Assembly: GCA_947568835.1 (NCBI GenBank)
Contig: OX387605.1
Location: 186,001-250,000, forward strand
Source: Protonemura montana
Lineage: Eukaryota > Arthropoda > Insecta > Plecoptera > Nemouridae
Reading direction: 5' to 3'
Length of the DNA stretch: 64,000 nucleotides
Part shown: positions 1 through 64,000 of the stretch, piece by piece
Position numbering within the stretch: the stretch's first letter is position 1
Layout of the letters: each line of letters begins with the position of its first letter
Notes under the pieces: model-generated
Databases searched by the model: none
The model's input: only the letters and a program-made list of their open reading frames with translations
Told to the model about the DNA's origin: nothing
Position numbers and translations under genes: made by a program

Positions 1-3000
1 CCAAGCATTGTCACTATCTGGGCCAGCACTAGCCAAGCATTGTCACTATCTGGGCTAGCACTAGCCAAGCATTGTCACTATCTGGGCTAGCACTAGCCAA
101 GCATTGTCACTATCTGGGCCAGCACTAGCCAAGCATTGTCACTATCTGGGCCAGCACTAGCCAAGCATTGTCACTATCTGGGCCAGCACTAGCCAAGCAT
201 TGACACTATCTGGGCTAGCACTAGCCAAGCATTGTCACTATCTGGGCCAGCACTAGCCAAGCATTGTCACTATCTGGGCCAGCACTAGCCAAGCATTGTC
301 ACTATCTGGGCCAGCACTAGCCAAGCATTGTCACTATCTGGGCTAGCACTAGCCAAGCATTATCACTATCTGGGCTAGCACTAGCCAAGCATTGTCACTA
401 TCTGGGCCAGCACTAGCCAAGCATTGTCACTATCTGGGCTAGCCAAGCATTGTCACTATCTGGGCCAGCACTAGCCAAGCATTGTCACTATCTGGGCTAG
501 CACTAGCCAAGCATTGTCACTATCTGGGCCAGCACTAGCCAAGCATTGTCACTATCTGGGCCAGCACTAGCCAAGCATTGTCACTATCTGGGCTAGCACT
601 AGCCAAGCATTGTCACTATCTGGGCCAGCACTAGCCAAGCATTGTCACTATCTGGGCTAGCACTAGCCAAGCATTGTCACTATCTGGGCCAGCACTAGCC
701 AAGCATTGTCACTATCTGGGCTAGCACTAGCCAAGCATTGTCACTATCTGGGCCAGCACTAGCCAAGCATTGTCACTATCTGGGCCAGCACTAGCCAAGC
801 ATTGTCACTATCTGGGCTAGCACTAGCCAAGCATTGTCACTATCTGGGCTAGCACTAGCCAAGCATTGTCACTATCTGGGCCAGCACTAGCCAAGCATTG
901 TCACTATCTGGGCCAGCACTAGCCAAGCATTGTCACTATCTGGGCCAGCACTAGCCAAGCATTGTCACTATCTGGGCCAGCACTAGCCAAGCATTGTCAC
1001 TATCTGGGCTAGCACTAGCTAAGCATTGTCACTATCTGGGCCAGCACTAGCCAAGCATTGTCACTATCTGGGCCAGCACTAGCCAAGCATTGTCACTATC
1101 TGGGCTAGCACTAGCCAAGCATTGTCACTATCTGGGCTAGCACTAGCCAAGCATTGTCACTATCTTGGCCAGCACTAGCCGAGCATTGTCACTATCTGGG
1201 CCAGCACTAGCCAAGTATTGTCACTATCTGGGCCAGCACTAGCCAAGCATTGTCACTATCTGGGCTAGCACTAGCCAAGCATTGTCACTATCTGGGCCAG
1301 CACTAGCCAAGCATTGTCACTATCTGGGCCAGCACTAGCCAAGCATTGTCACTATCTGGGCCAGCACTAGCCAAGCATTGTCACTATCTGGGCCAGCACT
1401 AGCCAAGCATTGTCACTATCTGGGCCAGCACTAGCCAAGCATTGTCACTATCTGGGCTAGCACTAGCCAAGCATTGTCACTATCTGGGCCAGCACTAGCC
1501 AAGCATTGTCACTATCTGGGCTAGCACTAGCCAAGCATTGTCACTATCTGGGCCAGCACTAGCCAAGCATTGTCACTATCTGGGCCAGCACTAGCCAAGC
1601 ATTGTCACTATCTGGGCCAGCACTAGCCAAGCATTGTCACTATCTGGGCTAGCACTAGCCAAGCATTGTCACTATCTGGGCCAGCACTAGCCAAGCATTG
1701 TCACTATCTGGGCCAGCACTAGCCAAGCATTGTCACTATCTGGGCTAGCACTAGCCAAGCATTGTCACTATCTGGGCCAGCACTAGCCAAGCATTGTCAC
1801 TATCTGGGCTAGCACTAGCCAAGCATTGTCACTATCTGGGCCAGCACTAGCCAAGCATTGTCACTATCTGGGCTAGCACTAGCCAAGCATTGTCACTATC
1901 TGGGCTAGCACTAGCCAAGCATTGTCACTATCTGGGCCAGCACTAGCCAAGCATTGTCACTATCTGGGCTAGCCAAGCATTGTCACTATCTGGGCTAGCC
2001 AAGCATTGTCACTATCTGGGCTAGCCAAGCATTGTCACTATCTGGGCCAGCACTAGCCAAGCATTGTCACTATCTGGGCCAGCACTAGCCAAGCATTATC
2101 ACTATCTGGGCCAGCACTAGCCAAGCATTATCACTATCTGGGCTAGCACTAGCCAAGCATTGTCACTATCTGGGCCAGCACTAGCCAAGCATTGTCACTA
2201 TCTGGGCCAGCACTAGCCAAGCATTATCACTATCTGGGCCAGCACTAGCCAAGCATTGTCACTATCTGGGCCAGCACTAGCCAAGCATTATCACTATCTG
2301 GGCTAGCACTAGCCAAGCATTGTCACTATCTGGGCCAGCACTAGCCAAGCATTGTCACTATCTGGGCCAGCACTAGCCAAGCATTGTCACTATCTGGGCT
2401 AGCACTAGCCAAGCATTGTCACTATCTGGGCTAGCACTAGCCAAGCATTGTCACTATCTGGGCCAGCACTAGCCAAGCATTGTCACTATCTGGGCTAGCA
2501 CTAGCCAAGCATTGTCACTATCTGGGCTAGCACTAGCCAAGCATTGTCACTATCTGGGCCAGCACTAGCCAAGCATTGTCACTATCTGGGCTAGCACTAG
2601 CCAAGCATTGTCACTATCTGGGCCAGCACTAGCCAAGCATTGTCACTATCTGGGCTAGCACTAGCCAAGCATTGTCACTATCTGGGCCAGCACTAGCCAA
2701 GCATTGTCACTATCTGGGCCAGCACTAGCCAAGCATTGTCACTATCTGGGCTAGCACTAGCCAAGCATTGTCACTATCTGGGCCAGCACTAGCCAAGCAT
2801 TGACACTATCTGGGCTAGCACTAGCCAAGCATTGTCACTATCTGGGCTAGCACTAGCCAAGCATTGTCACTATCTGGGCCAGCACTAGCCAAGCATTGTC
2901 ACTATCTGGGCTAGCACTAGCCAAGCATTGTCACTATCTGGGCCAGCACTAGCCAAGCATTGTCACTATCTGGGCTAGCACTAGCCAAGCATTGTCACTA

Positions 3001-4993
3001 TCTGGGCCAGCACTAGCCAAGCATTGTCACTATCTGGGCTAGCACTAGCCAAGCATTGTCACTATCTGGGCCAGCACTAGCCAAGCATTGTCACTATCTG
3101 GGCCAGCACTAGCCAAGCATTGTCACTATCTGGGCTAGCACTAGCCAAGCATTGTCACTATCTGGGCCAGCACTAGCCAAGCATTGTCACTATCTGGGCT
3201 AGCACTAGCCAAGCATTGTCACTATCTGGGCCAGCACTAGCCAAGCATTGTCACTATCTGGGCTAGCACTAGCCAAGCATTGACACTATCTGGGCTAGCA
3301 CTAGCCAAGCATTGTCACTATCTGGGCCAGCACTAGCCAAGCATTGTCACTATCTGGGCCAGCACTAGCCAAGCATTGTCACTATCTGGGCCAGCACTAG
3401 CCAAGCATTGTCACTATCTGGGCTAGCACTAGCCAAGCATTGTCACTATCTGGGCTAGCACTAGCCAAGCATTGTCACTATCTGGGCCAGCACTAGCCAA
3501 GCATTGTCACTATCTGGGCTAGCACTAGCCAAGCATTGTCACTATCTGGGCCAGCACTAGCCAAGCATTGTCACTATCTGGGCCAGCACTAGCCAAGCAT
3601 TGTCACTATCTGGGCCAGCACTAGCCAAGCATTGTCACTATCTGGGCCAGCACTAGCCAAGCATTGTCACTATCTGGGCCAGCACTAGCCAAGCATTGTC
3701 ACTATCTGGGCTAGCACTAGCCAAGCATTGTCACTATCTGGGCCAGCACTAGCCAAGCATTGTCACTATCTGGGCCAGCACTAGCCAAGCATTGTCACTA
3801 TCTGGGCCAGCACTAGCCAAGCATTGTCACTATCTGGGCTAGCACTAGCCAAGCATTGTCACTATCTGGGCCAGCACTAGCCAAGTATTGTCACTATCTG
3901 GGCTAGCACTAGCCAAGCATTGTCACTATCTGGGCCAGCACTAGCCAAGCATTGTCACTATCTGGGCCAGCACTAGCCAAGCATTGTCACTATCTGGGCC
4001 AGCACTAGCCAAGCATTGTCACTATCTGGGCTAGCACTAGCCAAGCATTGTCACTATCTGGGCTAGCACTAGCCAAGCATTGTCACTATCTGGGCCAGCA
4101 CTAGCCAAGCATTGTCACTATCTGGGCCAGCACTAGCCAAGCATTGTCACTATCTGGGCCAGCACTAGCCAAGCATTGTCACTATCTGGGCCAGCACTAG
4201 CCAAGCATTGTCACTATCTGGGCTAGCACTAGCCAAGCATTGTCACTATCTGGGCCAGCACTAGCCAAGCATTGTCACTATCTGGGCTAGCACTAGCCAA
4301 GCATTGTCACTATCTGGGCTAGCACTAGCCAAGCATTGTCACTATCTGGGCCAGCCAAGCATTGTCACTATCTGGGCTAGCACTAGCCAAGCATTGTCAC
4401 TATCTGGGCCAGCACTAGCCAAGCATTGTCACTATCTGGGCTAGCACTAGCCAAGCATTGTCACTATCTGGGCCAGCACTAGCCAAGCATTGTCACTATC
4501 TGGTCCAGCACTAGCCAAGCATTGTCACTATCTGGGCTAGCACTAGCCAAGCATTGTCACTATCTGGGCCAGCACTAGCCAAGCATTGTCACTATCTGGG
4601 CCAGCACTAGCCAAGCATTGTCACTATCTGGGCCAGCACTAGCCAAGCATTGTCACTATCTGGGCCAGCACTAGCCAAGCATTGTCACTATCTGGGCTAG
4701 CACTAGCCAAGCATTGTCACTATCTGGGCTAGCACTAGCCAAGCATTGTCACTATCTGGGCCAGCACTAGCCAAGCATTGTCACTATCTGGGCCAGCACT
4801 AGCCAAGCATTGTCACTATCTGGGCCAGCACTAGCCAAGCATTGTCACTATCTGGGCCAGCACTAGCCAAGCATTGTCACTATCTGGGCTAGCACTAGCC
4901 AAGCATTGTCACTATCTGGGCCAGCACTAGCCAAGCATTGTCACTATCTGGGCCAGCACTAGCCAAGCATTGTCACTATCTGGGCTAGCACTG
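1..4993. repeat. 32-bp satellite/minisatellite array (about 155 copies)
   Basis: A nearly perfect head-to-tail array of a 32-bp unit (core AGCATTGTCACTATCTGGG) starts at or before the left edge. Variation is mostly C/T in GGC[C/T]AGCACTAG. A few units have lost 7 bp, with a cluster near 1,965-2,040. The right end lies about 25 bp from the splice donor of the exon at 5,020-5,235 (minus strand), so the array fills the following intron of that gene. Any open frame in it is a by-product of the repetition. Confidence 0.97.
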
Positions 4994-5019
4994 AGCTGGA
5001 GTAAGTAGCAGAAACTCAC

Positions 5020-8000
5020 CGCATCTTGGGGACTCGTGACAGGGTTGTTGCCCACAACTGCTGCCAACACGAGCAGGAACACAAACTTTGTGTAAGTGTC
5101 GAGGGTATCAACGTGTCTTCTCTTGAGTGTCAGCAACTTCACCAGGCTGGGCAACGAAACAGCGCCCGGGATGTAGTCTGACCCGGACATGGACCTGGTA
5201 CTGACTGTGCTAGCGCTGGAGATCGGCCGCTCTAACTGTTTAGAAGGAGGTAAGATAAGTCTCTTTGTAAATTCATTAGTTTACAACAGGGTGAGATAGT
5301 TTAAAAATTAACCTAGAAATCTAACGGATATAAAGGAATTAGAGATTGTCAGAATATTAATAGGTTTCAATTAGTAAATGTTTGTACTTGAGTCCAATTG
5401 TAAGTGCAGTTTCTTCAGAGCTAAACATAACTACCTGACAAATTTCTGAAGTAATATTTTTAATTAGAAATGTGTACAACCACATGACTTAATTTTCATG
5501 GCTTCATGCATTTTTGTCACCATTAAATATTCCAAGTTTTTGCAGCTGTTCAATGATGTTTATATTATTTAGTTATTCTTGACAAGTCGTGAGTGGTGGG
5601 ACACGCAACATTTAACAACTTAGAGGTGAATCAGTTGAGATGGTTAACAAACATCAACTCAGACACAATTTTGAAAAAAATGTTGTATTTTCTATCGTCA
5701 ATTTATTTATTTATTTGCTTAGAGTTTTTAAAATTAACATTTGGTCAGATTTATTTTACTTTTATTGTCATGATGCATTGATATTTCTAGAAATGGTGCA
5801 GAGATGTTGAAAGTTAGGGAAACACTCATCAAGATTAATGATAACCAAGTTTTAAGATCCTTGTGTGCTATGCTTGTACTTATTGCTATGTCAATTGTGT
5901 GCAGTCCCATATGATAACCAAGTTTTAAGATCCTTGTGTGCTATGCTTGTGCTTATTGCTATGTCAATTGTGTGCAGTCCCATATGATAACCAAGTTTTA
6001 AGATCCTTGTGTGCTATGCTTGTGCTTATTGCTATGTCAATTGTGTGCAGTCCCATATGATAACCAAGTTTTAAGATCCTTGTGTGCTATGCTTGTGCTT
6101 ATTGCTATGTCAATTGTGTGCAGTCCCATATGATAACCAAGTTTTAAGATCCTTGTGTGCTATGCTTGTGCTTATTGCTATGTCAATTGTGTGCAGTCCC
6201 ATATGATAACCAAGTTTTAAGATCCTTGTGTGCTATGCTTGTGCTTATTGCTATGTCAATTGTGTGCAGTCCCATATGATAACCAAGTTTTAAGATCCTT
6301 GTGTGCTATGCTTGTGCTTATTGCTATGTCAATTGTGTGCAGTCCCATATGATAACCAAGTTTTAAGATCCTTGTGTGCTATGCTTGTGCTTATTGCTAT
6401 GTCAATTGTGTACAGTCCCATATGATAACCAAGTTTTAAGATCCTTGTGTGCTATGCTTGTGCTTATTGCTATGTCAATTGTGTGCAGTCCCATATGATA
6501 ACCAAGTTTTAAGATCCTTGTGTGCTATGCTTGTGCTTATTGCTATGTCAATTGTGTGCAGTCCCATATGATAACCAAGTTTTAAGATCCTTGTATGCTA
6601 TGCTTGTGCTTATTGCTATGTCAATTGTGTGCAGTCCCATATGATAACCAAGTTTTAAGATCCTTGTGTGCGATGCTTGTGCTTAATGCTATGTCAATTG
6701 TGTGCAGTCCCATATGATAACCAAGTTTTAAGATCCTTGTGTGCTATGCTTGTGCTTATTGCTATGTCAATTGTGTGCAGTCCCATATGATAACCAAGTT
6801 TTAAGATCCTTGTGTGCTATGCTTGTGCTTATTGCTATGTCAATTGTGTGCAGTCCCATATGATAACCAAGTTTTAAGATCCTTGTGTGCTATGCTTGTG
6901 CTTATTGCTATGTCAATTGTGTGCAGTCCCATATGATAACCAAGTTTTAAGATCCTTGTGTGCTATGCTTGTGCTTATTGCTATGTCAATTGTGTGCAGT
7001 CCCATATGATAACCAAGTTTTAAGATCCTTGTGTGCTATGCTTGTGCTTATTGCTATGTCAATTGTGTGCAGTCCCATATGATAACCAAGTTTTAAGATC
7101 CTTGTGTGCTATGCTTGTGCTTATTGCTATGTCAATTGTGTGCAGTCCCATATGATAACCAAGTTTTAAGATCCTTGTGTGCTATGCTTGTGCTTATTGC
7201 TATGTCAATTGTGTGCAGTCCCATATGATAACCAAGTTTTAAGATCCTTGTGTGCTATGCTTGTGCTTATTGCTATGTCAATTGTGTGCAGACCCATATG
7301 ATAACCAAGTTTTAAGATCCTTGTGTGCTATGCTTGTGCTTATTGCTATGTCAATTGTGTGCAGTCCCATATGATAACCAAGTTTTAAGATCCTTGTGTG
7401 CTATGCTTGTGCTTATTGCTATGTCAATTGTGTGCAGTCCCATATGATAACCAAGTTTTAAGATCCTTGTATGCTATGCTTGTGCTTATTGCTATGTCAA
7501 TTGTGTGCAGTCCCATATGATAACCAAGTTTTAAGATCCTTGTGTGCTATGCTTGTGCTTATTGCTATGTCAATTGTGTGCAGTCCCATATGGTAACCAA
7601 GTTTTAAGATCGTTGTGTGCTATGCTTGTGCTTATTGCTATGTCAATTGTGTGCAGTCCCATATGATAACCAAGTTTTAAGATCCTTGTATGCTATGCTT
7701 GTGCTTATTGCTATGTCAATTGTGTGCAGTCCCATATGATAACCAAGTTTTAAGATCCTTGTGTGCTATGCTTGTGCATATTGCTATGTCAATTGTGTGC
7801 AGTCCCATATGATAACCAAGTTTTAAAATCCTTGTGTGCTATGCTTGTGCTTATTGCTATGTCAATTGTGTGCAGTCCCTTATGATAACCAAGTTTTAAG
7901 ATCCTTGTGTGCTATGCTTGTGCTTATTGCTATGTCAATTGTGTGCAGTCCCATATGATAACCAAGTTTTAAGATCCTTGTGTGCTATGCTTGTGCTTAT

Positions 8001-11000
8001 TGCTATGTCAATTGTGTGCAGTCCCATATGATAACCAAGTTTTAAGATCCTTGTGTGCTATGCTTGTGCTTATTGCCAAGTTAATTGTGTGCAGTCCCAT
8101 ATGATAACCAAGTTTTAAGATCCTTGTGTACTATGCTTGTACTTATTGCTATGTCAATTGTGTGCAGTCCCATATGATAACCAAGTTTTAAGATCCTTGT
8201 GTGCTATGCTTGTGCTTATTGCTATGTCAATTATGAGCAGACCTTTTCCTCTATTGGTTCTTCAGCTGGCTCCGTGGGTTCTGCCGTCACGGCCAGCAGC
8301 GACTGTAATTGCCGGTATGCCAAGCGTACGCGAAGTGGTTCTTCTTGCACCAGGTGTGCCAACACCCACGCTTGCGCATGCGGATGCGCTTGCGGGAAGT
8401 GCAACGCATCTGAGAGGGAGGCAACCTGCAAACATTTCAAACCAAGGCCATCAGGGTTTTCTCTCAATCTAAACAGTGTTTGCATATTTTATATCATAAC
8501 TGTTTCATAAACTAAATTAAACAACTTATTCAAATGAAACCTAGTATGTCCCACCAAAACAGGGCCAGCTGGTCAATATTTTAAATGCAAGCCCAGACTA
8601 ACATTAAAAATCATTGAAAATTTTGAGAATATAAAAAGCAGTGCCAGTTTCAAATTTGGATTTTGTGATTCATTAAAAAAAAAGTACATATTTGAAAAAG
8701 AAGCTATTTTTTTAGCCACGTGTATATTAAAGCCATCGATATTGATTTTTAAAATACACCGATCACCAAATGGATTCCACGCCAGTACCGCAGGCAATTG
8801 TGACGTATCGGGATGTACTGGTTACTCGAGCTCTCCGGAAGGCTCTGTTCAACTCACCGCCTTCTTGTCCCACGGCCCCACGCACGCAAACAGTGCCGCC
8901 AACGCAGGGATATACTCGGCAGCCTGCGCTGGTGCAGCGTCCAGCGCACATAGCGCTAACGCTCGTACCGTTAGCGCTATCTCCGCTAAGTCGAGGGAGC
9001 TTGGCTTGTGCATTGTGGGCGGAGCATGACCGAGGATCAGTGACGGCAGCGCTCGCAGTGTATGAGCCACACACCACAACGACGGTCGCGCTGGTACGAT
9101 CCCAACAAGGTGCAAATCCTGCCGACATAAATGTGCCTTGCAATGGCATTGTACCAAACATAACCTAAGAATGTCTCATTCAATACCAGCGTTGAGCACA
9201 TGCAATACTAATTTACACACAGCTGCCAACTTTACATTATAATATCTTTCTTTCTACTTTATTTTTCAAAATATCAGACCAACTCCTTGAGAGAGTGGAA
9301 GGTGTTTACCTGCGGCAGTTGGAGGTCATCTCTATTGACGCCCCACGCTAGAGCAACGAACACGACGGCACGCAAGTGACATCGCACCGAGCTGAGTTGT
9401 CTGGCGCAGGCTCTGGCTTCACATTCTGTCCCGGCAATCGCAGTAAGAAGCAACAAGTGTTCAGCCACCGCAAACCTCTCCTCACAGCTCCAGCGCTGAA
9501 ACAAACGAGTACATTTTCAGCCTCCCGTTGGCCAAAGCACATTAACAGTAAAGTAGGATTGTTGATTTGTAATGAGCCAAACAGCAACAAGTGAAACCCA
9601 GAAAAACTTCCCAGTGTTTTTCTTCATTTTTTTCTGTATCTGTCTGCACTTTGATTTGAACTAAACTTGCAGACCACAGAACCTTTGACTAGAAGATAAA
9701 ATAGAAGATTTCTTACAATCTTAAAATGGTCCGTCATTCTAGAAACATTTCTGCTTGTCCTCCATTCATTTTGATTGCACCAATACTTTCTGCTTCCAGA
9801 TTATTCTCCTTCTTTTTGAAGAGACAGAGTGTTAATGGTGAAATGGTAAGCAACCAACTTCAGTTTTCTCCCTATTGTTGTAAACTAACTTTTAACCTCA
9901 AATCTCATATCTCACCAACAGGCATGAATGAAAACCTCCAGGGATGGCAAATTGCACCACAAAGCCATCTTTAAAACTATCTAAAGACATCTATGCCACA
10001 TGTTAATGTGATCTGGACATGTATTTTACCCGTTGCATGAAATCTTTCACACTCACCTCAACGAAGAAGCCGAGGTGAAGACTGGACAGGAAGTGTTTCG
10101 AGTCGATCGGCGTAAACCTGTGTCCAAGCACAGGATCGGCCCTGCATCGACTCAGCACAAAGGTCACTGCAAGGTGGAGCTGTTGATTTGCTTGACTGTC
10201 AGAGCCAACCAACCAGTATTGTCTTGACAACTACAGTCTTAATGAATCACAGGATCGACCCTGCATCGACTCAGCACGAAGGTCACTGCAAGGTGGAGCT
10301 GTTGATTTGCTTGACTGTCAGAGTCAACAAACCAGTATTGTCTTGACAACTACAGTCTTAATGAATCACAGGATCGACCCTGCATCGACTCAGCACGAAG
10401 GTCACTGCAAGGTGGAGCTGTTGATTTGCTTGACTGTCAGAGCCAACAAACCAGTATTGTCTTGACAACTACAGTCTTAATGAATCACAGGATCGACCCT
10501 GCATCGACTCAGCACGAAGGTCACTGCAAGGTGGAGCTGTTGATTTGCTTGACTGTCAGAGTCAACAAACCAGTATTGTCTTGACAACTACAGTCTTAAT
10601 GAATCACAGGATCGACCCTGCATCGACTCAGCACGAAGGTCACTGCAAGGTGGAGCTGTTGATTTGCTTGACTGTCAGAGTCAACAAACCAGTATTGTCT
10701 TGACAACTACAGTCTTAATGAATCACAGGATCGACCCTGCATCGACTCAGCACGAAGGTCACTGCAAGGTGGAGCTGTTGATTTGCTTGACTGTCAGAGC
10801 CAACAAACCAGTATTGTCTTGACAACTACAGTCTTAATGAATCACAGGATCGACCCTGCATCGACTCAGCACGAAGGTCACTGCAAGGTGGAGCTGTTGA
10901 TTTGCTTGACTGTCAGAGTCAACAAACCAGTATTGTCTTGACAACTACAGTCTTAATGAATCACAGGATCGACCCTGCATCGACTCAGCACGAAGGTCAC

Positions 11001-14000
11001 TGCAAGGTGGAGCTGTTGATTTGCTTGACTGTCAGAGTCAACAAACCAGTATTGTCTTGACAACTACAGTCTTAATGAATCACAGGATCGACCCTGCATC
11101 GACTCAGCACGAAGGTCACTGCAAGGTGGAGCTGTTGATTTGCTTGACTGTCAGAGCCAACAAACCAGTATTGTCTTGACAACTACAGTCTTAATGAATC
11201 ACAGGATCGACCCTGCATCGATTCAGCACGAAGGTCACTGCAAGGTGGAGCTGTTGATTTGCTTGACTGTCAGAGCCAACAAACCAGTATTGTCTTGACA
11301 ACTACAGTCTTAATGAATCACAGGATCGACCCTGCATCGACTCAGCACGAAGGTCACTGCAAGGTGGAGCTGTTGATTTGCTTGACTGTCAGAGTCAACA
11401 AACCAGTATTGTCTTGACAACTACAGTCTTAATGAATCACAGGATCGACCCTGCATCGACTCAGCACGAAGGTCACTGCAAGGTGGAGCTGTTGATTTGC
11501 TTGACTGTCAGAGCCAACCAACCAGTATTGTCTTGACAGTCACAATACTTGATGAAGGTTCAAATAGTTGGCATTCTTTTAATTAAATGCTTAATTTAAA
11601 TTGAATTGTTCTGTTTTATGAAATCAGGTTATGGATGGACATCAGTGTCCTATGTACTGGCTAGTTGCAGTGGAGTAAGTGCATTTGGAGCATATTATAT
11701 TAACACAACATATTCCTGACTCATTTTTCAACCCAGAATCTAATGCGTCATTTAAAAGCCTGTTAAAGATCTGTTTTATGCAATTGTTTAAAAATTACAT
11801 TTCTTTTGCTACTCACGAGCCTTATAAATCCAAATAGTTTCTTTTGTTTACGTTATTTACGTTGAGGATGAACTTATGGTTTGCCGGCTCACACGTTTCA
11901 TAAGCAGGCTGTAAGCGTCTTTCAGGAACACTTGAATAACTGGCCACGTACACAATTAAATATTTATCCAACAATTTAAACAATTGCATCAAACTGGAGA
12001 ATTGACCTGATTATATTTCATGTTAATAATTTGTTGGCTACGGTTTCAAGTTTTTTAAGGTTTGTAATTGTCTATTGAACAAATTCACTGAGATTAAAAG
12101 TTCAACAGCACTTAATATTAAACATTACCAGGGTCGAAGTTTGAGTCCCTTTGCGTAATGCAGGGATGGGGCGGTCCTGGATGGGTGAGCCGGATTTTTG
12201 AATCATGGACCGATTCAAGCTGTCGGTCCAAATGGAAACTGCATTTGCTTAAGTCCAGTTGGACCTCCTCATTGTCAGTCTTTGCATCCTCATCTTGCCG
12301 CGTCGAAAGGGCGTCATGCGCAGTCCAAAACCTCTGGCGTCGCGACAATACTTCATTGGCCGATATCACCGGCAGGATACGTGCCTGCGCCGAGCAAGAA
12401 TGCAGAGGTTATGAGATAGAAGAAGGGACCTCAACTCCGGTCTTTCTGTAGAGATCGGGAACTACCGTCACAACCACTTCAGTTTTGCATTTATTTGACA
12501 GCTGAGATGACGAAAAATGTTATATATTTGTAAAGGAGATTTGCAGATTTGCAAAGGGACACGTAACTAGATTTCCCATTCAATAATTTTTGAATGCTTT
12601 AAAGCCAGATTTCAAACAAAAATTGTGATACATTTTGTTCAGCTCATTTTGCTTCAACAAGGTTCTGACTTCAACTGAGCGCCCCTAAAAGAAAAAAAAT
12701 ATCGAAACCCAGAAAACGATTTCATTTATTTCATGTTCAGAGATAAGAACTAAAAACCCAAATTAATATCTTGCTCAGTGGGGATACTCCAAAACAAAAA
12801 CAATGCACATGTATTTTCACTGCGAGACAGAGAGGATCGTGAAAAACCATGAAGGTCTTAGGCTGTTGTATTTCTCATCAAAGTCACAACACGGAGATGT
12901 TCTCACCAAAGTCAATGCCTACCACTCAAACGACAACGAAACTCCTAGATCTAGTTCACTCGTACAACCTCTACCAAACTATCAACACACCGACTCGTAT
13001 CACCCCTACCTCCAGTACTCTCATCGACAACATTTTCACAACCCACCCCGCCAACACCCTACACCCTACCACTTTTGACAGTGGATTATCGGATCATCTA
13101 GCATTAAAAATATCCCTAGATCTCAACTACCCCATTCCAGCCAACTCCACATACATTATAAAACGTAGTTTTTCAAAAAACAACCAACATCGCTTCTCCT
13201 CCCTCCTCAAAGAAGAAACGTGGACAACTATGTACTATGCAGTTGGCACAAACGACATATATAATACATTCATTCACCAATTATCCACACACTTTAACAC
13301 TGCCTTCCCCTTGCGACGAACGAAACAAATTAATTGCTCACCAAACCCCTGGATCACCCCGGAACTCCGACTAGCAGGTGAAAACCTCAGAAATATGCAC
13401 GCCCTCATCCAAGTCTCTCCCAACCCCCTACTTAAATCCCAATATCCAACCCAATTGCAGCACCACACCAAAAATCTTTCCAAAGCAAAAAAAAACTACA
13501 ATGACAATATAATAGCCAAATCCATTAATAAACCCAAAACCTCTTGGAACATCATTAACTCGAGCTCAAAACATAAACGTAAACTTGAAAGCCCTAAAAT
13601 CCTAGTAAATGGAATTGAAATCTCCAACCCATCCAAAGTTGCTGAGGAATTTAATATATTCTTAGCAAATGCTGGAAACACTGCCCCACCAATCCCCATA
13701 ACCACCAATCCACTAACCAACACAACGTCAAAATCCCACCCTCCACCAAAATCCATGTACTTATTTCCCACCACTCCTGAAGAAATCTACAATGCTTCCC
13801 GCACCCTTAGAAACAAACATTCAAGCGGCCTAGATGAAATCTCTGGCGCGCTACTCGCCAACAATATAGAACACCTTACCGACCCGCTAACACACATCAT
13901 TAACAACTCTTTCTCATCCGCCATCTTCCCATCCACACTCAAGCAAGCCCTCATAATCCCTATACACAAAAAAGGCGAAAAATCAAACATCAGCAACTAC

Positions 14001-15687
14001 AGACCAATCTCCCTTCTATCAACACTCTCGAAACTAATAGAAAAAATCATGCTATCCCGACTCAATTCATTCCTCGAAACCCACAACACCATTGCCCAAT
14101 GCCAACATGGCTTCCAAAAAAACAAATCAACAATCACTGCAATCTTCCAGTTCCTCACATCCCTCTACTCTTCCCTTGACAAAGGCGACCAGGCTATGGG
14201 ACTATTCTACGACCTTAGCAAGGCCTTCGACACTATTGACCATAAACTACTTCTTACCAAACTTCACTCCATTGGCATTCGCGGAACCGCAAACAAATGG
14301 ATAGCCTCCTTTCTAACTGATCGCACCCAGACCGTCCGCATCACATCACCTATCCCTGACCATCCCCCATCCCTATCTACACCTTTAATCGTCAAACAAG
14401 GCGTTCCACAGGGATCTGTCCTCTCCGCTCTCCTGTTCCTACTTTATGTAAACGATCTCCCACAGCATATCACCAAAGGCAACCTATTCCAATTCGCCGA
14501 CGACACAAGCCACCTTATAACGACCCCTAAGCATGAACCCATCATCTCCCTAACTCAAATTGCAAACACACAAGCTGCTCTTATATCGACATACTGCCTC
14601 AACAATAAACTAGCCCTTCAACCGACCAAATCCACACTCATAAAATTCTCCACAAAACTAGCTCTGCAATCATCATCCCCCCTCGTCTGAATTAACACAT
14701 TAAGCATCCCGAGCGCCCCCACAACTAAATTTCTAGGCTTACACATCACTGCGACATTAGACTGGGCCCACCATATGCAGATCACCGTCAATAAAATAAA
14801 AAGTGGAAGCCACCTCCTTCGACGCCTGAAACCGCTAGTAAACCCTCACTCCTTAAAATCTGTTTACCACGCTCACATCCACTCCCATCTCTCCTACGGC
14901 CTGCTATTCTGGGGCACATCCCCACACGTTAAACGAATTTTTATAATCCAAAAACAAGCAATCCGAATAATAGCTGGCACATCCCGCCGAAAATCCTGCA
15001 AACCTCACTTCATTAACCAAAAAATCCTCACCCTCACCTGCACTCTAATCCAGATAGCCAGCACCCTTGTCCGATCCCACCCTGATCTCTTCCCCCTCAA
15101 CTCCTCTGCTCACTGCCACGCAACCAGAAGTAGGAATGAAATTCGAACTATTCCCCACTCCCACTCATTCTTCACACACAGTCCACTTTACCTATGCACC
15201 AAAATTTACAACCACCTACCAACACAAATAACAACAGCCTGCAAACGTTCCATCTTTGACTCCAACCTACGCAATTTCCTTATCCAAAACCCCTTCTACT
15301 CCCTAGATGAATACCTATCCCACACGACCAATCCCACATAGAACCCCAGCACTGACACCACTCCCAATGTAAAAACTATTTGAACCTTAATTTTAATTTT
15401 AATCATTATGTCTATATGTCTATAAATCTATATTTTATAGATTTTATAAGATTATAAGACTATAAGATTATTTATAGATTATTTTTATAACTTATGTACA
15501 TAACTATCCTCTCTGACGTAACCTATACATTTACTATGTAACTGTCCTGGGAAAAAAAATAAATACAATACAATACAATACAATACAATACCTTTGAAGG
15601 ACTAGGTGGAGGTACAAGTGGCACCATAACCCCAAAGGGACACCAGTTAGTCTCGTCGTCGTCAGAGTGGTGAGAGTCACTCATCAT
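5020..15687 (-). CDS. Unidentified multi-exon gene, helical protein, 3' part beyond the left edge
   Basis: Function not recognised. I see six minus-strand exons, all phase 0: 15,687-15,592 (ATG, 32 aa, acidic start MMSDSHHSDDDE), 10,179-10,057 (41 aa), 9,495-9,310 (62 aa), 9,118-8,858 (87 aa), 8,425-8,243 (61 aa) and 5,235-5,020 (72 aa). Acceptors are clear pyrimidine-AG sites and donors are GTGAGT, GTAAAC, GTGAGT, GTCTGC and GTGAGT. The shared phase and lack of stops argue for real coding sequence, about 355 aa so far. The peptide is rich in Leu, Ala and Cys and looks all-helical, like an armadillo/HEAT-type repeat protein, with no motif I can name. The second exon could instead begin near 10,199. 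The first exon is the least certain, because its donor GT lies in the tail of an adjacent LINE. Introns hold 119-, 73- and 32-bp arrays. The gene continues off the left edge. Confidence 0.62.
5236..5838. other. Intronic sequence without recognised features
   Basis: AT-rich intron sequence upstream (in minus-strand terms) of the exon ending at 5,235. It supplies that exon's acceptor (CTTCTAAACAG on the minus strand). The short plus-strand open frame at 5,593-5,781 is AT-rich and lacks coding character. Confidence 0.5.
5839..8240. repeat. 73-bp minisatellite (about 33 copies)
   Basis: Tandem 73-bp unit containing ATAACCAAGTTTTAAGATCC and TGCTATGTCAATTGTGTGCAG, with few substitutions. The last unit runs directly into the donor of the minus-strand exon 8,425-8,243. 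The first about 20 intronic bases after that donor match the repeat, so the array seems to have grown from the 5' end of the intron. Confidence 0.96.
9496..10056. other. Intron between two exons of the minus-strand gene
   Basis: No separate gene seen. The interval contains the acceptor of exon 9,495-9,310 (TTTGTTTCAG on the minus strand) and the GTGAGT donor of exon 10,179-10,057. Short open frames at 9,726-9,974 and 9,376-9,594 are antisense or intronic and have no recognisable motif. Confidence 0.45.
10129..11545. repeat. 119-bp minisatellite duplicating an exon 5' end and its acceptor (about 12 copies)
   Basis: The 119-bp unit contains CACAGGATCGACCCTGCATC and GGTGGAGCTGTTGATTTGC. The first copy overlaps the 5' part of the coding exon at 10,179-10,057 (minus), including the acceptor candidates AATCAACAG and CTGACAG. 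The further copies upstream on the minus strand repeat that acceptor and about 50 bp of exon-derived sequence every 119 bp. They are nearly identical to one another, while the exonic copy differs at several bases. Confidence 0.95.
11546..12890. other. Intron sequence before the LINE; no gene recognised
   Basis: Moderately AT-rich sequence in the first intron of the minus-strand gene. A GC-richer patch at about 12,120-12,450 is open in several frames for 70-97 codons, but has no recognisable domain and no consistent splice context. Confidence 0.4.
12849..15341 (+). pseudogene. LINE ORF2-like polyprotein: endonuclease remnant plus reverse transcriptase, one in-frame stop
   Basis: One frame runs for about 830 codons, broken only by a TGA at 14,688-14,690. 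The N-terminal part holds the end of the endonuclease domain (LIDNIF..., then SDHLALK). The reverse transcriptase follows, with NYRPISLLSTLSKLIEK, the AFDTIDHKLLL block, GVPQGSVLSALLFLLYVNDL and the catalytic FADD box near 14,495. After the stop the same frame continues with TKFLGLHIT and a typical C-terminal region to the TAG near 15,340. With a single stop it is a young or recently active copy. The true element start lies inside this frame, so the first residues are probably host sequence. Confidence 0.88.
12895..15591 (+). mobile_element. 5'-truncated non-LTR retrotransposon (Jockey/CR1-like LINE)
   Basis: The element carries the 3' part of an apurinic-type endonuclease domain, a full reverse transcriptase and a C-terminal region, then a 3' UTR ending in a (ACAAT)n tail at about 15,565-15,591. 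The 5' boundary is only estimated (about 12,895), because most of the endonuclease is missing, as expected for target-primed insertion that stopped early. It lies antisense in the first intron of the minus-strand gene. Its tail directly abuts the exon ending at 15,592. I saw no certain target-site duplication. Confidence 0.88.
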
Positions 15688-16060
15688 GTCACTTCAAAAG
15701 AAAACAAAAAAGTCACGAAGCACGAAGTCATGAAGCAATCACGATCACGAACTAATTGAATACTTGGAAAGCGATTGATCACTTCGAATCTACTCCCATG
15801 CTTATACCATAAAATACTGAGGTGGTTACAATGCGACTATTCGCGCGGCTGGATACACGGTTACCGACAAGGACGTTGCCGTATTCGCACGTTCACAATG
15901 AAAGTCAAAACATAGTTTGGAAACTGTTTTACCAACGTTTGAATATCTTCAATTAATAATTATATCATAAGCGACGCATTAACGGTGCTACCTTAAACTT
16001 TATAGATATGTGTAGTTTAAAGTAGAGGTTAATAAAGTAAATTAAAATGCTTTTTGACAT
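15688..16060. promoter_or_regulatory. Probable 5' flank of the minus-strand gene
   Basis: This lies just upstream, on the minus strand, of the proposed first ATG at 15,687. It probably holds the leader and promoter, but I see no clear TATA box or initiator. Assignment is by position only. Confidence 0.3.
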
Positions 16061-16061
16061 C

Positions 16062-16155
16062 TGCCATACCATGTCCGAATTCTTTGGTTAAGTAACATCG
16101 AGCGTGGTCAGTGCTTGGATGGGTGACCTCTTGGGAACACCACTTGCAGTTGTTT
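16062..16155 (+). pseudogene. 5S rRNA-derived sequence (degenerate)
   Basis: The segment reads like a diverged arthropod 5S rRNA: GCCATACCATGTCCGAA, then TTAAGTAACATCGAGCG, then TGCTTGGATGGGTGACC and TTGGGAACACCACTTGCAG. It follows the order of the 5S 5' arm and the internal control region (A box, intermediate element, C box). Substitutions and a shortened middle show that it is a pseudogene or the head of a 5S-derived SINE, not a working gene. Confidence 0.75.
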
Positions 16156-16872
16156 CTTTTCCCCAACACTTTTACGAGTTGCGGACAATTGTGGTGCTTG
16201 TTGAATGTACGCCATCAGGCAGGACATGAAATGTTATCCATGAAACTGGAGGAGCAGCCGAGTTAAGCCACGAGCTCCACGAGCATTTCAAGCTCCAAAT
16301 ATCCTGTCGAGGATGACTGCAATAATTTACCCATTGTCCGTGAAGATCAACAATGTCTGAACATTTATAAAAATGATATAACAGCAGTGCTTTGGCAGTA
16401 CTATCGTTGCAGTATTTAAGTGCAGATTTTAACAGTTTATTATATCTGTGACAGTTAACACTGCTTTTTATGACTTGTTTTACAATAAATAAGTATATAT
16501 CAAGGTAATGTTCTCCCCTTATGACAGGTTGAGGATCAAATTGATAGGATAATTGATGTAACACAAGAATAGCTTGGTAAGAAAAAGTTACATAGTAAAA
16601 CATTGAAAACTCAATTTATTTTATAAATAGTCTTAAGAGCAATTAATGGGTTATTTTTTAATAAGATACTCCAAACACGTAAATAAAATTATTTAATCAA
16701 CGTAAAGTTTCGATAAGTAATAAATAGCGACTGGCAGGTGCCCCCTTGGCACGGCGTGGTGTCACGAAGGAACAGCGGAAGAGAAACAAGTCAGCGAAGG
16801 CAGTGAACCGAGGCAGGTGGCAAAATCTAGTGGTCACATAAAGAACTCCTCCGTAGACTCGGAAAGGGAGAG

Positions 16873-18698
16873 TCACGTTCGCGTAGTGGCCGGCTCATTT
16901 AAGATCGCAATCTCAATCTGAACGAGGGAATAGGAAAACACATGCTTCGTTAAATCCTGCGAGGCAAGAATTCAGATCAATCACCGTGGTATAAGCAGAT
17001 CTATCAAACAATTCATCGGTAGTGGAGCAACTGACATTCCTTCTGGCACATTGTATTGTTGCAAAATATTATTATTAGTGGAGATATCCAGTTGTTTAAG
17101 TTGTGCCCTCTTTTGACAGCGACGTTAAACCGTTGGTAACTTTGGTGCCATTCAATGAACAAAACAGATTTGCTGGCACCAGGTATTTGTGATCTAGTTT
17201 ATCATTTTTCTTCATCATCGCTCTTTTATTCACAGGCACTATTAGGCTAGTCTTGCAAACCCTATGCGTGACTCTGCCAATGCACATGAAACCAACGACT
17301 CGAGCTCAAGGTAAGGATACGACTCTGAGGCCACGTTCAGTTGGGTCTGTGAGCAGCAAGCCTCGAGGAGCAAAGACCTTCTCATTCTGCTCCAACACAA
17401 ACTTGGCAACCTTGCGTAGACACTGAAACACACCAATCAGGGGGCTTACGACTTTTAGCTGCTCTCAAAAGCACATTGCTTTACTTATAAATGCACTACA
17501 ATTGTTAGAATTCCATTACATTGTTTGCTAATTTCTAGGTAGAAGGAATTAGATTAGGGAGTAGGAATTAGGAAGTAGAAGGGCCGCTAGGTAAGTGAGC
17601 AGAGAGACTCGTGGAGTGAAGTCGCTTGTTGGGTGTGACTGATCTTAAGACGGTTCTTGTTAGTTTTGTGAGTAATACAGCAATAAGACAAGATAATACT
17701 ATGTTTGGTTCTGATACCAAAACAAACATCCTGATGAGAGTTGATTACGTTTAGCTGACACAATAAACATTAAGACGCTTGCACTTGACCTAGAATACCA
17801 TTGCAGATGGTTGTACCATGTCAAACATCCTCAGTGAGTAAGTCTCTCCAAGTTTCTAGATCATCAAGCTTTTACCACTTGGTCTTTATTTAAGTGCCAT
17901 CTAACTGCAAATGTCTGACATACCTTCTCATAGTGTGTCTCAGCGCAGATGTACATGAGGTATGCAGTTAGACAGGCCATGCATCCCTCGCAATAAGTGT
18001 TGCAACCACCAGCCTCTGCCTCAGCATACAAAGCATTGAGTTGACCGACCGCGTGTTCAAAAGCAGCGTGCTCAAGTCGACCGTCCAGTTCGGCCGGGAA
18101 TCGCGACTGGAACTTGACGAGCGTACCCTCGCTGTAGTCGCGTTGCACGAATACTTTAAGGCACTGGACGCTCGCCGCTCGCGCCAGCTCCTCCGCTTGC
18201 GCCGAACTTGAGTGGTTCTGCAAAAACACAAGGTTTTGTGATTGTGATCAGATTGATAAATAAGTGTTTTAGGTTGTCTAGATTTGCATAAGTACATGGA
18301 GGGATTGTTAATCCAATCTGGAAATGTTCTTACTATTATATATACTTATATTATAATATATTATATATACTTCTATTATACTATATACTATACTATTATA
18401 AACTATTATATATACTTTATATATGAGAGCAATTTTATAGTCATCTGGTTAAGAAACACCTAGCTAATGATTGAGAACCTGATTATTAAAGTTAGAAACA
18501 AGCCATGTAATGCTTTGAGTTTACATTACTACAAAGTCCACAGGGGGATGCGTTTAATAGGAAAAATGTTCCGCACAAGTTGCAAAACTGTTAACTCTCA
18601 CAGCGATTAAAATGAAATACTCAATTGGAAGCAAGTTTCAGCTAGTGACACCATGACATAGGCCACAGACCAATGGTAACAACAATATATCTCACCAT
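16873..18698 (-). CDS. GOLGA7: Golgin subfamily A member 7 (Erf4-like subunit of a DHHC palmitoyltransferase)
   Basis: In known systems GOLGA7/Erf4 binds and stabilises a DHHC-family palmitoyltransferase (ZDHHC9 in mammals) at the Golgi, which palmitoylates Ras-type proteins. The model has four minus-strand exons, all phase 0: 18,698-18,696 (ATG only, donor GTGAGA), 18,217-17,924 (98 codons), 17,422-17,321 (34 codons) and 16,917-16,873 (14 codons plus TGA), about 147 aa. Family signatures are [43 protein letters not shown] and ETHYEK in exon 2, [19 protein letters not shown] in exon 3, and a short IEIAI... tail in exon 4. Conserved cysteines are present. The length fits the family, plus about ten extra N-terminal residues. 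The donor after exon 3 (GTATCC) is weak. The one-codon first exon is the least certain part; an upstream in-frame start is possible. Confidence 0.86.
17423..17923. other. GOLGA7 intron 2
   Basis: The sequence between exons 2 and 3 of GOLGA7 has no other gene. It contains a short purine-rich degenerate repeat (GGAATTAG and GGAAGTAG type) at about 17,545-17,585. Confidence 0.5.
18335..18425. repeat. AT-rich low-complexity/palindromic tract
   Basis: TATA/TATTATA-type sequence in GOLGA7 intron 1 that could form self-complementary hairpins. No function is inferred. Confidence 0.7.
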
Positions 18699-19292
18699 GG
18701 CCTTTTCGGTTGCTTTTTTCCGACAAATCTTGACGCCGGTGTTTAAAACTGTAATGGGGTAAACAAATGTGCGTCAAACTAATGACAAAGTAGGACCTGC
18801 TAGGACCTATAACTCTACAAACTTTCTTAAATGTGACACGAAGTAATCTGACAGTCAGTCTGACATTTGCTTGTTGGCCGCCATATTGGGAGTTTGGTTG
18901 GGAGGGCAAACGGCGGCTAATTTGAACCTAGTAAATGATTTATAGTTATCACTATAAAAACATCTTTGCAGGTAATTTTGCTTTGCACCTGGTTGGCACA
19001 GAAGCGGACCTTCTGTTGCTTGACCTTAACTTGACTTAAAATGAGTGTATAGGCACCAACAATAGTAAAAAATAGCTTTACTATCACTTGTTGACATTAA
19101 AATGACAGATAGATTAAAATCAAGCTAAAACACCCAGTCAACATACTACACCAAAGAGAGAGCCTGTATAAATTTAACTGAGAAAAATAATCAAGTATTT
19201 TCAGATAACCGAAAAGAGTTCGAGCATCGACTTATTTACCGGCATTTGAGGCCTCACCTGCCGGTAGGTGAGCAAATCATCGGTTCGTGAAA
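18699..19292. promoter_or_regulatory. Probable GOLGA7 5' region
   Basis: The region is upstream of the GOLGA7 start on the minus strand. It includes GCCGCCATATTGG (18,878-18,890), which resembles the YY1-type GCCATNTTG element of housekeeping promoters. The 100-codon antisense open frame at 18,607-18,909 has no recognisable domain. Confidence 0.35.
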
Positions 19293-22200
19293 ACTTTCAC
19301 TATCACTGCCCCATTGAGTCTACTGCTGGTAATAGTTACATTTCAAGCACTATCACTGCCCCATTGAGTCTACTGCTAGTAATAGTTACATTTCAAGGAC
19401 TATCACTGCCCCATTGAGTCTACTGCTGGTAATAGTTACATTTCAAGCACTATCACTGCCCCATTGAGTCTACTCCTAGTAATAGTTACATTTCAAGCAC
19501 TATCACTGCCCCATTGAGTCTACTGCTAGTAATAGTTACATTTCAAGCACTATCACTGCCCCATTGAGTCTACTGCTAGTAATAGTTACATTTCAAGCAC
19601 TATCACTGCCCCATTGAGTGTACTGCTAGTAATAGTTACATTTCAAGCACTATCACTGCCCCATTGAGTCTACTGCTAGTAATAGTTACATTTCAAGCAC
19701 TATCACTGCCCCATTGAGTCTACTGCTGGTAATAGTTACATTTCAAGCACTATCACTGCCCCATTGAGTCTACTGCTGGTAATAGTTACATTTCAAGCAC
19801 TATCACTGCCCCATTGAGTCTACTCCTAGTAATAGTTACATTTCAAGCACTATCACTGCCCCATTGAGTCTACTGCTGGTAATAGTTACATTTCAAGCAC
19901 TATCACTGCCCCATTGAGTCTACTCCTAGTAATTGTTACATTGCAAGCACTATCACTGCCCCATTGAGTCTACTGCTGGTAATAGTTACATTTCAAGCAC
20001 TATCACTGCCCCATTGAGTCTACTGCTGGTAATAGTTACATTTCAAGCAGTCTCACTGCCCCATTGAGTCTACTGCTGGTAATAGTTACATTTCAAGCAC
20101 TATCACTGCCCCATTGAGTCTACTGCTAGTAATAAATACATATCAAGCACTATCACTGCCCCATTAAGTCTACTGCTAGTAATAGTTACATTTCAAGCAC
20201 TATCACTGCCCCATTGAGTCTACTGCTGGTAATAGTTACATTTCAAGCACTATCACTGCCCCATTGAGTCTACTCCTAGTAATAGTTACATTTCAAGCAC
20301 TATCACTGCCCCATTGAGTCTACTGCTGGTAATAGTTACATTTCAAGCACTATCACTGCCCCATTGAGTCTACTGCTGGTAATAGTTACATTTCAAGCAC
20401 TATCACTGCCCCATTGAGTCTACTGCTAGTAATAGTTACATTTCAAGCACTATCACTGCCCCATTGAGTCTACTGCTGGTAATAGTTACATTTCAAGCAC
20501 TATCACTGCCCCATTGAGTCTACTGCTGGTAATAGTTACATTTCAAGCACTAGCACTGCCCCATTGAGTCTACTGCTGGTAATAGTTACATTTCAAGCAC
20601 TATCACTGCCCCATTGAGTCTACTGCTGGTAATAGTTACATTTCAAGCACTATCACTGCCCCATTGAGTCTACTGCTGGTAATAGTTACATTTCAAGCAC
20701 TATCACTGCCCCATTGAGTCTACTGCTGGTAATAGTTACATTTCAAGCACTATCACTGCCCCATTGAGTCTACTGCTAGTAATAGTTACATTTCAAGCAC
20801 TATCACTGCCCCATTGAGTCTACTGCTAGTAATAGTTACATTTCAATCACTATCACTGCCCCATTGAGTCTACTGCTGGTAATAGTTACATTTCAAGCAC
20901 TATCACTGCCCCATTGAGTCTACTGCTGGTAATAGTTACATTTCAAGCACTATCACTGCCCCATTGAGTCTACTGCTGGTAATAGTTACATTTCAAGCAA
21001 TATCACTGCCCCATTGAGTCTACTGCTGGTAATAGTTACATTTCAAGCACTATCACTGCCCCATTGAGTCTACTGCTGGTAATAGTTACATTTCAAGCAC
21101 TATCACTGCCCCATTGAGTCTACTGCTGGTAATAGTACATTTCAAGCACTATCACTGCCCCATTGAGTCTACTGCTGGTAATAGTTACATTTCAAGCACT
21201 ATCACTGCCCCATTGAGTCTACTACTGGTAATAGTTACATTTCAAGCACTATCACTGCCCCATTGAGTCTACTGCTGGTAATAGTTACATTTCAAGCACT
21301 ATCACTGCCCCATTGAGTCTACTGCTGGTAATAGTTACATTTCAAGCATTATCACTGCCCCATTGAGTCTACTGCTGGTAATAGTTACATTTCAAGCACT
21401 TTCACTGCCCCATTGAGTCTACTGCTGGTAATAGTTACATTTCAAGCACTATCACTGCCCCATTGAGTCTACTCCTAGAAATAGTTACATTTCAAGCACT
21501 ATCACTGCCCCATTGAGTCTACTGCTGGTAATAGTTACATTTCAAGCACTATCACTGCCCCATTGAGTCTACTCCTAGTAATAGTTACATTTCAAGCACT
21601 ATCACTGCCCCATTGAGTCTACTCCTAGTAATAGTTACATTTCAAGCACTATCACTGCCCCATTGAGTCTACTGCTGGTAATAGTTACATTTCAAGCACT
21701 ATCACAGCCCCATTGAGTCTACTGCTGGTAATAGTTACATTTCAAGCACTATCACTGCCCCATTGAGTCTACTGCTGGTAATAGTTACATTTCAAGCACT
21801 ATCACTGCCCCATTGAGTCTACTGCTGGTAATAGTTACATTTCAAGCACTATCACTGCCCCATTGAGTCTACTGCTGGTAATAGTTACATTTCAAGCACT
21901 ATCACTGCCCCATTGAGTCTACTGCTGGTAATAGTTACATTTCAAGCACTATCACTGCCCCATTGAGTCTACTGCTGGTAATAGTTACATTTCAAGCACT
22001 ATCACTGCCCCATTGAGTCTACTGCTGGTAATAGTTACATTTCAAGCATTATCACTGCCCCATTGAGTCTACTGCTGGTAATAGTTACATTTCAAGCACT
22101 ATCACTGCCCCATTGAGTCTACTCCTAGTAATAGTTACATTTCAAGCACTATCACTGCCCCATTGAGTCTACTGCTAGTAATAGTTACATTTCAAGCACT

Positions 22201-24922
22201 ATCACTGCCCCATTGAGTCTACTGCTGGTAATAGTTACATTTCAAGCACTATCACGGCCCCATTGAGTCTACTGCTGGTAATAGTTACATTTCAAGCACT
22301 ATCACTGCCCCATTGAGTCTACTGCTGGTTATAGTTACATTTCAAGCACTATCACTGCCCCATTGAGTCTACTGCTGGTAATAGTTACATTTCAAGCACT
22401 ATCACTGCCCCATTGAGTCTACTGCTGGTAATAGTTACATTTCAAGCACTATCACTGCCCCATTGAGTCTACTGCTGGTAATAGTTACATTTCAAGCACT
22501 ATCACTGCCCCATTGAGTCTACTCCTAGTAATAGTTACATTTCAAGCACTATCACTGCCCCATTGAGTCTACTGCTAGTAATAGTTACATTTCAAGCACT
22601 ATCACTGCCCCATTGAGCCTACTGCTGGTAATAGTTACATTTCAAGCAATATCACTGCCCCATTGAGTCTACTGCTGGTAATAGTTACATTTCAAGCACT
22701 ATCACTGCCCCATTGAGTCTACTGCTGGTAATAGTTACATTTCAAGCACTATCACTGCCCCATTGAGTCTACTGCTGGTAATAGTACATTTCAAGCACTA
22801 TCACTGCCCCATTGAGTCTACTGCTGGTAATAGTTACATTTCAAGCTTTATCACTGCCCCATTGAGTCTACTGCTGGTAATAGTTACATTTCAAGCACTA
22901 TCACTGCCCCATTGAGTCTACTGCTGGTAATAGTTACATTTCAAGCACTATCACTGCCCCATTGAGTCTACTGCTGGTAATAGTTACATTTCAAGCACTA
23001 TCACTGCCCCATTGAGTCTACTGCTGGTAATAGTTACATTTCAAGCACTATCACTGCCCCATTGAGTCTTCTCCTGGTAATAGTTACATTTCAAGCACTA
23101 TCACTGCCCCATTGAGTCTACTGCTGGTAATAGTTACATTTCAAGCACTATCACTGCCCCATTGAGTCTACTGCTGGTAATAGTTACATTTCAAGCACTA
23201 TCACTGCCCCATTGAGTCTACTGCTGGTAATAGTTACATTTCAAGCACTATCACTGCCCCATTGAGTCTACTGCTGGTAATAGTTACATTTCAAGCACTA
23301 TCACTGCCCCATTGAGTCTACTGCTGGTAATAGTTACATTTCAAGCACTATCACTGCCCCATTGAGTCTACTGCTGGTAATAGTTACATTTCAAGCACTA
23401 TCACTGCCCCATTGAGTCTACTGCTGGTAATAGTTACATTTCAAGCACTATCACTGCCCCATTGAGTCTACTGCTGGTAATAGTTACATTTCAAGCACTA
23501 TCACTGCCCCATTGAGTCTACTGCTGGTAATAGTTACATTTCAAGCACTATCACTGCCCCATTGAGTCTACTTCTAGTAATAGTTACATTTCAAGCACTA
23601 TCACTGCCCCATTGAGTCTACTGCTGGTAATAGTTACATTTCAAGCACTATCACTGCCCCATTGAGTCTACTGCTGGTAATAGTTACATTTCAAGCACTA
23701 TCACTGCCCCATTGAGTCTACTGCTGGTAATAGTTACATTTCAAGCACTATCATTGCCCCATTGAGTCTACTGCTGGTAATAGTTACATTTCAAGCACTA
23801 TCACTGCCCCATTGAGTCTACTGCTGGTAATAGTTACATTTCAAGCACTATCACTGCCCCATTGAGTCTACTGCTGGTAATAGTTACATATCAAGCACTA
23901 TCACTGCCCCATTGAGTCTACTGCTGGTAATAGTTACATTTCAAGCACTATCACTGCCCCATTGAGTCTACTGCTGGTAATAGTTACATTTCAAGCACTA
24001 TCACTGCCCCATTGAGTCTACTGCTGGTAATAGTTACATTTCAAGCACTATCACTGCCCCATTGAGTCTACTCCTAGTAATAGTTACATTTCAAGCACTA
24101 TCACTGCCCCATTGAGTCTACTGCTGGTAATAGTTACATTTCAAGCACTATCACTGCCCCATTGAGTCTACTGCTGGTAATAGTTACATTTCAAGCACTA
24201 TCACTGCCCCATTGAGTCTACTCCTAGTAATAGTTACATTTCAAGCACTATCACTGCCCCATTGAGTCTACTGCTGGTAATAGTTACATTTCAAGCAATA
24301 TCACTGCCCCATTGAGTCTACTCCTGGTAATAGTTACATTTCAAGCACTATCACTGCCCCATTGAGTCTACTGCTAGTAATAGTTACATTTCAAGCACTA
24401 TCACTGCCCCATTGAGTCTACTGCTGGTAATAGTTACATTTCAAGCACTATCACTGCCCCATTGAGTCTACTGCTGGTAATAGTTACATTTCAAGCACTA
24501 TCACTGCCCCATTGAGTCTACTGCTGGTAATAGTTACATTTCAAGCACTATCACTGCCCCATTGAGTCTACTGCTAGTAATAGTTACATTTCAAGCACTA
24601 TCACTGCCCCATTGAGTCTACTGCTGGTAATAGTTACATTTCAAGCACTATCACTGCCCCATTGAGTCTACTGCTGGTAATAGTTACATTTCAAGCACTA
24701 TCACTGCCCCATTGAGTCTACTGCTGGTAATAGTTACATTTCAAGCACTTTCACTGCCCCATTGAGTCTACTGCTGGTAATAGTTACATTTCAAGCACTA
24801 TCACTGCCCCATTGAGTCTACTGCTGGTAATAGTTACATTTCAAGCACTTTCACTGCCCCATTGAGTCTACTGCTGGTAATAGTTACATTTCAAGCACTA
24901 TCACCGCCCCATTGAGTCTACT
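19293..24922. repeat. 50-bp satellite (about 112 copies)
   Basis: Strict 50-bp tandem unit (CACTATCACTGCCCCATTGAG, then TCTACTGCTGGTAATAGTTA). Main variants are CTGCTGGT, CTGCTAGT and CTCCTAGT. Two units have lost 1 bp (near 21,135 and 22,785). The array ends abruptly at CTACTATGGTTG near 24,922. It fills most of the spacer between the divergent GOLGA7 and LIG3 genes. Confidence 0.98.
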
Positions 24923-26187
24923 ATGGTTGATAGGATGCGTTGCGCTACTGCCCTACTCTTTATCTGAGTTATTTCTTCGGTTTTGGTTAGCTTATTTTTC
25001 CCAATCGTGGGGAAAATAGAGTCGGGGTTTTTAATTTGAGAATAACAAGAAAGTGAATAAACTTCCTAAAATCAGCAGCTTTTTAGTGGCTGTACTGGTT
25101 TAAGTTTTCCGATACGCAGCGATAGTTTGGCCGTGACAAAAATATATACTTCTAATAACACTGGAAATTTGCCTGAGAAAATGCGGTGAGATTAAAAGAT
25201 TAGATTATACTTGTAAAATGCGAGGGTTAATTATTAATAATCCCAGTTTCAGTTATTTTCAATCAAATTTGGCGCAAGTTGTCATATTTAATTTCCTCCC
25301 ATATAAAGAATAGTATGCGGTCCCTTGGATCTTAAATCTATCAAACTTTCTCAATCTGAAGAACATCTGAAGTCCTTGATCTGTAGTCACTGCAATGTGA
25401 CTATCTCTGCAAACTGAGTTTGATGAAGCTATCTTTCAGCTGTCCCAGGACGCATATGAGACTGAAATATTTGCGTTCTCGTCATGTGGAGAAAGCTTCA
25501 ATTTCCCGACACGGAGAAATAATGAATAATCCAACTCCTCGCAAACATTACCCGGACATCGTTGTTGCCCGTACGAAACATTTCCTTGTTGACTTACTTC
25601 GTTGTCTTTTCCTTCTTGTACTGAGTCAAAACAAAGCTTTTCTGTCAGCCACTATAAAACAAAATCAAAAACAGGGCTTGGCTGTTCACCTGCACTCGAT
25701 GTCGCGTATTTTCAACAGAGTTGACTATTTGCTGACAGAAAAAAAAAGACAAGCAGCTGTTTCAGTAAAGAGAAGCTTTCCCGGGACAAATTAAATTCGT
25801 AAAAACTAATACAAATGTACTATGACATATTAATAAATACAATAAAATAAATACAAGAAAAGTGTGTACACACGAACAAACTCACCTTTTTAGAAAACAA
25901 TGCCAGTGCTCATCTCTTCCTCCTTCATCCCAGCCGAACATTGCCAAAAGAACACTTCGAAAGCACAACGTTTGTTCTGTAAACTTTTTGTATACATCAT
26001 TTTCGTTGTGGTATGTTAATAAAGTTTTCGGAGGAAATCTGACCAAGCAATTCTAGGTTAGAGTTCCACCAAAGATCACCATTTACTAGCTAACGTAGAA
26101 TCGAAGAATAAGGATACGGCTTTATTTTGTGAGAGACTTGTTTAACTTTGCTTTGCGTGTGTAGTGGTTTAATTCTTTGAAATCTCA
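24923..26187. other. Spacer/5' flank of LIG3; no recognised gene
   Basis: A 124-codon open frame at 25,420-25,794 has no recognisable domain and starts at a non-ATG codon. Another frame over the same stretch is open to a TAA near 25,526. I see no splice context for either. The last few hundred bases probably carry the LIG3 promoter and leader. An in-frame TAA at 26,170-26,172 fixes the LIG3 start downstream of it. Confidence 0.4.
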
Positions 26188-29100
26188 ATGAGCGAAGTTG
26201 AAGCGGCGTTCTGTGCAGACCTGGCGCCGACCAACCGCGCCAGCTGCAAGAAATGCAAGCAGAAACTCGACAAAGGTTCTCTGAGGCTGGCAAAGCTGGC
26301 AGCTAACCCTTTTGGTGATGGCACGATGAAGATGTGGCATCACGTTGGTTGCCTATTTGATGTATTCAAGAAGCAGCGTGCAACAACGGCACGGATAAAC
26401 AGCCCTGATGACATTGGCGGCTGGAACGAGCTCTCTGATGGGGACAAGGAAGAGATTCTAAAGTATTTACCCGACGACGTCGCTGCTGAAGCTAGAACTC
26501 GTGAGTCACAACCCACGACAGCAAATAATACTAAAAAGTCACCTAAGAAAGGTAGCAGCAAAGGTGCTGGCTCTTCCAACAATACAGGTGACTCAAACGA
26601 GTCCTTAGATGTATTAAAGGAACACAAAGATAATTCCTTCAGAGAGTTTCGCAGACTTTGTGCAGATATGAGCAATGAAAGCAGCTACACTGGCAAGACA
26701 GCATTGATAAAAGAACTTTTTGACAAGGGCTCTGATGAAACGGGCTTTAAGGTAAGTGCAAATAGTATTTGTAGTAGAATCTTGAAGTGGTCTATCAAGA
26801 GGTCGACTGAATGAGGTGTATGTACATGGCAGGGCGACGTGGGTCTATGGTGCCGCCTGCTACTTCCCGGCGCCGTCAAGCGCGTCTATAACCTGCAGTC
26901 GCGTCAACTGTGCAAGCTGCTGGCTCGCGTGCTGCGTGTTGACCCCGCCCCCATGTTGGTAGACCTGGAGCAGGGAGACGTGGCCGAGACGGTTCGCAAC
27001 GCATTCGAGGGCTCGCAGCTCGTGCCACCGGCGGCAAAGTCACGGCTGACGCTCCTCGACGTCGACAAGTTCCTAACCGCTCTCGCTAAACTCACACGAG
27101 AGGATGACCAGGCGCAGCACTTTCAGGTGGGCGGAGCTTGCATAGCCAGCGTCGTGGGGCTTTTTAATTATTATGAACACTAAAATTGTCTAAAAAATTG
27201 ATGCAGAAATGGGGACTCGAACCTCGATCTTCACCTATCACAGGTGTTGCTCTAACCCATTGAGCTACTTGGACCCTGGCTTTTTGAGAAGATTTTAGTG
27301 TATTTGATGAGAATGACGGATCTCCAAGGAGTAGAACCAAGAGGCTGTGAATACTCACAGTCACTCTGATTCTAGTGACGCTATATCACGTCACAACCTG
27401 TCAATCTCAAGTAACTACAATTTGACGTTGGATGCGTTGTTTTTTTTGTTGAAATCTTATTTAAATTGCAAACGCTTGCAATGCGCAGGGTATTTTATTA
27501 TTATGAACACTATAACCGTCTCAAAAATTGATGCCCATAACAAACTCTAGTGGCTTAACTGTCTCTAATTTCTTGTTCAGGACGTAGTTACACGATGCAC
27601 GAGCAACGACCTCAAGATGCTGGTGCGATTGATAAAGCACGACCTGCGCATCAACGCGGGACCCAAACACGTCCTGGCAGCAGTACATTCATCAGCCTAC
27701 CAAGCATTCCAGGTAAGTTACCAGTACATTCATCAGCCTACCAAGCATTCCAGGTAAGTTACCAGTACATTCATCAGCCTACCAAGCATTCCAGGTAAGT
27801 TACCAGTACATTCATCAGCCTACCAAGCATTCCAGGTAAGTTACCAGTACATTCATCAGCATACCAAGCATTCCAGGTAAGTTACCAGTACATTCATCAG
27901 CATACCAAGCATTCCAGGTAAGTTACCAGTACATTCATCAGCATACCAAGCATTCCAGGTAAGTTACCAGTACATTCATCAGCATACCAAGCATTCCAGG
28001 TAAGTTACCAGCACTAATATACCATAACTTGCAACTGACAGCACCAGCACTAATATACCATAACTTGCAACTGACAGCACCAGCACTAATATACCATAAC
28101 TTGCAACTGACAGCACCAGCACTAATATACCATAACTTGCAACTGACAGCACCAGCACTAATATACCATAACTTGCAACTGACAGCACCAGCACTAATAT
28201 ACCATAACTTGCAACTGACAGCACCAGCACTAATATACCATAACTTGCAACTGACAGCACCAGCACTAATATACCATAACTTGCAACTGACAGCACCAGC
28301 ACTAATATACCATAACTTGCAACTGACAGCACCAGCACTAATATACCATAACTTGCAACTGACAGCACCAGTACTACTATATCATAACTTGCAACTGACA
28401 GCACCAGCACTAATATACCATAACTTGCAACTGACAGCACCAGCACTAATATACCATAACTTGCAACTGACAGCACCAGCACTAATATACCATAACTTGC
28501 AACTGACAGCACCAGCACTAATATACCATAACTTGCAACTGACAGCACCAGCACTAATATACCATAACTTGCAACTGACAGCACCAGTACTAATATATCA
28601 TAACTTGCAACTGACAGCACCAGCACTAATATACCATAACTTGCAACTGACAGCACCAGCACTAATATACCATAACTTGCAACTGACAGCACCAGCACTA
28701 ATATATCATAACTTGCAACTGACAGCACCAGCACTAATATACCATAACTTGCAACTGACAGCACCAGCACTAATATACCATAACTTGCAACTGACAGCAC
28801 CAGCACTAATATATCATAACTTGCAACTGACAGCACCAGCACTAATATACCATAACTTGCAACTGACAGCACCAGCACTAATATAACATAACTTGCAACT
28901 GACAGCACCAGCACTAATATACCATAACTTGCAACTGACAGCACCAGCACTAATATACCATAACTTGCAACTGACAGCACCAGCACTAATATACCATAAC
29001 TTGCAACTGACAGCACCAGCACTAATATACCATAACTTGCAACTGACAGCACCAGCACTAATATACCATAACTTGCAACTGACAGCACCAGCACTAATAT

Positions 29101-31828
29101 ACCATAACTTGCAACTGACAGCACCAGCACTAATATACCATAACTTGCAACTGACAGCACCAGCACTAATATACCATAACTTGCAACTGACAGCACCAGC
29201 ACTAATATACCATAACTTGCAACTGACAGCACCAGCACTAATATATCATAACTTGCAACTGACAGCACCAGCACTAATATACCATTACCATAGGCGTGCG
29301 CAGGGGGGGGGGGGGGGGCGAGCGGGGGCCTTGGCCCCCTCAAATTAATCTACGACGATCCCCTTTTCCAATACATATATTATTATTTAGCAGTAAAATT
29401 GCCATTTCGAGCCTCAAGAGAAATATTCCTGTGATTTGTTAGTGTGAATATAAAAACAATTGATTCTAAAATAAATACAGATTGAATTTACTTTTAGAAC
29501 ATGGAGGCAAATTGCCTGCGCGTCTGATCTTGTTTGGTCTTGAGAAAAACTATTTGAACTGGGTTTTGAATGCTAAGTAAAGGGCTACTAAATTTCCCGA
29601 CGTTTCGTAACATATACTAGTTACTTCTTCAGAGGTTTGAGCAGTCCTGAAAGAAAAAACCCAGAAATCTCTGAAGAAGTATAAATGTATAAATCTGTAT
29701 AAATCAAGTAGACATGAGTCTTAAAACCATCATTGTTTGGTCTTGCTTTGCAGACTTCCAGAGACATTGACGCGGTGCTCTCTCGGTACCGCGGAGCTGC
29801 AACGATCGCGGGGGCAGAGCCAGCGCTGGCTCTGATGACACCCGTGCAGCCAATGCTGGCTGCGCCGTGCCGTGCCGCGCAGGACGCGCTGGCTAAATGT
29901 CCGCGCGGTCTCTGCGCTGAAGTCAAGTACGATGGAGAGCGCGTGCAGGTGAGCTTAGCTTGGCTCAATCCACCGTCAAACCCTGCCATTCCTTGCCCTG
30001 CTATTTTATTTTGCATATTAATGGGTTCTTCATAATATCCTGTCATTGGCTTCCTTCAACGTTGGGTATCCAAATGTTCGCAGGTGCACAAGCGCGGTGC
30101 AGACTTCCGTTACTTTTCCCGGTCTTTAAAGCCGGTGCTAGCGCACAAAGTGGCTCACTTCTCCTCGTGGCTTCCTGCCGCGTTCCCTGCCGCCACGGAT
30201 TTGGTACTGGACGCCGAGGTGCTAATGGTTGATACTCGCACGGGGCTTCCACTGCCCTTCGGTACGCTCGGCAAGCACAAGCAAGCTGCGTTCGCAGACG
30301 CTAACGTGTGTCTCTTCATCTTCGACTGTCTCCTGCTCAATGGTGAGTTTCTTGGCTTTTATCAATTAAATAAGTCATCATTTCTGGACTAGGTACTTCA
30401 GTAAATATCAAAAAGATTTGTTGTTTTGAGATGAAATCTTATTTAAATTGCAAACGCTTGCAATGCGCGGGGTATTTCATAATTTTGAACACTATAACCG
30501 TCTCAAAAATTGATACCCAAACATGGCCTCAAACCCCGATTTCCACCTGTCGCGGGTGTTGCTCTAAGTAGCTCAATTGGTTAGAGCAACACCCGCGACA
30601 GGTAGAGATCGGGGTTCGTGTCCCCGTTTGGGCATCAATTTATGAGACGGTTATAGTGTTAAAATATGGTAAAACAAAGTTGACCTATTATACCTAAAAA
30701 AACGTCTGAAACCTCCACGTAGGTATAATACCTACGTATAATACATGTTTTAGGCTTTACGTGTATTACCTCCCCAACCCTGATCACTGGTGTATCTGAC
30801 GGGAAGGGGTGGGGTACGTACGGAACGTAAGTTGGCAACACAGCTATGTTGGTCAAGTCAACATGAATCGAACATAAACCCTCATTCTTGCCACTTGGAA
30901 ACCTAACATCGTCACTTAAACGAGAACGTCATAGACAATGCAGTGTGAAGGTCTACAATATCAATGCAGTGTGAAGGTCTACAATATCAATGCAGTGTGA
31001 AGGTCTACAATATCAATGCAGTGTGAAGGTCTACAATATCAATGCAGTGTGAAGGTCTACAATATCAATGCAGTGTGAAGGTCTACAATATCAATGCAGT
31101 GTGAAGGTCTACAATATCAATGCAGTGTGAAGGTCTACAATATCAATGCAGTGTGAAGGTCTACAATATCAATCCAGTGTGAAGGTCTACAATATCAATG
31201 CAGTGTGAAGGTCTACAATATCAATGCAGTGTGAAGGTCTACAATATCAATGCAGTGTGAAGGTCTACAATATCAATGCAGTGTGAAGGTCTACAATATC
31301 AATGCAGTGTGAAGGTCTACAATATCAATGCAGTGTGAAGGTCTACAATATCAATGCAGTGTGAAGGTCTACAATATCAATGCAGTGTGAAGGTCTACAA
31401 TATCAATGCAGTGTGAAGGTCTACAATATCAATGCAGTGTGAAGGTCTACAATATCAATGCAGTGTGAAGGTCTACAATATCAATGCAGTGTGAAGGTCT
31501 ACAATATCAATGCAGTGTGAAGGTCTACAATATCAATGCAGTGTGAAGGTCTACAATATCAATGCAGTGTGAAGGTCTACAATATCAATGCAGTGTGAAG
31601 GTCTACAATATCAATGCAGTGTGAAGGTCTACAATATCAATGCAGTGTGAAGGTCTACAATATCAATGCAGTGTGAAGGTCTACAATATCAATGCAGTGT
31701 GAAGGTCTACAATATTTTTTATTGTATTTGCACTTTTATTGTAAATGTGAAATTAACCAAACTTTGTACATTTTTTTTGTGTATGACTTATTTATATCCA
31801 TCTGAACAATTGAATATTAAATCAACCA

Positions 31829-31879
<51 letters not shown>

Positions 31880-34800
31880 CTCTGTTCTGCTGATCTCTCC
31901 ACCTTGGCAGGTCAGGTCAGGTCAGGTCAGGTCAGGTTAGGTTAGGTCAGGTCAGGTCAGGTCAGGTCAGGTTAGGTCAGGTCAGGTCAGGTCAGGTTAG
32001 GTTATGTTAGGTCAGGTCAAGTTAGGTTAGGTCAGGTCAGGTCAGGTCAGGTTAGGTTAGGTCAGGTCAGGTCAGGTCAGGTTAGGTTAGGTCAGGTCAG
32101 GTCAGGTCAGGTCAGGTTAGGTTAGGTCAGGTTAGGTTAGGTTAGATTAGGTCAGGTCAGGTTAGGTCTGGTCAGGTCAGGTTAGGTTTGGTTAGGTCAG
32201 GTTAGGTCAGGTCATGATAGGTCAGGTCAGGTCTGGTTAGGTCAGGTTAGGTTAGGTCAGGTCAGGTCTGGTTAGGTCTGGTCAGGTTAGGTTAGGTTAG
32301 GTTAGGTTAGGTTAGGTCTGGTCAGGTTAGGTTAGGTTAGGTCTGGTCAGGTCAGGTTAGGTTAGGTCAGGTTAGGTTAGGTCAGGTCAGGTTAGGTCAG
32401 GTCAGGTTAGGTCAGGTTAGGTTAGGTTAGGTCTGAGTGTTACGTGGAGGCTTCATTTGCAGCTGAATTGTTAGCGATGTTGCCAAGTCTTGTCTCTTGC
32501 TGCAGGAGATTCACTTCTTGATCGACCGCTCAGCGAGCGTCGTGCACTTTTGACAGCCAACCTGACGCAAGTCCCCAACCGAGTGGTACTCTCAGAACTA
32601 CACGAGGTGAGTTACTAACTGCCTCTGTTAACTCTAACTGCCTCTGTTAACTCTAATTGACTCTGTTAACTCTAACTGCCTCTGTTAACTCTTACTGCCT
32701 CTGTTAACTCTAACTGCCTCTGTTAACTCTAATTGCCTCTGTTAACTCTAACTGCCTCTTTTAACTCTAACTGCCTCTGTTAACTCTAACTGCCTCTGTT
32801 AACTCTAACTGCCTATGTTAACTCTAATTGCCTCTGTTAACTCTAACTGCCTCTGTTAACTCTAATTGCCTCTGTTAACTCTAACTGCCTCTGTTAACTC
32901 TAACTGCCTCTGTTAACTCTAATTGCCTCTGTTAACTCTAACTGCCTCTGTTAACTCTAACTGCCTCTGTTAACTCTAACTGCCTCTGTTAACTCTAACT
33001 CCCTCTGTTAACTCTAACTGCCTCTGTTAACTCTAACTGCCTCTTTTAACTCTAACTGCCTCTGTTAACTCTAACTGCCTCTGTTAACTCTAACTGCCTC
33101 TGTTAACTCTAATTGCCTCTGTTAACTCTAACTGCCTCTGTTAACTCTTACTGCCTCTGTTAACTCTAACTGCCTCTGTTAACTCTAATTGCCTCTGTTA
33201 ACTCTAACTGCCTCTGTTAACTCTAATTGCCTCTGTTAACTCTAACTGCCTCTGTTAACTCTAACTGCCTCTGTTAACTCTAACTGCCTCTGTTAACTCT
33301 AACTCTCTCTGTTAACTCTAACTGCCTCTGTTAACTCTAACTGCCCCTGTTAACTCTTAATGCCTCTGTTAACTCTAACTGCCTCTGTTAACTCTTACTG
33401 CCTCTGTTAACTCTAACTCCCTCTGTTAACTCTAACTGCCTTTGTTAACTCTAACTGCCTCTGTTAACTCTAACTGCCTCTGTTAATTCTAACTGGCTTT
33501 GTTAATTCTTATTGAAAATGTTTTTTTAAGAAAATCAAAAAACACTTTGAAAGATAATTGGTGTGAGAAGAAAAAAGAAAAAAGGGCTGTGGTATGGTGT
33601 TTTTTTCTTAGAAACGAAATTTATGTTTTCTGAGAAAACATTTCAATACCTTTCAAGTAAAATGTTTTTCATTAATCTACCTAAACTACAGCCGACGCAA
33701 TGTAAGAAAGAATAGCGGCGTGTACTCTACCCTACCGGGCTAACTATTTGACTCGGAGGCAAACATAAAATATGTCAACAATAGGAATGATGTAATCGTC
33801 ATTGTTCCAAGTTTCATGGTTTTTTGGTTGGTTGATTTGACATGGAATGACCCGGCCATAGGTTACCTTGCTCAATATCAGAGTCCTAATAAATTACACT
33901 GAAACATAATGTTTGCATGTATAACAAAAACTATTTCAACTGGGTTTTCAATGCTAAGTGAAGAACAACTAAATTCCCCGTTTCGTTTCGTAACTTGTAC
34001 CTGTTACTTTATCAAGGGTTAAAGCAGTCCTGACAATTTTCCAATAACAAAAGAACCACACAAAATTATAACAATTACCAATTTCAAGCTTCCTAAATGC
34101 ATCTAAACAAAATAATCAGGGTCAATAACTGAAAACCATACATTTTGTATTAGTGAAATAAAATCCCAAACAAATTGGTGTTTTCTACTAACTAGCCAAT
34201 TATGTTTTTGGTTAGTTCGTAAAAACGCTAACTAATAGTTAAACAATTTTGTGTGGTTCTTTTGTTATTGGAAAATTGTCAGGACTGCTCTTACCCTTGA
34301 TAAAGTAACAGGTACAAGTTACAAAACGTTGGGAAATTTAGTTGTCCTTCACTTAGCATTGAAAACCCAGTTGAAATAGTTTTTGTTAAAACTAGTGGTA
34401 AGTTTACATCAAGTAGACATGAGTCTAAAAACAATCATACATTTGCATATAGTTTTCTTCTGAGTGTTTATAGGTAAAGTCTGATTTCACAGATTAGCAT
34501 TGCAGTAATTGCGTGTGTTGGCAGATCATCACAGTTGCCAGCCTGGAGACGCTGATCACGAGGGTGCTACGTCAGGGACTTGAAGGGCTCGTGCTCAAAG
34601 ATCCCGAGGGTACTTACAAGCCCGGAGCCAGACACTGGCTCAAGGTGAAGCGAGACTATCTGATGGGCGGAGCCATGGCAGATAGCGTGGACCTCCTCGT
34701 GTTGGGAGCTTGGTTTGGTAAGATGTGAGATGCATCCACTATGTTTCCCGATCTAACAAGTGGCCCCCCTCGAGGGGTGAAGGTGTTTGCATGACCCAAT

Positions 34801-37800
34801 GACCCGGGAGGCCATGCCGGAGGGGAGGTTCCACTCCCCAACAAGGTCTGCTAGACCTGAAAGGCTCCCAGTGAGACCCAGACCAAGACTAGCCCACCCT
34901 GTCGCTGTCAAGGTCTGCTATACCTGACAGGCTCCCAGTGAGACCCAGACCAAGACTAGCCCACCCCGTCGCTGTCAAGGTCTGCTATACCTGACAGGTT
35001 CCCAGTGAGACCCAGACCAGGACTAGCCCACCCCGTCACTGTCAAGGTCTGCTATACCTGACAGGCTCCCAGTGAGACCCAGACCAAGACTAGCCCACCC
35101 CGTCGCTGTCAAGGTCTGCTATACCTGACAGGCTCCCAGTGAGACCCAGACCAAGACTAGCCCACCCCGTCGCTGTCAAGATCTGCTATACCTGACAGGC
35201 TCCCAGTGAGACCCAGACCAAGACTAGCCCACCCCGTCGCTGTCAAGGTCTGCTATACCTGACAGGCTCCCAGTGAGACCCAGACCAAGACTAGCCCACC
35301 CCGTCGCTGTCAAGGTCTGCTATACCTGACAGGCTCCCAGTGAGACCCTGACCAGGACTAGCCCACCCCGTCGCTGTCAAGGTCTGCTATACCTGACAGG
35401 CTCCCAGTGAGACCCAGACCAAGACTAGCCCACCCCGTCGCTGTCAAGGTCTGCTATACCTGACAGGCTCCCAGTGAGACCTAGACCAAGACTAGCCCAC
35501 CCCGTCACTGTCAAGGTCTGCTATACCTGACAGGCTCCCAGTGAGACCCAGACCAGGACTAGCCCACCCCGTCACTGTCAAGGTCTGCTATACCTGACAG
35601 GCTCCCAGTGAGACCCAGACCAGGACTAGCCCACCCCGTCGCTGTCAAGGTCTGCTATACCTGACAGGCTCCCAGTGAGACCCAGACCAAGACTAGCCCA
35701 CCCCATCGCTGTCAAGGTCTGCTATACCTGACAGGCTCCCAGTGAGACCCAGACCAAGACTAGCCCACCCCGTCGCTATCAAGGTCTGCTATACCTGACA
35801 GGCTTCCAGTGAGACCCAGACCAAGACTAGCCCACCCCGTCGCTGTCAAGGTCTGCTATACCTGACAGGCTCCCAGTGAGACCCAGACCAAGACTAGCCC
35901 ACCCCGTCGCTGTCAAGGTCTGCTATACCTGACAGGCTTCCAGTGAGACCCAGACCAAGACTAGCCCACCCCGTCGCTGTCAAGGTCTGCTATACCTGAC
36001 AGGCTCCCAGTGAGACCCAGACCAAGACTAGCCCACCCCGTCACTGTCAAGGTCTGCTATATCTGACAGGCTCCCAGTGAGACCCAGACCAAGACTAGCC
36101 CACCCCGTCGCTGTCAAGGTCTGATATACCTGACAGGCTCCCAGTGAGACCCAGACCAAGACTAGCCCACCCCATCGCTGTCAAGGTCTGCTATACCCAG
36201 TGATGTATTGGTCAATGCACGCGGGTGTACGCAGTCCACCCACTATTCATTTTATTTTTGGCCGTACCCCCACTTTGAATTTTTGAGGGAACGCAGGTGA
36301 ACGCACGGGAAAGCAGTATTAAATTATGATTATTCGGAATATCCTGCACTTCTTTATTTTCAAGGCGAAAATATCCCAGTTAAGGGTTTTATTTCTAATA
36401 ATCCACTTACTTAAAAATAGACCTAGCAAGATTGCCACTGTATGCGAACGTACTAAGAGTAGGTAGGCTGGAATTATGTCGGCGTCGCGACTTGCAACAA
36501 AGGGGTAAGTTAGAACCATATTACTGTTATCACGTAGGGAAGTCGGTAGCCGCTTTCGCGGCGTCGCACGGCGGTGCAAGCTCTCAGAAGCAAGCCCGCT
36601 TCAAATAATAAGAATTCGCAGGAAAGACAACAATACAAACAATAACCAAATTGCCACATACGAGCCACACTGGACGAATTAGTTCAATTCAAGATACAGA
36701 AGAGAAAACGTCGAATGAAGAAGAGTTCAATGAAAAAGAGTCATTGTGGAAACTGATGTAATCTCCTCAACGCGAAAGTACGCGCGTATCTATGGATAGT
36801 TTCAACAAAAATTTAAATCAGTATTCGATTAAAATGATTGACTTTCTTTTACCAGATTCCCGAATCCCTACCAAATTTGAAGACTGCAACAATGTGGGAA
36901 GGTGTAGACATGAGAGGGCGGCATTAATTTAATTTTCTCAAAATCATTACGTAATTAAAAATGCAGTTCTGACCATGTCATTCCAAGCCCAATTTCATCG
37001 TAAACTCGTAGATTGGCTCCAAAAGAAACCTTAGAATAAAAATTCACTTGGAGCTGCGCCCGAAGCCCCCTATTTTCCACTCTTTCGGTGCATTCGCCTT
37101 GGGTCTCCTCCTCCCCCCCCCCCCCCCCCCCCCCCCCCGACACAAAAAAATGGGTCATTTTTGCGTACCCCCACTAAACATTTTACGAATACATCACTGG
37201 CTATACCTGACAGGCTCCCAGTGAGACCCAGACCAAGACTAGCCCACCCCATCGCTGTCAAGGTCTGCTATACCTGACAGGCTCCCAGTGAGACCCAGAC
37301 CAAGACTAGCCCACCCCGTCGCTGTCAAGGTCTGCTATACCTGACAGGTTCCCAGTGAGCTCCAGACCAAGACTAGCCCACCCCGTCGCTGTCAAGGTCT
37401 GCTATACCTGACAGGCTCCCAGTGAGACCCAGACCAAGACTAGCCCACCCCGTCGCTGTCAAGGTCTGCTATACCTGACAGGCTCCCAGTGAGACCCAGA
37501 CCAAGACTAGCCCACCCCGTCGCTGTCAAGGTCTGCTATACCTGACAGGCTCCCAGTGAGACCCAGACCAAGACTAGCCCACCCCGTCGCTGTCAAGGTC
37601 TGCTATACCTGACAGGCTCTCGGCGAGGATCCAGACCAAGAATAGTTCCGCCACCTCGCTGTTGCACGAGGCGGACTTTGGTCTGTGCGCTCTTTTTTAT
37701 CTTAACCTTCTTTTACCTTCTTAATTAATAATTACCAAAGGCAAATGAAGAAAAGAATGTGCATATTTTGGTCATGAAGGAGATTTATAAAACAATTTTG

Positions 37801-40489
37801 TTGCAGCATCAACGCTGTGCAAAATTTGAAATTGTGAATTTGTTGATATTGTGACGGTCGTGGATGGTACTCACCGTTCTTGGCTCGTGTTGCTCGATCT
37901 TGCTTGGTCTAAGAGTAAGGTACCCGTTCACTTAGCGATACAGGCATCTGCAAGTGCCTAAACAACCTCTTTGCATTTATTGCGGGACAATTTGCTAGAC
38001 TACAAACACGTACATTCAAGTCTAGTGATGATCAAAACAATAACGCTGAAACAAAGCCTTGGAAAAATAAGTTGCCTATCTGCAGGAACCGGTGCCAAGG
38101 GTGGGATGATGTCTTCGTTCCTGATGGGTGTCAGAGCTGCTGACGGGTGGCGGACTGTGACCAAGGTGCATGGAGGACTTGATGATGCCGCGCTTACGGC
38201 GCTGCAGTCAACGCTGTCCATGGAACGTATCGCCCGCGACCCAGCTCGCTGTCCATCCTGGCTGGTATCATCACGCTCGATGGTGCCAGACCTGGTCGCC
38301 AAAGACCCACACGACATGCCCGTCTGGGAGGTGACTGAACCTGCTTTTTTAGATTAAATCTTATTTAAATTGCAAACGCTTACATGGCGCGCATATTTTG
38401 TTATTATTAACACAATAACCATCAAATTTCAAGTAGCTCAGTTGGTTAGAGCAACACCCGCGACAGGTGGAGATCGGGGTCCAAGTAGCTCAATTGGTTA
38501 GAGCAACACCCGTGACAGGTGGAGATCGGGGTCCAAGTAGCTCAATTGGTTAGAGCAACACCCGCGACAGGTGGAGATCGGGGTCCAAGTAGCTCAGTTG
38601 GTTAGAGCAACACCCGCGACAGGTGGAGATCGGGGTCCAAGTAGCTCAATTGGTTAGAGCAACACCCGCGACAGGTGGAGATTGGGGTCCAAGTAGCTCA
38701 ATTGGTTAGAGCAATACCTGCGACAGGTGGAGATCGGGGTCCAAGAAGCTCAATTGGTTAGAGCAACAACTGCGACAGGTGGAGATCAGGGTTCAAGTAG
38801 CTCAATTGGTTAGAGCAATACCTGCGACAGGTGGAGATCGGGGTCCAAGTAGCTCAATTGGTTAGAGCAACACCTGCAACAGGTCTCTACTGGAAGTGAG
38901 AGTTAGCAACGTCTTGTCTTGCTTTAGATAACAGGTGCTGAGTTCACGCAGCACGAGGTACACACGGCCGACGGGATCTCAATCCGCTTCCCGCGAGTGA
39001 CTCGAGTCCGTCATGACAAGGACTACGCCACCGCGACTTCACTGGCCGAGCTGAGGAACATCTTCACTGCTTCAAGAAACACTGCAAACTTTGTGCTGAC
39101 TTCCTCGGAGGTGAGGCGACCCGTTTCCATGACTACCATGACACATATGATGTTCACACTTTGCTTCATTGAGGTTTACAGATAACATCTGCAGGAAATT
39201 AATTATTTTACTGTTGTACCGATATTGTAAGCGGTTAAAGAGGATGTCATCGTAGATTAATTAACAACAGGAACTTAAAGCTCTAATTAGATTTAGTGAT
39301 AACTTTACAGGCCACATTATCTTAGAAAACATGTATTTTACCAGGTGATTTTACCAGGTGCTGGCTCCTCCCACCAGGTGTTGGCTCCTCCCACCAGGTG
39401 CTGGCTCCTCCCACCATGTGTTGGCTCCTCCCACCAGGTGCTGGCTCCTCCCACAAGGTGCTGGCTCCTCCCACCAGGTGCTAGCTACTCCCACTAGGTG
39501 CTGTCTTCTCCCACCAGGTGCTAGCTACTCCCACCAGGTGCTGGCTCCTCCCACCAGGTGCTAGCTACTCCCACCAGGTGCTGGCTCCTCCCACCAGGTG
39601 TTGGCTCCTCCCACCAGGTGCTAGCTACTTCCAGCAGGTGCTGGCTCCTCCCACCAGGTGCTGGCTCCTCCCACCAGGTGTCAGGAGAACATTGTGGTTG
39701 ATTGTTGTTGCAAACAAAAGGTTTATGTCTCTATTATTTGTATTGCAGCCAAATTCTGAGAACAAGATCACTCCCAGGAAGAATAACAAGATCACTCCCA
39801 GGAAGAATGTTGCTGGTGAAGACAGCTCTGATACAGACGTCCAAGAAGAAGTAACTCCTAAAAAGAAGCTAAAACTAGAACTGACGCCTAAAAAGAATGG
39901 GACGCCTAAAAAGAATGGGACGCCTAAATCGGCTACAAAAAAAGAATCCTCAAACTCTAAACTAAATGTGAAAGTTGTTCGAAAAGCAACAGAGAAGGAA
40001 GAACTTATCACAAAAAACATACGATTAAAAGAAACTGTCGAATTAAAGGTAAAAGCTGATTCTGACTCTGATTCTGATTCAAAGAAAGAAGCAGTCTTGA
40101 TAAAGACAGAGAAGTTTGACACCACTCCTCAAAAGAAGGGAAAGCTGGAAGCAAAGCCTAGCAAGCTGTCAGTTCGATCTGTGCGCGAAATGCCCACGCG
40201 ACCGTTGCCCACGCGACCGTTGCCTTCCTTTCTACGCGGCGTTGCAGTGGTTCTCCCGCCAGGCGGGCAGCACCTCCACCGCCACCTGGTGGCGTCGGGA
40301 GGCGTGGCACTGCCCACCTCCGATGCCCACCGCAGCTCACACGTGGTACACGCAGGTGGGCAGTCCGTGGCGGGCACCAGCTGGCCAACTGATGCCCGCC
40401 ACGTCTGCCTTGATTGGCTCAGCGACTGCATAAAGCTTCAAGCGCGGCAGCCAGAACGCAAGTACGCGGCATTCGTACAACACAACTGA
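26188..40489 (+). CDS. LIG3: DNA ligase 3 (ATP-dependent), ten exons, complete
   Basis: LIG3 seals nicks in single-strand-break/base-excision repair and alternative end joining, usually with XRCC1. Exons: 26,188-26,751; 26,833-27,126; 27,581-27,712; 29,754-29,948; 30,084-30,342; 32,506-32,606; 34,525-34,717; 38,086-38,330; 38,928-39,110; 39,749-40,489. All phases fit, giving 968 aa, close to vertebrate LIG3. Residues about 1-95 form a PARP-type zinc finger (C20, C23, H52, C55). About 189-330 is the helical DNA-binding domain. The adenylation domain has the catalytic lysine K388 in KYDGER, with EGLVLKD (535-541) and WLKVKRDY (553-560) as motifs IV and V. Exons 8-9 give the OB fold, ending in the TADGISIRFPR block. 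Exon 10 has a Lys-rich TPKK linker and a C-terminal BRCT domain with the conserved Trp in CLDWLSDC. The TAA at 26,170 excludes a longer first exon, so no mitochondrial leader is visible; one could come from an unseen upstream exon. Confidence 0.95.
27165..27290 (-). mobile_element. tRNA-derived SINE (partial) in LIG3 intron 2
   Basis: On the minus strand it has AAGTAGCTCAATGGGTTAGAG (pol III A-box-like), then AGGTTCGAGTCCCC (B-box-like), then the family body GATGCATCAA..., shared with copies at 30.5 and 42.2 kb. The T-loop and D-loop sequences show tRNA ancestry. Confidence 0.72.
27451..27545 (-). mobile_element. 3' body fragment of the same SINE family
   Basis: It matches the non-tRNA part of the family: GAAATCTTATTTAAATTGC, AAACGCTTGCAATGCGC, then GAACACTATAACCGTCTC and AAAAATTGATGCCC. 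The tRNA head is missing. Confidence 0.7.
27682..28012 (+). repeat. 41-bp array duplicating LIG3 exon 3 end plus splice donor (8 copies)
   Basis: Each 41-bp unit holds the last 30 bp of exon 3 (encoding the end ...HSSAYQAFQ) followed by CAG|GTAAGTTAC. Donor GT positions are 27,713, 27,754, 27,795, 27,836, 27,877, 27,918, 27,959 and 28,000. The first gives the model's reading frame. The later ones would add 41 nt per unit, shifting the frame except at multiples of three units. Confidence 0.95.
28009..29287. repeat. 36-bp minisatellite in LIG3 intron 3 (about 35 copies)
   Basis: The unit is CAACTGACAGCACCAGCACT plus AATATACCATAACTTG. Because 36 is a multiple of 3, all its frames stay open: a hydrophobic 12-residue repeat (LVLSVASYGILV) on the minus strand and LQLTAPALIYHN on the plus strand. 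It follows the 41-bp donor array without a gap, sharing the GTAAGTTACCAGCAC junction. Confidence 0.97.
29288..29345. repeat. Poly-G tract and GC-rich possible transposon terminus
   Basis: TAGGCGTGCGCAG is followed by a G run of about 17 and a GC-rich segment ending GGCCCCCTCAAATTA. It resembles the ends of invertebrate DNA transposons, but I found no partner end. Confidence 0.4.
29546..29733. mobile_element. Partial/diverged copy of the foldback element seen at 33.9-34.4 kb
   Basis: It shares AACTATTTGAACTGGGTTTT, AATGCTAAGT, AAATTTCCCGACGTTTCGTAA and, at the other end, ATCAAGTAGACATGAGTCT with the 33.9-34.4 kb element. On the minus strand it carries CTGAAGA, a GTAAC/GTTAC hairpin and GAAAC (about 29,599-29,632). 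Confidence 0.6.
30430..30663. mobile_element. Head-to-head pair of tRNA-derived SINE copies (palindrome) in LIG3 intron 5
   Basis: The left half is a minus-strand SINE (body GAAATCTTATTTAAATTGC, then the tRNA-like head reversed). The right half is a plus-strand head (AAGTAGCTCAATTGGTTAGAG, then GGGGTTCGTGTCCCC) and part of the body (GAGACGGTTATAGTGTT). The heads meet at about 30,573 and form a near-perfect inverted repeat. Confidence 0.75.
30935..31714. repeat. 26-bp minisatellite (about 30 copies)
   Basis: Unit TGCAGTGTGAAGGTCTACAA plus TATCAA, nearly invariant, in LIG3 intron 5. Confidence 0.97.
31829..31879. repeat. (ATT)n microsatellite
   Basis: About 17 ATT triplets just before the telomere-like tract. 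Confidence 0.95.
31909..32436. repeat. Interstitial telomere-like array of TTAGG and TCAGG pentamers
   Basis: About 105 pentamers, almost all GGTCA or GGTTA (the TCAGG and TTAGG permutations), with a few GGTCT, GGTTT and GGTTG-type variants. TTAGG is the ancestral arthropod telomere repeat and TCAGG replaces it in some beetles. Here both are interspersed in LIG3 intron 5, about 70 bp from the acceptor of exon 6. Confidence 0.9.
32607..33510. repeat. 19-bp minisatellite (about 46 copies) in LIG3 intron 6
   Basis: Unit TAACTGCCTCTGTTAACTC with C/T, A/T and G/T variants. It starts within about 9 bp of the exon 6 donor (GTGAGTTAC). Confidence 0.96.
33919..34390. mobile_element. Foldback/MITE-like element with about 160-bp inverted arms
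   Basis: The left arm begins ACAAAAACTATTTCAACTGG and the right arm ends with its reverse complement CCAGTTGAAATAGTTTTTGT. The arms also share the TTAGCATTGAAAACCC and GGTACAAGTTAC segments and AACAATTTTGTGTGGTTC near the centre. TA flanks on both sides would fit a TA target duplication. No transposase is encoded. Confidence 0.75.
34830..37617. repeat. 67-bp minisatellite in LIG3 intron 7 (about 26 copies), split by a transposon
   Basis: The unit contains CGCTGTCAAGGTCTGCTATA, then CCTGACAGGCTCCCAGTGAG, then ACCCAGACCAAGACTAGCCC. The array is interrupted at 36,198-37,199 by an inserted hAT-like element and resumes in register after it. Edge units are diverged. Confidence 0.96.
36198..37199. 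mobile_element. Non-autonomous hAT-like DNA transposon, 1,002 bp, with 8-bp target duplication
   Basis: The ends are CAGTGATGTATT and AATACATCACTG, an inverted pair. The element is flanked by an exact 8-bp direct duplication, GCTATACC (36,190-36,197 and 37,200-37,207). The undisrupted 67-bp unit has this 8-mer once, so the empty site can be read from neighbouring repeats. Both subterminal regions carry CGTACCCCCACT. There is an internal C run of about 28 near 37,111-37,138. I recognise no intact transposase; an 86-codon minus-strand open frame at 36,319-36,579 may be a remnant. Confidence 0.9.
38347..38429 (-). mobile_element. SINE body fragment at the start of the tRNA-like array
   Basis: AAATCTTATTTAAATTGC, AAACGCTTACATGGCGC and AACACAATAACC are diverged family body sequence, leading straight into the tRNA-head tandem array. 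Confidence 0.65.
38430..38895 (+). repeat. 52-bp tandem array of a tRNA-like SINE head (9 copies)
   Basis: Each unit is CAAGTAGCTCAATTGGTTAG, AGCAACACCCGCGACAGGTG, GAGATCGGGGTC. This is the D-arm/A-box and anticodon-arm half of the tRNA-derived SINE head, cut just before the full B box. It lies in LIG3 intron 8, ending about 30 bp before the exon 9 acceptor. It is not a tRNA gene cluster, because no unit has a complete T arm and acceptor stem. Confidence 0.85.
39343..39690. repeat. 20-bp minisatellite (about 17 copies) in LIG3 intron 9
   Basis: Unit CCACCAGGTGCTGGCTCCTC with variants GTTGG, GCTAGCTAC and GCTGTCTTC. Each unit contains an E-box-like CAGGTG, which also looks like CAG|GTG donor sequence. 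Confidence 0.94.
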
Positions 40490-40652
40490 TTTATCAACCT
40501 CAAGCTTGGTGCAAGACTTGGGTAGTGAAACTGAATGGATTGAAGATGAAGGTAAAGATGAAAAGTGAAGTGATAATTTAATCTTTCAAGTGTGAAGCTC
40601 CTTCTACATGGTACACTGTTTGTTGAATGACCACTGCTTCTGGAAGACAAAT

Positions 40653-40658
40653 AATAAA
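40653..40658 (+). terminator. Candidate LIG3 polyadenylation signal
   Basis: AATAAA lies about 165 bp after the LIG3 stop codon. Confidence 0.6.
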
Positions 40659-40779
40659 CATCATAGAAGTTTGCAGCAGATTTAAATTTCAATGACAATT
40701 TTTCATGTCTTGTCTCAAATCTGACATATGTCACTTTTACTCCATCTTCTTTGTCAGGGTTATTAAATAACCTAACCGA

Positions 40780-41470
40780 ACAGTTTGGCGTGTTGGACAC
40801 ACTGGTCATCGTTAGATCACCGAAGTTAAGCAACACTGCACTGGGTCAGGTACTGGATGGGTGACCATCATTCACATGACCAGTTCTGTTCGGGAGAGAG
40901 GTTGGAGGGATGAAAGTTAAGCAACACTGCACTGGGTCAGGTACTGGATGGGTGACCATCATTTACATGACCAGTTCTGTTCAGGAGAGAGGTTGGAGGG
41001 ATGAATGTTAAGCAACACTGCGCTGGGTCAGGTATTGGATGGGTGACCATCACACACATGACTAGTTCTGTTCGGGAGAGAGGTTGGAGGGATGAATGTT
41101 AAGCAACACTGCGCTGGGTCAGGTACTGGATGGGTGACCATCATTCACATGACCAGTTCTGTTCGGGAGAGAGGTTGGAGGGATGAATGTTAAGCAACAC
41201 TGCACTGGGTCAGGTACTGGATGGGTGACCATCATTCACATGACCAGTTCTGTTCAGGAGAGAGGTTGGAGGGATGAATGTTAAGCAACACTGCGCTGGG
41301 TCAGGTATGGTATGGGTGACCATCATTCACATGACCAGTTCTGTTCGGGAGATAGGTTGGAGGGATGAAAGTTAAGCAACACTGCGCTGGGTCTGGTATT
41401 GGATGGGTGACCATCATACACATGACCAGTTCTGTTCGGGTGAGAGGTTGGAGGGATGAAAGTTAGTACA
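40780..41470 (+). repeat. 91-bp tandem array derived from 5S rRNA (7 copies)
   Basis: The first unit keeps a longer 5S-like stretch (ACACACTGGTCATCGTTAGATC, split by substitutions, then ACCGAAGTTAAGCAACACTG). All units have GTTAAGCAACACTGC, GGGTCAGG and TACTGGATGGGTGACCATC, matching the 5S internal control region (A box, intermediate element, C box). The period is 91 bp. They are shorter than 5S and lack its 3' arm, so they are derivatives, not rRNA genes. Confidence 0.82.
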
Positions 41471-41680
41471 GCAACTTCACTCGCCTTGCTTATCAACCTC
41501 TCGACAGCATGGATTTGTGGAGGAATTCTGTTGTTCGAGTTGTGAAGGGACGTTAAGCCAGTGGTCCTCTTGGTGCTCTTCGACAGGATTAGGCTACGTG
41601 CCGGCACCGGGTTTCCCCTGCCATTAGACCAGTGCTGCATGGCCTGTTCATGTCTAAACAGTGGGTCGTTAAACTCCACA
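41463..41680 (+). mobile_element. Probable body of a 5S-derived SINE following the array
   Basis: Sequence just after the 5S-like units (GGGACGTTAAGCCAGTGGTCC, split by the word limit as GGGACGTTAAGCC and AGTGGTCC; GGCTACGTGCCGGCACCGGG) resembles conserved bodies of arthropod SINEs as I remember them. With the 5S-like head this suggests a SINE3-type element whose head was tandemly amplified. The 3' end is not defined. Confidence 0.45.
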
Positions 41681-42116
41681 AATCAATGAAGCAGTTGATA
41701 ATAATATGTGCCTCAGACAGCGTTAAAATAAACCTACCTTGGAAGTTCTGTTAAAATATCTTGAAATTGATGATATAAGCTCTATTTAAATGAATGGCTG
41801 TGTAAACCAGTCAAATCAAAGTGGGTCTGGTGCTTGATGTAGATTGCTCCCTCTTACTCTGAAAATTAACTAACCAGAAAATTACAAACAATATATAAGT
41901 GCATTTGGTTATGAAATGCAGGGTGTGCAAAAAATATTTTTAAAAATATGAACTTCCACAAAGAATCGGACAGAGAAACTGTCATTCACATAAAAAATTA
42001 TTGTTTTGTTTTGATACAGTTTTTTTTTTCTTTTTTAATAGAAATGAATGCCTTAAAAACCAATAGCCAAATAATCAAAAACCAATAATGTTTTGTAAAT
42101 TTTGTCAGTACTAAGA
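41681..42116. other. AT-rich spacer, nothing recognised
   Basis: Intergenic sequence between LIG3 and ZFPL1 without open frames of note. Confidence 0.5.
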
Positions 42117-42372
42117 TGAAATCTTATTTAAATTTCAAACGCTTGCAATGCGCGGGGTATTTTATTATTATGAACACTATAACCGTCTCAAAAATTGATG
42201 CCCAAACGGGAATTGGAACCCCGATCTCCACCTGTCGCGGGTGTTGCTCTAACCCATTGAGTGTGTAGGTGGAGATCATCAATTTTGGCATCAATTTTTG
42301 AGACGGTTATAGTGTTCTTGTTAGAAAATGCACGCGCATTGCAAGCGTTTGCAATTTAAATAAGATTTCAAC
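42117..42372. mobile_element. Head-to-head pair of tRNA-derived SINEs with long inverted arms
   Basis: The left copy is minus strand and nearly complete: body TGAAATCTTATTTAAAT, CAAACGCTTGCAATGCGCG, ACTATAACCGTCTC, then the reversed head with GGAACCCCGATCTCCACCTG. The right copy has a truncated head and a body reading GAGACGGTTATAGTG, GCGCATTGCAAGCGTTTGC, ATTTAAATAAGATTTCA. The outer ends are exact inverted repeats of 17 bp. Confidence 0.78.
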
Positions 42373-43612
42373 TAACCTTGGAAGTTGACATGTATTTAAC
42401 GTCAGCAGGTAGCAAAGTATTTTCAGGAACAATTTAACTTCACAACACGTTCCTATTTTTTTACTTGGTAACGGGAGAGGCAGACCGTGATACGGACTGA
42501 TTTGGTTCCAGTGGATCCCGCCTCATCGGCTTGTCACTTTTTACCCTCGATTCCAAAGAAAGGCCCAAATTTAAAATGCTAATCCACTTTAGTCCCCTCT
42601 TAAGTTCCAATGAAAAGATCCAACTTCTAAGTGCCCATTAAAATCACCGTCTTAGTCTTTCAGACACCATTTAGCCAATTATTATTACACTTTTAACTAG
42701 CCTATTTTTTTCTAACATAAATTGTTTATTTCATACAATCAACCCCTTTCTAAATTCTGATGCAATGGTCACCCTAGCTACCCTAGCTCTGCACCAAACA
42801 GGAAACCAGTCGATAGAACTAGGACAATGCCAATCTCCTTGCTTCCAGATATAGAGGGCCTGGTTGTCATAAGCTAGAAACTTGTGTGATTCTTCCTCAC
42901 AATGCGAGTTATTATAGAAAAATATGGAATTGCCCGAGCGCCTACTGAATCCTTGTTCAATTTCATGTATGAATAAAATATTTCTGAATATAATCGTGGA
43001 CACTACACAAGTTTATTATTCTAGGAACCTACTTCTCTTTATTTTTTGAAAATATCTTTGGCAATCCCTGTAATACATCTAATTCAAATGCATTTTAGAA
43101 AAATGCTCCAAACATTTTTTGCTTTTTGATCATTATGTTGGAGCATTATTTACATTTTGTTGTTACTTATTTTATTATATTCATGTTTAAATAAACATGA
43201 AAATATAATCATTGCCGATTTGAAATTTACAAATACTTCTTCTTTTCCATTGAATTCTCTTGAATATAACAAGGCCTTCTATTTGTCAAGAATTCAAATG
43301 TTGGTGCGTTAAGGTTGGCATGACTCACATGACAAAAACAAGGACGTGTCACCAGAGATAAAGGATAGGGGTGTCACTACTTATTTATGATCTTGCTATT
43401 AGAGATATACTAACAAAAATGTATCGGGGATTTTAAGTTAGGTGGTCTTTAAGTGATTTATCTAGTTTGTTATATTACGCTAATATTTTACACAAGTTCA
43501 AGTACTTTCACGTTTGAGTGGGCGTGTAGCCTTTGGTGCAACTTTGGTGGAGTACTATTAACGAGGAGCTGTCAAAATCTGATCAGGCGAGAAGGCGTTG
43601 TTCGGCATCGCA
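42373..43612. other. AT-rich intergenic sequence and ZFPL1 5' flank
   Basis: No coding sequence recognised. The final 100 bp before 43,613 should hold the ZFPL1 leader and promoter; I see no clear core-promoter motif. Confidence 0.45.
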
Positions 43613-46600
43613 ATGGGATTGTGTAAATGTCCAAAACGTCGCGTGACGAATCAGTTTTGCTTCGAGCACCGCGTTAACGTGTGCGAGCACTGCATGGTAA
43701 CGAACCACCCAAAGGTAATGAACCGGCCAATGTCACCCTCTTTTACAACCTGTCATACTCGCCTGCATTCGAATTAAAGGTTATGTACTTGTGGGTTGCA
43801 GTGCATCGTACAGTCCTACCTCCAATGGCTACAAGACAGCGACTACTCTCCGGTGTGTGAGCTCTGCTCAAAAGACCTTGCCAGTGAAGAGTGCGTTCGA
43901 CTTATCTGCTACCGTGAGTGCGGCTACCAACATATTTTCGAAGTGGGCTCTGTATGGATATGGATAATGTTGGTCCTGTTTTGTCTGCAGTACCTACCAC
44001 TAGTAGAACATCTGCCTTCATATTCAAGAAACAAACTCAGACCCCAAGCATGAGAACCACTTTGTTTACATCACAGACCTTGTGTAAATTGGTAACACCT
44101 ACTTTACAACTACGCTTCCAGCTGGCTTAGTTGGCTTACCTTCAATAACAATATGTGTATATATTTGTTAGTACCTACAAAATAAGTTGCTCTTAGAATT
44201 CAAATACTTCTACTAGCACCTCTGCAAGATCATTATTATATCCTATGTTATTAGTCAGTTATGTATTTCTGTTGTCGAGGTAAGGTCCTTCCCACAAAAA
44301 CAATAAATAATACCATTGCCGTATGTGGACATTGCAGCAGATTGTTTTGCTTATGTTCAGATGTGTACCACTGGTCGTGCCTGGACCGTATGGCTCGAGC
44401 GTTACCCGCTACAACAGCACCAGCTGGCTACGCTTGCCCAGCGTGTCGCACGTGCATCTTCCCGCCCGCCAACCTCGTATCCGCCGTCGCCGACGTTCTT
44501 GCACAACGCCTTGCTGGCGTCAACTGGGCCCGTGCGGGGCTTGGCCTCCCTCTCGTGAGTCCCTCTCCAATAGCTGCACTTGGCAGACTTGCCAGATTTC
44601 TCAGAGTCACAGCTAATTATAAATATAATTCATTAATTGAACAGTGAAGATACAGGGTTCAGAACTGTCAAGAAACCAGTTTAGCAAAAGTGCAATTTGC
44701 AGCAATTCGTACACAAAACAAACAATGTATGTCCTAGATCACAAAGGATATTAAAAATCATGAAAGCATAAAAAAAAAAAAATTCTTTTAGTTTTGTTTG
44801 AGCCAAGCTACCAACGTGCTGAGGCCTTATTTTGCTTTGTCTTTCCTGCAGTTGAGTGAGGAGCGTGAGCCTGCAGCGCAACCAATCAGAGAGCTGCCAT
44901 CACAAGCCCCGCCCCTTGCCGCCACTCCGCTAATGCATTCGGTGGTCCACGTTGACGACGGCACCTTCAGTCGCAGTGAAGCTGCCGGTACGTTTGCTCC
45001 ACGTTCACCCGAAGCTTCCTGCTAGGCTGGGCTAGCTTTATTATCAGCTTGAAATTCAATGACAGCCAACACATTGTGTCAAAGAGACAAGGCTAAGCGG
45101 TGGCCGGTCCTTGGTGCTGTTGGACAGGAGCAGCCAACACAGTGTGTCAAAGTGACAAGGCTAAGCGGTGGCCGTTCCTTGGTGCTGTTGGACAGGAGCA
45201 GCCAACACAGTGTGTCAAAGTGACAAGGCTAAGCGGTGGCCGGTCCTTGGTGCTGTTGGACAGGAGCAGTCAACACAGTGTGTCAAAGTGACAAGGCTAA
45301 GCGGTGGCCGGTCCTTGGTGCTGTTGGACAGGAGCAGCCAACACAGTGTGTCAAAGTGACAAGGCTAAGCGGTGGCTGGTCCTTGGTGCTGTTGGACAGG
45401 AGCAGCCAACACATTGTGTCAAAGAGACAAGGCTAAGCGGTGGCCGGTCCTTGGTGCTGTTGAACAGGAGCAGCCAACACAGTGTGTCAAAGTGACAAGG
45501 CTAAGCGGTGGCCGGTCCTTGGTGCTGTTGGACAGGAGCAGCCAACACAGTGTGTCAAAGTGACAAGACTAAGCGGTGGCCGGTCCTTAGTGCTGTTGGA
45601 CAGGAGCAGCCAACACAGTGTGTTAAAGGGACAAGGCTAAGCGGTGGCCGGTCCTTGGTGCTGTTGGACAGGAGCAGCCAACACAGTGTGTCAAAGTGAC
45701 AAGACTAAGCGGTGGCCGGTCCTTGGTGCTGTTGGACAGGAGCAGCCAACACAGTGTGTCAAACTGACAAGGCTAAGCGGTGGCCGGTCCTTGGTGCAGT
45801 TGGACAGGAGCAGTCAACACAGTGTGTCAAAGTGACAAGGCTAAGCGGTGGCCGGTCCTTGGTGCTGTTGGACAGGAGCAGCCAACACAGTGTGTCAAAG
45901 TGACAAGGCTAAGCGGTGGCCGTTCCTTGGTGCTGTTGAACAGGAGCAGCCAACACAGTGTGTCAAAGTGACAAGGCTAAGCGGTGGCCGGTCCTTGGTG
46001 CTGTTGGACAGGAGCAGCCAACACAGTGTGTCAAACTGACAAGGCTAAGCGGTGGCCGGTCCTTGGTGCAGTTGGACAGGAGCAGTCAACACAGTGTGTC
46101 AAAGTGACAAGGCTAAGCGGTGGCCGGTCCTTGGTGCTGTTGGACAGGAGCAGCCAACACAGTGTGTCAAAGTGACAAGGCTAAGCGGTGGCCGTTCCTT
46201 GGTGCTGTTGGACAGGAGCAGTCAACACAGTGTGTCAAAGTGACAAGGCTAAGCGGTGGCCGGTCCTTGGTGCTGTTGGACAGGAGCAGCCAACACAGTG
46301 TGTCAAAGTGACAAGGCTAAGCGGTGGCCGGTCCTTGGTGCTGTTGGACAGGAGCAGCCAACACAGTTTTTCAAAGTGACAAGGCTAAGCGGTGGCCGGT
46401 TCTTGGTGCTGTTGGACAGGAACAGCCAACACAGTGTGTCAAAGTGACAAGGCTAAGCGGTGGCCGGTCCTTGGTGCTGTTGGACAGGAGCAGCCAACAC
46501 AGTGTGTCAAAGTGACAAGGCTAAGCGGTGGCCAGTCCTTGGTGCTGTTGTACAGGAGCAGCCAACACAGTGTGTCAAAGAGACAAGGCTAAGTGGTGGC

Positions 46601-48092
46601 CGGTCCTTGGTGCTGTTGGACAGGAGCAGCCAACACAGTGTGTCAAAGTGACAAGGCTAAGCGGTGGCCAGTCCTTGGTGCTGTTGTACAGGAGCAGCCA
46701 ACACAGTGTGTCAAAGTGACAAGGCTAAGCGGTGACCGGTTCTTGGTGCTGTTGGACAGGAGCAGCCAACACAGTGCGTCAAAGTGACAAGGCTAAGCGG
46801 TGGCCGGTCCTTGGTGCTGTTGGACAGGAGCAGCCAACACAGTGTGTCAAAGTGACAAGGCTAAGCGGTGGCCGGTCCTTGGTGCTGTTGGACAGGAGCA
46901 GCCAACACAGTGTGTTAAAGGGACAAGGCTAAGCGGTGGCCGGTTCTTGGTGCTGTTTTATTTATTTATTTATTTATTTATTTATTGGTTGGACAGGAGC
47001 AGCCAACACAGTGCGTCAAAGTGACAAGGCTAAGCGGTGGCCGGTCCTTGGTGCTGTTGGACAGGAGCAGCCAACACAGTGTGTCAAAGTGACAAGGCTA
47101 AGCGGTGGCCGGTCCTTGGTGCTGTTGGACAGGAGCAGCCAACACAGTGTGTCAAAGTGACAAGGCTAAGCGGTGGCCGGTCCTTGGTGCTGTTGGACAG
47201 GAGCAGCCAACACAGTGTGTCAAAGTGACAAGGCTAAGCGGTGGCGGGTCCTTGGTGCTGTTGGACAGGAGCAGCCAACACAGTGTGTCAAAGTGACAAG
47301 GCTAAGCGGTGGCCGGTCCTTGGTGCTGTTGTACAGGAGCAGCCAACACAGTGTGTCAAAGTGACAAGGCTAAGCGGTGGCCGGTCCTTGGTGCTGTTGG
47401 ACAGGAGCAGCCAACACAGTGTGTTAAAGGGACATGGCTTAGACAAGGCTAAGTGGGTTGATGATGTTGTTGCAGGGCAAGTGCCTCGCAGGGGTGTGAG
47501 ACCCTCGTCACCTGTTGCTGCCTCCGCTCGGCTGCGAGACCACGATGATGACAAGTACAAGCGTCGCACTCCTGCCGAGCTCATCGGCCGCTGGTCCAAG
47601 TGAGTTACCCCATCATGTGTTTTTACATTTCCACACTTATTTCTTGTTAATACGTCACCTTGCTCTATAATACTTTTCTTTCCTAATTTTCTTTCTATAA
47701 AACCTTGTCTAGTTTGATCCACCCCCTATCTCTTTCCATGCTTTCCACTCCCAAAACTATTTGTAGCAATATAAATAGTTAATGCTTAACAGAACTGCTA
47801 TGGAAAAGTTAATATGATTTGGTTTTCAACAAAGGTGATAATATGTTTGAAATTATTTTACAAGAGAACTTGACTTACGCCGACCATCTTGTTGCTCAGA
47901 TCATGGCTTGGCGGAAGCGCTCGCAGCGGTACTCCTCCCCGGCGCCGCTGGGTAGTTGCGCTGGCTGCGCTGGCTGCGCTGGCTCTCCTGGTGGCGCTGT
48001 TTTCCTGGGCCGGTGCTCGTGCGACTCAGGACGACCCGAGCTTTGACCCGCATCACAATCCCAACGTCCGCATCGCAGACGTGCCGGCCTGA
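43613..48092 (+). CDS. ZFPL1: Zinc finger protein-like 1 (cis-Golgi membrane protein), six exons, complete
   Basis: ZFPL1 is a cis-Golgi integral membrane protein with two cytosolic zinc-binding domains; in vertebrates it binds GM130 and supports cis-Golgi assembly. Exons: 43,613-43,714; 43,802-43,913; 44,361-44,554; 44,852-44,987; 47,476-47,599; 47,900-48,092. Phases fit, giving 286 aa (human about 310). The N-terminus is near-identical to the family: [19 protein letters not shown], then NVCEHC. Next comes [17 protein letters not shown], a RING-like CELC...YHWSCL...ACPAC with IFPP, and the family block [12 protein letters not shown] (about 125-136). Residues about 137-220 are a low-complexity linker with DDDKYKRR. 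A single transmembrane segment at about 240-260 ([14 protein letters not shown]) follows RRR, with a short lumenal tail [14 protein letters not shown]. Intron 4 is almost wholly a 68-bp minisatellite. Confidence is very high from the conserved blocks. Confidence 0.96.
45062..47445. repeat. 68-bp minisatellite in ZFPL1 intron 4 (about 35 copies)
   Basis: The unit contains AAGGCTAAGCGGTGGCCGG, TCCTTGGTGCTGTTGGACAG and GAGCAGCCAACACAGTGTG. One unit is split by a (TTTA)n run at about 46,956-46,985. A rearranged final unit ends about 30 bp before the exon 5 acceptor. The many 63-codon open frames across the array are by-products of the repeat. Confidence 0.97.
46956..46988. repeat. (TTTA)n microsatellite inside the 68-bp array
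   Basis: About seven TTTA units interrupt GCTGTTGGACAGG of the 68-bp repeat. GGTTGG follows the run, so a short insertion then expansion is likely. Confidence 0.9.
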
Positions 48093-49605
48093 GCCTTGCA
48101 TTCACCTCCTCGGAGCCGATAACGACCTCATTTCCCTTCGCAAGCTTCGGGCGAGGCCGGCATCTACCAGTGGACGTCTCTCATTTGCCCGGCTCCCGAG
48201 TCCAAAGAGCCCAACCAAGTGTGGCAAAATTTCCTGGCAACGGACCTTGGAGGGCTCGTTGAATTGTTATAGGCACTTTAGATGGTGCTCACGTTGATCA
48301 TTCGTCACATTTGTTTCCGTTGTTTCTTTGTAAGTTAGGGGATTATTTTGTAATATTATATATTGTTTGAATAGCATATGACACGGCAAAGTTTAACAAA
48401 GCTTTTTATGTTTCTCTGTCTAACCCTTTGTCTCTTCCAAGTCCCAAACTAGTTACCTTTTACCGTTGGTTTCACAGAATATTGACGTTGTTGTGCATGT
48501 CTACCTTGCACCCAAGTGGAAAATATTTTGAGTGTCAGATGCATCGTAGTTCTCCATGCCCTCGTGGACCCATCGCACTGCAGATGTATACAACGATTAA
48601 AATCCAGGCGCAGCACACAACATTGGCAGCAAGTCAGCGTAGAAACGTTGCATTGAAAATTGAGGCATTGCATTTAACACAAACATAACCTTTTCTTGAA
48701 GTGTATCTATCCTTCACTGCCTCACTTCCCTAATCAGAATCAAATATGTTTTTAATCAAATTGAAAATGTATTTCACCCATTTGCAGTGAAATGCCATCC
48801 AGAACTATCTCATTCTAGGTCTCAATTATTTCTTCTTTTGTTATAATTTTTGTAAAAGAAATTGTTACCAAGGTAAACACATAAATTCATGAATTCGAAT
48901 TATCAATTTAAAACAGAACTTCATAATGTGAAATCCTGCAATTCTGTGTATTTTGAGAATTTGTTAATTTCTAAAAAGAACTTCAAGGAACATCTTAATT
49001 ATCAAGTGAGTAGGTACACGATTTATCTTTCATTGGGATTCTGTCGACAGACAACATAAAGTACTTCACTATTTCGTCTGCCGGACAACTAAATCTTGGT
49101 ACATATACTTGATAAATTACTTCATATTTAGCTTTACTGTTTTTAGTAATAACTAAAACCCATTCTTTTCTCTGTTTACAAGTAAGTTTACCTCATGAAT
49201 TTACCATTAGAAGACATAAGCCGAATTATTCACTCCGATTTCAAGATTAAACAAGACTGACGTCGTCTTTACGATATTTTTTCTATCGGATGGGCATACA
49301 TGCGTGTTCCGACCTATCTCAATGTCTCGTACATTATCTGCTCGAAGTGCGATGACCAAATCTTATAATCGAATAGAGGCCCTGAACGGACCTTGCTCTG
49401 AACTTGCTCTGAAGGGCTCTTGTTAGCAAAACATTTCCTTTTCTTTTAGATCGCAGCAAGGGGTCGCAGGGAGTTGGCTTTCTCATACACTCGTCGTTCA
49501 TCGTAGTGGTTTGAGCATCTTTAAGCTCATCTCAAAGCTCACTGCAAATCTAATGATTGACGTCATATGTGGCTGACGTTTATCGGAATTCGGGAAGAAA
49601 AGTGA
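48093..49605. other. ZFPL1 3' UTR and intergenic sequence
   Basis: No clear AATAAA close to the ZFPL1 stop. The remaining sequence is AT-rich with no recognised gene. Near 49,448 a CTTTTCTTTTAG acceptor-like site precedes GC-richer sequence, so an upstream exon of the following open frame could lie here. Confidence 0.4.
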
Positions 49606-50397
49606 CTCCCACGGCGACGTCACGACCGCATCGCGACGTCTACCCAGTCAGCCTCCGCCGACCCCAATTCTGCGAGAGATCGCCACCCTTCGATCACCGT
49701 TGTCAATAAACTCGAAATCAATCTCAAAAGTAGGTCTGGGTCCGTCGAGGCTTTAACTGGGCTCCGTTATCCCCAGAATACCTCGACGGACCCCAGGGTC
49801 AATTTTGGTGAAGAACTAATTTTTGCCAAATGCGCGGAGGTGTACGCCAAGCGTGTGCGGCGGCCGTATAAAGATTTTCACTGGACTACTTCCGCCGCAT
49901 TCGGCGAGCGGCTGCAAGGACCGAGACATCAAGTGACGGTCCACGAGCTCCACGTTACTTCGAGCGTCGCGTCGCTTCAGCTTACGAGCAGGTGTGTTTC
50001 TCGGCTGAACGATTGTTGCGGCGGACATTCCGAAATGGGCGTTTCTTTTGTTGCTCGCGGCCAAGCGGTGGCTGGAGGTGCCCCGACCAAGGATTTACAA
50101 GAATGGATTCAGAAAGTGCGAGTTAAGAAAAATACCATGCGACGCCAACGTAAGAGTAACTTGCGGCTGGAGGCCGTGCTAGCCTCGGCCCTGCGACGTG
50201 CCGAGACGGACCTGAGATGCAAACAGCTTCAACGGCGATCACGCTGGAGGCAGCTGCAGTCGGAGTTACGGATGATCGACGGCGTCACCGTGGCCCGGAG
50301 CACGCCCGAGCAGATGCAGTGGGACAAGACGAACGCCGATCTCGCCTCGCTCGACGCATTCATGTCTTCGCTGAACGGAGTCAAGACGTCGCGATGA
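49606..50397 (+). CDS. Unrecognised GC-rich open frame (up to 263 codons), probably an exon
   Basis: Not recognised. The frame is open from just after a TGA at 49,603-49,605 to TGA at 50,395-50,397. There is no early ATG; the first in-frame ATG is near 50,035. So the start is either a spliced upstream exon or that internal Met. The C-terminal half is highly charged and helix-prone (about 50,095-50,370: IQKVRVKKNTMRRQRKSN, RRAETDLRCKQLQRRSRWR, then MIDGVTVARSTPEQMQWDK), suggesting a basic coiled coil. GC content and codon regularity rise sharply compared with the flanks, favouring real coding sequence. A possible further exon follows at 50,462-50,592 (acceptor CTCCTTTGCAG, 43 codons to a TGA, VPRGSLWPGRGRVVAPDNG), but no good donor joins it. 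A poly(A) signal lies at 50,823. Confidence 0.45.
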   Translation, partial: LPRRRHDRIATSTQSASADPNSARDRHPSITVVNKLEINLKSRSGSVEALTGLRYPQNTSTDPRVNFGEELIFAKCAEVYAKRVRRPYKDFHWTTSAAFGERLQGPRHQVTVHELHVTSSVASLQLTSRCVSRLNDCCGGHSEMGVSFVARGQAVAGGAPTKDLQEWIQKVRVKKNTMRRQRKSNLRLEAVLASALRRAETDLRCKQLQRRSRWRQLQSELRMIDGVTVARSTPEQMQWDKTNADLASLDAFMSSLNGVKTSR

Positions 50398-50822
50398 CGA
50401 CACGACGGACGATTATGTGCAATCCATCTGTGATACTACTTGGTAATTTTCTCCTTTGCAGTCGGGCAAAGCGTTGATGATGAGCCTCGTGCCGCGGGGA
50501 TCGCTCTGGCCTGGGAGAGGTCGTGTCGTCGCCCCTGACAACGGCGACGGCAGCGTCTTCATTGGGACGCTATGGCGCTCAGGGTTTGGTTGATTCACAT
50601 TGAATTGATTATCTAAAAGTCATGATGACTATTGTTCCTTTTGTACGGAGGCGAGTGCCCCGTTCCCCCTTTTAGGGGTTATGTGGTCCTCTGTTTTTAA
50701 AGTGTTGAGCGGTGAGCAGCCGAGGAAATGTCTCGGGCGGCACTTGGAACGCGGTTGAGTCGCAGCTGCCACTGACCTACTTCGAAACAAGTATGATGTT
50801 GACGTAATGCTAAATGTTAGCC

Positions 50823-50828
50823 GAATAA
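50823..50828 (+). terminator. Candidate polyadenylation signal
   Basis: AATAAA (in CCGAATAAACGTGC) downstream of the open frame ending at 50,397. Confidence 0.5.
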
Positions 50829-53800
50829 ACGTGCTCTAAATGTAAACATGTTGCTCTTGTTGTGCATCCGTTATTCGGCGGTGCCAAATGCGCGCCGCCG
50901 CCGCTCTTGTCTGTGTGTTTCCAAGATGCCCTGCCTCCCAACCACCGGTTGCCGCCGCAGACCTCCGCAGCTCCGCCCCGCGAGAGGCTCGATGCAGGTT
51001 CCGTTGATTCGTCAGGTTAGCTCGTGATTGGACGGAAGCTCCGGTGTTGTTCGCTTCGGTCTCTTGTTTCTCAGGTGCTAGAGAGAGAGAGAAAGAGCGA
51101 GTTAATTGGAAACTACCGCGAGTAAGCCACTTCTCCTGGCGGCGGCCCTATGACGGCAGCGGAGGTCCCCGGCAACTGTCCCACGCACTCAGCGAGGTTG
51201 GCTGCATGCTCCCTAGATGGCACTGTATATCCCAGTCGCCGTGGAAAAGAAAGGGAGGGTTGTTCCGTTGATTGGCGTCGGTTTGGTGGGTGCAAAGTCC
51301 TGCTGCGAGACTGCGATTTGGAACGCGGCACCTTCTAGTCTACGAGGCAACCAAGGTAAGTGGTAAGCGTCGTGATTGGTGTTGAGCTCCAGGTCCGTGG
51401 ATCGAGCTAGCGGAGGCCGAGACAGAATCGAGAGCACAGCGAGCTCGAAGGATTGCAACAAGCGAGGTTGGAATGCAAGAATTTTTTTTTGTTTTTGTAA
51501 CAATATACGATATTATTATTGCGGCTTCCGGCCCTTTTGCGCTAACTGTGCTTCTTCGTTAAGTATTGTTTAGGCAGCCACATCGGTTTCGTGCCTGGGC
51601 CCAGCCGTGTAAACCCAAGCTACGTAGCACACGATATCTTAAAACGCAACGGCAGTTAAACATCTGCGGCATGGTGATCCACACTGCACTCCGTGGCCAC
51701 ACGTGGGGAGACAAGTAAAACAAGCAGGAAAAGGACACGATGTTCTAACTCATTTCCTTTTTAGCCTTTGGGCGCTCGTATGAACTTTTACTCTGCATAA
51801 GGTATTCTTTTTAGGTTTATTGAAAACTTCTTCGAATCATAAGAATCAGAGGACGGAATGCAATCCTAAATGCTGGGTGCCAAAGCGGTTTCCGAGGCAA
51901 GTGAGCAAAGGTTGCCGTCTGCGATAGTGAAACCGGTAAATGAGATCTGCAAACTATTTTTTTTTTCTCTTCTCTTTTTTCTTTTGTCAACAAGCCAAAG
52001 ACAGGACAACAGATGAGTGACAGTCTTTGAGGCAAGTAATGCAAGATAAGTCTATGTAGAGCCAGCAAAAGCAAGCCTAACTGGCAGTTGCGGGTGGCGA
52101 TCCTATTTCCCGTCTGCCTTTGGACGGCAGTGTTGTCTTGCCGAGTGTATTTCAGGATCACTAGAGCGAAAGATGCACTTGCTACACACATCCACCACGA
52201 CCATGCTATGCCCATGTGAAAGTCGCCAGCTGATCAGCTATTCGAGAAGTACAGTCAAATCTGCGTACAGGTATCGGCCATTGCGTAGTGTCATGGTAGC
52301 AGCGTGGAAATAGTTACAAATTCTTGATTGCTAAACGTATTCACCCTGGCCTTCGGGCTCTGTTCTTAACAATATGTTGTTAGTGGTGAGTGTATTTCAG
52401 GTTGCCTGCAATTGCCCAGAAGCGCTCTTAGCACCCGCCAACTAGAAAGGATTGAATCCGGTAGAATGAACAATTTTCGGCTCGAAGTCGTTAAATAAGA
52501 TGCCCACAGTTTCGATTGTTAAGCCACTGGATGAATTTTCTACAATCTGTGAAGGGTGGGCGATAAGGTTGCCAGCATCTGTTGATATTCTGCCCCAGTC
52601 TGCATTAACAAGATTTACACTCGAAGGACTTGACTCGGTGGCCTCAGGTTGGCAAGCGTGGCGATAAATCTGGAAACATCTTTCAACACTTAACGACTTC
52701 AGATTGCGGGAGAAAACAATGACACGTAACCAATCAGTAGGCTATCGTAACCTACTTGATTGCGAGTGATGGCGTGGAAATAGCAGGATAAAGGAATAAG
52801 TTTTTTTACTGATAGTTATTTTTCCGCAGCCTGCGGGCACTTGCGTAAACCTGTCGTACGAAGCTGGTGTGTTGTAGCTTTGTTTAGGAACCCTGATGAT
52901 GCCTGGCAGATCTTGTAATGGCAGTAGCAAGGAGGACGCGTGGCTGGTGAAATACGCAGCTTTTGCTCATGACATGTGCCGGGCTCAGAGACAAACGGAC
53001 AAGGCGGTGATGGCTGCAATACGAACGACAACGAAACAGTATTTCCTTGACTACAGAGGTATTCTATAGTTGGTTGCAGACTGTGCCAAATTATGAGTCA
53101 GTCAAAATAGCAGCCTTCGGGCATCTGCGTTAACCTGTCCTTTGCGACGAACGTGTTGTTAAGGTTTGTTTAGGAAATTGTTTCTGCTGTTCGAGATGAT
53201 CCGTACTGGCAACAATTGTGCCTATGCGAGAAGCTGCTTCTAAAATGAGAGACCGATTCAGCAACTACCTGGTGTACCCTTGGGGCTTCTCATGTTCTTA
53301 CTCTTCGCTTCAAGTAGGATTGCTATTGATTGTCGGGAAGAAACAACATGACAGAAATGCACAGTTGCTAATCATAGCAAGAAACCCCCGGGACTTTGAT
53401 TCAGTCAAGTGACACATGCGGCAAAGGATGTTGAATATCAGTGCGAGAGACTGCAACCCAACAACAATACTTCAGGATGAGAAGGACAACACTTTTTCGT
53501 ATTCTCTAGTTCTTAAACTTCGCGTCACAGTGGTTTATTTCAATTTGCAGGCTATCGAGGCAATCCCAGAAATATGCATTTGACTGATACGGAAGAAAGT
53601 GTGAGGATGCGATGCTACCTTAAATGCCTTTTTAGATTGCAGTCCCGAAATACGGTCTTGAGCGATTGGCGCCACTTGCAACTCGTCGTACCAGAGTCCC
53701 CAATTTCAGATGTGGAGAGGCAAATGGGTTTGGAAATCATCATTACCTTTCTCTTTTCCTCTTGTTTGCTGTAATCCATGGCATTATCGGTGTATTTCAG

Positions 53801-54242
53801 GTTGAAAACGAGTATGACTTTTACAAGATGCAGATAAATGAGCACGATTGTGGGAATAACACATCTTATGTGGCAGGAGATGAGCCTGTATTTTCAGCAA
53901 ACAAACAAAGCCGAAAGGGCAAACCCTGCTCATGCAGTTCAACATGGCTGCCAAAAAAACCAGGATATCAATTCTTTGCAGATTCATGCTCAAATGTCTA
54001 GAAGAGCACTCAAGAGATCTGCAATCTCACTAGGGCAAGCCAACTTTTATCAAAGTGGCGAATGATGGATTTACTGAGTTGGACATCAAATTGTACAAGC
54101 CAAATGCAACACAAATTCTTGGAAATTGGCAGAATTAGCTAAGCTAATTGGATAAGTCCTGTGCAGGATGGTCCTTCCATGAAGTGATAACATGCCTTAA
54201 AAGTACATGCAGTAAAACAACCGCCACTTGTTTATGGAGTGA

Positions 54243-54443
54243 ATGGTGCGGCTGGAGCGTGGCAAGGGCCTGATCAACGAGCACCCTTCTGCTACTAGTT
54301 CGCCCCAAGAGCTTCTTCGGGCTGAAATGTTTTTTTGTAGAGACGCGCTTAAAAGACAGATGCAAATTCTATGGATAGTCAGAGAAAAATTGGGCATAGG
54401 TCCGTTGACCATCTTGTGGGCGAAAGAGGAGGCACCGACGTGA
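54243..54443 (+). other. Short open frame, unknown
   Basis: A 66-codon frame starts at ATGGTGCGGCTGG and reads a charged peptide (MVRLERGKGLINEH...). No domain recognised; it may be an exon of the surrounding transcript or chance. Confidence 0.2.
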
Positions 54444-54711
54444 TAAAGATACTTACGACCCGTGGACACCGATGAATTCTTGCCGATTGGCGGTGTGCAT
54501 TGCAGGAATGTAGTCCCTACTTCGAGGCTTGTCATAAGGTACTTGTATCGATGCACTCGTACTTGACGTGGCCCGTCCCGTGTTTTAAAACGTTGGTATC
54601 TCTGTGCGCTTTGCGCTCCAGTCTTGCGCGCCGTGTTGCTGTTGGTCGATTCTCCGCATGCTGTCCCTTGTTTGCCAGTCACGCATGCTCGACGGCGCTT
54701 CTTAACAGGTG

Positions 54712-54717
54712 AATAAA
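54712..54717 (+). terminator. Candidate polyadenylation signal
   Basis: AATAAA in GTGAATAAACGTTTG, closely like the one at 50,823 (GAATAAACGT). Confidence 0.4.
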
Positions 54718-54769
54718 CGTTTGCACTTACTTGTTTTAAGCAATAGATTTGTTTTGTTCAGTATTTTAT

Positions 54770-55420
54770 GCCGTCCTGTTTCGACGTGCAATGTACATTC
54801 GTCCCGATCTCGTTTGCAATCGCTTTGTGTTATGTCTTTACGTGAAGTATTGAACATCTCGTTTGTAAGTGGTTTTGTCATGTCATAAGTTTGTCCCCGA
54901 TTCGTTTGCAATCGCTTTTACGTTTATATACACATGAAATTGTTAACAGTTTTGTTGCATTACGTGTACATTCGTCCCCATCTCGTTTGCAATCGCTTGG
55001 TGTAACGTCTTTACGTGAAGTGTTTTACGTCTCAAGTTTTCAGTGGATTTGTCATGTCTCGTAACGTTTGTCCCAGATTTGTCTGCAATCAGTTTCACGT
55101 ACATCAAATTGTAACTATTTTTGTTGCATTACGTAGTTGTGTCCCCGTCTCTCATGACCAAGTGTATCAAGTTTACGTGTCGTGGTGCGATTCACATCTT
55201 CCTCTTGTTTGTCCAGTATTACACATAAAATTGTAAGTAGTTCTGCGTTATGTACGCGTCTCAAACTTCTAAGTGTTTTTCCTTTTATTCGTCTGTCCAT
55301 TACGTACACGTCTGTCCATTACGTACACGTCTGTTTTCGTATTCTTCGGTTTGTCCCTACTATTGTTACGTCCCTACTATTGTTACGTCCCTCGTCTAAA
55401 GACTTCTTTTTCTCGTCTCA
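54770..55420. repeat. Old, degenerate tandem repeat of about 180-190 bp
   Basis: Shared words recur in order: ATTCGTCCC, ATCTCGTTTGCAATCGCTT, GTCTTTACGTGAAGT and GTTGCATTACGT at about 54,788-54,960 and 54,958-55,140, with a weaker third copy after it. It is much more diverged than the other arrays in the window. Confidence 0.6.
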
Positions 55421-56560
55421 TATTTTATGTCACGTGACAAATTTTTTTCGATTTGTATTTTCGTGTTCGCTTTTACCGTTGTCTACGTCTTGAAATACCA
55501 ATCTAAGGAGTTGTAATTTGTCCGTTTGTTACGTTAACTTTTGTACCACGACTGCATATAGCACTTTATGTCGTTCACATTGTTTTGTCTCTACTTTGGT
55601 CTACTTTAAAACATCATTGGCTTATTTTGTGAGTATTTTCCCACTCTCTTCATAACCGGCCATCGTAATCCGTAAGTCTACCAGTGTGGCATCTACTCCC
55701 ACACATAACTGTTTCATTGTGATGTAGATATATTACGATAATTCTTATTTTAATGCGCTACATATTTGAGCTTTTTGTGGTACTATTTATCAAATCACAC
55801 AATCTTACAATTTTCTTTTAACTTTGCTCTACTTTGTCTGAAATAATTCAGTCTTTTTGTAACAATGCTTTATTTTACTAGCGGCACGTCCCTGTGAAAA
55901 ATTGGGTTTGTGTCCACTTTTTTTTTGCGAGTTTTCGTACAAATTGTGTCCTTTATTTATCACCGGTGCCTTTTGTCTGATTTTTTGGAAAGCCTCGTAT
56001 TTTGGTAATTTCTTAATTCACTACATGTATTATCCATCCTACTTCAATCGTTGTTAACCAGCATCTAGCGCTGATATTATCAATTTTATTATTAGTTTCT
56101 TATCGACTCTGTTCTTCATATAGTTCTTGGACTCTGTTCTTCATATAGATCTTGGACTCTAGTTTATTTCATATGATATTTAATCTCTGCCAGATGTTTT
56201 CATTATTTCTTGGCTACGTTTATTTCTGTATTCGTCCTTGCTTGTGATCACTTAGAGCACTGTCAGCCCATGTGTTATTCGGATCACCAGTCTGCACCCG
56301 ACTGTCACGAGCCTCGGTTACAGGTACGCTCCGCCTTATTGGTCGAAGTCAATGTCAAACACAGGCGATGGAAGCTCGGGATATGCCGCGCACAACGGTT
56401 GACAGGTCGGAGCTCAGTAGGCGCCAGCATCAGGCAAAGTAGACATCGACAAAAAAAGAAGGGAGAAGGGGTAAGCTGTCGTTGCAGGGAGCGAATACAA
56501 CGCCTCGGGGGCCCAGGGTAGCTACACAATATGTCGGGCGATGAGTTGCCGACCGCCATC
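55421..56560. other. AT-rich sequence with one possible exon
   Basis: Mostly T-rich without genes. At about 56,205-56,321 a short frame reads a hydrophobic start and Cys-rich peptide (VFVLACDHLEHCQPMCYSD...) up to CAG|GTACGC, a good donor. It could be a signal-peptide exon, but there is no ATG in frame and no family match. Confidence 0.25.
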
Positions 56561-57188
56561 CATCCATCGGAGAGGCGCTGACATCCATCATAGAGGCGCT
56601 GACGTCATCGGAGAGGCGCTGACATCATCATAGAGGCGCTGACATCATCATAGAGGCGCTGACATCATCATAGAGGCGCTGACGTCATCGGAGAGGCGCT
56701 GACATCCATCATAGAGGCGCTGACATCATCGGAGAGGCGCTGACATCCATCATAGAGGCGCTGACATCATCATAGAGGCGCTGACATCCATCATAGAGGT
56801 GCTGACATCCATCATAGAGGTGCTGACATCCATCATAGAGGTGCTGACATCATCGGAGAGGCGCTGACATCCATCATAGAGGCGCTGACATCATCGGAGA
56901 GGCGCTGACATCATCGGAGAGGCGCTGACATCCATCATAGAGGCGCTGACGTCCATCATAGAGGCGCTGACATCATCGGAGAGGCGCTGACATCCATCAT
57001 AGAGGCGCTGACATCCATCATAGAGGCGCTGACATCCATCATAGAGGCGCTGACATCCATCATAGAGGCGCTGACATCCATCATAGAGGCGCTGACATCC
57101 ATCATAGAGGCGCTGACGTCCATCATAGAGGCGCTGACATCCATCATAGAGGCGCTGACATCATCATAGAGGCGCTGACATCATCATA
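56560..57188. repeat. 20/21-bp minisatellite (about 30 copies)
   Basis: Units are ATCATCATAGAGGCGCTGAC, ATCATCGGAGAGGCGCTGAC and a 21-bp form with ATCCATCATAG. Some units contain the palindrome TGACGTCA. Confidence 0.95.
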
Positions 57189-57189
57189 G

Positions 57190-57640
57190 GCAGGGAGCAG
57201 AAGAGGATTCCTTCCAGGTGGCAGTAGAAGAGGATTCCTTCCAGGTGGCAGCAGAAGAGGATTCCATCCAGGTGGCAGAAGATTTCTTCCAGGTGGCAGT
57301 AGAAGAGGATTCCTTCCAGGTGGCAGAAGATTTCTTCCAGGTGGCAGTAGAAGAGGATTCCTTCCAGGTGGCAGCAGAAGATTTCATCCAGGTGGCAGTA
57401 GAAGAGGATTCCTTCCAGGTGGCAGCAGAAGAGGATTCCATCCAGGTGGTAGAAGATTTCTTCCAGGTGGCAGTAGAAGAGGATTCCTACCAGGTGGCAG
57501 AAGATTTCATCCAGGTGGCAGTAGAAGAGGATTCCTTCCAGGTGGCAGCAGAAGAAGATTCCTTCCAGGTGGCAGCAGAAGAGGATTCCTTCCAGGAGGC
57601 AGCAGAATAGGATTCCTTCCAGGTGGCAGCAGAAGAAAGA
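57190..57640. repeat. 27-bp repeat array, block 1 (about 17 units)
   Basis: Unit AGAAGAGGATTCCTTCCAGG plus TGGCAGC, with 18-bp shortened units (AGAAGATTTC...). All frames are open over long stretches. Block tail: GTTAAGCGCCTAACGCAAGT at about 57,695. Confidence 0.94.
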
Positions 57641-57759
57641 AGGAGAAGTTAGAGTAAATTAAATGGGGAAAATCTGTTGTTTTTATCTTGATTTGTTAAG
57701 CGCCTAACGCAAGTCATACATTTCATGTCAGTTGAATTTGAGTGCAAAAGCTTGAAAAA

Positions 57760-58060
57760 AATTTATGCCAATACCAAAAAATTATGCCAATACCAAAAAA
57801 AAATAATAAAAAAAAATAATAAGAAAAATTGTAAAAAAAAAAAATAAAGCTAACACCAACAAAGTAGCCAAAAAAAATGCCAGCAGAAAAAAAAAAACAA
57901 GATAAAAAATGTGGCTAAAGGGTGTAAAATATATGCCAGCTGCAAAAAAAGTAGAACTAGAAAAAAGGAAAAAAATTTAACAAAAAAGTTTGGCAAAAGC
58001 ATTGCATTGTAAAAAAAAGGGTGATGAAAAAAGGGGGCGTAGAGAAAGTGTATCCCAAAT
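57760..58060. repeat. A-rich low-complexity tract
   Basis: Poly-A/AAAAATA-rich sequence with recurrent TATGCCA words. A similar A-rich tract with CATGCCAGCAGC follows block 2 at about 58,545-58,735. Confidence 0.8.
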
Positions 58061-58074
58061 ATGCTAGCTCTGAC

Positions 58075-58435
58075 CGATGTAGGTCGAGGATTGCAGTTTT
58101 CTTTCAGGAGCACTTCAAGATCGAAGATTGTTCATTTTGAAGAAAAGAAGAGGATTCCATCCGGGTGGCAGCAGAAGAGGATTCCATCCAGGTGGCAGCA
58201 GAAGAGGATTCCTTCCAGGTGGCAGCAGAAGATTTCATCCAGGTGGCAGCAGAAGAGGATTCCATCCAGGTGGCAGAAGAAGAGGATTCCTTACAGGTAG
58301 ATTTCATCCAGGTGGCAGCAGAAGAGGGTTCCTTCCAGGTGGCAGCAGAAGAAGATTCCTTGCAGGTGGCAGCAGAAGAGGGTTTCATCCAGGTGGCAGC
58401 AGAAGAGGATTCCTTGCAGGTGGTAGCCGAAGAAA
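58075..58435. repeat. 27-bp repeat array, block 2, with leader
   Basis: A leader with acceptor-like TTTCTTTCAGGAGCACTTCA precedes about 11 repeat units. A tail GTTAAGCGCCTCACGCAAGT at about 58,487 matches block 1's tail 792 bp earlier. Confidence 0.92.
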
Positions 58436-58789
58436 AAGAAAATCTGGAGAACATGACATGGGGAATATCTGTGTTGTTATTTTGAATTGTTAAGCGCCTC
58501 ACGCAAGTCTTACATTTCAATTAAATACATGTTTGTATGATGAAGCTTCAAAAAAAAAAACCATGCCAGCAGCAAAAAAAGGAAAAGAAAAACTTATAAG
58601 CAAGATAACAAATAGTAAAAAAAATATGCCAGCTGCCAGAAAATAAACCCAGAAAAAAAAAGAATTAATGATCAGTTAAAAAATACATCTTGGCTAAAAA
58701 AAAAATATATTAAAAAAAAAAGAAAAAAAATAGGCATGAGTAAAGTGACGTGTGTCAATGTGACAGAAGCTGTCGAAAGAATGTTGGTC

Positions 58790-60315
58790 GTGGACTCGAG
58801 GTTTCTTTTAGGTGCACTTCAAGACGAGATTGTTCATCTTGAAGACCAGAAGAGGGTTCTGTGCAGGTGGCAGCAGAAGAGGATTCCATCCAGGTGGCAG
58901 CAGAAGAGGATTCCTTCCAGGTGGCAGCAGAAGAGGATTCCTTGCAGGTGGCAGTAGAAGAGGGTTCCATCCAGGTGGCAGCAGAAGAGGATTCCATCCA
59001 GGTGGCAGCAGAAGAGGATTCCATCCAGGTGGCAGCAGAAGATTTCATCCAGGTGGCAGCAGAAGAGGATTCCTTGCAGGTGGCAGCAGAAGAGGGTTCC
59101 TTCCAGGTGGCAGCAGAAGAGGATTCCATCCAGGTGGTAGTAGAAGAGGATTCCTTCCAGGTGGCAGCAGAAGATTTCATCTAGGTGGCAACAGAAGATT
59201 TCATCTAGGTGGCAACAGAAGAGGGTTCCTTCCAGGTGGCAGCAGAAGATTTCATCCAGGTGGCAACAGAAGAGGGTTCCTTCCAGGTGGCAGTAGAAGA
59301 GGATTCCTTCCAGGTGGCAGCAGAAGATTTCATCCAGGTGGCAACAGAAGAGGGTTCCTTTCAGGTGGCAGCAGAAGATTTCATCTAGGTGGCAATAGAA
59401 GAGGGTTCCATCCAGGTGGCAGCAGAAGAGGATTTCTTCCAGGTGGCAGCAGAAGAGGATTCCTTACAGGTGGCAGTAGAAGAGGATTCCTTCCAGGTGG
59501 CAGTAGAAGAGGATTCCTTTCAGGTGGCAGCAGAAGATTTCATCCAGGTGGCAACAGAAGAGGGTTCCTTCCAGGTGGCAGTAGAAGATTTCATCCAGGT
59601 GGCAACAGAAGAGGGTTCCTTCCAGGTGGCAGTAGAAGAGGATTCCTTCCAGGTGGCAGCAGAAGATTTCATCTAGGTGGCAACAGAAGAGGGTTCCTTT
59701 CAGGTGGCAGCAGAAGATTTCATCTAGGTGGCAACAGAAGAGGGTTCCATCCAGGTGGCAGCAGAAGATTTCTTCCAGGTGGCAGCAGAAGAGGATTTCT
59801 TCCAGGTGGCAGCAGAAGAGGATTTCTTCCAGGTGGCAGCAGAAGAGGATTCCTTTCAGGTGGCAGTAGAAGAGGATTCCTTCCAGGTGGCAGCAGAAGA
59901 GGATTCCATCCAGGTGGCAGCAGAAGAGGATTTCTTCCAGGTGGCAGCAGAAGAGGATTCCTTCCAGGTGGCAGTAGAAGAGGATTCCTTCCAGGTGGCA
60001 GTAGAAGAGGATTCCATTCAGGTGGCAGTAGAAGAGGATTCCTTCCAGGTGGCAGCAGAAGAGGATTCCTTCCAGGTGGCAGTAGAAGAGGATTCCATTC
60101 AGGTGGCAGCAGAAGAGGATTCCATCCAGGTGGCAGCAGAAGAGGGTTCCTTCCAGGTGGCAGCAGAAGAGGGTTCCTTCCAGGTGGCAGCAGAAGAGGG
60201 TTCCTTCCAGGTGGCAGCAGAAGAGGATTCCTTGCAGGTGGCAGTAGAAGAGGATTCCTTCCAGGTGGCAGTAGAAGAGGATTCCTTCCAGGTGGCAGCA
60301 GAAGAGGATTTATAG
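58790..60315 (+). repeat. 27-bp repeat array, block 3 (about 55 units) with 517-codon open frame
   Basis: The leader (TTTCTTTTAGGTGCACTTCA) matches block 2. The following array is open in one plus frame for 517 codons to 60,365, with units of the form RRGFLPGGS, RRGFHPGGS or RRFHPGGN. A second plus frame reads EEDSFQVAA, and the minus strand is partly open too. Unit lengths (27 or 24 bp) are all multiples of three, which alone keeps the frame. The start codon of this frame is at 58,812, where I see no signal peptide. Coding status is unproven. Confidence 0.9.
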
Positions 60316-60417
60316 TGCAACACTTGGAAACGATTGGTAAACATTTAACATTTGCAAGTTGTTGATCTGGTAGACTGCAGACTCTGTATATTTACTTTTT
60401 GTGTTTTTGTGTGCAGG

Positions 60418-60541
60418 TTCTGTGCAACCAAGGGTTGGTGCAAGTCCTCGTCGGGGTTTTCCGTGGTTTCCCTCGACGCTGAGAGTGAATGCTAGGACGT
60501 ACCGGAGAGCGGGCCACGAACCAATGCTCTCTATCAACTGA
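60418..60541 (+). CDS. Possible terminal exon after the repeat block
   Basis: TTTTTGTGTGCAG is a plausible acceptor, followed by a 41-codon frame (GSVQPRVGASPRRGFPWFP...) to TGA at 60,539-60,541, with AATAAA at 60,868-60,873. It could be the last exon of a gene that includes the 27-bp repeats. No family is recognised and the upstream joining exon is not determined. Confidence 0.3.
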
Positions 60542-60867
60542 TGTGCCTTCCCATGACTTCGAGGTCGCTGGCTTACATTTCAGTCATTGACCAGCCAAGC
60601 TTTCCTGCAGAATCGGTTTAATTGACAGACTTTTGTGGGACATACTTACCTACTTGACCAATGGTGGTTTTATGTAAATTTTCATACACTTAAATAGCGT
60701 TTCAGCTTACCTATGTTTAACTTATGCAGTTATAACACCTTCAACTTGTCTAATGGTGGTTTTATATGCAATGGTTGTTGTTTTCAACCTTGTTTAAACT
60801 TGTATGGTTGTAATGGATGGCAATAATGCAATGAATATGAACGCCACTTGAGACTGTAAGAAAGAAA

Positions 60868-60873
60868 AATAAA
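60868..60873 (+). terminator. Candidate polyadenylation signal
   Basis: AATAAA (AAAAATAAAAAGC) about 330 bp after the possible terminal exon. Confidence 0.4.
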
Positions 60874-61427
60874 AAGCTAATCTGTGCTACTTTCCTGTAC
60901 TACTGTTTTCTACACATCAACATTACACTACTTCACTACGAGTTGTCTATGATCCCCTCCCAAGCATTGGAGAAATGAAATTAAGACAGATTAGATGAGA
61001 TGGGTTAGATGAATATCATGAATTAACTAGAACTCATGCACATCTGTCTAAATAGATTTTTACTTCGACAGCTTTGACTGTTTATGGTTTGACAGCTTAA
61101 AAATAGGAACCTTCGAGTAAAAAGGCACCTTTCGAATTTGCGGCTCTAATAATACATGTTTTTTAAATGCGTAAGAGTTTTTACTGGTGCTACTGTTTTT
61201 TACAAGACAACAGTATTCCTGTTGAGTGTTTGCTAATGAAGGAGGTGGAATTTAATGGATGTTTTCAATTTCCATCTCTTACCCTTTATGGCTGGGACTT
61301 GTAGACCATGGTAATTTCAAAACAAAGTCAGAGAATAGAACTCCTGTCAGTGGTTCAGTTGGTAAATTTCGAAAATAACCGTTAATCATAATCGAACATA
61401 ATTTCGAAGCGTTCCCACGTCCTCAAC

Positions 61428-62087
61428 TAGGGTTGCCAATGCCATACATCCCGCTTTTCACTCAAAAGTCCCGCGTCCCACGGAGCGGGACAAATGTCCC
61501 GCTCGATCGTAATTTTCTTTTAAAAAATCGCGAAATCGAACATTGCATTTGCATTTTTCCTTATAAATAGCTAATTTTTCCTCTTATTGTGCCAATGGCA
61601 TTATGATTGTACGTATAAAAAAAATAAAAATCTATAATAAAATAGTTTGGTGAAGTGGTTCAGAGCCGTGGGTGAATGTTGTGGTAAGTAACGGACTTGC
61701 TCTGGTGGGATTGACTTGTGGTCCTAAAGATGTCACTGAAGATGTCACAGTCCTGAAGATGTCGGCGCCATCGCCGACGAAACATCGAGTTTTTAGGTCC
61801 TTTTTAGGACCACAAGTCAATCCCACCAGAGCAAGTCCGTTGCTTACCACAATATATTAAAATAATTTAAAGTTGATACATAAATATGACTCAGGATTTC
61901 AAGTGCCCAGAAAAACATTAATATATTTCAACGTGTACAATTGCTGAAAATGGCCCTCAAATCCTGTTCCCACATCCACACCATTATTTTTTGGGGAGCT
62001 TTGACTCTCCCCCGAGCCTCCGGCCTAACTACTTTTCGTTTGTTAGAATTTTTCCCGCCTCCCGAAATTTTTATTATGGCAACCCTA
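61428..62087. mobile_element. hAT-like non-autonomous element, 660 bp, with 8-bp target duplication
   Basis: The ends TAGGGTTGCCA and TGGCAACCCTA form exact inverted repeats of 11 bp. They are flanked by the exact 8-bp direct repeat TCCTCAAC (61,420-61,427 and 62,088-62,095). The size, 8-bp duplication and TAGGG terminus fit a hAT MITE. A second inverted-repeat sequence at 61,679-61,852 lies inside it. Confidence 0.88.
61679..61852. mobile_element. Nested foldback sequence with a hammerhead-like hairpin core
   Basis: Arms of about 45 bp (TTGTGGTAAGTAACGGACTT ... and its near-perfect complement ending GTTGCTTACCACAA) enclose CTGAAGA (61,753-61,759), a 7-bp hairpin GTCGGCG-CCAT-CGCCGAC and GAAAC (61,779-61,783). 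Short pairings ACTG/CAGT, GATG/CATC and CCTAAA/TTTAGG flank it. Confidence 0.6.
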
Positions 62088-62095
62088 TCCTCAAC

Positions 62096-63101
62096 CCACT
62101 ACACAGATTGCTATGTAGATCAGCAAAGATTCTTTTATCCTTAATTTATTAATTTATTTCCACGAGATCTCTCATGCTGCTCTGGAGCTTTTGATAACTT
62201 GGGTTCATATGGAATGTGAATCTTGACATTAGAGAAAATCTGTTTAAATTGCTTCATTCTCACGTGTTGCTGAGTCACTAATAAAAAGTGGGAAACTTGA
62301 AAAACAACCTTTTTGTTGTCGTCTGCGGTTTCTTAAGAATAGGGTTGAGTAATTTGTAATTTTGTATTACATCTACAATACTAATCTTGAGAGAATGACA
62401 AGTTTTCGGACATTTTACGTAACTAATTCCGAATAAAATTATTGTTTTTAATATTGTTACAATGAGTAAAAAACTCGGCTGTGTTTCAACGCCGAAATCT
62501 CACCAGTAAATACAATTTTGATGGCGATAATTTAATATTTTATTCCCCAAAGCATGATTCCAGAAATCTTAGCCACATCTCGATCAGACAAATAGTTGTA
62601 ATGAAACGGAAGTCGACGTAAGTCGGTGCGAAATTACGTCCAGTAGTTACCGACAGTGAGTCGCTCGAACTCGGGGAGACCCATGAATCAGCTGAAGAGA
62701 CCCATGAATCAGCTGAAGAGACCGATGAATCAGCTGAAGAAAAAGCCATCCAGCCAACATTTTCAAAGATGTAATTTTAAGCAAAGAGATTTGAAATACA
62801 TTGCCTGCAAATTTTGTCCAAAACAAAACAGTTTCTAGCCCTTTGAATGACAGAGAAAAAGCAAGTAATTAATGTTCTTTTGTTTCAGTGAAAATGAGTG
62901 TTAGTTGAGTGCAATGTAGTTTAGATATTATACAAGGGTTGATTCTCCAAAAGCATAAACATTTTAGAACTAATCAATAAGAAATATGACTGTAGATTGA
63001 AGAAAAATATTCATAAAGTATAATTCAAGAGAATCTTTTTATTTAGAAAACTAAAACTTAATACAATGAGTGGTGATCAGTTCTTTCTTAGCGTTCGTTT
63101 G
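62096..63101. other. Intergenic AT-rich sequence
   Basis: It contains a three-copy 21-bp repeat (AGACCCATGAATCAGCTGAAG) at 62,678-62,742. AATAAA on the minus strand near 63,040 is a plausible poly(A) signal for the gene to the right. No other gene is seen. Confidence 0.45.
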
Positions 63102-63654
63102 TCACTTCGGGATGCGCTGGTATTCTCCAGGCCGCGAGATATTGCTTGCGCTGACGGCTGCACCATCGCGCCACGAAGGTACGGCTAACTTTGGTGTTGT
63201 CTTGCGCTTGGCTGCCCTCTTAGTGGCCGCGGGGGGTGTTTCTGAAACATATGTCACGTCATCCCAAGGTTGAGTGGGGATTTGTTTAATCTCCAAACCT
63301 TCTTTAGACCAGTTTTCACTTCGATGACAAGTAGACTCATATTGTATGGATGAGATTGAGTAAAAGGAAACAAAACAAAGCTCATGTTGTATGGGCTTAG
63401 TATATGACCGAGGACATGTCATGCTATGTCAAGGCTCTTGTTTTATTTGTATTAAAAACTTGTAAAATACCTTCAAGTGGAGACTTTTGTCCAGACAACT
63501 CACCTTCGATGGCAGAATCATCGCTTGACTCACTGCTCTGTTTCCTAGCTTGACCGTTAGTAGCACGAGCTCCACGCTTGGGACGACCACGCTTGGGCTT
63601 GGGCGGTGAAGACTCCTCATTATCATTGCAAGCCTTGGTGCCGTTTCGCTTGGC
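63102..63654 (-). CDS. 3' end of a basic AT-hook-like chromatin protein gene (two exons seen)
   Basis: The exon 63,654-63,504 (minus) has acceptor ACTTGTTGCAG and donor GTGAGT, and encodes KPKRGRPKRGAR, whose RGRP core is an AT-hook, followed by a Ser/Asp-rich stretch (SSESSDDSAIE) resembling casein-kinase-2 sites. The last exon ends with TGA at 63,102. Its start is uncertain; the phase-compatible acceptor CTAAAG near 63,311 is weak. It reads PTQPWDDVTYVSETPPAA, then KRAAKRKTTPKLAVPSW. Such basic AT-hook tails occur at the C-terminus of chromatin and cohesin-associated proteins such as PDS5, but I cannot assign the family. The rest of the gene lies to the right. Confidence 0.5.
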
Positions 63655-64000
63655 CTGCAACAAGTTGGCTAAATCACTTGGCGATCTCTTTATACCAATC
63701 AGCCTCTAGACTGAGGTACCTTAACAGCCCCACATGAAGGAACCCGCTGGAAAGCTGCAATGATTGATTGTATTGCTTTGTGGGTATAAAACTTGCACTT
63801 CTTTGCAAGGATTTGTTAGGCAGCATTGGAAGTAGCTCCTAGCTAACCATAACTCAAGATTCATAATATTACAAGGTACACTTATATCATATCAAAATAT
63901 CGCAATTCACTCCAAATTGACAAATATTTCATGGCATGAAACATATTCAACGTACAATTTGAGTTACTAGATATTGAATGGATGTGACACAGTAATGTAC
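63655..64000. other. Intron sequence of the right-hand minus-strand gene
   Basis: No exon recognised between 63,655 and the window end. Confidence 0.4.

Follow-up and report, generated by a model that had tools for sequence, protein, structure and literature searches.

Tandem arrays that repeat an exon-intron boundary have been described in amphioxus under the name 'mirages'. Copies of this kind occur in Adh3, in the globin genes BflGb6 and BflGb9, in TnC and in PGBD5 (PMC3087553, PMC3902484). In the available text of these two papers, the authors report that the arrays vary in length and that RT-PCR suggests undisturbed splicing; the splice sites of the PGBD5 mirage are predicted, mostly without cDNA support (PMC3902484). 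Other links between tandem repeats and splicing come from human and nematode genes. In human UBC, according to the available text of PMC10809524, tandem AGGT sites act as both donors and acceptors and are spliced to a ladder. In duplicated human genes, variable tandem repeats that lie at exon-intron boundaries can alter splicing (available text of PMC2812944), and splicing together with intronic minisatellites in C. elegans is the topic of PMC4039745, as its available text presents it. No insect boundary array of the mirage type was recognised in a literature search for insect cases, within the available text of the sources, which is no proof of absence.

The array considered here lies in the LIG3 gene of the insect Protonemura montana, in a window of 64 kb (the whole stretch of DNA that was analysed, whose positions are used throughout). 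It has a period of 41 bp and spans the boundary between a coding exon and the intron that follows it (27681..28011, plus strand). TRF assigns it 8.1 copies with 99% match, and eight copies are seen when the units are printed in register; the eightfold tandem repetition of a LIG3 exon end with its donor, as put forward in the preliminary description, is confirmed. The unit is composed of the final 32 bp of the exon (27681-27712), not the 30 bp given previously, followed by the initial 9 bp of the intron. In the in-register print, copies 1-4 are mutually identical, copies 5-8 likewise, and the two blocks differ by a single base (GCC/GCA), which in copy 1 is a synonymous change at the third position of a codon. 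An AGGT stands at each unit boundary. Copy 1 is the sole copy joined to the remainder of the exon. On its downstream side the array is adjoined by an intronic array of 36-bp period and 35.5 copies (28007..29285, plus strand; TRF).

Each of the eight copies carries the sequence CAGGTAAGT, that is, CAG/GTAAGT, so that the eight donors are identical and match the full consensus, as expected from the earlier claim of eight equivalent strong donors. Exact pattern matching places donor 1 at 27710..27718 and donors 2-8 at 41-bp steps within 27751..28005, all on the plus strand; the last exon-side bases of donors 2-8 are 27753, 27794, 27835, 27876, 27917, 27958 and 27999. The eight exact matches to CAGGTAAGT in the 64-kb window all fall within the array, and the minus strand of the window contains none. 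Among the eight LIG3 donors that were placed, all but that of the fifth exon, donor 1 is the best, matching the consensus at 9 of 9 positions. Five others score 8, 7, 6, 6 and 6 of 9, and two further donors score 6 and 7 of 9 by eye.

On its ordered domains and structural matches, the gene that carries the array is LIG3, as had been proposed. Specifically, the recognised frames span 26173..40486 on the plus strand and encode these Pfam domains in this order: zf-PARP, the N-terminal domain of DNA ligases, the catalytic domain (in three pieces), the C-terminal domain (in two pieces, the second with E 0.022, under the Pfam cut-off) and a LIG3-type BRCT domain. The best PDB match of the zinc finger is likewise a DNA ligase III. 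Exon 2 ends at 27126 (by eye). The third recognised coding exon, which contributes the unit, occupies 27581..27712 (plus strand; acceptor ttcttgttcag/), comprises 44 codons with phase 0 at both ends and translates as DVVTRC...SAYQAFQ. The next coding exon (29754..29948, plus strand; end by eye) matches Pfam DNA_ligase_A_M. Its acceptor, cttgctttgcag/, ends at 29753; that position, formerly given as the acceptor, holds the G of the AG, and the exon begins one base further on. When donor 1 is joined to 29754, the 196-residue translation aligns to human DNA ligase 3 (PDB 3l2p) with E 1.1e-74 and with no gap at the junction, which argues that the array adds no coding insertion.

The eight donors differ in the reading frames that they yield. 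By translation, joining donor 1 to 29754 gives an uninterrupted ligase frame. With donor 2, the extra 41 nt put the downstream exon out of frame and translation would end at a stop within it; transcripts from donors 3-8 would all contain a TAA formed where copies adjoin. Because 41 is not a multiple of 3, removal of a single unit breaks the frame. The additions made by donors 4 and 7 (123 and 246 nt) preserve the phase, but the in-frame TAA comes first. The statement that only the first donor keeps the ligase frame thus holds in the sense that donor 1 is the sole ligase-yielding donor, and needs correction in that donors 4 and 7 are also in phase after the TAA.

We favour, with a probability of about 0.75, a recent minisatellite expansion over the LIG3 exon-intron boundary, with donor 1 used in productive mRNA and the other copies removed with the intron. 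A 41-bp segment (32 bp of exon and 9 bp of intron) would have been tandemly duplicated and then expanded to eight copies; one variant site, arranged in two four-copy blocks, points to recent expansion or homogenisation. Productive LIG3 mRNA probably uses donor 1, and the seven remaining copies would be intronic passengers that leave with the intron. We infer this use of donor 1 from the conservation of the protein and from the amphioxus precedent. Transcripts from donors 2-8, with their early stops, would probably be lost by nonsense-mediated decay. The least certain step is how donor 1 wins, most likely because it is transcribed first and because no other donor adjoins a complete exon (exon definition); this mode of choice is favoured because neither the sequence nor the predicted pairing in the full array singles donor 1 out. 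Among competing strong donors in vitro, the one nearer the acceptor is often favoured. Such a rule of thumb predicts donor 8, the opposite of donor 1, which makes the LIG3 locus a useful test.

RNA structure was considered as a selector of the donor and was not accepted, since donor 1 is not singled out in the full array at the larger folding window. Specifically, at a folding window of 200 the predicted openness of donor 1 in the full array is 0.00012, compared with 0.000094 to 0.00022 for the other donors, and in a single-copy context donor 1 is equally closed (0.00011, same folding window). At a folding window of 150, on the same stretch, the openness of donor 1 exceeds that of the other donors 2.6- to 7-fold. 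The array as a whole folds better than letter shuffles (z -8.5; none of 100 shuffles as good). Of 300 arrays assembled from shuffled units, 26 fold as well as the real array; when all of the unit except the donor was shuffled, the donors reached at least the real level of pairing in only 2 of 300 arrays. When transcript growth is simulated, the openness of donor 1 falls by a factor of about 3 to 20 once copy 2 has emerged. The predicted openness of donor 1 in short transcripts fits first-come choice, although each newest donor is likewise more open.

The array lies in an array-rich setting. Tandem arrays with a period of at least 9 make up about 42% of the 64-kb window, which occupies kilobases 186-250 of contig C3 (27.2 Mb), and LIG3 intron 3 is about 77% array. 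When the nine main arrays were placed at random in LIG3, at least one of 17 junctions was struck in 35% of trials; several of the 17 junction positions may be off by as much as 22 bases, and the ends of exons 2 and 4 were set one base low, with small effect. Given such a gene and such a frequency of random overlap, a boundary-spanning array is unsurprising and no special targeting is needed. Array content was further sampled in 16 stretches of 10 kb, all in the low-coordinate halves of contigs. On C3 it is 40% at 1 bp, 85% at 0.1 Mb and 28% at 1 Mb; elsewhere it is 22% on C1 and 79% on C15 at 1 Mb, 9% on C5 at 1 bp, and 6% on C2 and 40% on C4 at 2 Mb. Within 2 Mb of a contig start, six of eight stretches have at least 22%; at 3 Mb or deeper, six of eight have 0%, the other two being C2 at 6 Mb (6%) and C12 at 3 Mb (13%). 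No telomere repeat array was found in the two contig starts sampled. The LIG3 window probably lies near a chromosome end.

Several further elements were seen in LIG3 and its surroundings. A further LIG3 exon was recognised at 32506-32606. In another LIG3 intron (32606-33509), a 19-bp array of 47 copies begins 9 bp past the donor GAG/GTGAGT, nearly at the boundary. An array of a CAGGT-like pentamer in a LIG3 intron (31908-32433; about 105 copies, 86% match) holds many copies with a minimal AG/GT. LIG3 introns also contain a tRNA-Ser-like element (30560-30636), which follows a SINE-like stretch, and a tRNA-like tandem array of 52-bp period (38430-38884), which follows a similar one, the likeness of the two SINE-like stretches being judged by eye. 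5S rRNA-like sequences (Rfam) are present at 40775-40895 and 16056-16155. A 91-bp tandem array at 40823-41465 has a unit that overlaps the 5S-like sequence; 91-bp periods also occur in the sampled stretches L002, L005, L012, L014 and L016. An open frame of 615 aa at 12843-14687 contains a reverse transcriptase domain.

A search of the 258.5-Mb assembly (34 contigs) with the array and its exon returned one place, by a type of search that is not exhaustive for repeats. Three copies of CAGGTAAGT at 20-50 bp spacing occur in the LIG3 array only (6 overlapping hits, same assembly). The strict donor pattern gave 6 hits against 8 (6 + 2) in a read-backwards control, a count with no excess, and a loose pattern gave 111 against 62; these figures are overlapping hits rather than arrays, and no enrichment is claimed. 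Among the matches listed, the loose pattern marks at least 13 places besides LIG3 (grouped by eye). One flank was inspected at nine of them, which leaves aside a simple repeat at 7.8 Mb of C1 and three places with the L032 unit, on C13, C15 and C16. At six of the nine inspected arrays the first donor stands at the end of an exon-like open frame, and the exon-end bases common to the unit number 8 in L025, 4 in L026, 28 in L027, 15 in L028, 10 in L030 and 8 in L031. The share of 4 bases in L026 is weak, two of the four being fixed by the search pattern. The frame at L025 matches RFX (Pfam E 1.5e-4, a little under the curated cut-off), that at L027 matches JHBP, a mainly arthropod family whose presence hints at an arthropod genome (Pfam E 2.3e-6, 27.4 bits against a cut-off of 29.2), and that at L030 has a weak match to DHX29 (Pfam E 0.0097). 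No Pfam family was found for L026, L028 and L031, and L024, L029 and L032 do not start clearly at an exon end.

Because a donor-like pattern is expected to pick real donors, the proportion of six in nine indicates recurrence, not enrichment. The LIG3 array is less singular than the preliminary description implied, since six of nine other donor-bearing arrays inspected share its layout, two of these six being backed by a protein family, and the amphioxus cases are in print. LIG3 is the cleanest boundary array among those inspected and is not a lone case.

The AG/GT in every array copy raises the question of whether the sites are dual-specific, each CAG/GT serving as donor or acceptor. Units kept through use of a late donor would then be excised from donor 1 to a later AG, restoring the donor-1 mRNA. 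By arithmetic, an excision that starts at the copy-1 GT and ends with the AG of copy k does restore the ligase frame, and the available text of PMC10809524 offers both the ladder to which the human UBC tandem array is spliced and an enrichment of DSS-spliced introns in tandem-repeat genes. We nevertheless consider such a dual role unlikely in LIG3. The candidate acceptor, ...CTACCAAGCATTCCAG/, shows by eye a mixed tract and a close upstream AG, in contrast to that of the next exon, and excision of one 41-nt unit loses the frame, unlike in UBC. A fuller form of the same idea, in which U1 could settle on any of the eight donors, kept units would be excised between donor 1 and a later CAG/ and LIG3 mRNA would be reached by many routes, is quite doubtful. 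If it were true, boundary minisatellites would be tolerated in the genome through repair of their own splicing errors.

Premature stops from seven of the eight donors could instead serve a regulated switch between isoforms, whereby donor choice tunes the level of LIG3 and sends donor 2-8 transcripts to decay. We regard regulation of this kind as very improbable: the near-identical copies and the array-rich setting fit a neutral recent expansion, and the same layout is found at unrelated exons in other arrays of the genome. That recurrence also tells against an artefact, namely a copy number inflated in the assembly of a low-copy repeat. The array measures only 331 bp and contains two distinct variant blocks, and the assembly consists of 34 contigs, several of them longer than 20 Mb; an assembly error is accordingly the explanation that we find hardest to credit.

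The locus offers a natural setting in which to study competition between identical donors in a DNA-repair gene. Eight letter-identical, full-consensus donors placed 41 nt apart remove site strength as a variable, which leaves the choice between them to position and exon context alone. Together with the other boundary arrays of the genome, the LIG3 array would form a natural series for tests of donor choice, with differing units, copy numbers and exon shares.

Judged from its sequence, the LIG3 array is best read as a mirage-type boundary minisatellite, a kind already in print from amphioxus. As far as the available text of the amphioxus papers goes, both the mirages and the LIG3 array are minisatellite-like and place repeated AG/GT beside an authentic boundary. 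Specifically, the LIG3 array spans a real boundary and carries AG/GT in eight of eight copies, and arrays of this layout recur at several genes. With 41 bp, its unit compares with 10-72 bp in amphioxus Adh3 and 150-160 bp in the amphioxus globin genes, in the lengths given in that text. The LIG3 array differs from the amphioxus mirages in its eight nearly perfect copies of a donor that matches the consensus at 9 of 9 positions, and it is known here from one sequence. As described in the available text on UBC, AGGT stands at each unit boundary there as in LIG3, but the UBC units are 228 nt long and frame-neutral, whereas those of LIG3 are 41 nt long and frame-shifting, with an acceptor role that is hypothetical. 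The repeats of human duplicated genes, in the available text of PMC2812944, form novel introns, whereas the LIG3 repeat lengthens the start of an intron. The comparison suggests that arrays of the mirage type also exist outside the amphioxus cases of the cited papers.
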